This document shows, one piece after another, positions 1 to 64,000 of a stretch of 64,000 nucleotides of DNA (the stretch's first letter is position 1; every line of letters begins with the position of its first letter). A program made the translations under genes and the position numbers. The stretch lies in assembly GCA_905250025.1 (NCBI GenBank), contig CAJNOJ010000085.1:248001-312000 (forward strand), read 5' to 3'. The DNA comes from Adineta ricciae (Eukaryota > Rotifera > Eurotatoria > Adinetida > Adinetidae). The notes under the pieces were generated by a model. It was given only the letters and a program-made list of their open reading frames with translations. It had not been told where the DNA came from and ran no database searches.

Positions 1-1921
1 CGATCCACGACTTCGTCGAACATGATGAATGAGCAAGACGATGCCTATGATCAAGATGACGGGTGCTAACAGGCCACTAACGCTAATGATTATGAATGAA
101 CGATAGCGAGAATATCGACTGGTATTGCGAATTTGATAATCAATTCTAGTTTCATTATCACGAAGATCTTCATCAGGCATGGGATCAGAAATAGATGAGT
201 TCAAGGGTACCGGCAGAGTGTCTGTTTCAGACTGAATGATTTCAGTTAAGTCTGATGGAGTGGCTGTCGATTTTTCAATGAGTTCAGTTTTTGAGATATT
301 TCGTCGAATTGCTTGACATTGACAGACTGGATGACCGCCATCAACACATCGATGAAGAACAGTGAATGCACCTGATGCACGAGTAAAATAACGTAGAACA
401 CATTCATTTTGTGTATATTTTTCTCCGAGTAGTAATCGTAACCAGTGTTTCTTGCTCGTATCGTTTCTTCCATTGATTGCATTGTTAGATTCTAATTGAT
501 AATAAAAGAATTCAAGAAGAATATCATCGATTGTTCGTCCAAGAAACTTCGTTGCGTTAATATTTCCCCAGTTGTGAGAATTCAATTTCACAAGAGTACT
601 GTCAGCGTTTTTACCAGCACAAACTTCGTCTCCTGATTGAATACTATTTACAAATGATGGATACACATAGTAACACATATTATTGAACAAGACGAAATGC
701 GTTGGACAAGAAATTTCATCAGCAACAGGAAATTGTTCTTCATCTTGTCTGAAATTCGAGAGTAAACATTTGAGATGTAAAAGAAAATTGACAAAAAACT
801 TACAAGTTTTGAACTCCTGTTTCATCTTCACTATTCGGTTGCACTGGTTTTTGTGCGCATAGGATATAATCTGATCGAGATGCTGTTGAACATGGAACAA
901 GATCAATCGATGCTGACCGATTTGAAGTTGTCTGAGCGGCTACTACACATATATCATCGATTGACAAAGAAGTATTCGTTGATTGAAATATGTACGAGGA
1001 ATTCCTTTCAATCTGCAAAAACGTGCGCACATTCGGTACAGATGGGTACGAATGCACATATTTCCATTGTTCGAGTGTTTCTATTAACATTGGAACACAT
1101 GTTCTTGAATAGGAATTTTGTGAACGAATAGAAATGGATTTCAAGCATATAGATAACGTTCGATCAAATACGAATGTTGGTGAACAATACCGTTGGACAT
1201 CAATTTTAACCGCTGTATCCGAATGAACTTCCGAATAGTTGAAAACGTTTGAAAAACTTGCTTTCAAATAGGGTAAAAACGAGCAGTGAACTAGAGGTTT
1301 TCGTACCGCAGTTCTGGGCGTTATTGTTATCGGAAGGCAATAACAAGCTTTTTTCAATGAAAACATAAATGAAAAATCACCGCTTGGTCGAATCTTTTGA
1401 CAATGTTCTCGGCAAGAACTTATCCCTTGAATGTAATCCTCATTCGTTAACAACATATCTGGTTGATAGTTTTGTATACCATGGAGATAATAACATCCAT
1501 CCAATGTCCATTCATATGTCGATGATAATGAAGGCAGAATATTAACATTTTTTGACAACGCGTAGAGTTCTAATGAATTCGAAGTACAATCATCGATTGA
1601 TAAAAGTTGTCCAAGATGTTCACGGAATTGTTGTAGATTATTCATTGTATATAAGCAAATACAATTCGTATGGTTTGCCGTGATTAGAATGACCGATTGT
1701 CGGCATAATCGAAAGCACAGGCTAATCGTCATAGGTGCACTGGAGAATGTTTGATATGTTGCCATTGAATTTGTTTGAATAGAGTTTACAAGATATTGTC
1801 TCGTAGGATATAAGGATAGACAGGCAATATGAGAATAAGTAGATATGGTCAAATCTTCTTGATTACTAATGGCAATGATTATCGGAAGGATATGGAGAAA
1901 AGCAAAGATTCGAATGAGCAT
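1..1921 (-). CDS. WSC-like / C-type-lectin-like single-pass membrane protein (3' end cut by window edge)
   Basis: Two exons are visible, 804-1921 and <1-748, joined by a 55-bp intron (749-803) with a GTAAG donor. The ATG at 1921 gives a signal peptide (MLIRIFAFLHILPIIIAIS); an ATG-like start further upstream would add a Lys/Arg stretch before it and is less likely. The long exon carries two cysteine-rich modules that look WSC-like (C-x-C pairs near CICLY and CYCLP). The second exon starts a C-type-lectin-like fold (CYYVYPSF, WLRLLLGE, GHPVCQC) and then a transmembrane segment (SFIIISVSGLLAPVILIIG) followed by a basic stop-transfer stretch. The protein is probably a cell-surface carbohydrate-binding or adhesion molecule. 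The cytoplasmic tail runs off the left edge. Domain names come from motif reading, not from a search. Confidence 0.72.
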
Positions 1922-2320
1922 TTTAACCTTCTTTCTCAAACGCTTTTTTTTTTTTGTTATAAAAAGAATCAACAGCAAGCGTCTTTTTTCGATTCAATGA
2001 CGAAAAAGAAACAAACAGTTGGTACAAAATAGATCCAATTTCATTCACGTGTGTATGGCAGTTAACTTCGTACATTAACAAGTTACATATGGAAACTAAA
2101 TATGGACTCTTGAAAAATTCTATCCAAAATTGAGTACATTTTTTTTCCCGAAATATTTCCTCATGTATTTTTGTTAGACAAGATCATTTGCATAAATACT
2201 GATTTCTAATAGTAAATTAAGATGATTGATTTTTGTTCGGAAAGGTCATGATATGTAGATTTGATTGGCATATGGAATAGTGGTTCAGTTTTGCCTCCGG
2301 ATGTTTGACGACAGCACACA

Positions 2321-4067
2321 ATGAAGTTCAAGTTGTGCTATGTATTTGCTTCAGTATTCCAGAGCTTTTTGTTCGGCATTTCAATGAAAACGATTCACAG
2401 TGATCATATAACGGATTTGCACGAATATTTAATGCGAAACTATACTAAATATGTTCGTCCTGTGAAGAATAATTCGGATATACTCAATGTGAAATTTGGC
2501 CTTAAACTTATCCAAATCGATGATGTTGTACGTATGAAACGATTTGTGCTTCTCTTTGAGTATATCACGTTCTATTATCAGAATGCGAAAAGTCAAATTA
2601 TCCAAACTCATGTCTATGCGCTTCACGTAAACCAATTTGTCAATTTCTTCCGCTAAAATTCCTTCCGATATGTTTAGGAATGGCAAGATTATAGTTTTAT
2701 CTGGTCTCCTGAAGATTTCGGTGGGATAGAATATATCCATATGTCCAACGATTTGATTTGGAAACCGGATCTTGTTTTATACAATAGTAAACCTTTCTTA
2801 CATGTAAGTTATGATGAACGGCAATGTTTGTTGCAGATGCCGATGGAGATTTTCATGTGACATCAAAAGCCAAAGTACTCATTCGATACGATGGAACAGT
2901 TAAATGGGTTAGTTTGTACGCTAAAACTATTCGATCACTCTTTTCGAACTTTGAATAGAATCCACCGATGATTTATAAATCGTATTGTGCCATCAATATT
3001 CAACACTATCCTTTTGACGAACAAAACTGTACGTTGAAATTTGGCACATGGACGTACTCGGGTTCCTTAGTCAATTTACAGTTTATCAATAATGATCAAT
3101 TGTCAGTTATCGAACGAGGATGGGACTTAGAAGACTATATGCCTTCAATCGAATGGGAAATTCTTGGTAGATTCATACGAATACTCTTCGTAAGACAAAT
3201 ATAAATCTTCTTTTCCTTCAGATCTGACCGCATTTCGACATGAAATCATCTATGCATGTTGCGCAGAAATCTACCTGGATTTAACATTTACATGTGTAAT
3301 GCAACGCAAATCGTTGTTCTATACAATCAATTTAATTCTTCCATGTGTGAATATTTCCATTCTCTGTGTACTGGTGTTTCTTCTACCATCGGATAGTCGA
3401 AAGAAGATTACATTATCAATATCCATTCTTGTAGCATTACTTGTTTTCTATCTTCTACTGATCGAATTGATTCCTCCAACATCGTTCGTCATGCCATTAC
3501 TCGGTAAATATCTTCTATTCACACTTGTTCTCGTTAATCTATCGATTACAACTACAATCATTACGTTAAATGTACATTTTTCTCGTCGTCCAACATCAAG
3601 TATGCCACTTTTGTTAAGAAATATTCTTCTGATTTACCTACCGAAAATACTTATGATGAAAAGACCATCTAACCCATCCGGACTCGACGGTACAACACGA
3701 AAATTCTCATCGATATATGAAAATGAACGACAAACACGACGTAGCCTGCGAGTCACAGCTAATCGAGTAATTTCAATCGCCCAGCAGATGAACAATTTCA
3801 AGAACGAAAAAGAAGTAAATTCACTTTGCACAAATTTCATCCAAAAACTTTCTTATTTAGATCGTTGAAGAATGGCGTTTTATCGCTCTCACGTTCGATC
3901 GTTTATTTCTCATCATCTTCATCTCAGTAACACTCATTTGTACACTGGAATCCTTTCGTCACATTCCATCTCTGTACAAATCTGCCTCATCAGTCAATCC
4001 GATCTGTTACACTTATTATCCACCGATAGATGACTTTCAATGGCTGCGAACATGTAATACTATTTAA
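2321..4067 (+). CDS. Nicotinic acetylcholine receptor-like Cys-loop channel subunit (alpha-type loop C)
   Basis: Seven exons (2321-2527, 2582-2626, 2678-2786, 2837-2907, 2959-3166, 3222-3814, 3861-4067) sum to 1440 nt, giving 479 residues. A signal peptide is followed by the ligand-binding domain, with LIQIDDV, IWKPDLVLYN, the 13-residue Cys loop (CAINIQHYPFDEQNC) and loop C with vicinal cysteines (YACCAEIY), the mark of alpha-type subunits. Four membrane helices follow: M1 after QRKSLFYTINLILPC, M2 ending LIELIPPTS, M3 after LLGKYLLFT, and M4 in the last exon (FDRLFLIIFISVTLICTLESF). The M3-M4 loop is short. The protein should form a pentameric acetylcholine-gated channel. M2 is unusual: Lys replaces the conserved Glu at -1' and Val the gate Leu at 9'. 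An AATAAA lies at 4145-4150. The next gene is convergent. Confidence 0.9.
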
Positions 4068-4192
4068 TGCTATGAAGAAAGACATTTGAGTTTGAGAACA
4101 ATGAACATAAAATTTCACCGTCATATTCATATATATACATATAAAATAAAATCAACCGGTGATTTCGAAAAGTTACTGTTCAAAACGATCGA

Positions 4193-6370
4193 CTAAAAGT
4201 CCGTTGACCGATTACTCTGAAACAAAGATGAAACTTCAAGTAGTTGTTTTCTTCTACCGAACAAATACTCACATTATCCTGTTCATTAAGATAAACTCTC
4301 AAGAAAAATGCTGGCAATTCCACATTTTTTGGCATCTGATTTCGAATATAATCTTGTATGTTAACATTTAATTTCTTCAATGAAGGTAATAATAGCATCA
4401 ATGTATAGAAATCTCGACTTTTACTTCCACGTTTACAATCCATATAATCACACAGCGCGCATGTTAATTCTGTTTGAGTGGAATCAATCAATAGGAAATC
4501 ATTCAAGCGAATGTTACTCGTCGAGATGATCAACAAAGAGAGGAATAACGATAATTCTTTCTCGTCAAGTCTCAGTGCGTACATATAAGTTTGTAGTTTT
4601 TCGACATCAGTGCGTATGTACTCGATGAACGGAAATAATTTTTGACATTCGTCGTGAAATTTTTCATCAATCGTGTTGAAATAATTCCATAGTGATGATG
4701 GATAGGTGTGTTGTAAACATAGAATAACTATACTATGAATGGATGATTTAATCAGTTGAATCTGGTCGGTGACAGTGTGAAAATTCATAAAGTTTGGGAT
4801 ACGTGTAGCGAATTTCACCGCACGATTGGCATAGTTTTTGAACTGATTGATACACGATGACCAAATGTCGGTCGAGCTTTGACAAACAGGGAGATTCTAT
4901 GAGAAACAAGAGTTTTTAAAGAGAAGAGAATGACTGATTTACATCGATTGTTTCTTTGAATGCTTTGTGAATATTGAAGATCAGCTGTCGACATTGTGGA
5001 TCCAGTTGATCTTCGAAATTTGAGGGAGAATTTGTTACTAAAATACACCATTATTATTATTATCTTCGATGAAATTAAGATGAGTGTTATCCATACATTC
5101 ACTTTCTGAACTAGTCGATTCGTCTACAAAACTTCGTTTATTCACAGTTCGATTTCGTGTTGATGTTGTGGAATGAACCATTCGATGAAGCATTGTTGTG
5201 TTCGGTACTTGTCCATTTCTTTGAAGCATCATACCTGACAATCTTTCATCAGTCTTATGACGAAATAAGAATCGAATACTTTACTTACGCATGTGATGCT
5301 TAAACAAATTACTCTGTCGTCCAATTCGACTTCCTAACACGATTACATACTCTCTTGGAAAAGAAAATTAACTAGCTGTTTTACCTTCCACGGACATTCC
5401 CACTTTGATACACCGCTGAAACCGACAATAACGACATGCATTTCTCGTTGAGACACTCATTTCACATGTGCCATTGTCCATACATTTATAACGACTTGGT
5501 GCTCTTTCTTTAATACTTCGCCGAAAGAAACCCTATGTAAAAATCCATCTCCACCAAACGCGTAGCTATTTCTATTGGACTCACCTTACATCCTTCACAA
5601 GTGATCGCTCCTGAACATGAATATACAGAAACTGTTGAGAAGAAATCTTCGCTTTTATCGATATCTTACCAAAATGAATACCACTCGATGGTCCTTGGCA
5701 TACATAACATGAGATTTGAGCAAATATATCAGCCACTCGAGGTGTCTGTTGTATTTCGACTCCTTCTAAAACCAATTGCACATATAATATGTCAATTTCA
5801 CTCTATCAGATCCTATCATCACCTTTTACAGTCATACCAATCATTAGACATTTCTGAAATCGACAATATTGGCATTGCGTACGAGTATTTCTAGTGATCA
5901 TGCAATCTTTATTCTTGACACATTTGTATTTCTGATCTTCGCCATTGATCGATCGTAAGAAGAATTTCTACTTGTATACAAACAAAACAAAACATTTGCT
6001 CGTCTCTATGTTCGAGTCCTACTTTGCATGCTTCACACGTAATTGCACCGCAGTGAAGACCAGATGATTGTTCTCCGCATACTTGACACGGTTCAAATCG
6101 AGCTTCGAGTAAGATCGATAATGGATCTGTACTTTCTGTTCGTGTTTCATGCGGTATGTTAGCATAACTACAAAAAGAAATGCACAACTTTCACACGGTC
6201 GAACCTCGATCTGAGACATGAGAAAACAATAGCGAATGTCCAAGATCGAGTTCGAATATTCTAGCAAAACTATCGGTAAGAATCTTGAAATTCTAAAATG
6301 ATTGTTTATTTCGAAAAAGAAAAGTTTACCTGTTCGTCATCTTAGATCGACTATCATCCATAGTAAACAT
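4193..6370 (-). CDS. Nuclear receptor with two tandem DNA-binding domains (2DBD-NR)
   Basis: The gene has about ten short exons. DBD1 spans about 6090-5905: CQVCGEQSSG, then CEACK, then after an intron KFFLRS, so the P-box is CEACKK. Its second finger ends CQYCRFQKCLMIGM. DBD2 spans about 5725-5400: CYVCQGPSSG, CEGCKGFFRRS and CRYCRFQRCIKVGM. A Ser/Thr-rich hinge follows, then a ligand-binding domain with the helix-3 signature (VKFATRIPNF, DQIQLIKSS) in exon 4273-4896. The last exon is 4193-4216, eight codons ending SNRSTDF, reached through a 56-bp intron. No acidic AF-2 helix is evident at the C-terminus. Receptors with CEACKK in the first and CEGCKG in the second DBD are known from flatworms and other protostomes. 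The 5' exons (6330-6370 and about 6210-6280) are the least certain. Confidence 0.85.
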
Positions 6371-8274
6371 GATGGAGTTGTAATAGTTGACCTTTTTTCT
6401 TGAATAATGATAAAGAAAAAGCAATTGGCAGAGAGGGGGAGAGCGAGAGAGACGAAAAAGAGAGAAAAGAAAGAAGAAGAAGAAAAAAAATATGTCTTTG
6501 GTTTTTTTTTATTTATGACCTATTGATATCCAATGGCCAATCAGATCATATCGATACCTTTCTCTCCCCATAGCATGCGAGAAGAAATTACTAGTCGCGG
6601 AATGGTTATTTCCTTGTCACAAAAAAAGAAGAGGAAACTTGAATTCGTCAATTGACCAATCTCCTGATGACACTTACCAGTAGCAAATTTATGATTTTTT
6701 CACATGTTATTTATAAGCGCTGAGATATATCAAAGGTAATTCAATGGCATCACGCACATATCTCATTCGTCTCTTTGCTCTATTTGATACTATATACAAA
6801 AAAATTGTCCTAGATACGAGACACAATATTTGATTGTATTTGGACATGCACATTTTTCTTCCACAGCGAGAGAATGTTTATTGATAAGACTAGGATGATA
6901 GGATACGATTAATTAAATTGAATGATAAATAGCCGTACGACTTTTCCTTCACTTAACGAATGGTGACTTCGACGCAATAAGAAAACGAAAATCTGCTGCG
7001 TGCTATGAGGAATTTTCAAAAGTCTTCTATGAAAAAATTGCAGAAAACATTGCTGTTTGCTCGATTAAAACACAAATATCTGTGTCATGAATGAGTATGA
7101 TGAATTAAAAAATACACTTCTTTACTAAGCATCGACATTTGACAACTATTCACTTATTTGAGCTAGAAATACTTCAGACAAAGATTCGTTTGATAGACTT
7201 TAATCATGAGTTGTAGCACTCTGAAAAGTCAAGAGAACGATCATTCGAATACGCTGAATGAAATCAGAATTTGTTTAACAGCGTCACCAGCAAGTGCTGT
7301 TGAATATCCAGTGAAATCGATCTAATCGTACCGAAAATCAAAATTTGAATGATGAATCAACACATAAGAGCAACAGTTCCACGCGTATTTGAAGTATTTA
7401 AATTTCACTTCGGAAATAGTAAAATTACTGTATCGAAGTATTTTGAAATAATTGGCATAGCATTTCAGACTTGTTAATAAGAATAATCTTCTCTTCAGTT
7501 TTCTAATTGTTCAAATACCTTTACTAAAACCAATTTTCTTCCTTTCTATTTCGATGAAGAGTTTCATTTCCGATCCCATGAATAGTTACTTCTTTTCAAA
7601 GACTATACTTTTCGTCCATGTAAAACGTGCATAACTTCATCCGTTGTAACATTATGCACAAATTTGTCACTGTGCTGAAAGAACTTGTCATCACACACTC
7701 GACAATCGAACTATACATGCAATGTTCCATCAACATTTTTATCATCAGGAATTCTATCCTTTGTCAAATTGTTTAAGACTATGTCTAATTGGTCATAAAA
7801 TGACATACGAGACGACCCATTGAGTTTTTTCAAATGTTCCATTACTATAATCCATCCCGTAGAGTCGTGTACCTTCGGAGTGATAGATATAAGCGACATC
7901 TATTCGTCATGTTTGAAATGCATATCGTTCACACGATAGTGCATTGATTTTTTTCTTTGTTGAGATAAAAAAAAGTGATTGATATGATCTTATCTATCTT
8001 CTATCTTGAGACATTTGAAAAGTTTCGTCTTTTTTTATTGGTTCAAACCCCAATGCACGGCCGGTAACGACGAACGATGATAAATCTGTATAATATAAAC
8101 TGTTGAGTCATGTTTTTTTTTTGTTAGTTTTTCTCCGTCACTGCTCTTTGTCGTTCGCATTCAATTGTTCAATTCTATTTCATAGAACATCGGATTATAA
8201 TATAATATAATATCGTGTAAAGTTCTTTTTTTTTCTCGTTTATCTCTTTTTCTAGATGCCTTGGCACCATCGAC
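6371..8274. other. Intergenic 1.9 kb between divergent nuclear receptor and FHIP genes
   Basis: This stretch holds the upstream regions of both flanking genes. A purine-rich tract (GA/AAG runs) lies at about 6427-6490 beside the nuclear receptor start, and pyrimidine-rich and TAATA-repeat sequence at about 8198-8240 precedes the FHIP start, with a possible 3' splice site TCTAG just before the first coding exon. One possible decayed coding piece lies at 7603-7899 and is listed separately. No other coding signal is visible. Confidence 0.5.
7603..7899 (-). pseudogene. Possible decayed coding fragment with an in-frame stop
   Basis: A 62-codon reading frame (7711-7899, beginning MSLISITPKVHDS) ends in TAG. 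The same frame then continues for 35 more codons with a C-x2-C and a downstream His (FDCRVCDDKFFQHSDKF) before a second TAG at 7603. The Cys-Cys-Phe-His pattern recalls half of a zinc finger, which would make this a broken gene or transposon remnant. The evidence is weak: the region is AT-rich and no family is recognised. Confidence 0.2.
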
Positions 8275-11200
8275 ATGACTTTGCAATGGAAACGTCATCG
8301 TAATACTGAAACTATAGACGACGATATTAGCGTCGAACTAGCAGTAAGCATTTGTTCGGAGAATGACCTTGAGATTTTTCATAGAAAACGATATAAAGGA
8401 AAAAAATTATCAAAACTGATAATTTCATACATGACAAGAAGATGAATAAGAACGATGACAGTAGCAGCAGTAGCAACTATAGGTCTTCTTTCCTTCCTAA
8501 TATCGATGAATATGTATTGAGGTTATTATTCTGTTTTCTTTGATCCCATGTAGTCGAAGGAGACATATGCAGATCGTTAGATTGATGAAGAAAAAAGACA
8601 GCCGTTTCATAGCAATGAAGTCATCTTTGATATTGATTCAGTTGTGCGGTGAAAGAAGATGAGAGCAGAGGAAGAGGTGAAGAGATGCGTACTCATCTAG
8701 ATGATTATGAATTGATTTCCTGTTTCTTTTCTTCTACGTAAAAAATAGGTTCTTCGACAACATTGGAAGCAAATTCTACAGATTTTTCAAAAAGCATTAG
8801 TCGATCAAGATGATATCAGTTGTGTCTTGTCACATTTTCAACATGCAGTCACATTACTTACCGATGAAGTGGCTAGTCAAGATCAACCAGGCCCAATTCT
8901 TCTCTATTTTGTAAATGAAGCTATACTCGACACATTCTTCGTTTGGTCACTCAGTTGTCCAGAATATGCCACTGATCTCAAATATCATCAGTTGCGCTGC
9001 TTCGAATTTCTTCTCAGTCGAACTCAACAAGAACTTCTCTTCCATAAGCAAATTGTAAGTTGAATATCACATTTGTCGTTTCGAACTCTTAACAACACAT
9101 TTCAGTTCAAACCATTGCTCAATCTCCTTCGATCATGTGAATCTTCATCAGCAATAGAACTCATTGAGAAACACATGATTGTTGTGCTCAATCAAGTAAG
9201 TTTCTTCAACGAATTCCATCTAAGATCCTTATTTGTTCGATTTAGGTATGTGTCAGTATAACAAAAACTCCCGAACTATTGGAATTTTGCTTCGACATCA
9301 GTGCTGAACATGGTCCATCTCGTTTTATTATTTTCTCTCTTCTAATCCCATTTGTTCATCGTGATGGACTTGCCGGTAAGGATGATTTTCTTACTTTCAT
9401 TACCCCTATTCATTCGAAACTTCCGAAATTTCACTACATACCTCGATTGACAAAACTATCTAAATATATTTAGACATGCCATCACCGCAGGGTTTAACTA
9501 CAGGTGGGGAAAAGTTGTTCATTTGGAAGAAAGGCAAAGTTTTCTTTTTTCTTTCCGGGAATGAATACAGCATGATCCATTTATTATGAGCGACGTTTTG
9601 TGATTGACTTGTGTTGACATTCTTTTTTTCAAAAACTTCTCTCTCGTTCTTGATTATAACATTGCTCACTCGTTTAGGTCAACAAGCGCGTGATGCTCTA
9701 TTACTCATTATGCAATTATCAAATCGCAATGCACAAATAGCACGACATATTGTAGAAAACACAAACTTTTGTCCTGTAAGACAATCTAACCGAGCGCACG
9801 AGAGTCAACATAGTCGATTGCGTTTTTTTTCAGATCTTAGCTACTGGTCTGAGTGCATTGTATTCCGATTTGCCGCATCATTTAGCAACCAACAATGATG
9901 AGTGGTTTATTTTAACGAAAAAAGAATGGTCGGAATGTCCTGCTCTCGTTCAGTTCATGAATTCACTCCAATTTTCGAACGATGTTATCCAGGTAAGTTC
10001 GCTTCCCTAATCGTCGACTCTCTCTTTCTCTCAACTAACATCTTAGATTGCTCATCCAACCATTGGTCATCATTTATTGCAATATATCTACCATGGATTT
10101 CTCGTGCCAGTTCTCGGGCCAAGTATTCATCAAGTATGTTGATCGACAAGGGAAAGGCAAATTTTCTTGCCGGCATGTCAATCGCTTCGTAATTCTTTCA
10201 CGAAAATTATATTGATATATGATGTGTGCGAGCGTATGTGAGCAAAATTTTTTCTTTCTTAGGATCTTCACGAAATGCCATTGAAATTTTCTGATTTACA
10301 ACACTTTTCGGTAAACAATCAGAAACATTTTAGTTGATGAAAAAAAAAAACAAATTAACATTATCCTAAGAAATTTTTTATTTATTGCTGCTTCACGTTT
10401 TTTTTTTCTATTATATTTTGCACGATATATGCTATTGCATGATCTTTTTTTTTTCTCCAGAATAGGCATGATCAGTAGATTTCATTTTAGTCCGAAATTG
10501 CATGAATAGATTTGTTGATATGTCTATCTGTGTTTTGCTTAGAATACCATGGATGAAGTTATTGCCGCAACAGCTTATTTGGATCTGTTTTTACGAACAA
10601 TTCATGAGCCAGCTTTGTTGAAAGTCTTCTTAAAATTTATTCTTTGTGCGAGAATCGACGAAATGAGTTTACTGGATACGTTGATACAACGAATTAACTT
10701 CAGTACAAAAGTAAAAATCTTCAGAGAGAAAAGATTTTGTTTGTCTATCAAGAATATTTTGCTTTGATTAGCTTGGACTGGTGTCGTTGGGTTTATTTTA
10801 TACGTTAATTAATCTCAATTGTGAAGATATTATGTATCGTCTCATATTTATGTAATGAAAACTATGATCGTTTATTAACAACTATTCGTCATACTTTTGT
10901 TTTAGGTATCTCATTCCTTGTCGACATGTCATGTGTAGCCAACGACGCCATATAACCGATGTCGAAATCTATGGGAAAAATGCGGAAAGATTTCTTTCAC
11001 TAAGACCTTCGTTTTCTAAAGATAGGTAATGTAAATAACGATGATCTAGCTTTTTCTGAGATAGAGAACGTTTTAATAGTTTAATTATCGACGCATTGAG
11101 ACGAACTACTCTCCTCTCCTATCGATACGTGCTTATCAGTTAGATATGACACTGATTTGCGAGAGAATCGATTAATAAACCTATAAATTTTCGTTAATGC

Positions 11201-13909
11201 ATACCAGATGATAATGTTTACAGAGATAATAAGCAAATATCTTTTGGAGCTCTTTTCTTTCCCATGCTAATCTTCGAAGTTAATTTCATTACATGCGGAT
11301 TCCATTGAGACATGCTTTTGACTAGTCGTCGTAATTGAACTTCTGACAGAAAGAAAATGACGTTTGTATTTTTCTTTTCAAGCAATGAAAATTCACAATC
11401 AAAACAAGTTCGAGTCAGTTTCAATGAAAATGGAGATTCTTCCAATGCTACGGAAAGATATGAATATACATTAGGTGCTTATCTTGAGGTAAGAATCCGA
11501 AGTTTTGTCTTCGATCTTCGCTCAATCGTGATCTATTTGCAGGACGCACATTTCAGTATAGTCCGATGTCGTGTTGCATGTCGTTGCTGGACAGCACCAT
11601 ATGATGGTGAAAATCCATCACCCGATACCGTTATTCCTGATGCTGATCTCATTTCATTAGCAAGCAGTCTTTCATCTTTGAATATGGATACGAACAATTG
11701 CAAAAAATCGGACTTCATTTTGAATAATGTTGCCAATCCGAAACAATCAACGAAAAATGTCACTGCATCGAATGATTCTGGCATACATGAAGATGGTCTT
11801 GATACGAATTCACAAACTGAAATCACACCAGCAATAACAAAATCGATCGGAGATGATTTTCAACTACCAGCTTGGTTAGCTAATGGTGAGCCGATTCCTG
11901 ATGAGCTTCTTGCCAAACGTTCATTGAACACTCAATCAACCTATCGACATATCAATGATGACGAAGACGACAATGATGATGATATTGATCCATACCAGCC
12001 ATCATCATTCTATGGATTTTCATTTATTGATTTACCAGGATCGGAAGATACGTGGTCGATACGTTCATCGAATGCGCCATCGATCGCGAATGGTGTAATA
12101 CGCGATGAGATTAAAACATGTGTCGAAACATTGAATTCATGTTTAAGCCAATTTCGTGAAATGAATGAACAGATGCATAATCACGTCATCGAAGAAGAAG
12201 TTGATGAAAATGTACGGATATTACTGAATGAAATGATCGATAAGATTGACAATTTCGTGGAAAACGATGGAATTCCCAATACTGATGATTTATCAACAAT
12301 GAACTCTGTTCTGTTAGATTACAATATAATAAATGAACTATTTTCGAAGAAGTTAACATTGAACGAATATTTATCTCTGTTGGATCGTCTTATTGATAAC
12401 AACGTATTGAAGCTTTCATCGAAATCAGGTGAAGAACTAACAAATGAAATTGTTCATCTTGCCAATGAGATCGATCACTATCGAACAAAGATTTCCACCG
12501 AGAGCAGCAATGAAATGGAACAAAGTTTATTAGGAATTAATCTCGATAATCAATATCATCAACAACTACTAAGCAATACGCAATCAAACTATTCAGTTAT
12601 TTCATTTCTACAGCAATCGACATCAATGGACATGTCACTTTTAGCAACGAATGAATATTCAAGTCAAATTCAATCAACTTTATTCACATCAACTGTTCAA
12701 CAACAACAGACGTCTACAGGACCATCGGCGAAGATGGCTGATGTCGGTATGTAGCATTTTCATACAAGAAGAGGACTCTCAATGTCTAAATGAGAATGAA
12801 TGGAAAGAGAAGAGATTTGGAATAAAACCGTTTGATTTTAGGTCCATTTCTACGCACAATCTTCTCGAAATTGGAAAATATGTTACAAAATTCTTTACAT
12901 GTTAATCTTTTATTAACTGGTATTATTGCACGATTAGCTCATTATTCTCAACCATTACTACGCTCATTATTACTTAACCATAGTCTTGTTCTCGAAACAA
13001 ATGTTAAGTCACTTTTCCAAGTAATTCATTATTCGCCCTCAAGTCGACTTGACTGTAACTTTACCCTTGTATTTATAGATACTCTCAAATCTCAAATCGA
13101 AACTCGAAACAATCTCTCAAACATTCAATGATTTCAACCATCTCGTTGAACTAGCGCATGATACCCTATATCATCGAGAAAATACTGCCAAAGTACGAGA
13201 AATTCTTCTTTCGATCCATGTATTCGATCGGCTTTCTTAGGAATTCGACGAAATGCAACGACGAGTGCGTTCGCCATCTCGGACCCGATCGAAATCGATT
13301 GATCCTGACAAAGGTAGGTTAACAAATGAGAATTTGAATTGATCGATCCAAGTTAAATCATTCTACTTGATTTTTTTTTCATCACAGACGAAGAACGAGT
13401 TTTTTTCGAGACACGGCAATCGCCTATAAAAGGTTGTTTGCATGCCATTTTCGTTTTTTTTTCCGCATGTTTTCCTCTCGAACTTGTTCCATTTGTAACT
13501 CATTGATTTTTCTTTAAATCTGTTTAGAACGTTCATCAAAACGAAGTCGAATACTGGATTTCTTTCGCAGTCGTGGCCGACCGTCGGAACGAAGCGATTC
13601 GAATTTCAATGGTCGGGACCAATCCCATCTATCATTCATTGATAAAACGTCTATGAAGTAACTTCCTTTGCTTGAATCTATTCAAAGAAGAATGTTTTCT
13701 CCTTTAGATTTATTAATATTCGTGAGCATAATCAACAAATTCCAATAAATGAATGGGACGATCCAAAAACTCGTAACATTGCGTATTGTGCGGTTATCTT
13801 CAAAGAATTTCTCAAAGAACTTGCTGCAATTACATTGGAACACAGCGTGCAACAATTCGATGATGATCAAATCTTTGATGACGTCTCGCCGATCTCTCTC
13901 ATGCTCTAA
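8275..13909 (+). CDS. FHIP1-like protein (FAM160 / FTS-Hook-interacting protein family)
   Basis: Nineteen exons starting at 8275 (MTLQWKRHRN) sum to 3408 nt in frame, 1135 residues. The N-terminal alpha-solenoid shows family-typical stretches: LLYFVNEAILDTFFVWSL, EVIAATAYLDLFLR, EPALLKVFLKFIL, IPCRHVMCSQRR. A 400-residue exon (11543-12746) is acidic and disordered. The conserved C-terminal block follows (GPFLRTIFSKLENML, LLLTGIIARLAHYSQPLLRS) and the protein ends with IAYCAVIFKEFLKELAA. Family members join FTS and Hook proteins to link early endosomes to dynein, so a role in endosome transport is expected. Exon 8 (10263-10310, 16 codons) sits inside a block that is continuous in vertebrate relatives and can be skipped in frame. 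AATAAA occurs at 14251. Assignment to FHIP1 rather than FHIP2 is tentative. Confidence 0.88.
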
Positions 13910-14677
13910 TCGAACACACTTTTCTCTTCTTTCTACTCATTTCGAGTTCTCATGTGGTTTGTTTATTTATTTTTCTATCGGTCGCAATAAGTTCTCTCGT
14001 CTTTGTCCGTTATGTATCTATCTATCGTTTGCAATACTATTCTAATCATTTACTTGCTTTGTTTCTCACGTTTATTTCAATTAGAAATTACTTCTCGTTC
14101 GCAAATCGTTGGAGTTTTAATTACATATTGTGCATATCACAGATGATCGTACTAAATTCACGCACTGCTCTTTCTTTTATATGATTGTTGTGTTTTTTCT
14201 TTGCTTGCATTTGTATACAATTCGGAAAAGTCAAAAACCAGCATACATGAAATAAAACTGCACAATGTGTGCGTAGACATTTCACAAACAGCAAACATGA
14301 TTGCTTGCCTTGCCATGCATCATTAGGAAGTTGGCATGCAGAACGAAATCTGTATTGAATTTGTGATTTATTTCTCAATCTGCATCGTCAGTCGAGCGTT
14401 TTGTCTGCTGTCACAACGATTGACACTTTAGTTCGTCAAGTAGTCATACAGGTTCAGGAAAAGCCAGTCAGTATTTCTTCTCTTCGACAAAAAGTCTAGC
14501 AGTGCGAATCTCTGTAGTATTACACGTGTTTTCCTTTATGACACATTTATTAGTTCTCAAGCGAGTGAAACGATTTGAAGATAGCTTTTCGAAACATACA
14601 GACAACGACTGGAAAATACACAGAAATAGTAGAAAGAAAAAAAAAGCGAGTCTCTTGTTTCCTTGTTCATTGATTTC
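13910..14677. other. Intergenic region between convergent FHIP and EF-hand genes
   Basis: This is the 3' flank of two convergent genes. AATAAA at 14251-14256 on the + strand is a plausible polyadenylation signal for the FHIP gene. I see no coding exon. Confidence 0.45.
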
Positions 14678-15012
14678 TTATCCTTTGTATGCACGTTGAA
14701 ATTCTAGAGCAAGAAGAAAGATAGAGTAGTAGTTTAAATGTGTGTCAAAAGTAAATGTAAAATACATTACCTTCAAATGTGACCATTCCATCATTATCAG
14801 CATCGATGGCGGCAAAAGCTTTCTCAATGGACGTGCCATCTTTGTTGTTCTGTTCATGAAAAGCACGAAACTCTTTCAGTGTGATGAATCCATCTTTATC
14901 CTTGAAGAAACAAATGAATAAAAACTCGAGTTTGTCAAATAGTTTGTCTTCTCACGCGGTCTAAACGATCGAACTCGATTCGTAGATCAGCCGACGTCTT
15001 TTCCGATGACAT
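14678..15012 (-). CDS. Small two-EF-hand calcium-binding protein (70 residues)
   Basis: Three exons (14956-15012, 14771-14900, 14678-14703) total 213 nt. The protein starts MSSEKTSADLRIEF. It contains two EF-hand loops, DRDKDGFITLKE (assembled across the first intron) and DADNDGMVTFEE (assembled across the second), and ends EFQRAYKG. Both loops have the expected Asp/Asn/Glu ligands and the central Gly, so both should bind calcium. The protein consists of essentially one EF-hand pair, half a calmodulin. It could be a calcium sensor or buffer. No membrane anchor or signal peptide is present. Confidence 0.85.
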
Positions 15013-16381
15013 ATTCGTCGTATATATTCAATTGAAATTCGAGAAAAAAGAAATAATCTACAACGAAGGATTTGCTACGTCTCGATAGTAATGCGGTTAA
15101 ATTCTGAAGGCATTTATGTCTTAGTTTGAACATACTCGTTTGTGCGTGCTACACTTGTTTGTCGTCAAAATGCGAGAGCTCAACTACGTATTACACCCTT
15201 TCGATTCGCTCTCTTTCTCTCTCCTTGTAAAAAATAGGTTTTTCTCTCATTTTCTCGTTTTTTTTTTCTTAACAAGGGAATCACAATTATGTGATGTTGA
15301 GTATGAGACATTTACAGCACAAATTCGAGTTTCCTTTTCCTGCTTGACATTTAGTTCTCTTTCTCTATTCTGCAAACAATAGATTGAAAAACTCTCTTTG
15401 TGTATTATATGCAAATTTCCTAGTTAAATGAACTAATAGCAAGATTTCCCTCTCCTAACTACGATGTCGTTTAGTTGTTATCGATCAGCAACCCCCAGTG
15501 CATGATAAACTAGATTAAAAACTGATAGCATGTAAATATAGAGAGATCAGCGAACATGAGATTTTGCTTGTTGATATCTACTCTAATTATCCTGGCACGA
15601 AAAGTAGTATTCTCAATTATATGATCGATTGATTATTATACCCTTAAGCGCACTAATTGTACTTGAATCAAGTAACAAAGCTTCACCGGATGTCATTCTT
15701 GTTTGGATATTAAATATAGCATGTTCAGTTTTTGTTCAAAATAAGATAAATGTCACGAAGACAAAGAGAGAAAAATAACACGGAAGCAATGCGTTCAGCT
15801 AATAAATCAAATCATTCAAAGGTATGATGCGAGGTTCTTTTTTTTTCTATTAACATCAGTTTTAATTAATACCATCGATCTATCAATACAGACGTAAAGG
15901 AAATATTTGCCAATTGAAAGTGCACGAGATTAATAAATTTTTCTCCGTAAATCTTGAGTCTTTATTAAAAAAAAATGAAGTAGATTTTACTTGTGTACCC
16001 CAGGAGAACAAGTAAAATCAGTGCTTCTCATTTGTTCGACAAGAGAAAATAGAAGTTCCTCTTCTGATCGACAATCATTTGTGCAATATTATTATCTACT
16101 TGTTCTGTATTAAACGAACGAAAAGGATTTCAAAGTCATTTGTAATTCAATCAATGAATACTATTCGGAAGTATCTCACAGGAAAATCCATCACCGTAAA
16201 TAATTTCACTGTTCGACAATGTCATTTGATTACAATTTACTTACTATTGTTCAAATTCGAAGGTGATGATGTACCTCCGCACACAACTTCTCGCTTCATA
16301 GGAACATAAAAATATCGGATCAAGCTGCTATAATATTGCCTAATCGTAATAATCCGAGAAAATGTTTTTCTTCTCCGGGTT
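15013..16381. other. Intergenic 1.4 kb, no gene seen
   Basis: AT-rich sequence upstream of the EF-hand gene and downstream of the GPCR gene. Short open frames occur on both strands but have AT-driven composition and no recognisable motif. Confidence 0.45.
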
Positions 16382-17407
16382 TTACTGAGGATGGATCATA
16401 CCAATTTGTAGCGATCGTCGAAATAGGAAAATACCTTTCCATTGTATTTTCTTTTTCAGTTCAGCTAGAATGCCAAGACAAACGAATGGAAATAATAGTG
16501 TCACGAAGTAACATAAGTAATTGAAATAACTCTCTTCGCTCGCTCCCACGACTTGAGGCAAACCACAGAGATGAGCAAAAATCATCACATTTAATGGGAT
16601 ATTTGCAATTAAATACAGAATGCAAACTGACAGTAATTGAATTGTCATTTTACGTTGTTTACGCCAGAGATTTATTTGTTGAAGACGCATTTTCTGATAA
16701 TACACGCGACATAACACAGTTATGCTTGATATCGTGGTGATTAAAGTTGGACAGATACCATTCGCAACCGAATCCCAAATACCAAGGAGTGGATCGTTCA
16801 AATAACATGGAAAATTATTACAAACGGGTAAGGAATAATTGTAGATGTTCACACATGGTGGAAACATGATTACAATGAAATAGAATAATACAATATAGAT
16901 ATTTAATAGAATTAAAGGTAAATAGTGGAAAAGAAAACGATTGTTTGCTGTTCGAAACAATCGACTGTGAAATATGAGAAAATATCGATGAACAGAACTC
17001 CATGCCATAATAACTGTACATCCATTGTACAAACCAAGATCAAAAAACCACCAAGCAAGACATAGTGCCGGTGTTGATGGTTGAACACGACCGGTTTGTA
17101 GGAAAACAAGATGAAATGGGATATCGACAAATTCAGTAATTAATCCGATGATCAGTAAATTAATGACAATGTGATTTCCCAATTGTGACCGAAGGTTTTT
17201 ATCAACGAAAAGATGAAAGAGTACAAGAAAGGAACAATAGACAGACGGAACGATTAGAATGAGAAAAATCCAAAAGCGAACGGTACGTGATAATGATACA
17301 TCATCTTGTTCAATGGCATAGCCTAACGTGTTGTTGACAATCATCTTTTTGTAATCTGAAATGAACGAGAACTTGTCGCGTACTGGATGGTAGAGAGAAA
17401 TATTCAT
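16382..17407 (-). CDS. Rhodopsin-like 7TM receptor, divergent orphan
   Basis: A single exon of 341 residues. The first ATG is at 17407 (MNISLYHP). Seven hydrophobic helices are readable, beginning FWIFLILIVPSVYCSFLVLF; TM2 follows RSQLGNHIVINLL and TM3 ends in ATVIMAW-like TVIMAWSSVHRYFLIFH. The canonical DRY is replaced by HRY at the end of TM3, and TM7 (FNYLCYFVTLLFPFVCLGI) lacks NPxxY. TM3 and extracellular loop 2 cysteines are present. Intronless or few-intron orphan receptors of this kind are abundant in rotifers; ligand and G protein coupling cannot be inferred. The next receptor in the window (55561-56882) belongs to another subfamily. Confidence 0.75.
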   Translation of the reverse strand: MNISLYHPVRDKFSFISDYKKMIVNNTLGYAIEQDDVSLSRTVRFWIFLILIVPSVYCSFLVLFHLFVDKNLRSQLGNHIVINLLIIGLITEFVDIPFHLVFLQTGRVQPSTPALCLAWWFFDLGLYNGCTVIMAWSSVHRYFLIFHSRLFRTANNRFLFHYLPLILLNIYIVLFYFIVIMFPPCVNIYNYSLPVCNNFPCYLNDPLLGIWDSVANGICPTLITTISSITVLCRVYYQKMRLQQINLWRKQRKMTIQLLSVCILYLIANIPLNVMIFAHLCGLPQVVGASEESYFNYLCYFVTLLFPFVCLGILAELKKKIQWKGIFLFRRSLQIGMIHPQ

Positions 17408-18610
17408 CAATGAATTCGTAGATTAGTAACAGAATCTGAATAGATATTATCATCGCTAATTAAGAAAACAGAAATATAGTTGAATAGAAATCAAGAAAAT
17501 CTAATGAGCTATCCGGAAGGGTGACACATTGCATAAATTACTATGAGTGTCAATTCATACGTGAAATATTTTAGATAATTGATGCAATTACATTTGTAAA
17601 TGGTCATGTGAAAGAAAGTTGTTGTAAAAAGAACTTCATTTTAAACGCGGTTGTCTTAAGATTATCTTAAAAATCTAATCTAAAGGTTTTTGAGAAAGAA
17701 GAACGTTTTACATTCTTTGTTCAACTCAATAATAAAGGATGAAGATTGTCTTCGTCATGATTTTTAAAAAGTGCAAATTAGAGTACACTTCTGTTTTACT
17801 GTAAGAAACTAATCATCGATTTGTTGCTGAAGAAGATCAGATGACATGTTCTCACACGGCCAAATAAGTTTTGTCTATTAAAAGACCTTAATCTGCATTA
17901 ATTTTATTCTGGATTCAATATCGGGTTTACATGGCATTTTTGTATATTTATAATTGAAAAAGCTAGTGCAAATCCAAGTCACTAGCGTTTCTATTTCACT
18001 AGAACGGTCACATGACATTCACGAACGAAACACCTGCGTGTTTTTATCCTCATCTCGACACACACACTGTGAGATAAAACCATGCCACTCAATTGAGCTT
18101 AATTTTCAAAGACCGATATTTTTAATAGTAAGAATGGAATACTTTCAACTTGTCTTTTATGATAATAGTTTAGTAGCTCCTACACATTTCATTGCTTTCC
18201 CTGTCGTATAAATAGAAAATCAAAGGCACATCCCGGTTTTGTCAAGTTCTTTAATAAATATAAAAGAAGCCTCTTAACAAAATGAATGTCAGTTGAAAAT
18301 TCTGATCTCCTCAGAGCTCATCGCGTGTCACTTATGTAATCAAGTCGGATAATTAATGGTACCGGAAAATTATCGATTTCAGCGTCCAGTTGGTTCCTAT
18401 AGGTGCCTATTTGAATTCGTTCGTATATAGCGTGTTAACCACGATGACTGACGGTTTCTTTGCATTACAGAATTATTGTCGCAACTTTCGAAAATGCTCA
18501 TTTCGTAAAAAGTACGATGTATCACTCATAGTTATATCCATGTCGTATCGAAGTTAGCATTTTGTCGAAAATGTGAAGGTGACATTTTATTCTGACTGGT
18601 AGTAAAACGA

Positions 18611-18630
18611 AGTATTGTACGTACAATACT
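18611..18630. repeat. 20-bp perfect palindrome
   Basis: AGTATTGTACGTACAATACT equals its own reverse complement with no mismatch and no spacer. It lies about 80 bp upstream of the ATG of a weak small reading frame. It could be a dimeric transcription-factor site or a target or footprint of a mobile element; the sequence alone does not say which. Confidence 0.8.
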
Positions 18631-18708
18631 GCTAACGAAGAACGCAATGGTATCGATTAAATAACAGTGTTATTTACCTTCTTCGACGATTATTTCTGTT
18701 CATTCACA

Positions 18709-18958
18709 ATGTCTGAATCAAGCAAATCTCTATCATCAACAACGAGTGTTTTACGTGATGTTTCCAGTCGGAAACAACGATTTAATACTGTATTAACAAA
18801 ATTGAAAAATGACTTGTCGAACATGTTCCAACTAAAAGAGAGGAATCATCGCACGAAGTGGCTCGGCTTAGTAATATCACCAGCGGACAAAGGATGCTGA
18901 AATGCGATTCCAAAGGCGGTTGTAAAACAAAAAATATATACACAAGCGCAAATGCTAT
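18709..18958 (+). CDS. Possible small two-exon gene or frameshifted remnant
   Basis: An ATG at 18709 opens a Ser-rich frame (MSESSKSLSSTTSVLRDV) that continues to 18900 unspliced. If 18790-18840 is removed as a 51-bp intron (donor GTATTA, acceptor AAAGAG), the frame changes to one ending with a C-x5-C motif (KCDSKGGCKTKN). Neither model matches a family I know. Composition is less AT-biased than the flanks, which is the main reason for listing it. Confidence 0.25.
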
Positions 18959-19881
18959 GTAGTTCTGGTTGTCACAATTCGTTAACTTGCGATAAAAAAT
19001 GATCATTAATTGTTGAAATGCAACCCTACTTATCTATTTAATTGTTAGGAATAACTTTGATACGACATATATGATCCTTATTTCGCACGGATGTTCTATA
19101 AAAAAAAATCCCGGATAATATATGTCGAATATAGCTCGCGGCGGGCGCTACTTTAATTTTCAAAGGTCAGCCTACAACATCTATTAGAGTAGCAAATGAG
19201 TATTTTAGGAAGCTGCGACATAATCTCTTCAAACATATAGAAACCTTTGATTCTAGCAGCCGATAAACTATTTCCGGAGGAATTTAAATTAAAGGTGCAT
19301 GATTATACGCTAACCAGATATCTCCATAGTGAGTAAAAAGAAAAGAAACAGAACGAAGAAAATACTAACAGTCTCATTTTCATGCCACACCCGATATTTT
19401 TATGTTATTCACCTCGATCTCATATTGTACATCAACACCCCAGGACATTCTGTCGCCATTAGTTTTTGTATTGAAAAATGAATATAGACGCGCAGTGTGA
19501 ATTCTATGTCATACTAACACATTTGAATTTTATGTTTACTTTTTTGGCCTGCGACACATCCTCTTTCTTCGTCAAGACTAAATCAACAGTTGGCTTGTCT
19601 TCTCTCATCTCGATTAATCTTGGCTAAAACAGTTCAACAAATTTTACACATTCAAGTCGAAGAAAAACAAAGCACAAGAAATGTTAGCTGATGGTTCATG
19701 TTTAAACTTTTTCAGCATTTGTCATAATATTTCGCAATTTCGAGCCATTGGTCATCTGTTTCGCTTGATTAACTGCATGAAATGTTAAGCAGCCAGCATG
19801 TAAAATAACTAAAACATCATTGGTTAAAAACGCCACTGTCCACGCTAGAAAAATATTCAAATCGAACTCATCATTCATAAG

Positions 19882-22198
19882 TCAAGTTGGATTATTCAAT
19901 CTCTTACGCCATGGTCGATATTGAACTGATTTTTTTTCTCCTTCTGGTCCAATAGCCCAGATTTTTTTATTTCCTCCATCGGTAACGATCACTCCATGAC
20001 TTATTGGATCGATTATTAATCGATTCATATTATCGACATTTAATTCATAGAGATCAATACGACGAATAAGTTGGCCTATTCAAAATGAACAATGAACATA
20101 AGCTTTTGAAGTATTGAAAAATAATGAATAAAAAACGACTAATCCTTACCATTCTTTTGTCTCTTTTCAACGAAATATCTTCCCGGTTCACGTTCACGTC
20201 GTTTACCTAATATATAGCACGATTGCATGTCAACAGCTAAACTGCGAATTTCGACTCCGACTTCAAAATTCGTTTGTAGTTGCAGTTCATGATCGTAGAT
20301 GGAGACTTTCGATTTATTACAACCCTTTTCTGACCCGTAGAAGATTAATTTTTCATCCGATGCTACGCGTTGACAATTGAGACCACGTTCCACAACGCGT
20401 TCGCGTTCAAGCTGTTTCCGCGTTAGATTACAGAGATATAATTTACATTCTATCGGCTTTGATGCACCTTGTTTATGTTCACCAACAATAATTATACTAT
20501 CGTCGTGATAAACACATAGATCTTTGATCTCTCCGTCAGACCATTGAATCCTCTATAAGGAAAAAGTTGTTCATCAAAACAAGAGAATGAAAATAGCGTC
20601 TTACTTCATTCTCACTTCCATTTGCATCGAAGATAATCAACGAACCTTTGTCTTTATTATAAAGTAATATCAAATCGGTTTTTGTCACGGCTAGGATTCC
20701 CCAATCGTAACTTTGCGCTAATGGAATCTTCTTATGAAATTCATTATTAGAATTATCTAATTTCGAATGAAACGATGTTGATAGACGGTTTAACACTGAT
20801 GAAAGTTTCGAACTATTCAACGATAAGGAGAGATCAGCAATGGAATTGGACATCGTTTTCGGCGCTGTTGGAGTACAGCCCGGTGTTTGAGAACGTTGTT
20901 GAGTAATGGAGGCTCGTGGAGAAGAGGGTTGATGTTGCGGTGAATGAGCATGATGAAGTGAATTACCATTCGAGGCATGGATTGAATGTGGTTGATGATG
21001 GTGAAGATGATGATGATGATGTTGAGCGAGTGTATTCAACGATTTATAATGGTTTCCTTTACTATTCATATGTTTTTTTATTCCTCGGCCATTTGTAGGT
21101 GTTGACGTTTTAACAGGCTCATTATTTGATGAAGATGATGTTGAACTGGTTGAATCTATGAAAAAAAGAAAGTTTCGTAACATCTGAAGACCGTAAAATG
21201 TTCATTACCATCGAGATGTTGGATTCTTATTGAACCGGACAATGTCGAAAGATGACTTTTGCCATTGCCAAGAATTAATTCATCGGTTTGTGATGGTGAA
21301 TCCACTTGATTGATGTGTTTCTTCTTCTTCTGATGAACATCATCGCTGTCAATTTCGAAAATCTTCATATCAGGTAAATGTTCATGAAAGAAATCATTGG
21401 CATCACGGATGTCATCTTGTAAATGATTCAATTTGATCTGTAACTGTTTAAATTGTTCAATTGTCGACCAGTCAGTAATCGTTGTACGTAGATCTTGAAT
21501 AGTTTTCGAGATTTGCTCACAACGTTGCTTATAATCTTTGATAATCAATTCCAAGTCATTATTCCACGCTAAGGTTTGCCGTTCGACGACTTCTTCATTG
21601 GCCTTTTGTGCCTGACGAATCTCCTCGATCATACGTGTGTAGTAATTTTGCATACCATCGAGGGATTTTCGTCGTATTTCATCAAGTTTGGCACGTGCGT
21701 GGTCAATATTATCATTCATGCTGAGATATTCTTGTTCTAATGTATTGATATTATTGGTGAGGTTAGTCAATGTCTCTCGTCGATGTTGATTTCCGCATTC
21801 AAAACAAACAAAGGAACAGCAATGCGAACATTTGACAAACGACGGTGATTGATTACAAACTTGACATTGACCTGTAGCTTCAACATGAAAATTACATGAT
21901 TTAATCAAATCAAGTACTGTCTGATTCAATGGTAGATCAGTTATATGATTGATTGTCGAACAAATTTCCTTTCGACAGAGTTTAACTGGACAAAAGTGTA
22001 TGTATTTGCCTTTCCATTCATTTTCCAGACAAGTTCCACCTAAACAACACACAATGACTTGAATCAATGAGGAAAAAGTGAATAATTACATATCGTATGG
22101 CCACAGTTAGGCAAAACTCGTGGCTCGACATAACGCTGTAAACACGATGGACAATTGACTAATGTTTCAAGAAGATGATGAGGTATTGCTGCTGCCAT
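19882..22198 (-). CDS. RING finger / B-box-like protein with coiled coil and NHL-like C-terminal propeller
   Basis: Five exons (22090-22198, 21209-22039, 20605-21155, 20150-20552, 19882-20075) total 2088 nt, 695 residues. A RING is assembled across intron 1: NCPSCLQRYVEPRVLP, CGHTICGTCLENEW, FCPVKLC. A B-box-like zinc site follows (CQVCNQSPSFVKCSHCCSF, CFECGNQHRRE) and then a long coiled coil. A low-complexity linker rich in His, Ser and Pro (about residues 320-400) precedes repeated beta-strand units (SYDWGILAVTKTDLILLYNK, RIQWSDGEIKDLCVY) that look like a degenerate NHL or kelch-type propeller. The layout matches TRIM-NHL ubiquitin ligases, which pair E3 activity with RNA or protein binding. 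The propeller call is inferred from strand periodicity. Confidence 0.75.
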
Positions 22199-23738
22199 AT
22201 GTACTTAAAATAAATGAAACAAAACTTCGATTACTATACATATATATATATATAGCGAGAGAGAGAGAGAGAAAGAGACGATGAATAGAAGGTGAAGTGC
22301 TTGCCATTCTTCTTACTTATGAGAAAGAGAAAAAAGCAATAGTGCTCATAGGTATAAAATAACCATTTCTCTTCTATCTCAACGGTTCATCTCTTTCTCT
22401 TTCTGTCTCTCTCTCTTTCTTATATATATATATTATAATTTTTCATCGGTATGAATATTTGTTCAAACTGTATGATGAGAACGCGAGAAGAAAAATTTTT
22501 ATATACATGAATGTCATTATTCTTGATGACAGGATATCCGTTTCTTTCTTCTTTTCATCATATTTAGACGTCGTAATCACTTGTCCGAACTCGAGTCACG
22601 CTTGATTTGACGATAGGGAAATGATATGCAAAAAGAAGAGAAAGAGAGAGAGAGAGGTGATAAACATAAATGGATTTATAGTGTATTTGTATATATGCTT
22701 TGCATGACAGATGATGTGAATCTTTCTTATCCATACGTATGTTTAATGAGTATGTTCACAACGTGACACTAACAGTGAAGTCATACCAACGAACCACGAA
22801 AAGTTCATTTGTCAGTGCAGAGCCAATTTGCAATCGTGTTGTTGATGTTTTTCTTCGTTTCGCAAAAGACATATCGTACATTTACAGATGTCTAATGGCT
22901 AGTTAGATGAAATAATGATGTGTGAATGTCAAAAGACAAGTAAATAATCATTGAATATTTAACTGAACATGTAGGCAGATATGAACGAACTCGAGACGTG
23001 TCAAATATAAAAGTGTAGACAAACATACTCGTGAGAATTCAAAGTATTCTTTTCAAATTGAATGAATAGCGGGGTATAATTGTCATCATTGACATTAAAG
23101 TTATTTTTACCACTTCTTATCGAAAATAAACTGTATTGAATGTGTTAGTCAAGAATAATTGTTTTAATTGAGAAGACGCCGATGCTTTCTAAAGTTCATT
23201 TTCGAAATCTGTCAATAATATCTCCAGGAGGGAGAGAAAGCAAATGGCTGAATTTCGATCGAACGCAGAACAGTAGGCAACCACGTTCAAAGAAAAGATT
23301 CTTATTACCTTTCGATTACAAACGTACGCTTTATTCAATTCGAGACGATCATATCTAATTCGCTCATGCATCGACTAGTGATTAATAAAATTATAAACAA
23401 CAATGTCTAGCAAGCAGCAGTATAGTTGACACCTTCGAAAGTTCATCTATTCTCTTGCTCTCCTCTCCATTATTGCACCTCTATGAGAAAAAAGATTGTC
23501 ATCGATCACGATGAATTCTATCTTTGAGTACGAATGACAGGTCATTTAAATCAATGATTATTGATACAATCTAATTGGAAGATGGTCAATGCATCTAGAA
23601 TAATGTTGTCTCTAGTTAACTTCAGCAAATGATTTAGTACTCAGAACAATGACGAGCATATTTCTTTTAAAGAATCGATTTTAATTTTTTATGAAAACAG
23701 TTCGGAATGTGCAGATGCTATTGTAAATCGACTGAAGT
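22199..23738. other. Intergenic 1.5 kb
   Basis: Contains simple repeats: TA repeats at about 22238-22252 followed by a GA run (about 22255-22275), a CT-rich run with TA repeats at 22390-22436, and a GA run near 22640-22655. I see no coding exon on either strand. Confidence 0.45.
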
Positions 23739-24351
23739 TTATCTGATAGGTAATGATTGCGCAGCGGATCGGAAGTTATGACAATCTGGATCATAGCATT
23801 TCTGGTAATAAATATTGTTTACGGGATCGACAAGTAAATAAACTCGATTGATCCTATGATGCCGTTGGACGTTTTCGCAGTAGCGATATTTTCCTGTAAT
23901 TTCTATTTTGTATATTCCATTGCTATTGGGTGGGTGGATTTTCCGAATTCGACCACCATGCGCCATGACCATATCGCTGATGCATTGCTCGATATGTGCA
24001 TATCTTTCTGGCATATGCTGACCGATGTGGATATTTCCTGACTGTAATTCCATGTCGTCGTTAGAAAGACTGTTGTAAGCTGTCTTAGCCGCTGCTTGTT
24101 CGGCATTTCTTTTCGAAGTAAAATCATTATCTCCGCGATACCATTGTCCATTGATTTCAACATCCGCCTGAATGAGAAAAAATCTTTTCCAATAGATCGT
24201 CTCCTTCATATAGCAACTAACTTGACGAACTGACCTGGAAGCTAGTACCTGATGTTGGTTGAACAACTCGATAGTTAGGCATTGGAAGTTTGTTCTTTTG
24301 ACAATATTCTTGCAAACGATTCTTCCAAGATTTCTCGTTTTGAACAGACAT
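23739..24351 (-). CDS. dsRNA-binding domain fused to a PrimPol/UL52-type zinc finger
   Basis: Two exons (24235-24351, 23739-24167; 67-bp intron) encode 181 residues. Residues 7-74 form a dsRNA-binding domain: SWKNRLQEYCQKNKLPMPNY, then QWYRGDNDF and the C-terminal basic helix (SKRNAEQAAAKTAYNSL). Residues 127-178 match the zinc finger of eukaryotic PrimPol and related archaeo-eukaryotic primases: KYRYCENVQRHHRINRV, LLVDP, then YYQKCYDPDC and NFRS. The ligands Cys136, His143, Cys163 and Cys168 keep the 7-20-5 spacing I know for human PrimPol (C419, H426, C446, C451). No polymerase core is present. In PrimPol the finger contacts the incoming nucleotide or template; here it may recognise an RNA end. 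An upstream exon near 24462-24519 (MSTLPSSYDK) does not splice in frame to this start and is left out. Confidence 0.82.
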
Positions 24352-25114
24352 ACTGAAGTTTGTGAACTAGTTTTTTGACACAAAAAGTATTCGCACGACT
24401 TGAAAATATTGTACATCACATGACTGGGTATTTTTAACAAAAGGTAAATATTCGTTTTACCATAGCATCATTGAAATACTCAGGTTGTTTATCGTAGGAA
24501 GAAGGTAAAGTAGACATCACATATACAGTACTCGCTAATCAGATATATTCTTTCTTGTTAGTATTTTTACAATTGAACAAACATATTAAGAAGCAATACG
24601 ATATCAAGTGACATCTTTTTCACCAGTTTCTTTCTCGATCTAAACATCATCGTCATTAAAAAACATGATTGTGTGTTTGTTGTAATACTGGGAGACATTT
24701 CTTTCTGATTAAAGAACATGATTACTATATTTTTGTGCGATAGATTGTCGTAGACAGTGTATTTGCTGATTTCCTTTTACTTAGCGATTTGCCGTTACAG
24801 TTATTTTCGTCTATCTATCTCTCGCTCTCGATATTTTTCTCTTAACAATTTTCTATTTGATTATATGGAATGAAGTTTCGACTCAATCATATTCAATAGA
24901 CTGGAAAAGCGAACGTCGTCAGTGAAAACATAATTGACCAGTGTTAGAATTCAATCAGATGTTCTATTTCCTTTGTAGGCACATTTTGTTTTTATTTGAC
25001 ACAAGCCATTTAGACTATCAGTAACAGTGAACACGAAAAAGTTTGACTAATTATAACAAAATACACACACACATATGCACATGCTGTACAAAATTGATAC
25101 AGATTAGTAGCGAT
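24352..25114. other. Intergenic, one possible upstream exon
   Basis: At 24462-24519 on the minus strand an ATG opens MSTLPSSYDKQPEYFNDAM followed by a GT donor. It may be a 5' exon of the dsRBD gene, but splicing to the AG at 24352/24353 does not preserve the frame. The rest is AT-rich with a short CA-type repeat near 25062-25082. Confidence 0.35.
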
Positions 25115-28100
25115 TTATAATCGCGAATTATCATCTAAAAGAGATGGAAAACTAGAAAAAGTCAGCATGAAGTATTACACTTACCATCCTGAGGAGCGGC
25201 ACGCTTACGACCACGATTAACAGTTGAAGCACGAGGTTTAGGACCATGTCCACCGCCTGGTTCATCATTAAGAATACGACGATAGTTAATCAATGGTTGC
25301 CAGGCGTCACCATCGATTGTTGCATTGTGAACAAGCTTATCAACATGATCATAGCTAAAGATGATCAATTAGATAGCACAGAATCAATTTTAATCGAAAT
25401 ACTTACATGGCTTTTTTATCTGGTTTGAGAAGTTTGGAAGCAAATTCGGGTAAGACTTCAAGGAAGAGAATATTTGGGCCGGGTTGAGTTGGATCATCAG
25501 GTTTGAATAGTGGTGTTAACGCAAAACGAATACATTCACTAGAGACATGAATCAACATTGTATTTAAGGAGTACAGACAAACATTATCATGTTATACCGA
25601 TGAAGTGCAGCAAGTGCTTCGCGCTGTTTGGCCATGTCAAGACCGAATGAAAGGTTAAATCGACGCGCCAATTCCTATATTCACATAATACATATATGTA
25701 ATTCAGTTAAAATGAAAATCTTACTCGTAACGGTGATAAATCAATTGCTATTGTTTCGTCATTACCAGCAGCTTCTTGTGCAGCATCTCGAGCAGCAACA
25801 CAATCTTTAAAAACCTATAACAACAATAACATTCGTAGTGATTCTACACACGTATAACATTCACTTACTGCCATAAGACTGTAGGCCATGGTTTTGGCGG
25901 TGTGAATCTTAGAAATATCTCGAGCACGTGTGAACGTATTTTTGATAATGTCACCGAAATCATTGCTAAACTAGAGAGAAAAAAAGCCGAAAGATGAACT
26001 TCTTTTCTGCTGATACGAAAGAAAATTCTGTTTTACTTTAACATAGTATTTCAGAATATTTGTCGCGGCTTGGATTGGCAGAACGTTGTGAACGATCAAT
26101 TTACAATAAGCAGCCAGAAGATTACGTTTCTTATGAAGATTCTCAATTTTTGCTTGTTCATCTTGGTCTAAACAAAGAATTGATTGAATAAATAAACAAA
26201 TAGATAAATTTCTTTTTCTGCCCTTACTTTTCGGTTCATCAGCAAAGAAAACGTAAGTATTCAAGAATGTTAACAATGCTTGAATAAGATTTTCATTGAT
26301 TTCAATTACAAGAACTTGATAATCAGGATTTTTATCCACCAAATGCGGACTCATACTAATTAACAAATCACACAATGTCGAATAAGCGTATTGACAGATC
26401 TGAGTATTCGCATGTAGCATCAGTTTTTGGCAAAGAGTGCAAAGTTTGCGTGAACGTTTAACGAGTTTTTTCAAGAGATCTTTATCGAATTGAATATCCA
26501 GTTGATACAATCCCCAGAGCAGACTACGATTGGCAATACCAAAACATTTATCGACGATCTCAGGTGACATATCTTCATTGTCAATCGCTGCTTTGAATAG
26601 AAGATGAATCTTATCCCATAGATCAACATTATCCAAATCATGACACCTACAAATGAAAGGGATTCTGCGTTCGATTTCGTTGGAATAAGGTTCTTACTGA
26701 TGGAAAGCGTCCAGTTTTCTTAAATTGAGTAACAAGGGATATAAATCATCTTCATCTGCTTCGTCCTAAATAAAACAGTAGTTGATAACTGATAAAAACG
26801 TTATCTTCTTACCATTTCTTCGAAAATACCCATTGCTGCATTAAAGTTAGCTAAGATTTTATCAATAATATTTCCTCGATGAGCAATCGCACGATTTGAT
26901 AGAGTAAAGCTAACATCACAAACACATTCGAAACATTTGGACACGGCATCGAAGATCTAAACGATAAAAACCAATAAATAAGTGTTCGAACAAAGAATTT
27001 ATCTTCACAAACATCAGCTGTGGTATGACGTTGAACAATATCACTCAGTGCAGTTAGATAAGCATCCAAATCTCGTTCACGGCGAGTAGTTGTATACACT
27101 TCGTAATTGAAATGAAGCGGAATTTGAAGTAGATTCAGTAATTTATCCGCATCCGCTATATACTTGAAAGATAAATTCAGTGATTCGAAAGTAATTAACG
27201 GAAAAATCGATCTTACTTTGTTAAGCAGTGGTGGTAAAGTACCAATAAAATGATCGGTTAGAAGTCGTTTATCGTCTTCTTTTTGCTTTTGTTCTTTCAT
27301 TGTTAACTAAAATGGATTTTCTCAATTGTCTGACGATAAATTTTCCTAATTACTTTTCGATTTGGTTGTCCACGGCCAATTGGATATTCACCAGTAGCTG
27401 CTTCTCGAACACAACAAACCATTATTTCAATGAGACAATTCTCATGTTGGTCATCGAGTGCTAAACATCATTCGGTTAAATCTCCATAGATTATTTTTTG
27501 CATGAGAAAACTTACGATCTTCTTCTTGATCTGGTGCTTCAAGTAGAATATCAGTCATGCATTCCCAATCTTTCATCATGGGATGCTGATCCCACATGGA
27601 ATCGACTAGATAAGTTGCATGTTCGTGAAGCTAAACAGATGAAAGTGTATCAACGTAAAAGGAAGATGTTTGAAAACTTACTTCACTCTCGATAAAGAAT
27701 TGAACGAGTAGATGCATAAAAGCAGTATTTTGACTGCGTTTCTTTGAAGAATTCAATGGTTGTTCCGCTTTATGGAATAGTTTTTGGTTAAGAAATTCGC
27801 CAGCTGCTTGTGCGACTTGTCGATGAGAATGATAGACAAGTTCATAGATATTTTCACAATCTTTATCTTCAAGTATACGTTCATTGAATCTATGGTAGGA
27901 AATTAACACAAATATATATTCATTTCACGTGCAAATCTTACTTCAATATAGCTGTTAAAAGTTTGATCGCTTGAACAGCAACTTCGTATTCACAATCAAC
28001 TGTCATTTGCACAACACGATCCTAAAAGTTAGTGTTAACATAAATGCTGTTATTTAAGAAAATATCTACTTTAAATCGATTGGTAAACAATTCAAGTTTA

Positions 28101-29541
28101 CCGACAAGATCATTCGTTTGAAATAATGGAATCAAGGCAAGTAAACAGCGTAGACGACAATCGCCGACCTAAAAGAAAATTGATTAGTATCGAAAATAAC
28201 GTGTATGCTGAACAATCGACTTACTTTATCGTATAAAGTCCAACCAATATATTTGAGGTAGATATCGTCGAGAAAAACCATCGGATAGCTTTTCATCCAC
28301 TCACCGAGCTCGCTCATACACAAGCATCGAATATCCGGCACGATATCACTATAAAGTTATCGAGAGTCATGATGAGATTTCAACTGATGATGGAATTCTT
28401 ACCGATAACGGTGAATAAATACACCTTTGAAGATAAAATTCATAAAACTTTTGATTTCATTTTCGTTTCCTTCAAGCTAAAAAAAATCTCCGAATGAAAG
28501 TGAAACGAAGAATCGTTTGATATCAAATCTAACCTCTTTTCGTTTGGCTGTTAATGTATCGAGTCGATCAGCTGCTCGTCGTGCACTGGATTTTTGTCGT
28601 TCAGCTTCGTATTGTCGTTGACATTGATCTTTTTGTATACTGATTGTCAAGGCAATATCCACAAGTGCAGTCATGACTTTTAGAACTATACGAAGCTTAA
28701 CGTGATCATAATTTTAAATAAGAACTGAATGTTCTTACCAGCTAGTGTACCCGTATGACGAAAAGCACGAACCGGCGAATCTGACAGCGCCGTCAATAAC
28801 GTGACAAGGTTGTCAATCATATATTGATCATAAATAATTGAGTATGATGCTTGTTTAATTAATAAGACAACAAATTCACTGAATGAAGTACGAAATTTCT
28901 TATATTGTAGACCGGCCATGATGATGGGATATTCAGATGTATCCTAAAAGTGAATATGAAGCAAATTTCATAGATCAAATTCGTTGTTTTACTTCATCGA
29001 AATGTTCAGTCATTGCTCTTAGCATATCGACGTGTTCCATTTTCAAATACATTGTTTGAGTTAGTTTTCCTTTACAACCACTTGAATCCAAAAAGAATTG
29101 CATTAATTCAATCAATGCTTCGTCACGGTTGGCTTGATACGAATCAATCCATTGATCAACTAACACTTGAATATTGGTCTTTCCAGCTAACAGATGATGA
29201 AAATATCCTTTTTCTTCAGTGTGTTGACCGCCGTATGTGGTATTATTCGCCGTGGTTATCGACACGGAACTTGTTTCCATGGAATCATCATCGGCTTGGT
29301 TGATAGATGCGCTGGTTTTACGTCCGCCACGCGATGAGCGTCCACGTCCGCGTCCGGGTGTTGTCGATGGTCGTCCTCGTGATGCTGCTTTGGGCTGAAA
29401 TTCTTCCCCTTCATCATCATCATCGTCGTCGTCGTCGACTTCATTCGGCATTGTCGACATGACGGAAGCCGGTGGTTCAACGAAATCATCACCAAGTGAT
29501 CGTTGGACATGATGTCTCATGGAGCGTGTGCTTCCGTTCAT
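25115..29541 (-). CDS. STAG: Cohesin subunit SA / STAG (SCC3, stromalin)
   Basis: About seventeen exons begin at 29541 ([20 protein letters not shown]). The N-terminus is acidic (run of Asp near residue 40) and then Arg-Gly rich ([20 protein letters not shown]). The STAG region follows: [86 protein letters not shown], then [23 protein letters not shown] and [19 protein letters not shown]. These align along vertebrate STAG1/2 in order. The protein clamps DNA and binds RAD21 in the cohesin ring for sister-chromatid cohesion and loop formation. The last exon, 25115 to about 25133, gives a short acidic end (DDDNSRL). The gene is complete; only the first ATG and exact exon ends need transcript support. 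Confidence 0.92.
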
Positions 29542-29936
29542 GATTATTCAATCTGAAATAAAAACGAATAGGGCAGGAGAGTTTATTTTTTCTTGATCGT
29601 TTTTGTCTTCTATACGAAACATACGTAAAACATTGGTGAAAAATAAAAATGACATAGAATCTCTAAAAAATACCGAGACGATAAGCAGGGAAGAAATCCA
29701 AAGAGAAGAACATATCACACGAAAGGAAAAAAAGTGGGGACATAGAAAAAAAAAACGATTTTCGACTAACAAAAGGGAAAAGAAACGTGATATTTTTTTG
29801 CATAGAGATCTAAGTAAATTGTATGGAAATTGATAGAATATATTTGATCTAATAAAAACTAGAAAAAAAAACCCGATTTGTATGAATCGTTTGCTTTGCT
29901 TGCATATAACTTGATTGAAGGCATGCGGATATTTAC
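29542..29936. other. Short spacer between STAG start and stonin end
   Basis: About 395 bp, A-rich on the + strand. It must hold the promoter of the STAG gene and the 3' end of the stonin gene on the same strand. No coding exon is visible. Confidence 0.4.
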
Positions 29937-32900
29937 TTAATCACTGTCATCGGAATGTGAATTATTTTCTGTTTCACTTTGAGACATCGATTGTTCTTTC
30001 ATATCGACTTCAACGGGTGCGAATTCTTTCTTCTCTTCTTCTTTAAATGCGTACTCAATATCAAGCGTGTAGGTGAATTGACTCTTTGGTCGAATCCATT
30101 TTTCTGGTGTTTCTTCAGCGCCTGGTACAGCAACGGAACGAATCTATTGAAAACAAACATGATCAACCATGAAAGAAAGAAACAGACGCTTGTGTGCCTA
30201 CTTGACAATGTGAGATGAATGCTTGTGACATCGAGTATTCCACATCAGCTGTTGGTTCGAACTTGTCCGGTATTGGATCGTATGATGGAACTGTTAATTT
30301 ACATTCGAAGATATGAGTTTTATAAGCACCTTGATCTCGTTTAGGTAATTGATCGATACGCCAAACGATTGAGCGAAATGCTTGTTCATATTTAGCAACA
30401 CCAACAGAAGCAGCCATCATTGCAGCAAGAGGATCGCCACGATGGAGCATAAAACGATCAAGACCCTTGAAGAGATCAAACAATGTTATTCAAACTTATA
30501 CACGAAGTACATATCATTTTAATCGAATTTGACTTTAAGTAAAGCTATTGTCATCATCTACATTGCGTGTCAATATTAATGCAAATTGCATTTCTTTGAA
30601 TTTTCTGTTCGATGCAGCTAGCTCCAACGGAAGCAAACTCTTTCACTTATTTCACAGGAAAAAAATAACTTCGAGCAAAGATTGCATCGAACGTTCTCGT
30701 TCATCATTGTATATGTCAGTCAAATTCAATAATAAATCGACGTTCTGACATACTATCATTACTCTTATGTTATGAGAAAAGAACTCCGCGCTGACTCGTA
30801 CTTCCTTCATCAATTATTTTAAGTTTTCTGTTCTCGAATAAGATCAACAGGTCCTTAATTACAACGTCAACTAACATATTTGATGTATATCTTTTTCTTT
30901 CTAACAATGTCGGCATATTAATTTGTTCTTATTTAATCAAATGGCAGACTTCCTCCTATAAAAAGATTTTCTTTCTTTTCTCCCATGAGAATAGCGTTTG
31001 TTCAGACTCTATCACTTCTATGCAGAACAGAACGGCACGTCATTTACCTTAATTTTGCCTGCTTTACGACGAACACTGTGTATTGCTCCATAACGAAAGC
31101 GTTTTTCGACGCGAAACATGTAGACCCACGCATCCGGTATAGGAAAACGTATCTGAATGTTTTCACATGGACATTGTTCATCACTATTGTCATCACGAAT
31201 GTTAGCAGTTTTGTCATTGGTAGCCAATGATGATGCTTTCGATAGAATGGTGATATTGAATGCATTGGAAACGATCACTTCAATGCGAATGTTAACTTGT
31301 CGTTCGATCAGCGACATGAAACAATACACCTGTGAAAGCATTATTCAGATTTTCTCTGAAATGAAGAAAGCTTTCTTTTCTTACCTGTAATGGTAATTCA
31401 ACGTTTTGCTTTGGTCGTGTGCGAAAACGCATAATTTCAATTTTTTGGCTATCGGGTGGGATTAACTTGAGTAAATGTGTATCTTCATATTCTTTGTGAT
31501 CAATAATTGTTGCTAATTCTACTTGTTCTGGTTTAATCCAGTATTCTTGCAAAGTTTTATTGATAATAATTTCATTTCGTTTGTTAATTTCTTTACCATG
31601 TCGAAACCAATCGTTCATACCGATTTCGACAACCGCTTCTGGTCCATTAAGGAAAGCTAAGATAAATAAACGTGTGCGAGATTTGTGTTTGCATATATGA
31701 CGATATTTATCAATATGTGCATAGTATTCATCAAGAATTTTAATCGTAACTTCTTCTTTCATATGTTTCTGTAATCGACTACGTGTTACAGGCATGGACC
31801 AGAATAAATCTTCTAATACGACCGAGAATTGTTTCAAATATGGATAATTCAATGTGCCGAACTTGACGATTTCTTGTTGAACACAATTAGCATGATCAAG
31901 TAAGACTTGTTGAGCTTTGTTTGGCCGTGTGAATTTTCGTAATAATTTTTCGGGTAATGTGACAAGACGGTCAATACGAACTTGAGGAATTTCTTTGTAA
32001 TTCGCTTCGAAGATTTTCAAAGTATGAATCTTTGAATATTGATCGTGCTGTTGAAGATTTAATTTTGTCGTTTGATACCATGTTTGTAGTTCGATTTCAG
32101 CAAATGATTGTTCCGGTGTCTGAGTTGAATAAAAACGTAATTTTTTCTCGTCAAATGATATTCGAACGTAGCAGTCTTGCCAATTTCCTGATAAGACAAT
32201 CTTTACAATAAAAACAAAACTATTTTCAATACTACTTACGTGTTTCACTGAATCGTTGAAATGTACTTTTATACAGATCCTTTTGTCGTAAAGGCACTCG
32301 AATCTGTAATAACCATCCGTTAGGTTGTTCAGCTTGTAATTGTTCAATTTCAATATGATACGCATCCAACGGTGCACTATCATCGATATCCGGTTCATGT
32401 AGATAATAATCCAATGGCGGTGATGGAGGCTTTTGCTAAAATTCAACAATTGTTCGATGAATACTTAGAAAATCACATTTAACAACACTAACCTTTCGCA
32501 CGATTGTGATATATGTACAAGACAACATAGAAATACATGACGACAACAAAGCCTACCCTGACTGGTTCTTGTTGATGTTCATTCTCCTGCCAACTTGGAG
32601 TAAAATTATTCTCGTTATTATTTGGCTTTGGAGCGATTTTTGTTTTCTCACGTTTTGGACGAACTGCTAATGGATCGAGTTCATCGTCGGTTTCGGATGA
32701 CGACGAGCTTGCATCATCGCTCGCTTCTTTGTATTTTTTAGACGTCGATGGTGATGGCGGTGGTGGTAATAATGGAACTGGAATATTCATATCGTAGAAA
32801 GATGTATCAGATTTCTTTTCTCCAATCTTGAAAACCATTTTTTCATCGTCAGAATCTTCGGAATCGTTGTTCTTTTTCTCTATTTTATGATTGTCGAAAT

Positions 32901-34050
32901 AGTCAAGCGGAACAACATTGCTATCGTTATGTTCACTTGTTGGTTCATGAATACAGATTGATGGAACGTCTTCATTCGACAGACGACGTACAACTGGCCG
33001 AGGAGGTTCAGCTGGTGGGGTGACAATAGATTCGTGAGCGACTTCTTCGACAGTTGTCAATGTCGATGGTGGTTGTTTGTAAATACTGCCCAGAAGATCT
33101 TCGGTACTCTTTAACATGTTGATATCGATCTTCTTCGATGGTCCACTCAATTTCGGATCGACAGCACACATTAAATCATCAGACTGGGTTAACCAATCGA
33201 GATATTGATCATCATAGGGTGTAGTTGATGCCGTTGTGCCTGTCATAATTGATAATGCTGTTGCTTGCACACGTAACGCACTCGGTGACGTTGGTGGAGC
33301 ATTGATTGGTAATGAGTGATAAGATGCAGCAGTTGGAATATTCGCCTTAGTGGATAGTGAAGATGTTGCAGATGTATTTTTCGATTGATTCAATTTTTGG
33401 ATGTCAGTTAGACTATCACTTTTCATTACTTTAACTGATGTTGGTGATGAACTCGGCTTCTTGTTAAGACCGAGAAGATCGTACGACGATGGGACCTGAT
33501 CCGAATGTTGTAATGAATTATCAGAAGTATTCGCTGGCAATGTACTTGGATCCACATTTAGATCGAAGAGAAGATCAATCGGTGATGCTTGAACAGGCGC
33601 TACGGATGCTTCGTTTGGAATAGTTGGAATTGAAAATGGATTGATGAGATTGATACTATTCGAATGAGTAATATTGTTGTGAATGGAGAGATTGTTCGAT
33701 TTATCTTGGAGATTTGCAAATGGATCAAATGACACCGGTGAACTCGTAGTGATTTCATTCCGATTCGTATTCAAATTGGATTCCGTTGTTGACGGTGAGA
33801 AGGCATCAGTTCCATTGTGTGCTCGGTTAGATTCGCTATTCGTTGTCTCGATTACAAATGGACTATCATCGAATCGTTGCGAAGATGCAGACAATTTCAT
33901 ATCAGTTGAAATTCCAAATGGATCAGTATTCAATTGGGATGAATTTGTATCAGTCGACATGCCAAATGCATCTACAGCCGACGATGTATCAAATGGATTA
34001 GTCGAATGATTATCATCGGAGCCAAAAACACTGGCAAACGTACTAAACAT
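29937..34050 (-). CDS. Stonin (mu-homology domain endocytic adaptor)
   Basis: The start at 34050 (MFSTFASVFGSDDNHSTNPF) opens a 500-residue disordered region with NPF (STNPFDTS, LINPFSIP) and repeated DPF motifs (NTDPFGIST, SFDPFANL); such motifs bind EH-domain proteins and the AP-2 appendage. A stonin-homology segment follows (SGNWQDCYVRISFDEKKLRF) and then the mu-homology domain (HTLKIFEANYKEIPQVRIDR, KFGTLNYPYLKQFSVVLEDL, WSMPVTRSR). Its last exons include DAWVYMFRVEKRFRYGAIHS, GLDRFMLHRGDPLAAMMAAS and VWRIDQLPKRDQGAYKTHIF. Stonins sort synaptotagmin during synaptic-vesicle endocytosis. One intron (about 30478-31046) is near 570 bp, ten times the local norm. The C-terminus is Ser/Glu/Asp rich and ends DDSD. 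Confidence 0.9.
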
Positions 34051-34900
34051 CTTGACGATTATCGGATCGTTTTAATTTCGAAAACGATCATGACGTGATA
34101 CTGCAAAATAAAAAAAATAGCAAACAGTTATTATTACTAGTGGCAGTGGAGAAAAAAAAAGAAAGAGAATCAGTTGCGTTCAGATTTTTATAGAAGAACA
34201 TCGAATGACAATGCGAACGACGTCGCCAACGCCTCCATATTATTTTTCTTTCTTCTAGGCTGTTTTCTGCTCGTCGTCGTATTTTTTTCTCCTCTTTTCT
34301 CTTCTTCACTTCCTCATTCACGACGTTCAACTTGCTCGCTGTTAAAGTAAACAATAATAACAGAAAAGAAAGAACGCCAAAGACAAAGCTAAAAAACACG
34401 TATATACATCCATTAACAAACAGAGAGAAACTGGCAAACAAAGCCATGTAATTTTGATTGGTTTACAGCCGTTCATTTTCATCAAAATCAAACTTCAATG
34501 GATATCAAACGATTTATTCGTGACTGGAAGAATTTCTTTCGTAAAACAAACATATATAAACATTTCCCATAGAGGTCACTAGTTCGTGTTCATCAAGAGA
34601 AGACGCAGAAATTCATAAAAAGTGCCCTTCGTTTTTGACATTATCCATAGAATAAATGTCGGTGAATAATTTAGCGTAGAACCCATCTCTCTCGGTATTA
34701 AGAAAGAGCATTTTCGCTTGATGTCCTTCCAAAATGGCAAGATGGCGTCACACCTAATTCATTGAGATTATAGATTGACCCTTCTCGCTATGTCCTTCTG
34801 AGTGAATAAATATACTACACGATCTTTTTCTCTGCTGTTCAGTAGATATCAACCGTTGACCGTTGTTTCTCTTTCTATCTGTTCAAAACTTAACACAACG
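34051..34900. other. Divergent intergenic region
   Basis: Separates the stonin start from the + strand gene at 34901. Contains A/G-rich and T-rich tracts (34150-34450). It probably holds both promoters and 5' untranslated exons. No protein-coding exon is evident. Confidence 0.4.
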
Positions 34901-35664
34901 ATGTTCATAGTTTCAAAGTTCAGTCAAAAGAAGCAATCTTTTCGCAATAAATCAGCAAATAATGTTTCGCATACAAACGATCGATATGCTCATTCTATTA
35001 AATACGATGATTTTCTTAGACCAGAAGCGATGGACGTTTTTACACACATTCCAATGACAACCAAGAACAGCCATCGGGTAGGCAACGTTTATATTTTGGT
35101 ACACAAGACACGAGAACAACTGGGCGCTGGCGATCAATTGATGTGTGTGGAAGCGAAGCGAGCTCATCACTCAGTGTTGATCGATGTTGCCGGAGAGTCG
35201 GACGATCTGGAATTACGCGGTGTGTCTCTCCATCTGACAGCCGATGTCAAATTACGCAAAACTATATTTAACGCTCATAGCCATCCGGTACTGCGTCCAT
35301 CACTTCTTGACATATTCAAGCCGAACCCAAAACGTATTCATCCATCTGATAGTGTATCCAATCCACGACAATGGGTGAATATGTTAAAGCTGCAGGTAAG
35401 CGACATACTCGAAAAGACAGAAGTCTATAAATCAACGTTTCCATTTTGGTTTAGGCTGAAGCCATTTATGTTCGAATGACAAACTATGAAACATTACCTT
35501 GGTCTGGCATTGTGAATTGCCAACAGTATGTCAGACAATTAGTCGAATCATTAGGTCTTCAAATTCCCGATGGCATTCAATTAGCCGGAGATGCTCTGCC
35601 TGTTATCATCAATCTTGGCATTATGTTGATACAGAAAAAAGCGACGAAAGCCGAGGAAAAATGA
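34901..35664 (+). CDS. Unknown protein with His and Asn-Cys motifs (possible permuted NlpC/P60-like fold)
   Basis: Two exons (34901-35395, 35455-35664) encode 234 residues from ATG at 34901 (MFIVSKFSQKKQ); an in-frame extension upstream lacks a convincing ATG context. No family is recognised with certainty. Two motifs stand out: AKRAHHSVLIDVAG around residue 90, and TLPWSGIVNCQQYVRQLVES near residue 185. A His followed by a beta strand, with Asn-Cys at the start of a helix further on, is the order found in circularly permuted NlpC/P60-like enzymes such as LRAT and PPPDE families. If that holds, the protein is a thiol hydrolase or acyltransferase. The C-terminus has a short hydrophobic helix (ALPVIINLGIMLIQKK). 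The function is inference. Confidence 0.6.
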
Positions 35665-36980
35665 AAAGCTATATATTGGATTTGTATCGTTTTCAGGAAT
35701 TGTCAGTTACAGAAAGTGTCGTCATCTTTTCAATTCTCAGTTGTCTTTATTTCATATGGATCGATTCCTCTAAGTAGGATAAAGTTTTCTTAGCTATTGA
35801 CATGAATTCAATTCATAGTGGACACATGATAAACTATGCAGTTCGATGTGTCTCCATTAATCATTGCTTGACACTTGAGGGAAGAGGACTTCATTTCCAT
35901 TGAGTACAAGAAAGTTTCGAGGCGAAAAGAAAAGCGTTCCAACATTATCTGTGCAAATGCATTTCTCGATTGATCAGAAGTAGAAGAGATAAAACAAACA
36001 CTTTATTATGAATTCAAACTTCAAGTCTCACTTGAATTGAACATTCAAATTCGACGCGAATGCCACTGGTAGTGATGAAAGTTTATGTTATCAACGGTTT
36101 TTATTCGAAGTCTCTCGATGCAGAAAAAAATATTGCCAACAAAGGACTATTCAATGCTTTAATATTGCACAAAGTTTCAAAATTCAAACAAAAGAAAACT
36201 TCTTGACGTCTAGAGTGTATTGATACGGTGATTCTGACATTTCTTTGGCGCCCTGGAGGACAAAGATCATCATCAAACGAGAAATGAAGGCGAGTAGACC
36301 TGCTCTTTCAGTTGCTGTTGTTCTTCTTTCAACGAATGACAAGTCTTCCCTTGTAACTCTTTCTGTTGTAAATAATTTCGGTCCATAGCAATCTTCTTCT
36401 ATGGAAAACGATTGATCGGACGATCGAGAAATTTATAAGAATCTCTCATAAGAAGTAATTGATCGAATTGTCGACTTTCAATCGAGGTAAAGATGAGGTC
36501 AATATTCTTCAAGTAAGTTTTCAAATCTAAACGGGTTCGTTTTTTTCGGTTTGACAAACTGAATCAGTCGATCCGAATTGATGTCCATAGTTATCGAGGA
36601 ATCAATCCTTGTCACGACAAACCTTTGTTCTGAGGTTGATGCGGTGGTTACTGAACTGTTTTTATTGAAAATCATGAATACGTATTGAGCGAGAGTGATT
36701 CGCTTTAGAATGAACTTTAACTGAATTAGACATTCTTTCTCATCACCGAAGTAGGTCACTAGGCGGGAAAGTTCACCAATGTTAACAAGGTAAATATTAA
36801 CCGTGGTATTTAGGAAAAAGTCGAAGATGAACTTTTATTGACTGAATGCAAAAATACATGTCGAACAAATGATAAAAAGAGTAGTCCCAGAGTGGCAGCC
36901 AGCCAGTGTACAAACAGATTCATAAGTGGGATGCATTACTCTTCTTCGAACCAGATCCGAGTGCGATTGAATAAAGTTCT
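35665..36980. other. Gap of 1.3 kb with possible decayed coding pieces
   Basis: On the minus strand a 111-codon open frame spans 36499-36834 (listed separately), and another short one spans about 36203-36430 (including GLLAFISRLMMIFVLQGAKE). Neither has a clear start and they are in different frames. The rest is AT-rich with no other signal. Confidence 0.35.
36499..36834 (-). pseudogene. Open frame without start, faintly ADP-ribosyltransferase-like
   Basis: The frame is open for 111 codons and ends FRFENLLEEY. The part NIGELSRLVTYFGDEKECLI has the order expected at the end of R-S-E type ADP-ribosyltransferases (Ser, then Glu-x-Glu-like before a strand). Such enzymes, often with TPR repeats, are common in rotifers. 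No Arg or STS motif is found nearby, so this may be a decayed piece or an unrelated frame. Confidence 0.2.
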
Positions 36981-39900
36981 CTACGAAAATAGAAGATAAT
37001 ATTCTTTGTCACGTTTAACAACGTGGATATTTACTCGTAATTTTTGTAGCTTTTGTTCTAGTAATTCAATTCGTAGATCTTTTCGTTCGTTGCCCTCTTG
37101 TAATTCAGCAATTTTTTGTCGATAGGATTCGTCTACAGATCGCTGAAGAACAAAAAAAAGCAATGAATAAACACTTTGAGCATTCGTTTCTTTCTCCTAC
37201 CAGTTTATCGTTGATCAATAATTCGATATCACCGATTAAATCATTCGAACCAGGACGTATGCATTGAATTAGAGAAAAATTCGATGAAGAAGATGATGTA
37301 AGCGGATTGATTAACGGTTGATTTGGACTATCACAGTTGGGATTCGGTAGGCTAGATGGTGAATTTTTCAATTTCGATCTAAATGGACGCATAACTTCAA
37401 CGTTCAACCATCGCTTTGAGTCTTACTTCAACGAAGTTCTTCGATTCGAAAGACAGATCGGTGTTTTATCCGTTTCATTTTCGGTTGTTATTTCTTTCTC
37501 ATTGGATTCTTCAATGGATGGTAATGGAGCTTGGGCTGTTGTAATAGGATTCGTGAGACACGATGCAATCGATGTCAAGGTATTGAATGGGCTTTTAATC
37601 TGTTCAGCTGCTTCTTTCTTCGCTTTTTCCACCCCGAGTCGATTTTGAGCATATTCGTACAGTTTACGTTCAGCTTCGGGATAATCTCGACAACCTTCGA
37701 GAACATCTTCTTTTGAAAGGGAAAATAATTCAGAATAACCAACACTGCGAACATCGGCTGTCCGCCGATTAGCACCATCGATATTTAAAATTCCGATTTC
37801 ACCGAAAAAATCACCTGCGACCAAACGAGTGAGAACATCATTTTTGTCGCTAAGAAGATAATCGATTTTCAATTAATGTTCTTCATGTACAAAACTATAC
37901 TTACTTGACAACTTCGAGCACACCGTCGGCAATGATGAACATTTCACGCGCAACTTCCCCTTTCCGACAGATAACGTCGCCAGGTGTAAAGATATATGCA
38001 CGCATTTTCAGGACAAGATCATGAAGAAATTCGGGTTGACACTCATGAAAGATCGTCACCTGAAATGGTTAATAACAATTATTCCATGTTACTTCAATTC
38101 TGCTTTGCTGCCTCGTCAAAGCGATTTATTTACTTTCAAAGTATCCTGATGGAAAATTGATTATTTTCTAGCTATAACCTGTCATGAAGACTTTCATCAA
38201 TCGATCGAATAGTTCAATATAGATAAGCCATTCGCTTTACACGTTCACTCAATTCCCTGACATACCTTTTTCAAAGTACCCAAATTAACATGTAATGCCA
38301 ACTCAGTTTTCAGTTTATCTGGTAAAAGTTTTATTGAATGAACATCTCCAGCACCAGACATTCGACCACGTGACCAAGAATAATTATACCAACGTTGTAC
38401 CCGCCGTTGCATTTCTGGTGGCACATTATGTGTGCGCATGTATTGTTTTGCACTATCCTATACAAACAGTAATCGATGTCAGATTTTTCCGGAAATTGCA
38501 CATCTTCTCTCACCAGTAAACGTTCGAATTCCAATCGACTTGCATTTCGATTAGTAATCACATTACCGACTTGTCCTAGAATATCAAGAAGTAGCAGTAT
38601 GAGTTGCTTCTCATGTTTTCACTGAGAATTTTACCTATAATAATCGAATAGACAAATATTCCACTCATATAACCACAAATAGCGAAAACAGCCCTCAAAA
38701 ATAAAGGAACAAGACGGTGTGTAACTGACTTTTAACTTTATAAAAGACAATTCGGGGAAAAGATTTCTCTCCTCTAGCTTGAATTCTTGCTTACCCACGA
38801 TGATAGCTATGACGAAAACGGCGAACAAGTGAACGCTTATGAGGAAAGCGTAGCTAAAAGAATGCAAAGTACAAGTTCATATTAGAAGAACAGAGTTAAA
38901 AGACATTGACGTGGACACAACAAGCAATGATATTTACCGTCTGTTCGAAAAGTTTTTGAGCCATCTAACTTTGAAGAATAGAAAAGAAAAAGAAAACCGA
39001 AGAAACAAAAATAACGCAAGTCTTCACTATACTTCTCAACAGAAAACAAAAGGAATCGAAGAAACTCTTTCGAATATTAAAATCTACTCACTGCCAATTC
39101 GTTTCTGGTGGTGGTAAATCTCCAATAGTTGTCAATGTTAATGTTGACCAATAGAGACAGCGAAGATACATCCTTGCTATTTGAGAAAAATTTCCTACAG
39201 GCTTTGGGTAAGACCAAAATCCAACAAAACCCTCCGCTTTCGATACCATAAAATAGAAGGAAGCCAACCAATGTCCCAAGAGAAGAAGTATATGAAGTAG
39301 ATTCAGCACTCGATAGGTATTCGGATAGATAGTACGTGATTCTTGATAATAGTAGAGTTGAAATGTTCGATAGAGTTTGAAAAATCGCGGAAATCGAAGA
39401 ATCGGAATGCTGCCGAATTTGATTTGAAGTAAATCCAATGGTGTTAATGATAGAATATCGAAGAGAAAACGAGATGAACGTATGTAATTCATAGCAAGCT
39501 TCATGTGATTGTAAACAAGTAAGCCTAGAACATTCGTACACATAAATTTAGTTTCGAAATGTTATTTTTATCTTTGGAAATGATCATCACTTAATGACGT
39601 TAGTCATCTAAGTAACGGAAAAAAGACGAATCGACAACTTCCTGTTCTGTCGAGACGTTCTACGAAAAATACGATTAGATCGTCTCGTAAATTTATTTCG
39701 AATTGAATTACGGAATAAATCTTTTCATTTTCATTACCTTGCTCAAGATAACCGGTACGAAATTGAATGAAAATATCGACAAAGTACATGGAATCTGCTA
39801 TGTAGTCAAGAATTCGCCAGATATTCTCATAATCTGTTTGCAATGGTTCAAATGCTTGCCGGGCAATTGAAAACCATAAATTATACAAAACAAAAATATT

Positions 39901-40856
39901 CAATAGTATTAACCAATAGAATAAGAACGATTCGTCGGTTGATATAACAAAGTAATTACATGCTCGTAAGATCCGTCGTAGAAACGCAGAACGAGTTTTG
40001 ATCGGTTCATCTTTTTCACTGTTCAATCGAAGATTTTGTTTAACAGGATCTGGAAGAACAAAACGGCAATATAAGACATTCGTGAAGATCGACTTACCTA
40101 TCGCCCCCATACTTCGATAGCCATACCGATTAGAAAATCTTTGTAGGAAAGAATCTTCTCGTGTCAATCCTTTGTTTGATCTGCCGCCAGGACTTGATTG
40201 TCGCTTTAGACTCTAGAAAAGACGGTTGTAATTGAAAGGTACAAAACTTTCAGAAAGAGAGAAAAAAAACTAAAGATTTCCAAAGATAATCACCATCAGT
40301 TCGATAAAATCTTGTTTTTCTATGAATCTAACTCTGGATGTCCATAACTTGATTTGAAGAAAGTTTTTGCCTCTTATTCTCTCTAGATTTGAAGTATAAG
40401 TAAATAATAGAAAACAAATGTTGATAATTTATTTCGGAATTCTCTATCATACTCAATTAGATGAAGAGCAACGAGCGTGATGTGAAGATGATGATGAAGA
40501 AGAGGAAACAATAGACCTCTTTGCCTTTTTTTTTCTCTTTCGAATTCATTTCTATGGGTTTGATTAACGACAGAAAACGCGTTCAGTTACTGACGAACGA
40601 AATCATTCTAGAGAATGCTCATGCTTTAGTTCGGCAATGAAATCTTATTAAAATAATGACTTACATCATCATTTGACGGCGAAGATGGCAATTGATCAGG
40701 ATTAATCGATGGCCCTCGCAGGTAATCACTTGTCGTTAACGTTTCACTTGCGTTCGACTGACGATGTTGAGCTAAATGTTGAGGATAGGGTGCTGGACAC
40801 GCACCGTCTTTCTTAAGTAAGTCATTTAGAACAGGTGTTATGGCTGCTAGCGGCAT
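36981..40856 (-). CDS. Cyclic nucleotide-gated cation channel, CNGA-like
   Basis: About thirteen exons. The first safe ATG is at 40856 (MPLAAITPVLNDLLKK), within an exon that could extend upstream. S1 to S3 lie in 39740-40170 (FYWLILLNIFVLYNLWFSIA, IQFRTGYLEQG). S4 is ILRFPRFFKLYRTF and the pore is YWSTLTLTTIGDLPPP, with Asp where CNGA channels usually have Glu. Two alternative S6 exons follow (38795-38853 and 38635-38693). The C-linker has SWSRGRMSGAGDVHS and LLPDKLKTELALHVNLGTLK. The cyclic-nucleotide-binding domain shows GDFFGEIGIL, the phosphate-binding NRRTADVRSVGYSELF, and a C-helix. A 48-bp intron (about 37384-37431) leads to a Ser-rich linker and a C-terminal coiled coil (LRIELLEQKLQKLRVNI), placed like the CLZ domain of CNGA subunits. 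It should conduct Na+ and Ca2+ when cGMP or cAMP binds. Confidence 0.9.
38635..38693 (-). other. Alternative S6 exon B of the CNG channel
   Basis: 59 bp, preceded by TTTGAG and followed by GTAAAA. Spliced to the pore exon (ending at 39092 with CA) it reads QAVFAICGYMSGIFVYSIIIG and joins GQVGNVITNRNAS. It has the same length and the same phases as exon A, 101 bp away. Confidence 0.75.
38795..38853 (-). other. Alternative S6 exon A of the CNG channel
   Basis: 59 bp, preceded by CTTTTAG and followed by GTAAGC. Spliced to the pore exon it reads HYAFLISVHLFAVFVIAIIVG and joins the same downstream exon. Placing A directly before B gives a TGA after nine codons, so only one can be used at a time. 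Confidence 0.75.
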
Positions 40857-41336
40857 ATCAATGGCTATTAGAAGATCATAACTAGAATAATCAATGACAA
40901 ACAATAAATATAAATCGTTTTGTGTCCTGAATAGTCGATGTCATTTCTAACTTCGAAGATTCAGAGGAAAAAGTCGTGTATCACTCGATTATCTTACGAA
41001 CAAAGGTTAGTTCGAATCACATAAATCTCGGTTATTAAGCTCACCCGAAGGAAATATAAATAAGCTAGAAATGCGAATTTTCTTGGTACATTAGACATCT
41101 CTTACCTAACAGCAGATCATATCATTGAATAAGATTTCCAGTACGAGAAAATTTTTCTTTTTCTTTCTATAATAAATTAATTTTATGCCCGATATCTTTT
41201 CCTCTCTTTCTCCTTCCCGGATTTTTCCTATCAAGTAATTCTATTCAATCTACGAGAGCGAAAGGAGATAGGCTGAACTCGTTCGGATGAGACATGCATG
41301 CCTTTTCGCCACATAAATGAACAGAATGTTGTGTGA

Positions 41337-41370
<34 letters not shown>

Positions 41371-41884
41371 TAGAGATTTGCTGCAACTAGATCATATTAA
41401 CTTCTTTCCTTGAATACATTTTCTCTCTAAGAGAATTTTCATTTCTAAGCAATAGCAATTCATCGAATTCTCTCTAACATCATTAGCTAGACCGATCATA
41501 GTCGAAAAAGAAATATGCAACAGAAACACCGAACGAACCAAACGGAAATTGTCTAGTTAGCTATATGCATGAACTAGAACTAAATTCAAATTAGAATGTG
41601 CATTTAGGCCGATCGAACCAAAGCAATGCCAATTCACATCAAGATCCGCTTAAATAACTGCAGACAGAGAAACGCTGTGCGCATAATCTCTTTCTATCTT
41701 AAGTGTCGCTATCTTCAGCGGCAATGCCAAGAAACTCTTCTTTCTCCCAGTGATTTAATTGAAGTATATGTAAGTAAGTAGAGAATAATTCATGGTATTT
41801 ATTATATCAATGAAACAGTTTGCAATCAAAGAATGTTTATTATTCGCGGTAAGAATAATAATAATAATAATAATACAGTAGGAT
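40857..41884. other. Intergenic 1 kb with (GA)n microsatellite
   Basis: Upstream region of the CNG gene. A pure GA repeat runs at about 41340-41366 and an AAT repeat at about 41847-41874. A 3' splice site (ATTCTAG) at about 40886 suggests a non-coding first exon of the CNG gene further upstream. Confidence 0.45.
41341..41366. repeat. (GA)n microsatellite
   Basis: Thirteen or so uninterrupted GA units follow GACAC. Similar shorter GA/CT runs occur at about 22255, 22640 and 42438, all outside coding exons. Confidence 0.8.
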
Positions 41885-42265
41885 TTAGATATCACCGACA
41901 CGTGGACGTAGTAGTGATTGAGAAACACAAATACGATAACGACCGCGAGGTGTTTGACGAATGGCTACACGGATGGGACTTGATTCATGACCTGTGTCAC
42001 TACTCGCTGTTGAAGAACGCTAAAACTTATTACATGAAATTCAAACATGCACGAATGATCGTTGTCCTACCGAACTCATTGGCGTTAAGACAGGTTTAAT
42101 GTCGATGTTTAAAAAGTTGTTCTCTGCCGGTAATGATTTTTCCGTGGTGAACATTGATGTTAATGAATTTTGTCGTTGATACGCAGCATCAGAAATGTTG
42201 TCATTTGTGCTACTACCAATATCACAAGGTTTTAACCCGTATAAAAACACTTTACACACAGTCAT
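41885..42265 (-). CDS. Small two-exon gene, unknown Ser/Arg-rich protein (109 residues)
   Basis: Exon 1 is 42071-42265 and exon 2 is 41885-42019. The 51-bp intron has a GTAGGA donor and a TTTTAG acceptor. Together they give 330 nt in frame. The protein starts MTVCKVFLYGLKPCDIG and ends ICVSQSLLRPRVGDI. It is Ser/Thr rich and probably disordered, with no signal peptide or membrane helix. The second half (RVAIRQTPRGRYRICVSQS) looks like a short conserved tail. The intron length fits the local norm and the reading frame changes exactly at it, which supports a real gene. I do not recognise the family. It lies on the CNG strand, about 1 kb upstream. Confidence 0.55.
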
Positions 42266-44174
42266 CGTACTCTGAAAAAAAGACCGACAGAAAAAAATGA
42301 CATCATTTCTCGGATTCATACGTTCAAGAAATCAATAGTTAGAATGATTAATCAAACAGAACTTTTTCTACTTAAGATGTGAAGAGAGAAAAAGTATGCG
42401 ACCTTGTCTGCACTTGTTCTCTAGTGTATAGAGAAGGGAGAGAGAGAGAGAGAAAAAATGACATGGGAAGAAAAATGTTTTATTTAATGTTGGGAAAGCA
42501 ACAGCTTGTTTCAACTATGATGCTGCCGATGATCATCAATAAAATAAGACGAAGACGAAGAAAAAAAGAACAAAGCTGACTGTATGCATATTTGTTCTTA
42601 GAATTGATTGAGAAAAGAAAAAAAAGAAATAGTGATCTGTTCAATTTATACGAATAGAAAGAACAGTTGTACAATGACAGATTTGCCTACACACGATCTA
42701 ATTGAACAAATTGTACTCGTTTCAAACACATGCGTTCAAGGCTTCTCTCGTTCTTTCTCATGTTTCTTAATACATACATTGTGATTTACATCGAAAAGTT
42801 AAACGCCTTTGAAAGCAAGTTATTACTTGTCAATAAAACTTGATTGATCATTTTAATGGTAGATGTTATGAATAACATAAATCGTCAGATCATCTATGAT
42901 TAAAACCAACGAGACACATTATTTTGTGCATATTTGAATTTCTACTTCATTTATTTGTCATCGTATCGATGTATGTTAATATGTATTTATGTACATGTGT
43001 GGATTTCATCATTTACGTCGTTTATCACGAAAGTCTAACAACAACAAGCGAAGAAAAAAAAGAGAACATTGTCTTTATCATTTCTACACGGAGTTCATTC
43101 GTTATTTAGTCGACCTCTCTCTCTCTCGCTTGATCTGATTATTTGCTTATTAAGGTTAGGCACGTCAACTAACTAGCCGAAATCAGATCATATCTTCAAA
43201 TCGAATCATTAATATTCATAAAGAACATGTTTCCATTAGATTTAATTAACCAAATAGTAATGTGCATTATTTAAATCATTCCAATAACAACAGTCTTGAT
43301 TCGAACATGACAACAGGTTAATTGAGCCCATTGAACAAACGATATGCTTAGTTCAAGGTAATCAGACAAGCAAAGTTAACCTTCGCTGGATTGAATCATT
43401 GAGATTTTGCGTTTTTTTTTCACGAGTAGTTTGAGTTAAGTGTCAAATGAAGGAGGAAAATGTCAAAGTAAACATTCAAGTTGAAAGAAAAAGCTACTCA
43501 GACAAACAAAAACAACAAATGTTCAGTGAAGGTTGTGTCCGATATTGAATGACTTGTGCACTGGATTGAAGAACTTTCATTTCAATCGTTAGATTTAATA
43601 ATTTAATCTTGCTCTATTGTTTGTAATTACCATGATGGTTTTATCTCTTCATGGCTGTCATATGTATTTGCAATTAAAGTCGATCTCTGTCATTTGATAA
43701 GACGTGATTACTTTTGTGAATTGACTTGGAAATCATATCTAAGGACGATGAGTCATCCGACGTGTACTTAGTAATCAAAAATATTTTGTCCGTTCTCGAC
43801 ATCGACGCAAAAAATCATGAAATGTGATGAGCAGTCATCCATAACAAAATTGTAATGCGAGTTTGATCTGTTGAAAAGAAAGTTCGTTAAATCTTTTCGA
43901 GAATTGATCTTATATTTTTCATCGAGATGATCCAAGTCGTAGAAACTGTCTCACTGGAGAATCTATGCACTTGATAACATGTGGTTTTCTTCTATTGATG
44001 TTATTTTCTTGCTTTTACGATACATTGAATCCTGTTTTTCTTTCTCTCATTAACGAGCAAAACAAGGAAGAGATAATAATCATGACTAGCTGAGAAAAAC
44101 AGAGTACACGCTCGCTATATATCGGTATTCTCGGTAGTTTTTGTATGCATTAAAGTAACCTATTCAGTTTGATC
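42266..44174. other. Intergenic 1.9 kb, no gene seen
   Basis: A divergent interval between a minus-strand and a plus-strand gene. A GA run occurs at about 42438-42453 and CT runs at 43115-43126. No exon-like sequence was recognised. Confidence 0.45.
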
Positions 44175-44987
44175 ATGCTTGCGTCGTCAGTTGCTCCTTT
44201 TCCATTGAATAACAGTCGTACATTCTTTCGATTCTACCATTCAGGACGCTTAGATCGTCGCATTGGTCCAGGCAATCCAGCATACGTTAATCGGTATACA
44301 TTTCGTTTGAAAGGATTCATTCTTGGTTGTTTAATCATTTTCTTTGCTGCTGCTCTTTTTTCAATTGAACTTGCCCGTGTTTATACTGGTTCGATTAATC
44401 GTGGACAGAATGATTCCAATACTTCGTTTCAATATTTGATCAATCCCGATGTCACCATTGGCTTCAATGCACGTTACACAAACAATCGATTGGAAAATCG
44501 ATGGGTATGGCCATGGTCAACAGCAACATTACTATTTAGTTTGATTCTGTTCACAACCGGTGCATTGGGTATATACAGTGGTGTTCGACAGAGCTATTCG
44601 GCTATTTTGATCTTCTTTATCGGTTTGATCTTATCAATATGTTTAATGGTATTTTTGATCATTACTTATGCAACGATATTAGCTGGTTGGAAGGAACTTT
44701 ATGGAACAAGTCAAGACACCATGCCGAGTTTTGTGCGAATGGATAGAAATCTCTCCTCGGCGTGTTTAGCTATTTCGTGTGTATTAACACTCCTTTTGTT
44801 CATAAGTCTGATTATATCTGGTACAAAGATTCGAGTGTGTACCGAAAAGAATTATCCTACACCCATTCGCGGTTATCAACGTTTACCGACTATGTTTACT
44901 CCTCAGCCTCGTCGTGCACGAGCACCACATGGATCACCAGCATCTCGCCGAGCATCACCAGCTGCTCGTCGAGGTGGGGCCAGGTGA
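44175..44987 (+). CDS. Four-helix (tetraspan) membrane protein, unknown family
   Basis: A single exon of 270 residues from ATG at 44175 (MLASSVAPFPL). Four hydrophobic helices are clear: FILGCLIIFFAAALFSIELA, ATLLFSLILFTTGALGIY, AILIFFIGLILSICLMVFLI and ACLAISCVLTLLLFISLII. The first loop, after TM1, is the longest (about 50 residues, with NDSNTS as an N-glycosylation site), as in MARVEL, claudin and MS4A-like proteins. I cannot assign it to any one of them. The C-terminus is basic (PRRARAPHGSPASRRASP) and probably cytoplasmic. AATAAA lies at 45046-45051, 59 bp after the stop. Confidence 0.72.
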   Translation: MLASSVAPFPLNNSRTFFRFYHSGRLDRRIGPGNPAYVNRYTFRLKGFILGCLIIFFAAALFSIELARVYTGSINRGQNDSNTSFQYLINPDVTIGFNARYTNNRLENRWVWPWSTATLLFSLILFTTGALGIYSGVRQSYSAILIFFIGLILSICLMVFLIITYATILAGWKELYGTSQDTMPSFVRMDRNLSSACLAISCVLTLLLFISLIISGTKIRVCTEKNYPTPIRGYQRLPTMFTPQPRRARAPHGSPASRRASPAARRGGAR

Positions 44988-45187
44988 TCGGATAGAAACC
45001 AAACACTTTTTTATGTAATGACACTCGCCATATCTGTTTGTAGTTAATAAAGTTGATCAAATCGATCGTAAACATAGACGCGTGCTATTCGGCACCAAGT
45101 ACGGAATGACACCTAACCGGACTTTTAGTTTAGATTGAACAAAGAAAAGAAAAGCGCGCTTGTAAAATCGAATTCGTTTTTTGATCT

Positions 45188-45814
45188 ATGGCGCTGAGTG
45201 ATGAAGATCGACAGCGATGTAATGCATGTTTACAGAAGCTCGATGAAACGAAACGAATGTGTTTGCAATCGATTGAATATTTAATCGAACAACAGCGTGA
45301 GATTGATGAATGTATTGCTGATCTGAAATCGACGAAATCTCATGCGCAAGAAATCAATAAGAAAATTACGGAATTAAATCGAATCTCTTGTTTAAAATTG
45401 TGCTGTTCGAAAGCAAAGGCATTTTCATTTGAAACAAATATTCATGATGACAATCATTTACTTATTTTACCATTCTCACGTAATCAATCGAGTGTCAATG
45501 GTTTGAATGAATTAGAAAGAGATTTCGAATTCGGAAAAGTCTTCGAATCAATGAAGTCATCGTCTATACCGAAACATTTTTCAACTAAGGATGAATTTGA
45601 TCATATTGTACAAGAGGAATATTCTTTGCTTTTGGAATTAGCAAAAAAATTAACAAAATGTATACAAATTCTGCATGATACCATTGAATTTCTTGGCAGT
45701 GATATCAGATGTACATTAGAACATATGCAAATAGCTCAACCACGAATGCAACAGTTATTGCAAAAGAAACTACCATTAGCTTTTGCTCAAATACAAACAC
45801 ATTTGATGATTTAA
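45188..45814 (+). CDS. SNAP-25-like SNARE protein (two SNARE-like helices, Cys cluster)
   Basis: A single exon of 208 residues. The N-terminal helix (ETKRMCLQSIEYLIEQQREI, then DECIADLKSTKSHAQEI) aligns with the Qb SNARE motif of SNAP-25, with Gln at the zero-layer position (LIEQQREI against LDEQGEQL). As in SNAP-25 it is followed directly by a cysteine cluster (SCLKLCCSK), the likely palmitoylation site. A second heptad helix near the C-terminus (LLELAKKLTKCIQILHDTIE) sits where the Qc motif should be but carries no Gln at the central layer. The protein is therefore a divergent or partly degenerate SNAP-25/29/47 relative, expected to act in membrane fusion. The call rests on hand alignment. 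Confidence 0.5.
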   Translation: MALSDEDRQRCNACLQKLDETKRMCLQSIEYLIEQQREIDECIADLKSTKSHAQEINKKITELNRISCLKLCCSKAKAFSFETNIHDDNHLLILPFSRNQSSVNGLNELERDFEFGKVFESMKSSSIPKHFSTKDEFDHIVQEEYSLLLELAKKLTKCIQILHDTIEFLGSDIRCTLEHMQIAQPRMQQLLQKKLPLAFAQIQTHLMI

Positions 45815-45842
45815 GTAAACAAAACGATATCTATGTCATCTA

Positions 45843-47862
45843 TTAATTCATAACGATTAGATTTTGGCGTTTCGCTGTTGTTAGTTGTACGATATCACGT
45901 ACGTTGAAATCGTTCGCTTTACTCGCGGGCTGTGCAGCAGTTCGTGTGGTCAAACGATACTGTGGAGAAGTATCAGAGTCTGTCTCCGTCTTACTTTCTT
46001 CATTCTCTAATTTGACCACCGATTTCGTTCGATAACGTTTCACAGTATGGTGAATCAATAAGCTCATTAGAGTAATCACGATGACTGCCCCAATGGTGGC
46101 ACCGACAGCTGTACTGACTGGATACGAAGATGTCGGAAAAATGTTTTTATTAGTTGTACTTATAGCAGTTGTAGTGCTGAATTCAATCGTTGTTCGCTTT
46201 GCGCTCGTTGTTGCAGGCAGGGTCGGCGGTATAGTTCGAATCGTTGGTATCTAGAATTCATATTAGTATAAATAGCATAGAATCAGTTGATCTTACTGTT
46301 CGGTTCTGTATGGTGACGGTCGTGAAAGTTGTTGTTGTGCTTGTCGTTGTCGACGTACTAGGTTCTACTGCGGTATAAAATGTCCAAAACGTACTGTCTG
46401 TTATTCCCATGGAATCACGTAAACAAGTTGCTATTGGTAAAAAGACGCCAGAATCGATTGATATGTAGAATTGTTGACCTGTGCTGAAAGTGATGTCCGA
46501 TATAATCTCTAATCGATCAGAATGGTAAATAACATTATCAGGCTGTTTAAGTACGTTGTAAGTCACAAAGTCAGTATTGGTCGTGGCAAGTTTAAATCGA
46601 ACGAAAGCATCAGTATTTGGTCGACTGTATGTTATTCCAGATGGATAGAGTATTGTCCAACTTGATTGATATTTCGATACTAGACCAGTAGGGAAATGAG
46701 TAGCGTTGTTCACGTACAGAGTGTTACGACTATCAGAACCTAACTGAACAGTAAAACGAAGACATGTGGCATCACCTTGATTACCAATCGAATCGACTCC
46801 AGCAAAACAAAAAAGATTTTGTCCGACTTGATTGGCACTGGCTGAATACGAAACTTTAAAATTGTATAACGTCAAATCGTACGAATCAGTAAAAACTGCT
46901 GATTGAGTAAAACCTGTTGGATACACCCCGATCACATTCACTAGTGTAGCATTGGCACATTGAACACGAATTCGAATGATCATGGTAATAATTTGACCAG
47001 GTTCGACAAAAATACATTGATCAGCGGGTGCATCGCCAATATAAATCGGTGGTGTCGAACATGTTATATTCGAATCCCAAACATTAAAGATAAATTGAAC
47101 AGGCACACGCGAAAGCGGATCAATACTTGTGTCGTTTTCGTAATCGAGCACAGTGAATGCCATGGCGTAGAAGCCCACAGTAGCTGGAGTAAAGCGTAAA
47201 ACGCAACTTGTTTCGTTGAGATAGGTCGAAGCAGGCAAACTGAGCACCGATCGACAGATTCCACCGCATTCGTCGCTTGTATTCGACCAAATACACTTAT
47301 AACGATCGAAATCATTGTCAGCAACGTTTATCTTGATATTATAGGTTAGAAAACGACGAAGTCGAATGATGGGCAACATGGTAACGATGGGTGCTTGATT
47401 ATATCGACCATTTGGTCGAAGATATGTATTGATTTCGACTGCAATCGACCAATTGCCACCACCAGTGACTAAAGCAAACCAAGCACTTCCGCTGAATATC
47501 GCGCGAAAACGATAATTTGGTGAGACTTGGAAAGTGAAACGTCCTTCGCCGCTAACATACTGCTCAATTTGATTGAATCCAGTGCATGGTACTGTTACTG
47601 CATTTAGTGTACTGACATTTGGTGGACATGATGACATGCATTTCAAAATTCCTGAGCCGATCGTGTAGTTTCCCGCAGATATCTGTGCGTTTGTACACGG
47701 CCACCATGCGTAATTCCAAGCATGACGTTGTAAGACCTCAACCTGCAGTGGATTTGTTGTTGAATTGATTACACGCCAGGTTACCATCGATCCACGAAAA
47801 TGAGAATTGAACACTGAAGTTATCTGTAGCAGGAATAGTAGTGCAGGGAAAAAGCGTGCCAT
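45843..47862 (-). CDS. Large type I membrane protein with HFRG-type N-terminus
   Basis: Two exons (46297-47862 and 45843-46250; 46-bp intron) encode 657 residues. A signal peptide (MARFFPALLFLLQITSVFNS) is followed by HFRGSMVTWRVINST, a motif seen in integrin-beta-like and other extracellular proteins of invertebrates. The large ectodomain has many Cys and N-glycosylation sites and repeated beta-sandwich-like segments. A Thr-rich stalk comes next (EPSTSTTTSTTTTFTTVT), then one transmembrane helix (VGATIGAVIVITLMSLLI) and a 60-residue tail (NEESKTETDSDTSPQYRL). It is probably an adhesion or receptor protein. No catalytic motif is seen. Confidence 0.72.
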
Positions 47863-48534
47863 TTGAATGTTTGTTTTGTAAAATATGAATGTAAATCAAA
47901 GTTTACATCTTTTTTATTGAGTCGGAGAAAACAATTGTCAATAATCAGAACCAAAAAATGCACGAAGGGGTACTTATAGGATTTCGATGTTCCTGTTAAG
48001 AAAAAAGCCATGTAAAACAAAGATATTTTCAAGTCCTTGAGTTTTAATGAAAGTTCATTCATTTTTACATTAACATCGATACCAAAAAAACTCAAATTTT
48101 CTCAAGTAATTTGCATAAGAAATGAAGAGATATGCACTTTGTATTGTTATGAATTTATTATTTCTCTACCCAGATAGAACGTAATACATCAGTTCTTCAG
48201 GGTATGACAAGAATATTTTCGGACTTTGTATTTTTCTTTATTGCTCGAAGTCAGGAACGATAGTGAGAGATTCACTACTGATGTAAACCTTCAAGCTCTT
48301 TTATTCCACGTTCCGTCGGTGTCTGCATTTGGCAACAGAGAGATTTAATATTAGATTTTATTCTTTACCGCTGTAAGAGAAAACGTCACGTTCAGGTTCC
48401 TGTAAGTGCACGGTGTGAACACGGCAACAACCATCAGTCACTGTATGATAGACTGCTATCAGCAAATTTTATATTCATTATATTATATTTATTGCAAAAT
48501 ACGAAATATTAATATATATGTCGACAAGCATATA
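47863..48534. other. Intergenic, no gene seen
   Basis: Lies between two minus-strand genes and contains the promoter of the type I membrane protein gene. AT-rich, without exon-like sequence. Confidence 0.4.
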
Positions 48535-49675
48535 TTATAACATATCATCTATATTCAGCAATGCCTTTCCTTTCACCTGAAACACACGCACGCCTGGGCT
48601 ACGAGATTCATCATCATCTGTATATGAAAGAGCGTATGATGATTGTCGTATAGTCGAATACATTTCTTCGTCCGTAGATCTATCGTCGTTGACTCGGTCG
48701 ATGATTATTGTTAATGCAGCTTCGATTACTGCTGCTGATAATGAACTTGTCTTCATCTGTGTTGCTTTAAAATAGGCAGCGATAAAACTAATACATCCTC
48801 CTTTGGTGCCAAATTTGAGTAAAAACAAATCTTCTTCAAGGAACTTTTCTAAATGTTGCAGTACATCTTGAATTGCCTCCTTGCCAATCTGTGTTTCAGT
48901 TTGTTTGATTGGCAGTCGGTCATATTCTTGTCTATCGATTTGTAACGCACTAACATCAGTGTATCTGGCTATCAATTCTTCAAGTGTTTTACGACGCAAA
49001 TAATCTTCTTGACTTTCATGAACATCAGATATAAATGAATAAACTAATGGCTTTTGTCGTGAGTTATTCTCCATTCGCTGTCTGAAATAAAAACAAAGAT
49101 TCGATCTCGAACAAATGCTTTCATTGTACTCACCTGAGAGATGAAAGACTATCTTCAAGTTCTTGAATGTAAGATTGCGATAAAGCATTACTCGACTGGG
49201 CCGCATTCATCGCCTTGATCAGACATTCTTCCGCTTCTTTCCATATACCTTTAACTATACAGATGAGACTTAAACGAAAATAATGCAAGCTAATCTCGGT
49301 GAAATCCATTGGTGTGTGTTTAAGTCGAATATTTAACGCTAATAGACTTCTTTCAAAAGCAAGCTCAATATTTTCCGTCGACCAATAACAAATCGATAAT
49401 AATTTGTACATGTCTGCGAAAATAAAATGATCTTTCTGATGATTTAGTAGAAGTTCTAAGTCATGAATAGCTTCAGATTCGTTTGTTATCGCTGAGAGGT
49501 ATTCCTTTTGGTCGAGATGAGTTTCAGCATTCATGTGTTTGCCATAAATGGTCAGAAATTGTTGTACAGGAATCTTCCTGATCTCACGTTGACAATGTTC
49601 GGGAATTCGTGTTAAAATATATTCATACGTCATACGATCCATTGGACTCAATGTTGATGATTGTCGGCAACCCAT
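48535..49675 (-). CDS. Helical repeat protein with MGC N-terminus (probable lipid-anchored TPR-like protein)
   Basis: Two exons (49134-49675 and 48535-49081; 52-bp intron) encode 362 residues. The N-terminus MGCRQSS fits N-myristoylation at Gly2 plus palmitoylation at Cys3, which would hold the protein at membranes; this supports the start at 49675 over an upstream in-frame one. Residues 40-170 are amphipathic helices with TPR-like spacing (DMYKLLSICYWSTENIELAF, HYFRLSLICIVKGIWKEAEE). The C-terminal half has further helices, an acidic segment (YTDDDESRSPG) and ends KALLNIDDML. No catalytic residues were found. I do not recognise a named family. Confidence 0.62.
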
Positions 49676-50671
49676 CGTGGAGATTTTTGTGATGATCAAA
49701 CTAGAAATAGGATATGTTGAGAAACAGATAGGACACAGGATGTGGAAATTCCTTTATAACTGATTTTCTTCGAAGAAAAATCTTACCTGATAAACTCAAG
49801 ATAGCGTCAGAAAGTTCTACTCGATTCTATTTCTTTCACATAGTATCCACCTCACCAGTACTGATTTGATAATGTTTTTTTCTGTATAAAATATCATTGA
49901 CTTCTTTTGAAAAATTCAGCGACTGACACGATTCAAGTAAGCAGATGACTCGCATTAATAAAATAATCTTTGCCATGAACAGGCAGTGGATTCCGTTAGA
50001 CAACATCAAAATCTGTTTCCGCAACAATCGAAAAAAAACCTTTACAAATCTCGCTTATCAAGAATAATCTCTCCCTAATGTCAATCTCGTTATCAAATTA
50101 CTATTAATACAATACTACAACGAGCATATTGTCGTGTTCTCGCTTCTATTTAATAAAATGTGAGAAAAGGCAAAAAAAAAACTAATAAACCAGTAGCCAC
50201 CTTCATAACTTGAAGGCAAGTCTAACAAGAAAAAAGTTCATCAATCACCATCGTCTTCTCTGAAATATGTAGATTGAGTTTGAGCATATGTTATTCACTG
50301 AATTGCCATTATGTATATATCATTAATCTCAACTTTGTTTGTGTCAAATATCACTCATAACCCAGTAAAAGTAACGTATAATATATAAAAGAATTATCAT
50401 CTCGAATAAATCGTCAGTGCACATACAAACAAACACACAAGATCTTTTTTCATAACAAACAAAAAAAAATTAGACGCGAATGTTTATTACAATAAAAGGA
50501 CGAGAACACTAAAGAATACTAGTAAACCTTCAACAACATGATTATAAATTCTCCACTGCGTATTTCAGATCAATCGAAGATGAAAAAAAGAAGAAAGAAA
50601 AAGAAATTGTAAATAACGAGAACAGTTCAGTTAGGTGTTTGCTTGTAATCTATATGTATATCACATATTCT
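49676..50671. other. Intergenic 1 kb
   Basis: Holds the 5' flank of the preceding minus-strand gene and the 3' flank of COPB2. Several AATAAA-like motifs on the minus strand (TTTATT/TTATT on +) fit transcript ends. No coding exon is evident; short minus-strand frames near 49836-50027 lack support. Confidence 0.4.
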
Positions 50672-53600
50672 TCAGTTCTCCTCGAAAAATTCATCGGTAT
50701 CATCATTGTTGAGTTCCGCGTCCTAAGAAACAGAAAAAAAAAGTAATCAGATGATATTGTTTTGTCCGTTGTTAGTCAGTGCATTCACCCAATATGTATA
50801 CATAAGAACAAAACACAAAAGAATAAGTAGACCATGCAAAGGTTAGTGAACATGCAAGAACGTGAACGATTTTACCTCATTCTCATTAGGAGATTTTTTA
50901 GAAGTTCTTGTGAAAATTTCAGAGCCGTTTTCCTTGTTGCTTACATCATCGATATCATATTCGGCTAATTCTTTTTCGAGATCTGTGAGAGATGTTCGAC
51001 GGCCGGTGCCAGCTGTGGCTGCTGTTGATGTAATACTTGACGCTTTTGATGTCACGGAAGTTTCTCGACTGACAGGGGAAGCAAGAGTGGATTTATTTAT
51101 TGGAGGATATGAGTTGTTTTTCGGAGAATGTGAACGAGATCGATCAGAGTCATGTGAAGGATTGAGGTTATTTGATACAGACGAATTTATTGTTGGCTAA
51201 ATAGAAACAGGTTTTATTGAAGACTCTGTTTGTTCATACGAACCTTATTAGCTACTGGAACTGGTATTTCATTGGCATCGTCAAATTTTTCTTCGTCGTC
51301 ATCATTACCTTCGGCTGGTGTTTTAATAAATTGTGTTGGATCGAATGAAAACTGACCATTCTCCTCAGCTGTTTTCATTTCATCTATTGGATTCCTTTCC
51401 CAATTCGACTAAATGAAAAGAACATTATTTCGAACATTGAGATGAGCCCATTCATCATACTGTCATCGATGCGTAGCTGCTAGCTGGTACATGCTGCTCT
51501 TGTTGCTGTAAAAATTGTTCTGTTTTGTATGTATCAACCAGGCCCGGAAAGAGATTTTCATAATCTGTTGGATTCGCTAAAGAATTTGCTGCTCGTTCCA
51601 TGTTCATTTGTTTCAATTTTTCTCGCCATAATCCTACAACACGATTGATTTGCGATGGAAGATATGTTCGAGCGAAGAATGCTGCCTCAGGCAAACGTTG
51701 GTTTTCAATGAGAATATCCAAACAATCATCTAGTTTGCCCAGGACGAATTTCGAGAGGAAAGCTATATTGAATTGTCCACTTTGACGTGATTTATCTCCG
51801 ATGGTCTCCATTAGTTGTTTATCACTCGAAGCACTTGCCAGAAGAATTAATGAACCATATGACTGTGCACGTGTTAAACATTCTTGAACTAGTTTCATTT
51901 CACCTTGTTTCGTGGCAGCTTCAGATAATTGTACCCATTTCTGCTCATTTTCTAATTCGACAGCGAGATCATAACATACTTGTAAATTTCCTATTTGCAA
52001 GGCTAAATCAAATTTATGTTCAGTGTCTAAAGTTACAGCGAGAGCTTGTTGACGATAACCCTGAAAACGAATTGATTGTCGAAATTTTGAAGAAGAGACA
52101 TTCGAACTAACCTGTTTTTCAAGAAAATGAGCAACGCGTGTTCTTTGTTCTTTTGGAATCGTCGGAAGTACTTGATCAGCTGTTTCGAAATCTTTCCGCA
52201 TCACAGCTGTTTGATATTCCAATACAGATAGTGACAATTCAAACGAAACAATGGACATTTCCTTATCACCCAAATACAGTCGATTTTCATTTGAAACATA
52301 ACCCAATAGGTACATGACTCTAAACATCAGATTAGTGGGTACAACATGTACTTGTCTTACTCTCTTTCTCTCTCCTACCTGTCCAAATGCGAAACGGTGA
52401 CAATTTCACCGCCAACGTAGTAGTTAATTCGATTGAGAGAATTTGTGTAGATAAAACAATCACCCACCCAAACACCAGTCTTAACAACTTCTGGAATTTC
52501 ACTCAAAGCCTAGAGAGATAGTTCAAATCAATTTATATCATGTTCAAGAAGAAAATCTTACATCAAATGCATCTTCAATGCCTTCTTCAGTCACGAGATC
52601 TTTGTTAGCTTGTGCAACCGTCACTGCTTGAGTACTGTAACGGAGAATGTAGTAGGACTCTTCTGTTGCGATACACACTAATTCACCGTTTTGGCTCCAA
52701 GTGATCTGTATAACACACGAAATGACTCTCAAGAAGTGTGGCACAAGATCTAACATACGGTTTTTGGCACAATTTCAATACGACGAACTAAATTTAACGT
52801 TTCCCAATCGTAGAATGTTAAACCTGAGTACGATCGAACACCCAACAAATTACCACCGAATATACCTAAAATAAGCAATCCTTTCTTGCATACGAAAGTG
52901 AAAATCATCATGGGAATTACCTTCAGCTCCGGCTGCTGGCTTGAAAGTTTTCTTTTCTTTGAAATTCTTGAAAACTTTTACCATATTTCCATCGCGTACA
53001 GCGTATTCGGACGAATCTTGCGACCAAACAAACTCCATTGCACTTCCATAACTCTTATTACGCAAAGTAATTGCTGTATAAATAATATATTCTCCATCCC
53101 CACAAACAACGACAAATCTTCCATTGGGTGAGTGACATAATGTTTGTGGATAGATTTCACAGCTGCCTAATTCTTTGACATTTAACGGAACCTTTTCCCC
53201 GTCTTTCAATTGTTGATCACTACTCAATTGTTTTAAGTTAACTTGTTGAATTTCACAATGTTTGGCCCAAACGATTTTACCCGTTGACGCATCCATCGAC
53301 ATGGCTGGTTCTTCTCGACCCAACTAAAACAAGACAAGTTTATCATCTTCGATCGTTTGGCCAATTCATCTACAAACTTTAATCATCATCGATCCTTCAT
53401 CGTAACCAAGTGCAACATTATTCGATCCTTTCAAACATGCAATCGCCCAGCACCTCTCCAGACCGTAATTAAGTGTTGATTCTAGACGGTATGTATTCGA
53501 ATGCCATAATTTCACTGTACCATCTTCTGATCCACTTAATATAATCGGTAATTCAGGATGAAATGCCACACAGCCAACATTTTGAGAATGTCCCTCTAGT

Positions 53601-54592
53601 GTTTGTACACATGTTTTGTTCTACACAAGAAAAGTTTCGAATATGGACAGACTCATCTTCAAATGAAATTATTACTTGATAATCCCAAATTTTTATCAAG
53701 CGATCATCACCACCGGATGCGAGATATGGTTTGTCTCCACCGGAATAATAATCTACGCAATTCACACCCTTCTCATGACCTTCAAGTGTAAAATTTGGAT
53801 GAGTGGATCCGAGTTGCCATACCTAATGAACATCATGTAAAAGCAAGAAGCACAAATTCCGATGTACCTACTTTCACAGTTCGATCAAGTGATGCTGAGG
53901 CAAATGTATTGTTATCTTTTGGATTGAATACAACTTGCATGACATAATGAATATGTCCTTCAAACGTTTGCTTCAATGCCCATTTCGCATCCCAATCCCA
54001 TAATTTAATTGTCATGTCATCTGCACAGAGCAAATAGCTAGACACCGAAAGTTTCCACGACAAAATACTCACCACTACTAGTCAGTATATATGATTGTGT
54101 TGGATGAACAGCAATTGACCGTATATAATCACTGTGTGCTTCAAATTGATGTAAACGTTCGAGAGTATTGTAATTGTAAACACGAACAGTCATGTCATCC
54201 TTCGAAGACCATTTGAATATAAGAAAAGATCGAATGAGAAGTCAGACTTACCGATGCAGTGATCACCCAATTCTTTCGGACAACGAATTTACCAGCACGA
54301 ACTGGAACATCGCATACTTCAAAGCTTTTTATTGATTGCTGAACAAAACAGAAAATGTCAGGAATGATGATAAGACTAGCAAAACATTAAGTTTTACTTG
54401 AGTTTCATGGTTATAAATATATGCATGGCCATTGAATAATGTCACCAACATCCATGGTTCAGTTGGATGGATATCGACAGATTTGACACGATCTGATCGA
54501 ACTGATAGTTTGCGCTTGACATCAAGGCGCAATGGCTAAACAGATAGATTTGAGAGTTTCAACTCGGAAGTTTCCGTCACTATCTTTACCAT
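50672..54592 (-). CDS. COPB2: Coatomer subunit beta' (COPB2)
   Basis: About fifteen exons. The start codon (54590-54592) is the last codon of its exon; a 54-bp intron separates it from [20 protein letters not shown]. Two WD40 propellers follow, with [70 protein letters not shown] and [20 protein letters not shown]. The alpha-solenoid then has [37 protein letters not shown] and [20 protein letters not shown]. The protein ends with an acidic tail ([12 protein letters not shown]). All blocks match human COPB2 in order. COPB2 is part of the COPI coat that binds KKxx cargo for Golgi-to-ER transport. A Ser-rich variable stretch lies between the solenoid and the tail (about 50850-51420). Confidence 0.95.
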
Positions 54593-55560
54593 GTTTTAAT
54601 AGTAGAAAAATGATGAACGAATAATTCTGAAACGATAGTCGAATAAGGATGATTCAAAAAATAGTACACGTAAATATGCCAACAAAAAACGAGCATCTGT
54701 CCACGTCCGATGGATTCGGTATTTTACACTTATCAAAGAACCAATTAGATGTTTTGTTTAGTTATGGCTACGATTCTTACTGGAAATCAGTAGAATCAGA
54801 ACTTGCACAGATGGTGCTAGTAATCGATTGTACAATTCTTTCGGAACAATTATTCGAATTGAATTATATTTCGAATGCATGCTGCATAAGAAAATTTATC
54901 TATCAACAGAGACTAGCATCACGGTACCAATTCTATATTCGATGATATCTGTCCAGTTGCTGCAAATGTTGATTTGGACAACCAAACTGTAGGAAGCAAT
55001 TGTTTGTGCGAAGGAGTTTATCGATATCTATCTAGATCAATATGTGGTTTTAACCGAACAGATGTATATAATGGAGAGAACTAGAGATAAGCGTATCCAC
55101 TGTTAGACAAATGCAACTATAACACCCAATTATTATGTCAAGTTATCAAATCACTCTATCACTAGAGCGCCAGGTGTCACTCGTTTCAGTCCGATTAGTT
55201 TAAAAGATGAAAAGCAGGAATTATATTTGCGGTCACTGGCAATCGAAGTCGAATCACTAATTGACATTCGATGATGCGAACAGAAAGAAACTCTCATTGG
55301 GGCTAGATAACCTTGGCCAAGGATGACATTTGTCTAAAAATATTTATCGCTTTGACGAACACGAGTCAAAATATGATATTTATGACATTCTCCAGACATG
55401 ATAACTCGCCAACCATGGTAACTTTAGAAGTATTGATAAGAGAAATAAATGGAAAATGAATTAAAAAACAAATATTGACAGAAATGCAGTTTCAATTGAC
55501 ATATTGTATTTAACACGAGAAAAGCAACGACATGAATGTTAAATCAGGTGTAAATACTCT
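54593..55560. other. Divergent/upstream region with weak coding candidates
   Basis: On the + strand a 98-codon frame (54649-54945) starts with ATG but has no recognised motif. Slightly downstream, 54913-55083 can be read as HHGTNSIFDDICPV with four Cys, in another frame. Together they may be remnants of one gene. A 12-bp palindrome CCTTGGCCAAGG lies near 55312. Nothing here is firm. Confidence 0.3.
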
Positions 55561-56882
55561 CTACGACAGCCCATTCGGACTTTTGTCACTGCTTGGTTTG
55601 AACTCGGAGAAGAATTTCAATTGATAGGGACTCATTTGTTCATCTGGATCACGATACAATGGACGATTCGGTGATATTCGTATGTTTTCGAGATTTTCAA
55701 TATACTGTCGTATTTGATAATTATTCACTCGCGTTTCTTTTGTTGTCCATCGACATTTACATTGACAAGCGGATACGAATTCGTGAAACATTCCATGTAA
55801 TTCATGACGGAAACTTTTCGCTGAAAAGCAATAAAGAAAAAAATTGATACCATGTGATGTGAACTGAATCGAATTAAGTAAAACTTGGATCATAAAACGA
55901 TATGAACGTTGCGTTTTGGAGACGAAGTAATTACGAAAAAATACAAAATATATACAAGCTGGTAAAGTCAAGATAACAAATGCAAATGTAACAAGAATGA
56001 GCAGTGCGGTGAACTGTCGATATCTCTCGGCACTTTTTCGCTGAAATTTTGCTGACCTCGGATCATTTTGTGCACGACTTGATCGAACAGTAACAAAAAT
56101 AATGTATGTATTACAAATAAACATAATTGCGAATGGGCAGAGATTGTAAAGAACGAGATGAACACGTTCCCATTGCGGATAGATATAATCCGGATTCGTA
56201 CTCGTAGAATAGCATGTTACGCGACCGGATGGCGTTCGGTAACCATTTAAAACTAGAACATGGCTATTCAATGCAATGCAAATTGATGTCAAAATGAAAA
56301 TATAATATTTTGTGTATCTTATTCGCCCATACAATCGTTTCCATTGTGGCCAGTAAAGATTCAATGCTCGATCTAGATCAAATGGAATGATGACTATCAA
56401 TGCTGTCGAACATATTCTCACCTAAGCTCACTGCTGTTAAACACCAACTCGACAACTGTAAAGCTACGAATGTCATAAAGGATATAATTCGGCAATGAAC
56501 AAGTGAAATATCTTCAATATTGCTTTGATCTGGACTAACGTGAAATTTGTAGAAATTGTTCAAATTCCATCCATACAAGGATATGATATCACATATGCTG
56601 ACGAAGATCAAGTAGCGTACAGTAACAAAACGACGAAGATGACGTCGCAATGACACAATGATTGTTAAAAGATTTCCTGCAGTGCCAACGATGATGAGTA
56701 CAAGTGCATAAATACTTAAACAGTGAATAACGAATAAGTGCTGTGTAGTTGCCCTTGTCAGACCGTTGGTTTCGTTTGTTGTGTATTGTTGAGGAATCTA
56801 CGAAAGATAATCGATGACAATATTGTGATAACGAAAGCTAAACTTGTTATGAGCTCACCGAGACTGTTGAATTTGTATCCAT
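55561..56882 (-). CDS. Rhodopsin-like GPCR, neuropeptide-receptor type
   Basis: Three exons (56859-56882, 56422-56797, 55561-56372) total 1212 nt, 403 residues. The glycosylated N-terminus (MDTNSTVS, TTNETNG) is followed by TM1 with the conserved GN (LIIVGTAGNLLTIIVSLRRH), TM2 with the conserved Asp (LIFVSICDIISLYGW), TM3 after a Cys (HCRIISFMTFVALQLSS), and DRA in place of DRY (SLDRALNLYWPQW). TM5, TM6 (FAFVILTLPACIYFVFF) and TM7 (FTSHGINFFLYCFSAKSF) follow; HGINFFLY replaces NPxxY. The pattern resembles the peptide and FMRFamide-like receptors expanded in rotifers and annelids. The ligand is unknown. Confidence 0.82.
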
Positions 56883-58976
56883 GATTTCTGTTTGACGAGT
56901 GAAAAGATCTGATTGTGTGACAGTTGTGTTATGTTTCACGACATTTATAATCAGCGGAAATGAAAAAAAAACTAGAAAGATATTGACTGGATTATGCTTT
57001 CTTTTCCTTCTTCGCCTTTGTAATATTGATAATTGACAAAAGAATACAAAGACACCAAATTTGCCTTTCGACAACTGACAAACGAATGCACAATGAGATC
57101 AACACAATAGATAGAATCACGAAAGAATACTCTACAAGATAGAAAAAGATCTGGAATTTGAAATATCGATCGTGCTTAAATAGGCTTGTCATTTCTTCGA
57201 TGTTGTCCTTCGGCAATCAAGAAAGCTGTCATAGAGAAAAACAAGAAGAAAACTTCTTTCTTTACTATTCTCTAGCCTTGACTTGTCGACGAGGATTGTC
57301 ATGTTATCACCAATTCAATTAGAAGTCTCGGCACTTGACGTACTGTGCTACTATTATTATTATCAAAGATATGGTAAAAACAAAAATAGACATTCCCTTA
57401 TTGTTCACTCTCATTAACTAACTTTAATTGAGTCAATGAATGTAATATGATAATAGAGAGAAAACGGTCATTACCATAAGTATAATCATATTAAAAGCAC
57501 TCGTTCGCATTTGTTGATATAAATAATTTCTAAAAGCTTTTAGAACCTGCTGATTAACACGCGCAAAATCCGCTCGATCCCACACGCGTTTTCATGAACG
57601 ATACATACTGTTCGACAAGAGAGGACATTTTCACCGAAGAAAATGAACATCTCAATAGACCAAAGTAGAGAAAAAAGCGTTGAATATAAGTCCTTGACAA
57701 ATCAAATGGCAGACAACAGGAAATCGACAAGGATTCTTGAGAAAGTATTATATCCATATTGCTGTTAGATTAATCGAAAGAGATATAGATAAAAAAAAAT
57801 AGGGGAAACGAAGAAAAGAAATATGTAAAAAAGAAGAGTTCTATTAACATCGTTGCATAAGATATGTCTCTGAAAAGATTAGATTATGCACTAATCATAT
57901 ACAACAGCTTACATTAAAGAATAGTTCATATTTTCATACAAGACTGCGACTCTATTGGATTCTCATTGTTGATAGAAGACAACGAGAATTTTTGGCAGAT
58001 TAATTTGTCTGCGAGTTAAATAAGCCGCTTTGAAACTACATTCAATCAAAGTGCGTAATATCTTACAAACGAAAGAATATGCTCGTACCAATTAGGAACT
58101 CAATCGATCTTCATTTCATTTGTTTTAATAATCATGACAGATTGGTTGAGGCATGATTTATTGATTCTAGAACTCCGTGTCATCTAGTCTGAAACTGCAT
58201 TCTTCTCTTTCTTTCGAAATCGCGTATCAATCGGATAATACCTCCTACGATCGTCAAATGTAATAAATGTACGTGCAGAGTGGTGCATTGTTGAAAAGCA
58301 ATGCGAGTTAGGGAAGTGTGTACTTGAGTGACAAATAATTGTGTCTAACAATGAATTCATTGGTTAGGTTTTCTATTATGAAAAACAATTGCTCATTATT
58401 CTGCAAAATCGACTTCTAATGGGTTGTTATTACCATAAAAATGATAGGGTCAGATGTTTTTCGATGCTTCATTATTATGTAAATATTTGTTGACGACACT
58501 GCTTGACGTTGTCTACGGGATTGTCTTGTCGAGTAACTCTCGACGAAGTCAAATCGATTGTATTGATTAAAAACTAGACACATATAAATACTCGCATCTT
58601 TGTGTAATTGGTTCTTCTTCTTACATCATTGATAGAACAAGGATATCGAACAGAAAAGTCTTTCTTTGTCCAAATTTGCTGTTAGCAGGCCTCTTGTTTG
58701 TTATTTATTCTTCTTAGCTAGAGTACATGTACATTTCGCAGCGGAGTCCAATGAATTCACGCTACAAGAAATACAAAATGAAACAGACACTGCACAGTTG
58801 TTTTTAAAAAAAAAGAACGAAAGAAAGAAAAAGAGAAAAGACAATTGAACGAACAGAAAGAAATAGTCAATGAACAATATACACGTAGACACATTTGAAG
58901 AAAGAACTACAGAATTAAATAAAAGACGCAGCCGAAAGAAAGATGAGATGATAGTAGTAAAAGATGTCATCGTACA
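56883..58976. other. Intergenic 2.1 kb
   Basis: Contains two small minus-strand frames: one at 56992-57192 (listed separately) and a 67-codon frame at 57554-57757 that ends SSGFCAC and has no family match. The remainder is AT-rich with A-runs on the + strand near 58805-58860. Confidence 0.4.
56992..57192 (-). CDS. Possible small two-helix membrane peptide
   Basis: An ATG at 57192 opens 66 codons with two hydrophobic stretches (FFYLVEYSFVILSIVLISLC and IWCLCILLSIINI) and a Lys-rich end. It lies 110 bp upstream of the peptide-receptor gene on the same strand. It could be a real small membrane protein, part of that gene's 5' region, or chance. AT-rich DNA easily encodes hydrophobic residues, so confidence is low. 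Confidence 0.22.
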   Translation of the reverse strand: MTSLFKHDRYFKFQIFFYLVEYSFVILSIVLISLCIRLSVVERQIWCLCILLSIINITKAKKEKKA

Positions 58977-60701
58977 TTACGATGTACTATGCATCGGTGT
59001 TGTTGTTGCGTCGTCTGCTGTTGGAGAATCGTTGAGGAAGTTGAAACAAAGAATTGTATCATCATGTGAACTGGAAACAATTTGAAATTCATCAAATTGT
59101 AGACGAAATACTCGTCCTGTATGTTCTGTTAAGGTACGGATACACAATGACGATTGAGAACGTGGATCAAGAGCTGCAACTAAATCCCAAACTTTGATTT
59201 TACCTAATGACAAAAAATCAAAACGAACGAAAAATCATCATTTCATCTCGAATAGATTCTTTTACCATCATATGCTCCGGAAACAATGCGTTTGGAATCG
59301 AAACGAATGCATCGTACTAATTCATCGTGTCCTTCAAGTATACGTAAACATGCACCGCACTCGATATCCCAAATACGAATTGTATTATCTGATGAACCGC
59401 TGACGACGATCTTGTCACGATATTGTAAACAAGCAATTCCACGTTTATGTCCGAGTAATGTTCGTACAAATTCACATGTAGTCGTATCCTATGATTAAAC
59501 GAAACAAAGCACGTCGAAATTTTCCTTTCAAGTCAATAAACCTACCCAAACTTTGATAGTTCGGTCTCCACTTGCACTGACAATATATTTCTCATCGAAA
59601 TCTACGACATTTACAGCTGCCCGGTGTCCAACTAATACTCGTCGAATAGTTATATCTGTCGATGAATTCATTTGCCAGACAGCTATCGAGCGATCTTTTG
59701 AACACGTTACCATTGTTCCATCACAAAATCGAAGATGAAGAACGGCTTCACAGTGATGTAGCAATGTATTGATCAATTCTCCTGTTTTCACATTCCATAC
59801 ACGTACTGTTGAGTCTGATGAGCCAGTCACAATGACTTTTTCATCATATTGTAAACACAGCACACTACCATTATGACCAGTTAACACTTTTGTACATTCC
59901 AGAGTTTTCCTATCCCAAATTTTAATTGTATTATCACGAAGACCGCTGATAATCTTTTCATCATCGTATTGAAGACAATAAACACCTTTGCTATTCTGTG
60001 ATCGGCATTGAATTTTTTCGATTTGAAAATTACCCGTTCGCCAATTGGTCTCGATTTGATCGATATCGCGCATGATCTTTGGATATAAATTACGATAGAA
60101 TTCGTGCGTTTTCTGTACTTCATTGGATGTTAAAATTTGACGAAAGAGATATTTTGTCCAACCGCGACGATTAGCTAAACCTTGCCAAAGAGTATCTGAT
60201 TGAACTTTGCCTTCGATAAGTTTCTTCCATAACATTCCTAAACAGGTATCCCATTCATCGATCATCATATCCACACCCTCAAATTCTGTACATACCTGCA
60301 GAGATTACATGATACCATTCTCGACATACAAGTTCAGTTGATACTAACGATCGATCATCTAGATAACCGAGAATTTTTTCAGCTATGTGTTCTAAGCCAC
60401 GCGTTGCTAATTGTCCCACGAAATCTCTTTGCAGCATTGGTAGTAGGAAAGTATTGATTTGTCCATGCTGATGACTATGCATGTGTTTGAGAAGATTTTC
60501 AACAAAAACTAATTGTTCGCGATCGTCCCACGTGGAAAATGTTTCGAGAAAATGTTCACTAGTTTGTTCATAATTAGGCGTGGAAAATTTCTGTGATGGA
60601 TTGCTTGAATATGTGACTAAACAACTAGATGATGATGATGATGACGATGTGAGCATTGGTGAATGATCTTCATTGCCTGAGTTTGATACGGTCGTATCCA
60701 T
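58977..60701 (-). CDS. BTRC: Beta-TrCP / Slimb F-box WD40 protein
   Basis: The start at 60701 ([16 protein letters not shown]) is followed by the D domain ([20 protein letters not shown]), the F-box ([29 protein letters not shown]) and, after a 58-bp intron (60238-60295), [11 protein letters not shown]. Seven WD40 repeats follow ([127 protein letters not shown]). The alignment to vertebrate BTRC is nearly gapless. It is the substrate receptor of an SCF ubiquitin ligase that recognises DSGxxS phosphodegrons, as in beta-catenin and IkB. The last repeat ends CFNFLND instead of IWDFLND. Confidence 0.95.
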
Positions 60702-61421
60702 AATGTTGGATTTACTTGTTTGAAAAGGACGAATGTAAGAAAAACAAACGATATGTTTAATGGATCAATCTGAACTATGAATCAGATGTTCTTCAACGAA
60801 AAAAGCATCTAGAAAAGATTTGATCACAAGTCAGAAATACTGTTGTTGCCAAGGTAGTGCATTTCATGTCAGCTGATGAATGTAGACAAAAGAAAGAGGG
60901 AGTACAGAACACATAAAAAGAGTACGTTTCAATTGCGAAAGAAAAAAGCTTATTTAACGAATAAACAGATGATTGTGACAGATGACACTAGTGACAACAT
61001 TCAATGAGGAAAAATCAAGTGATTGTATTGTATCTGTGTTAAAGAGCGAAAGAAAAAAACAACGTGTCAAATGATGATTTATAGTATTATACTTTCGACT
61101 GAAATGATTAATCATTGTTGTTTACATTACATTGTCGAAGCGAAATTACTAAGTTTTCTAATCTAAAATCAAAGAACATATTTAATATCATATGTAAAAT
61201 GTTTATATTTGTGTTCAAGTAGATATATCATGACGAAAGAAAGTATATGAAAAACGAGATAAAGATCGAAAGAAAACAAACAACGAAACGAACAAGACAA
61301 CATATTTTTAGCTATGTAACCAATAGAACTGTACAAGCGAAGAGAGAGAGAGAGAAGAGAAAAACAACAGGAGAAGATATTTTCGTTTTTTTTTTTCAAT
61401 TTTCATATTGATCATATCGAT
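60702..61421. other. Intergenic region between BTRC and SPOP-like genes
   Basis: Holds the BTRC promoter and the 3' untranslated region of the SPOP-like gene, both on the minus strand. A GA run occurs at about 61343-61355. No exon seen. Confidence 0.4.
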
Positions 61422-63768
61422 TCATCCATCATATTTTGTCGAGTATTTATTTGTCGTTGTTAATGATGTCGAATGATGATGATGAGTAAAATTTTTATTA
61501 TTGTGTTTAGTGATCGTTGGTGTGACGAGTGAACGAAATGCATCGATTATTAACTGTGGATTTTGTTTAGTAAAAGCTAACCAATTGTTTGTTTTCGATA
61601 TTGCTAAAGCATTTGAACGTATAAATGCGAGGATTTGTTGTTTAAGTGCGCTATCGTTCGCTTGATCGCTAACTTCAAGCATTTCGATGGCATTATCGAC
61701 TTTTAACACTTCTAACATAGCTGACTTGGTTAGATCGCGCAATTCGAATAAGTCATATTTTACAGCAGCACGGAAAAGATCAATAGCATTTAAATTATTA
61801 TGAATTTCTTCACTACTACTCGGCAAATGACCTGTGTACATGTAGATTAGCATAGCACGAACGGTGGATGGTTCAAGATCGTCGATATACAAGTCGATGG
61901 GAGGACATTTTAAATTATGATTTAGTCCATTGGAATTGCTTAAACGTATTTGATGAGCGAATGACGATGATCGTGATATTAGTATTGCCTTGTGTGCGTG
62001 AAAGGTTGCCAATGGAGTTATATTGGAGTATTTAATGTAGGATGATTGAACATCGACGTTGTGCTCTTGATCGTGACAGATACATAAACAATGTTTATGA
62101 ATGGATGCTGCACTGGAAGACGATGAACACGTGTCGGAAGAAGATGTTGAACAATCCGAAGACGATGAATGACTAATCTCAGATGAACTATGAGCATTGC
62201 GTAAAAGTAGAGACGTTGTTGAACGAGTCGCTCGTCGCGTTAAAGACGGTTGACATGGACTGGAGATAGATGGAGATGATTCAGAATCTTTGGAAATAAC
62301 TAAAAGTGAAAAAATAAAAACAGCTCTAGAAGTACCGGAAAGTGACAGCATTTCAAACTCTAATTTGTGTTAAGCCTTTTGACCTATAATGTCGAAAATT
62401 GATATTTATCGAATCTTTGGGAGAATCTCTCGTTTATATTAGGATAAAGTTCGTGGCACGCTTTTTAAATACCTGATGATGACTGTTCGTGTTGATCAGA
62501 TATTGGCTCATTGTGAATTGCTTTGGTTTTGTCAGATTTACAGTGACATGATGAACAGGACGGATGTTGCTGTTGTTTAATTGATGTTCGTTTCGTTCGC
62601 GGGCTTCTCCGATGTTCATCGTTGACATTTTCTTGTTGTGATGGCTGTTGTTTTGGTATGACATGAATATGTACATCGGTAAAACGTTCGTCATCTAGAA
62701 GTGTTTTTATTTGACTGGATAAAAGTTCTAAAGATTTATAGCGTTCTTTGTCATCAGTGAATAAACCAGATACAACTGGAGTTGCTGTTGATGAAGCATT
62801 CGACGGATTTGAGTTCATTATTGCCGGTGTTGTAGAAGATGACGCTGATGATGAAGAAGTGGTAGCTTGAGTTTTCGGAACAGTATTCAATGACTGCTGT
62901 TGTGATGCAGGCGGCGGTGGCGGCGGCGGCTGCTGTTGCTGCTGTGGTTGTTGGGGTGCAGGAGGAGGTAAAATTGTTGAAGAATGATGATGGTGATGGT
63001 GATGATGAGACGGATGATATAGATCACTTGTGATTGTTTCCTTCTCATCAACTAGTATCACTCGAACATAGACACGAAGGCGATCATCGGTTAAGAGATC
63101 ATTTCGACGAGAGTTCAGGTAATTGCCATCAAGAAATTCTTCATAAACAAAAACAAAACACGTAAATATATACAAGCGATCATGGAATCAAAAACAAGCG
63201 TTCTGTTCTACCTGAATAACCCCAATCGTTTCCTGATGAAAATGTGTGAAAATTAGTCGAGCGTAACATAACAAGTTCATTATTTCGACTAATAACACTA
63301 AATTCTGCTTTGGCTTTGATGGTAGGCATCGTTCCACTAACATATTTAAGAAATATTGCAATATTATTAGTAGCATGTTGTTTTTCATTTAGACCACGTG
63401 GATACAATTTTAGACTCCAACGAGTATTTGAATAGGGAGTATTCACAGGTGAGAATGTTTCGGATTGTAGACAAGTTGAATTCGCATCATCGATATACGA
63501 TGAAAGATAACTAAAAAGAAGAAATTTGTGTGTTTAGTTCATCAAAAAAAGTGTTCCTTTACTTGATAATCCATAAATGAGAAAATGAGCATAAATGTCG
63601 TTCGGTTCGTGAGGATGAATCGGATTCTGAGAAAGTTCGTTTATGACTTTGTCGAACCGTTGGCGTTGTATTCGTTGATGACGCTGTCGATGACGCCGTT
63701 GTCGAAGTTGAGGTTGATGTGGAAGACGAATTTACATTACCAACCGGTCGATTATTATTATTGTCCAT
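61422..63768 (-). CDS. SPOP-like MATH-BTB protein with long low-complexity insertions
   Basis: Four exons (63563-63768, 63212-63510, 62473-63138, 61422-62299) total 2049 nt, 682 residues. The ATG at 63768 (MDNNNNRPVGNV) follows a TTG-initiated extension that was rejected. The MATH domain is RHLCSFSHLWII, then TRWSLKLYPRGLNEKQ and GNDWGYSEFLDGNYLNSRRN, as in SPOP. A 90-residue linker with His, Pro and Gln runs separates it from the BTB domain. The BTB fold is split: LLSSQIKTLLDDERFTDVHI, then about 150 Ser/Gln-rich residues, then ATFHAHKAILISRSSSFAHQ, YIDDLEPSTVRAMLIYMYTG and the BACK-like end (AIEMLEVSDQANDSALKQQI). SPOP recruits substrates to CUL3 ubiquitin ligases. Confidence 0.85.
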
Positions 63769-63900
63769 CAGGAAATTATCATACAATTACATATTTTCTC
63801 ATTTCGAAATAATCTAAAAACAAAGTTGTGAAAACTGTTGTTAACTTAACGTAACAAGTAACAAATAACTATTCTGTTTTCAACGGAATGAGCTTTATTT

Positions 63901-64000
63901 TTAAGCAACAAAAGTAGTTGGATCAAAACTTGGTTTCTCAGGAAAAGTGCAACCCGATTGCTGAATACATTCGAATGCACAGTAAGCACCAGCTTGAATT
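63901..64000 (-). CDS. C-terminal end of an unidentified gene (cut by right edge)
   Basis: The minus strand at the right edge reads IQAGAYCAFECIQQSGCTFP, then EKPSFDPTTFVA and TAA at 63901-63903. An AATAAA polyadenylation signal begins two bases after the stop (63894-63899 on +). The Cys pattern (C-x3-C-x5-C) and codon use look like real coding sequence, but 32 residues are too few to name the protein. Confidence 0.5.
   Translation of the reverse strand, partial: IQAGAYCAFECIQQSGCTFPEKPSFDPTTFVA

Follow-up and report, generated by a model that had tools for sequence, protein, structure and literature searches.

In animals, 5′-triphosphorylated (5′-ppp) RNA is recognized by RIG-I-like and IFIT proteins, and the RIG-I-like receptors possess a zinc-containing domain that reads the RNA end. 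Double-stranded RNA-binding domains (dsRBDs) prefer A-form dsRNA, and small accessory proteins built from them are common in RNA silencing. The motifs typical of the domain are GPxH, in the loop that links strands 1 and 2, and a KKxAK-like basic start of helix 2.

The zinc finger of human PrimPol is held by Cys419, His426, Cys446, and Cys451 (PMC10415149). According to the same paper, the mutations R417A and R424A dramatically reduced the binding of a 5′-triphosphate duplex, to a KD above 10 uM, and the wild-type enzyme bound the same duplex without the triphosphate inefficiently; these measurements were made with full-length PrimPol on a DNA duplex and with neither the isolated finger nor RNA, and in the accompanying model Arg424 cannot touch the triphosphate. 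Met432 has also been modelled as stabilizing the initiating base pair. The reports on single-stranded DNA are in conflict, since PMC4027207 describes the human C-terminal finger domain as binding ssDNA and nothing else, whereas PMC10415149 describes the C-terminal part (residues 363-560) as devoid of ssDNA binding. With regard to silencing, PMC7943196 gives an average of 38.9 copies of RNA-dependent RNA polymerase (RdRP) per bdelloid vs 2.5 in monogononts and places a highly significant copy-number shift of the RNAi families on the bdelloid stem.

In this study we analyzed a stretch of 64,000 nucleotides (the window; C85:248001-312000) of the 130-Mb assembly of the bdelloid Adineta ricciae, and found on its minus strand a two-exon gene whose product of 181 amino acids joins one dsRBD to a PrimPol-type finger domain and carries no polymerase core. 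The features of the locus are as follows.

24235..24351, minus strand: exon 1, residues 1-39, helix 1 and strand 1 of the dsRBD (splice reconstruction, identical to deposited protein P0001)
24168..24234, minus strand: intron of 67 bp, GT-AG, phase 0, after ..SFQ (splice reconstruction; position and phase common to the paralogue on contig C232 and to the stand-alone dsRBD genes L011 and L012)
23739..24167, minus strand: exon 2, residues 40-181 and stop, with the remaining dsRBD, the linker, and the zinc-finger domain
24066..24327, minus strand: predicted dsRNA-binding domain, residues 9-73 (Pfam dsrm; the span takes in the intron)
23742..24008, minus strand: C-terminal PrimPol/UL52-type domain, residues 93-181, with helix, strands, and zinc finger (structure prediction)
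23745..23894, minus strand: Pfam Herpes_UL52 match, residues 131-180, ligands C136, H143, C163, and C168
23883..23885, minus strand: codon of Arg134, the counterpart of human PrimPol Arg417 (finger-residue counts and alignment)
about 24461..24517, minus strand: upstream mini-exon of deposited model P0002 (placed by eye from the P0002 sequence)

Many alternative GT-AG pairs at this locus likewise leave open frames, and the 67-bp intron was chosen because it restores the dsRBD and because the joined product matches P0001, with 100% identity over 100% of the length. The coordinates and splice put forward in a preliminary description of the window were exact. The protein is an unnamed protein product in NCBI and bears the UniRef label DNA-directed primase/polymerase protein. 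An alternative A. ricciae model deposited for the same locus, P0002 (221 amino acids), starts at the upstream mini-exon and reads exon 1 out of frame, and the N-terminal half of the dsRBD is missing from it. Comparison with the homologous sequences supports the 181-residue model over P0002, and the mini-exon is probably not part of the coding sequence of the window gene. The upstream neighbor on the same strand (window positions 25150-29550, extent by eye) is a cohesin subunit SA/STAG-like gene with a Pfam HEAT_SCC3-SA match at 26854-27306 (E 4.4e-21). Farther away, at 37426-40212 on the minus strand, a cyclic-nucleotide-binding domain (37426-37872, E 1e-7) is accompanied by frames that look channel-like by eye, and this gene perhaps encodes a cyclic-nucleotide-gated or HCN-type channel.

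An HMM search placed both domains above their curated Pfam cut-offs, in agreement with the architecture first proposed: dsrm at residues 9-73 (E 1.3e-14, 54.9 bits vs a cut-off of 23) and the Herpes_UL52 zinc finger at residues 131-180 (E 1.7e-9, 37.9 bits vs a cut-off of 21), the remaining four Pfam rows all being under theirs. The ligands C136, H143, C163, and C168 have the spacings 7, 20, and 5, which are those of human Cys419, His426, Cys446, and Cys451, as had been noticed from the letters; when residues are counted from these equally spaced ligands, Arg134 and Arg141 correspond to human Arg417 and Arg424. The protein ends 13 residues past the last ligand. The claim that the primase core is missing was also borne out, as no archaeo-eukaryotic primase (AEP) core was matched by Pfam in the 181 residues. 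Pfam leaves this core unmatched at E 0.01 in the bdelloid PrimPol proteins P0123, P0128, and P0129 as well; the window protein, with its 181 residues, is too short to hold it. Neither a DExD/H helicase nor a RIG-I C-terminal domain gave a Pfam match in the protein, and no helicase, CARD, or nuclease stood above the Pfam cut-off. In the predicted structure residues 93-181 have high confidence, and confidence is low at 78-87, between this part and the dsRBD, so that the linker between the two domains is probably flexible. For the homologue P0008, viral primases are among the best 8 BFVD rows obtained with a model of the finger alone.

Pfam finds only one dsRBD stretch in the protein. It has the alpha-beta-beta-beta-alpha fold and is predicted to be a dsRNA-binding unit, and its top PDB sequence matches are plant DRB4, HYL1, DRB2, and DRB3. 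The GPxH loop is lost in the window copy. In a set of 20 proteins chosen because they combine an LQE-type start with a finger, 11 have GPxH, all of the long type described below, and every long-type protein in that set keeps it (11/11). Helix 2 starts with KRNAE in the window copy and with KKxAE in 18 of the 20 (P0004 lies outside the searched span), the last position being Glu.

The preliminary description treated the locus as a single odd gene. This view had to be abandoned, as several bdelloids have related proteins in which the two domains occur together, and the gene belongs to a bdelloid family with two forms. A profile search returned 379 proteins at E <= 0.01, and among the best 120 of them, which were listed, at least 23 carry both domains in the precomputed Pfam annotation. 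Thirteen of these 23 have an organism name and all are bdelloid (Adineta or Rotaria), namely A. ricciae, A. steineri, A. vaga, Rotaria sordida, and Rotaria spp. Silwood1 and Silwood2; the other ten are without a name. In R. magnacalcarata, P0019 combines a dsRBD with the finger pattern, the finger being unflagged by Pfam, and in Didymodactylos carnosus P0068 consists of finger and tail and the partial P0087 is a dsRBD running into the finger domain. The named non-bdelloids among the listed matches are plant or cnidarian proteins with a dsRBD and no flagged finger, and among the stretches with the pattern that were picked up in viral contigs (51) and in genome contigs (79) no relative could be confirmed. 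Within reach of these searches, the sequences indicate that the fusion family is conserved and confined to bdelloids. That the architecture was undescribed holds within the open-access full-text library covered, in which no paper brings PrimPol together with dsRNA binding and nothing on topic joins bdelloids to dsRNA binding, judging by title and the beginning of the abstract; the protein itself is already deposited, with its primase/polymerase label in UniRef.

The short form of the family, to which the window gene belongs, has about 180-207 residues, and the long form has about 270 and ends in a conserved Cys-rich tail. This tail, the last about 60 residues of P0009, P0010, P0011, P0016, and others, ends in CHDS-type residues in most cases and gave no Pfam match at E 0.01 in P0016, the one long form scanned. 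The A. ricciae assembly holds one short gene, that of the window, and one long-type gene without the tail (C232, P0023). Another short-form A. ricciae protein, P0003, is 80% identical and was not found in this assembly; a different strain or haplotype may be its source. In a tree of the fingers the 13 short-form rows group together with support (95/96) and include A. ricciae and A. steineri and one Rotaria row, and because this group spans both genera, the split between short and long forms is probably older than the Adineta–Rotaria division. P0078 from A. vaga (182 amino acids) keeps the dsRBD and linker, but toward the C terminus it looks like the finger translated in a different frame, and it is either a wrong gene model or a decayed gene.

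The conservation of single residues was counted in two ways. After the profile search 122 proteins were examined, P0001 and P0002 being two models of one gene, and the exact 7-20-5 finger pattern occurs in 81 of them; the 41 without it, P0014, P0078, and P0087 among them, are either fragments or relatives that have the dsRBD only. Since the ligands are preset by this search pattern, their presence in the 81 fingers is uninformative. At the non-ligand positions, Tyr133 and Gln161 are each invariant (81/81), the Arg134 place holds Arg in 80 of 81 (His in P0027), and the equivalent of Arg424 is Arg in 57, Lys in 11, and another residue in 13. The place of human Met432 is Tyr in 75 of the 81. In alignment A3 (46 rows), in which the pattern was not used as a filter, each ligand is present in 44 rows and missing from P0078, whose end reads off frame, and from the partial P0087; Arg134 is kept in 43 rows and the basic GRIRK stretch is kept too (R112 in 40, R114 in 43, and K115 in 43). 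The cellular PrimPol fingers of bdelloids P0123, P0125, and P0129 all have Lys at the Arg417 place (3/3) and the A. ricciae PrimPol on contig C126 has Arg, and so Arg at this place is not universal in working relatives.

Judged by its exons and introns, the gene looks like a fusion of pieces already present in the host: the phase-0 intron after Phe-Gln (Phe-Lys in C232) is common to the window gene, its C232 paralogue, and two very similar stand-alone dsRBD genes of about 115 amino acids, L011 and L012 (contigs C245 and C264). The dsRBD of L011 is 39-50% identical to four dsRBDs of the family, and the two genes are the likely kin of the family dsRBD. The A. ricciae PrimPol-like gene (L014, C126:21467-23386) has an intron within its finger, and two pieces of its core are separated by an in-frame stop. 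Three family fingers score 61-67 bits against the finger piece of this gene and 40-49 bits against those of three mobile-element-like primases on C473, C514, and C298, which makes a mobile-element origin of the finger less likely. These three loci (L004, L008, and L009, respectively) are primase-like open frames with a PrimPol-type finger and are 52-60% alike in the finger, which Pfam flags in the L004 frame and not in the L008 frame. Another frame of L004 is helicase-like by eye and has no Pfam match at E 0.01; possibly the three constitute a replicative mobile-element family. In the finger tree these primases lie on a long branch (2.65), as does the PrimPol group (1.87). The fusion rows require 2 changes and fall on one side in only 10% of 200 bootstrap trees, and cellular PrimPol sits at an unresolved fork among them, so that a single origin is neither backed nor refuted. 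The C85 and C232 paralogues differ with a dN of 0.47 and a dS of 1.48 (NG86, 142 codons), which is compatible with purifying selection, though dS is near saturation.

As the best explanation, though a tentative one, we suggest that the protein is a non-enzymatic reader of 5′-ppp dsRNA ends that probably serves RdRP-driven silencing; we infer both the ligand and the pathway. The dsRBD would grip the flank of an RNA duplex, and the finger would capture its 5′-ppp end through Arg134, much as a primase finger holds the first nucleotide of the new strand by its 5′-triphosphate. Such ends are to be expected on duplexes begun de novo by RdRPs, and the most likely job would be that of an adaptor that marks RdRP-made dsRNA or passes it to Dicer or Argonaute in the expanded silencing of bdelloids, with the long form perhaps bringing in a partner by its Cys-rich tail. 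The 5′-triphosphate reading is proposed because the Arg417 counterpart is kept in nearly all fingers. Secondary small RNAs of nematodes are described as bearing 5′-triphosphates, which for bdelloids is an assumption. The A. ricciae genome contains 95 RdRP-matching stretches on 28 contigs, which are exon-level pieces and not genes, and it is from co-occurrence that we infer a link between the family and the RdRPs. The putative sensing of RNA ends or 5′-triphosphates, raised earlier among several options, has gained a specific basis in the conserved arginine and the RdRP richness, and is opposed by the ssDNA-only report of PMC4027207. Other observations also count against an end reader: the Arg424 place holds neither Arg nor Lys in 13 fingers, three bdelloid cellular PrimPols have Lys at the Arg417 place, the Met432 place is mostly Tyr, and the window copy has lost GPxH. 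A more specific form of the proposal, which we hold to be doubtful, is that the strand-initiation-site finger of a primase was moved onto a dsRBD in bdelloids to give a dedicated reader of the 5′-triphosphate start of RdRP-made duplexes, marking self-made silencing duplexes for amplification or loading.

It could also be that the protein is a dsRBD cofactor of Dicer or Argonaute, similar to R2D2, Loquacious, or TARBP, in which the finger is a zinc-stabilized module for protein binding or dimerization and reads no RNA end. The dsRBD does resemble the dsRBDs of various proteins, silencing cofactors included, such small accessory proteins are common, and in the long form a Cys-rich tail is added. 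However, the non-ligand Arg134 is nearly as conserved in A3 as the ligands themselves and GRIRK is conserved too, which would not be expected of pure scaffolding, and we consider this explanation unlikely. If the finger does bind 5′-ppp ends, the target might instead be viral, the protein acting as a cytoplasmic sensor or sequestering factor for 5′-ppp dsRNA of RNA viruses rather than for the products of the cell's own RdRPs. The molecular logic of this is identical to that of our preferred reading, and rotifer birnaviruses have been reported; however, helicase, CARD, and nuclease are all unmatched above the cut-off in the protein, and RIG-I C-terminal domains are found elsewhere in the genome (C107:57845-58210, E 8.7e-12; C136:151175-151525, E 2.9e-4), so an antiviral role appears improbable. 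These two matches also mean that 5′-ppp reading may already be covered in A. ricciae.

Bdelloids repair massive DNA breaks, and a nuclear partner or competitor of the organism's own PrimPol, helped by its dsRBD and acting at ssDNA, RNA-DNA hybrids, R-loops, or sites of repriming, would fit that capacity. The preference of dsRBDs for A-form dsRNA and the lack of any matched catalytic core speak against such a partner, which we regard as quite unlikely even though the family finger is nearer to the A. ricciae PrimPol than to the mobile-element-like primases in the bit scores given above. Tyr at the Met432 place is common to bdelloid PrimPol (three sequences and C126) and is therefore neutral here. 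In favor of the partner, mixed halves of human PrimPol are reported to regain primase activity in part (PMC10415149), and ssDNA binding is reported for the human finger domain (PMC4027207). A gene-model artefact, in which two adjacent genes have been wrongly spliced together, would be in keeping with the different 5′ end of P0002, and the splice in the window is known here from sequence alone; but the C232 paralogue has the identical order and intron position, deposited fusion models exist in A. steineri, A. vaga, and Rotaria, and the environmental proteins P0020, P0021, P0022, P0025, P0026, and P0027 span from the start of the dsRBD through the finger (P0021 has an odd tail, as if an intron had been left in the call), which makes an artefact hardly credible.

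If the preferred reading, that of a 5′-ppp end reader, is true, it explains by what means bdelloids could distinguish the dsRNA made by RdRPs from any other, and a module of replication initiation has been put to new use in sensing RNA. The PrimPol/UL52 finger would then seem to be a portable 5′-triphosphate reader, and the family would represent an independently evolved animal route to 5′-ppp RNA recognition, in asexual animals whose RdRP repertoire is exceptional. Whatever the function, the gene family is conserved and was recovered here from bdelloids only, and it is labelled primase/polymerase in UniRef yet has no primase core.

Compared with the known systems, the window protein is neither a primase nor PrimPol. 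Like the finger of eukaryotic PrimPol, its finger has C-H-C-C ligands at 7-20-5 with Arg at C-2 (Arg417), and 57 of the 81 family fingers share Arg at H-2 (Arg424); among the fingers compared within the genome, that of the A. ricciae PrimPol is the nearest. Unlike PrimPol, the family has no AEP polymerase core, is joined to a dsRBD, and has Tyr at the Met432 place in 75 of 81. It also differs from the primases of herpesvirus UL52 type and of giant viruses, since the window product is an animal protein of 181 residues without their primase or helicase parts. The rotifer stand-alone dsRBD genes L011 and L012 have the same intron position and phase but no zinc finger. With the silencing cofactors HYL1, DRB4, TARBP2, R2D2, and Loquacious the family shares the fold and sequence of the dsRBD, the best matches being DRB4 and HYL1, whereas these proteins have two or three dsRBDs and the family has one together with a primase finger. 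Although the window protein has no Pfam match to a helicase, a CARD, or the RIG-I C-terminal domain, it may by analogy resemble the RIG-I-like receptors in its proposed ligand, 5′-ppp blunt dsRNA, and in the use of a zinc-containing domain that would read the end.
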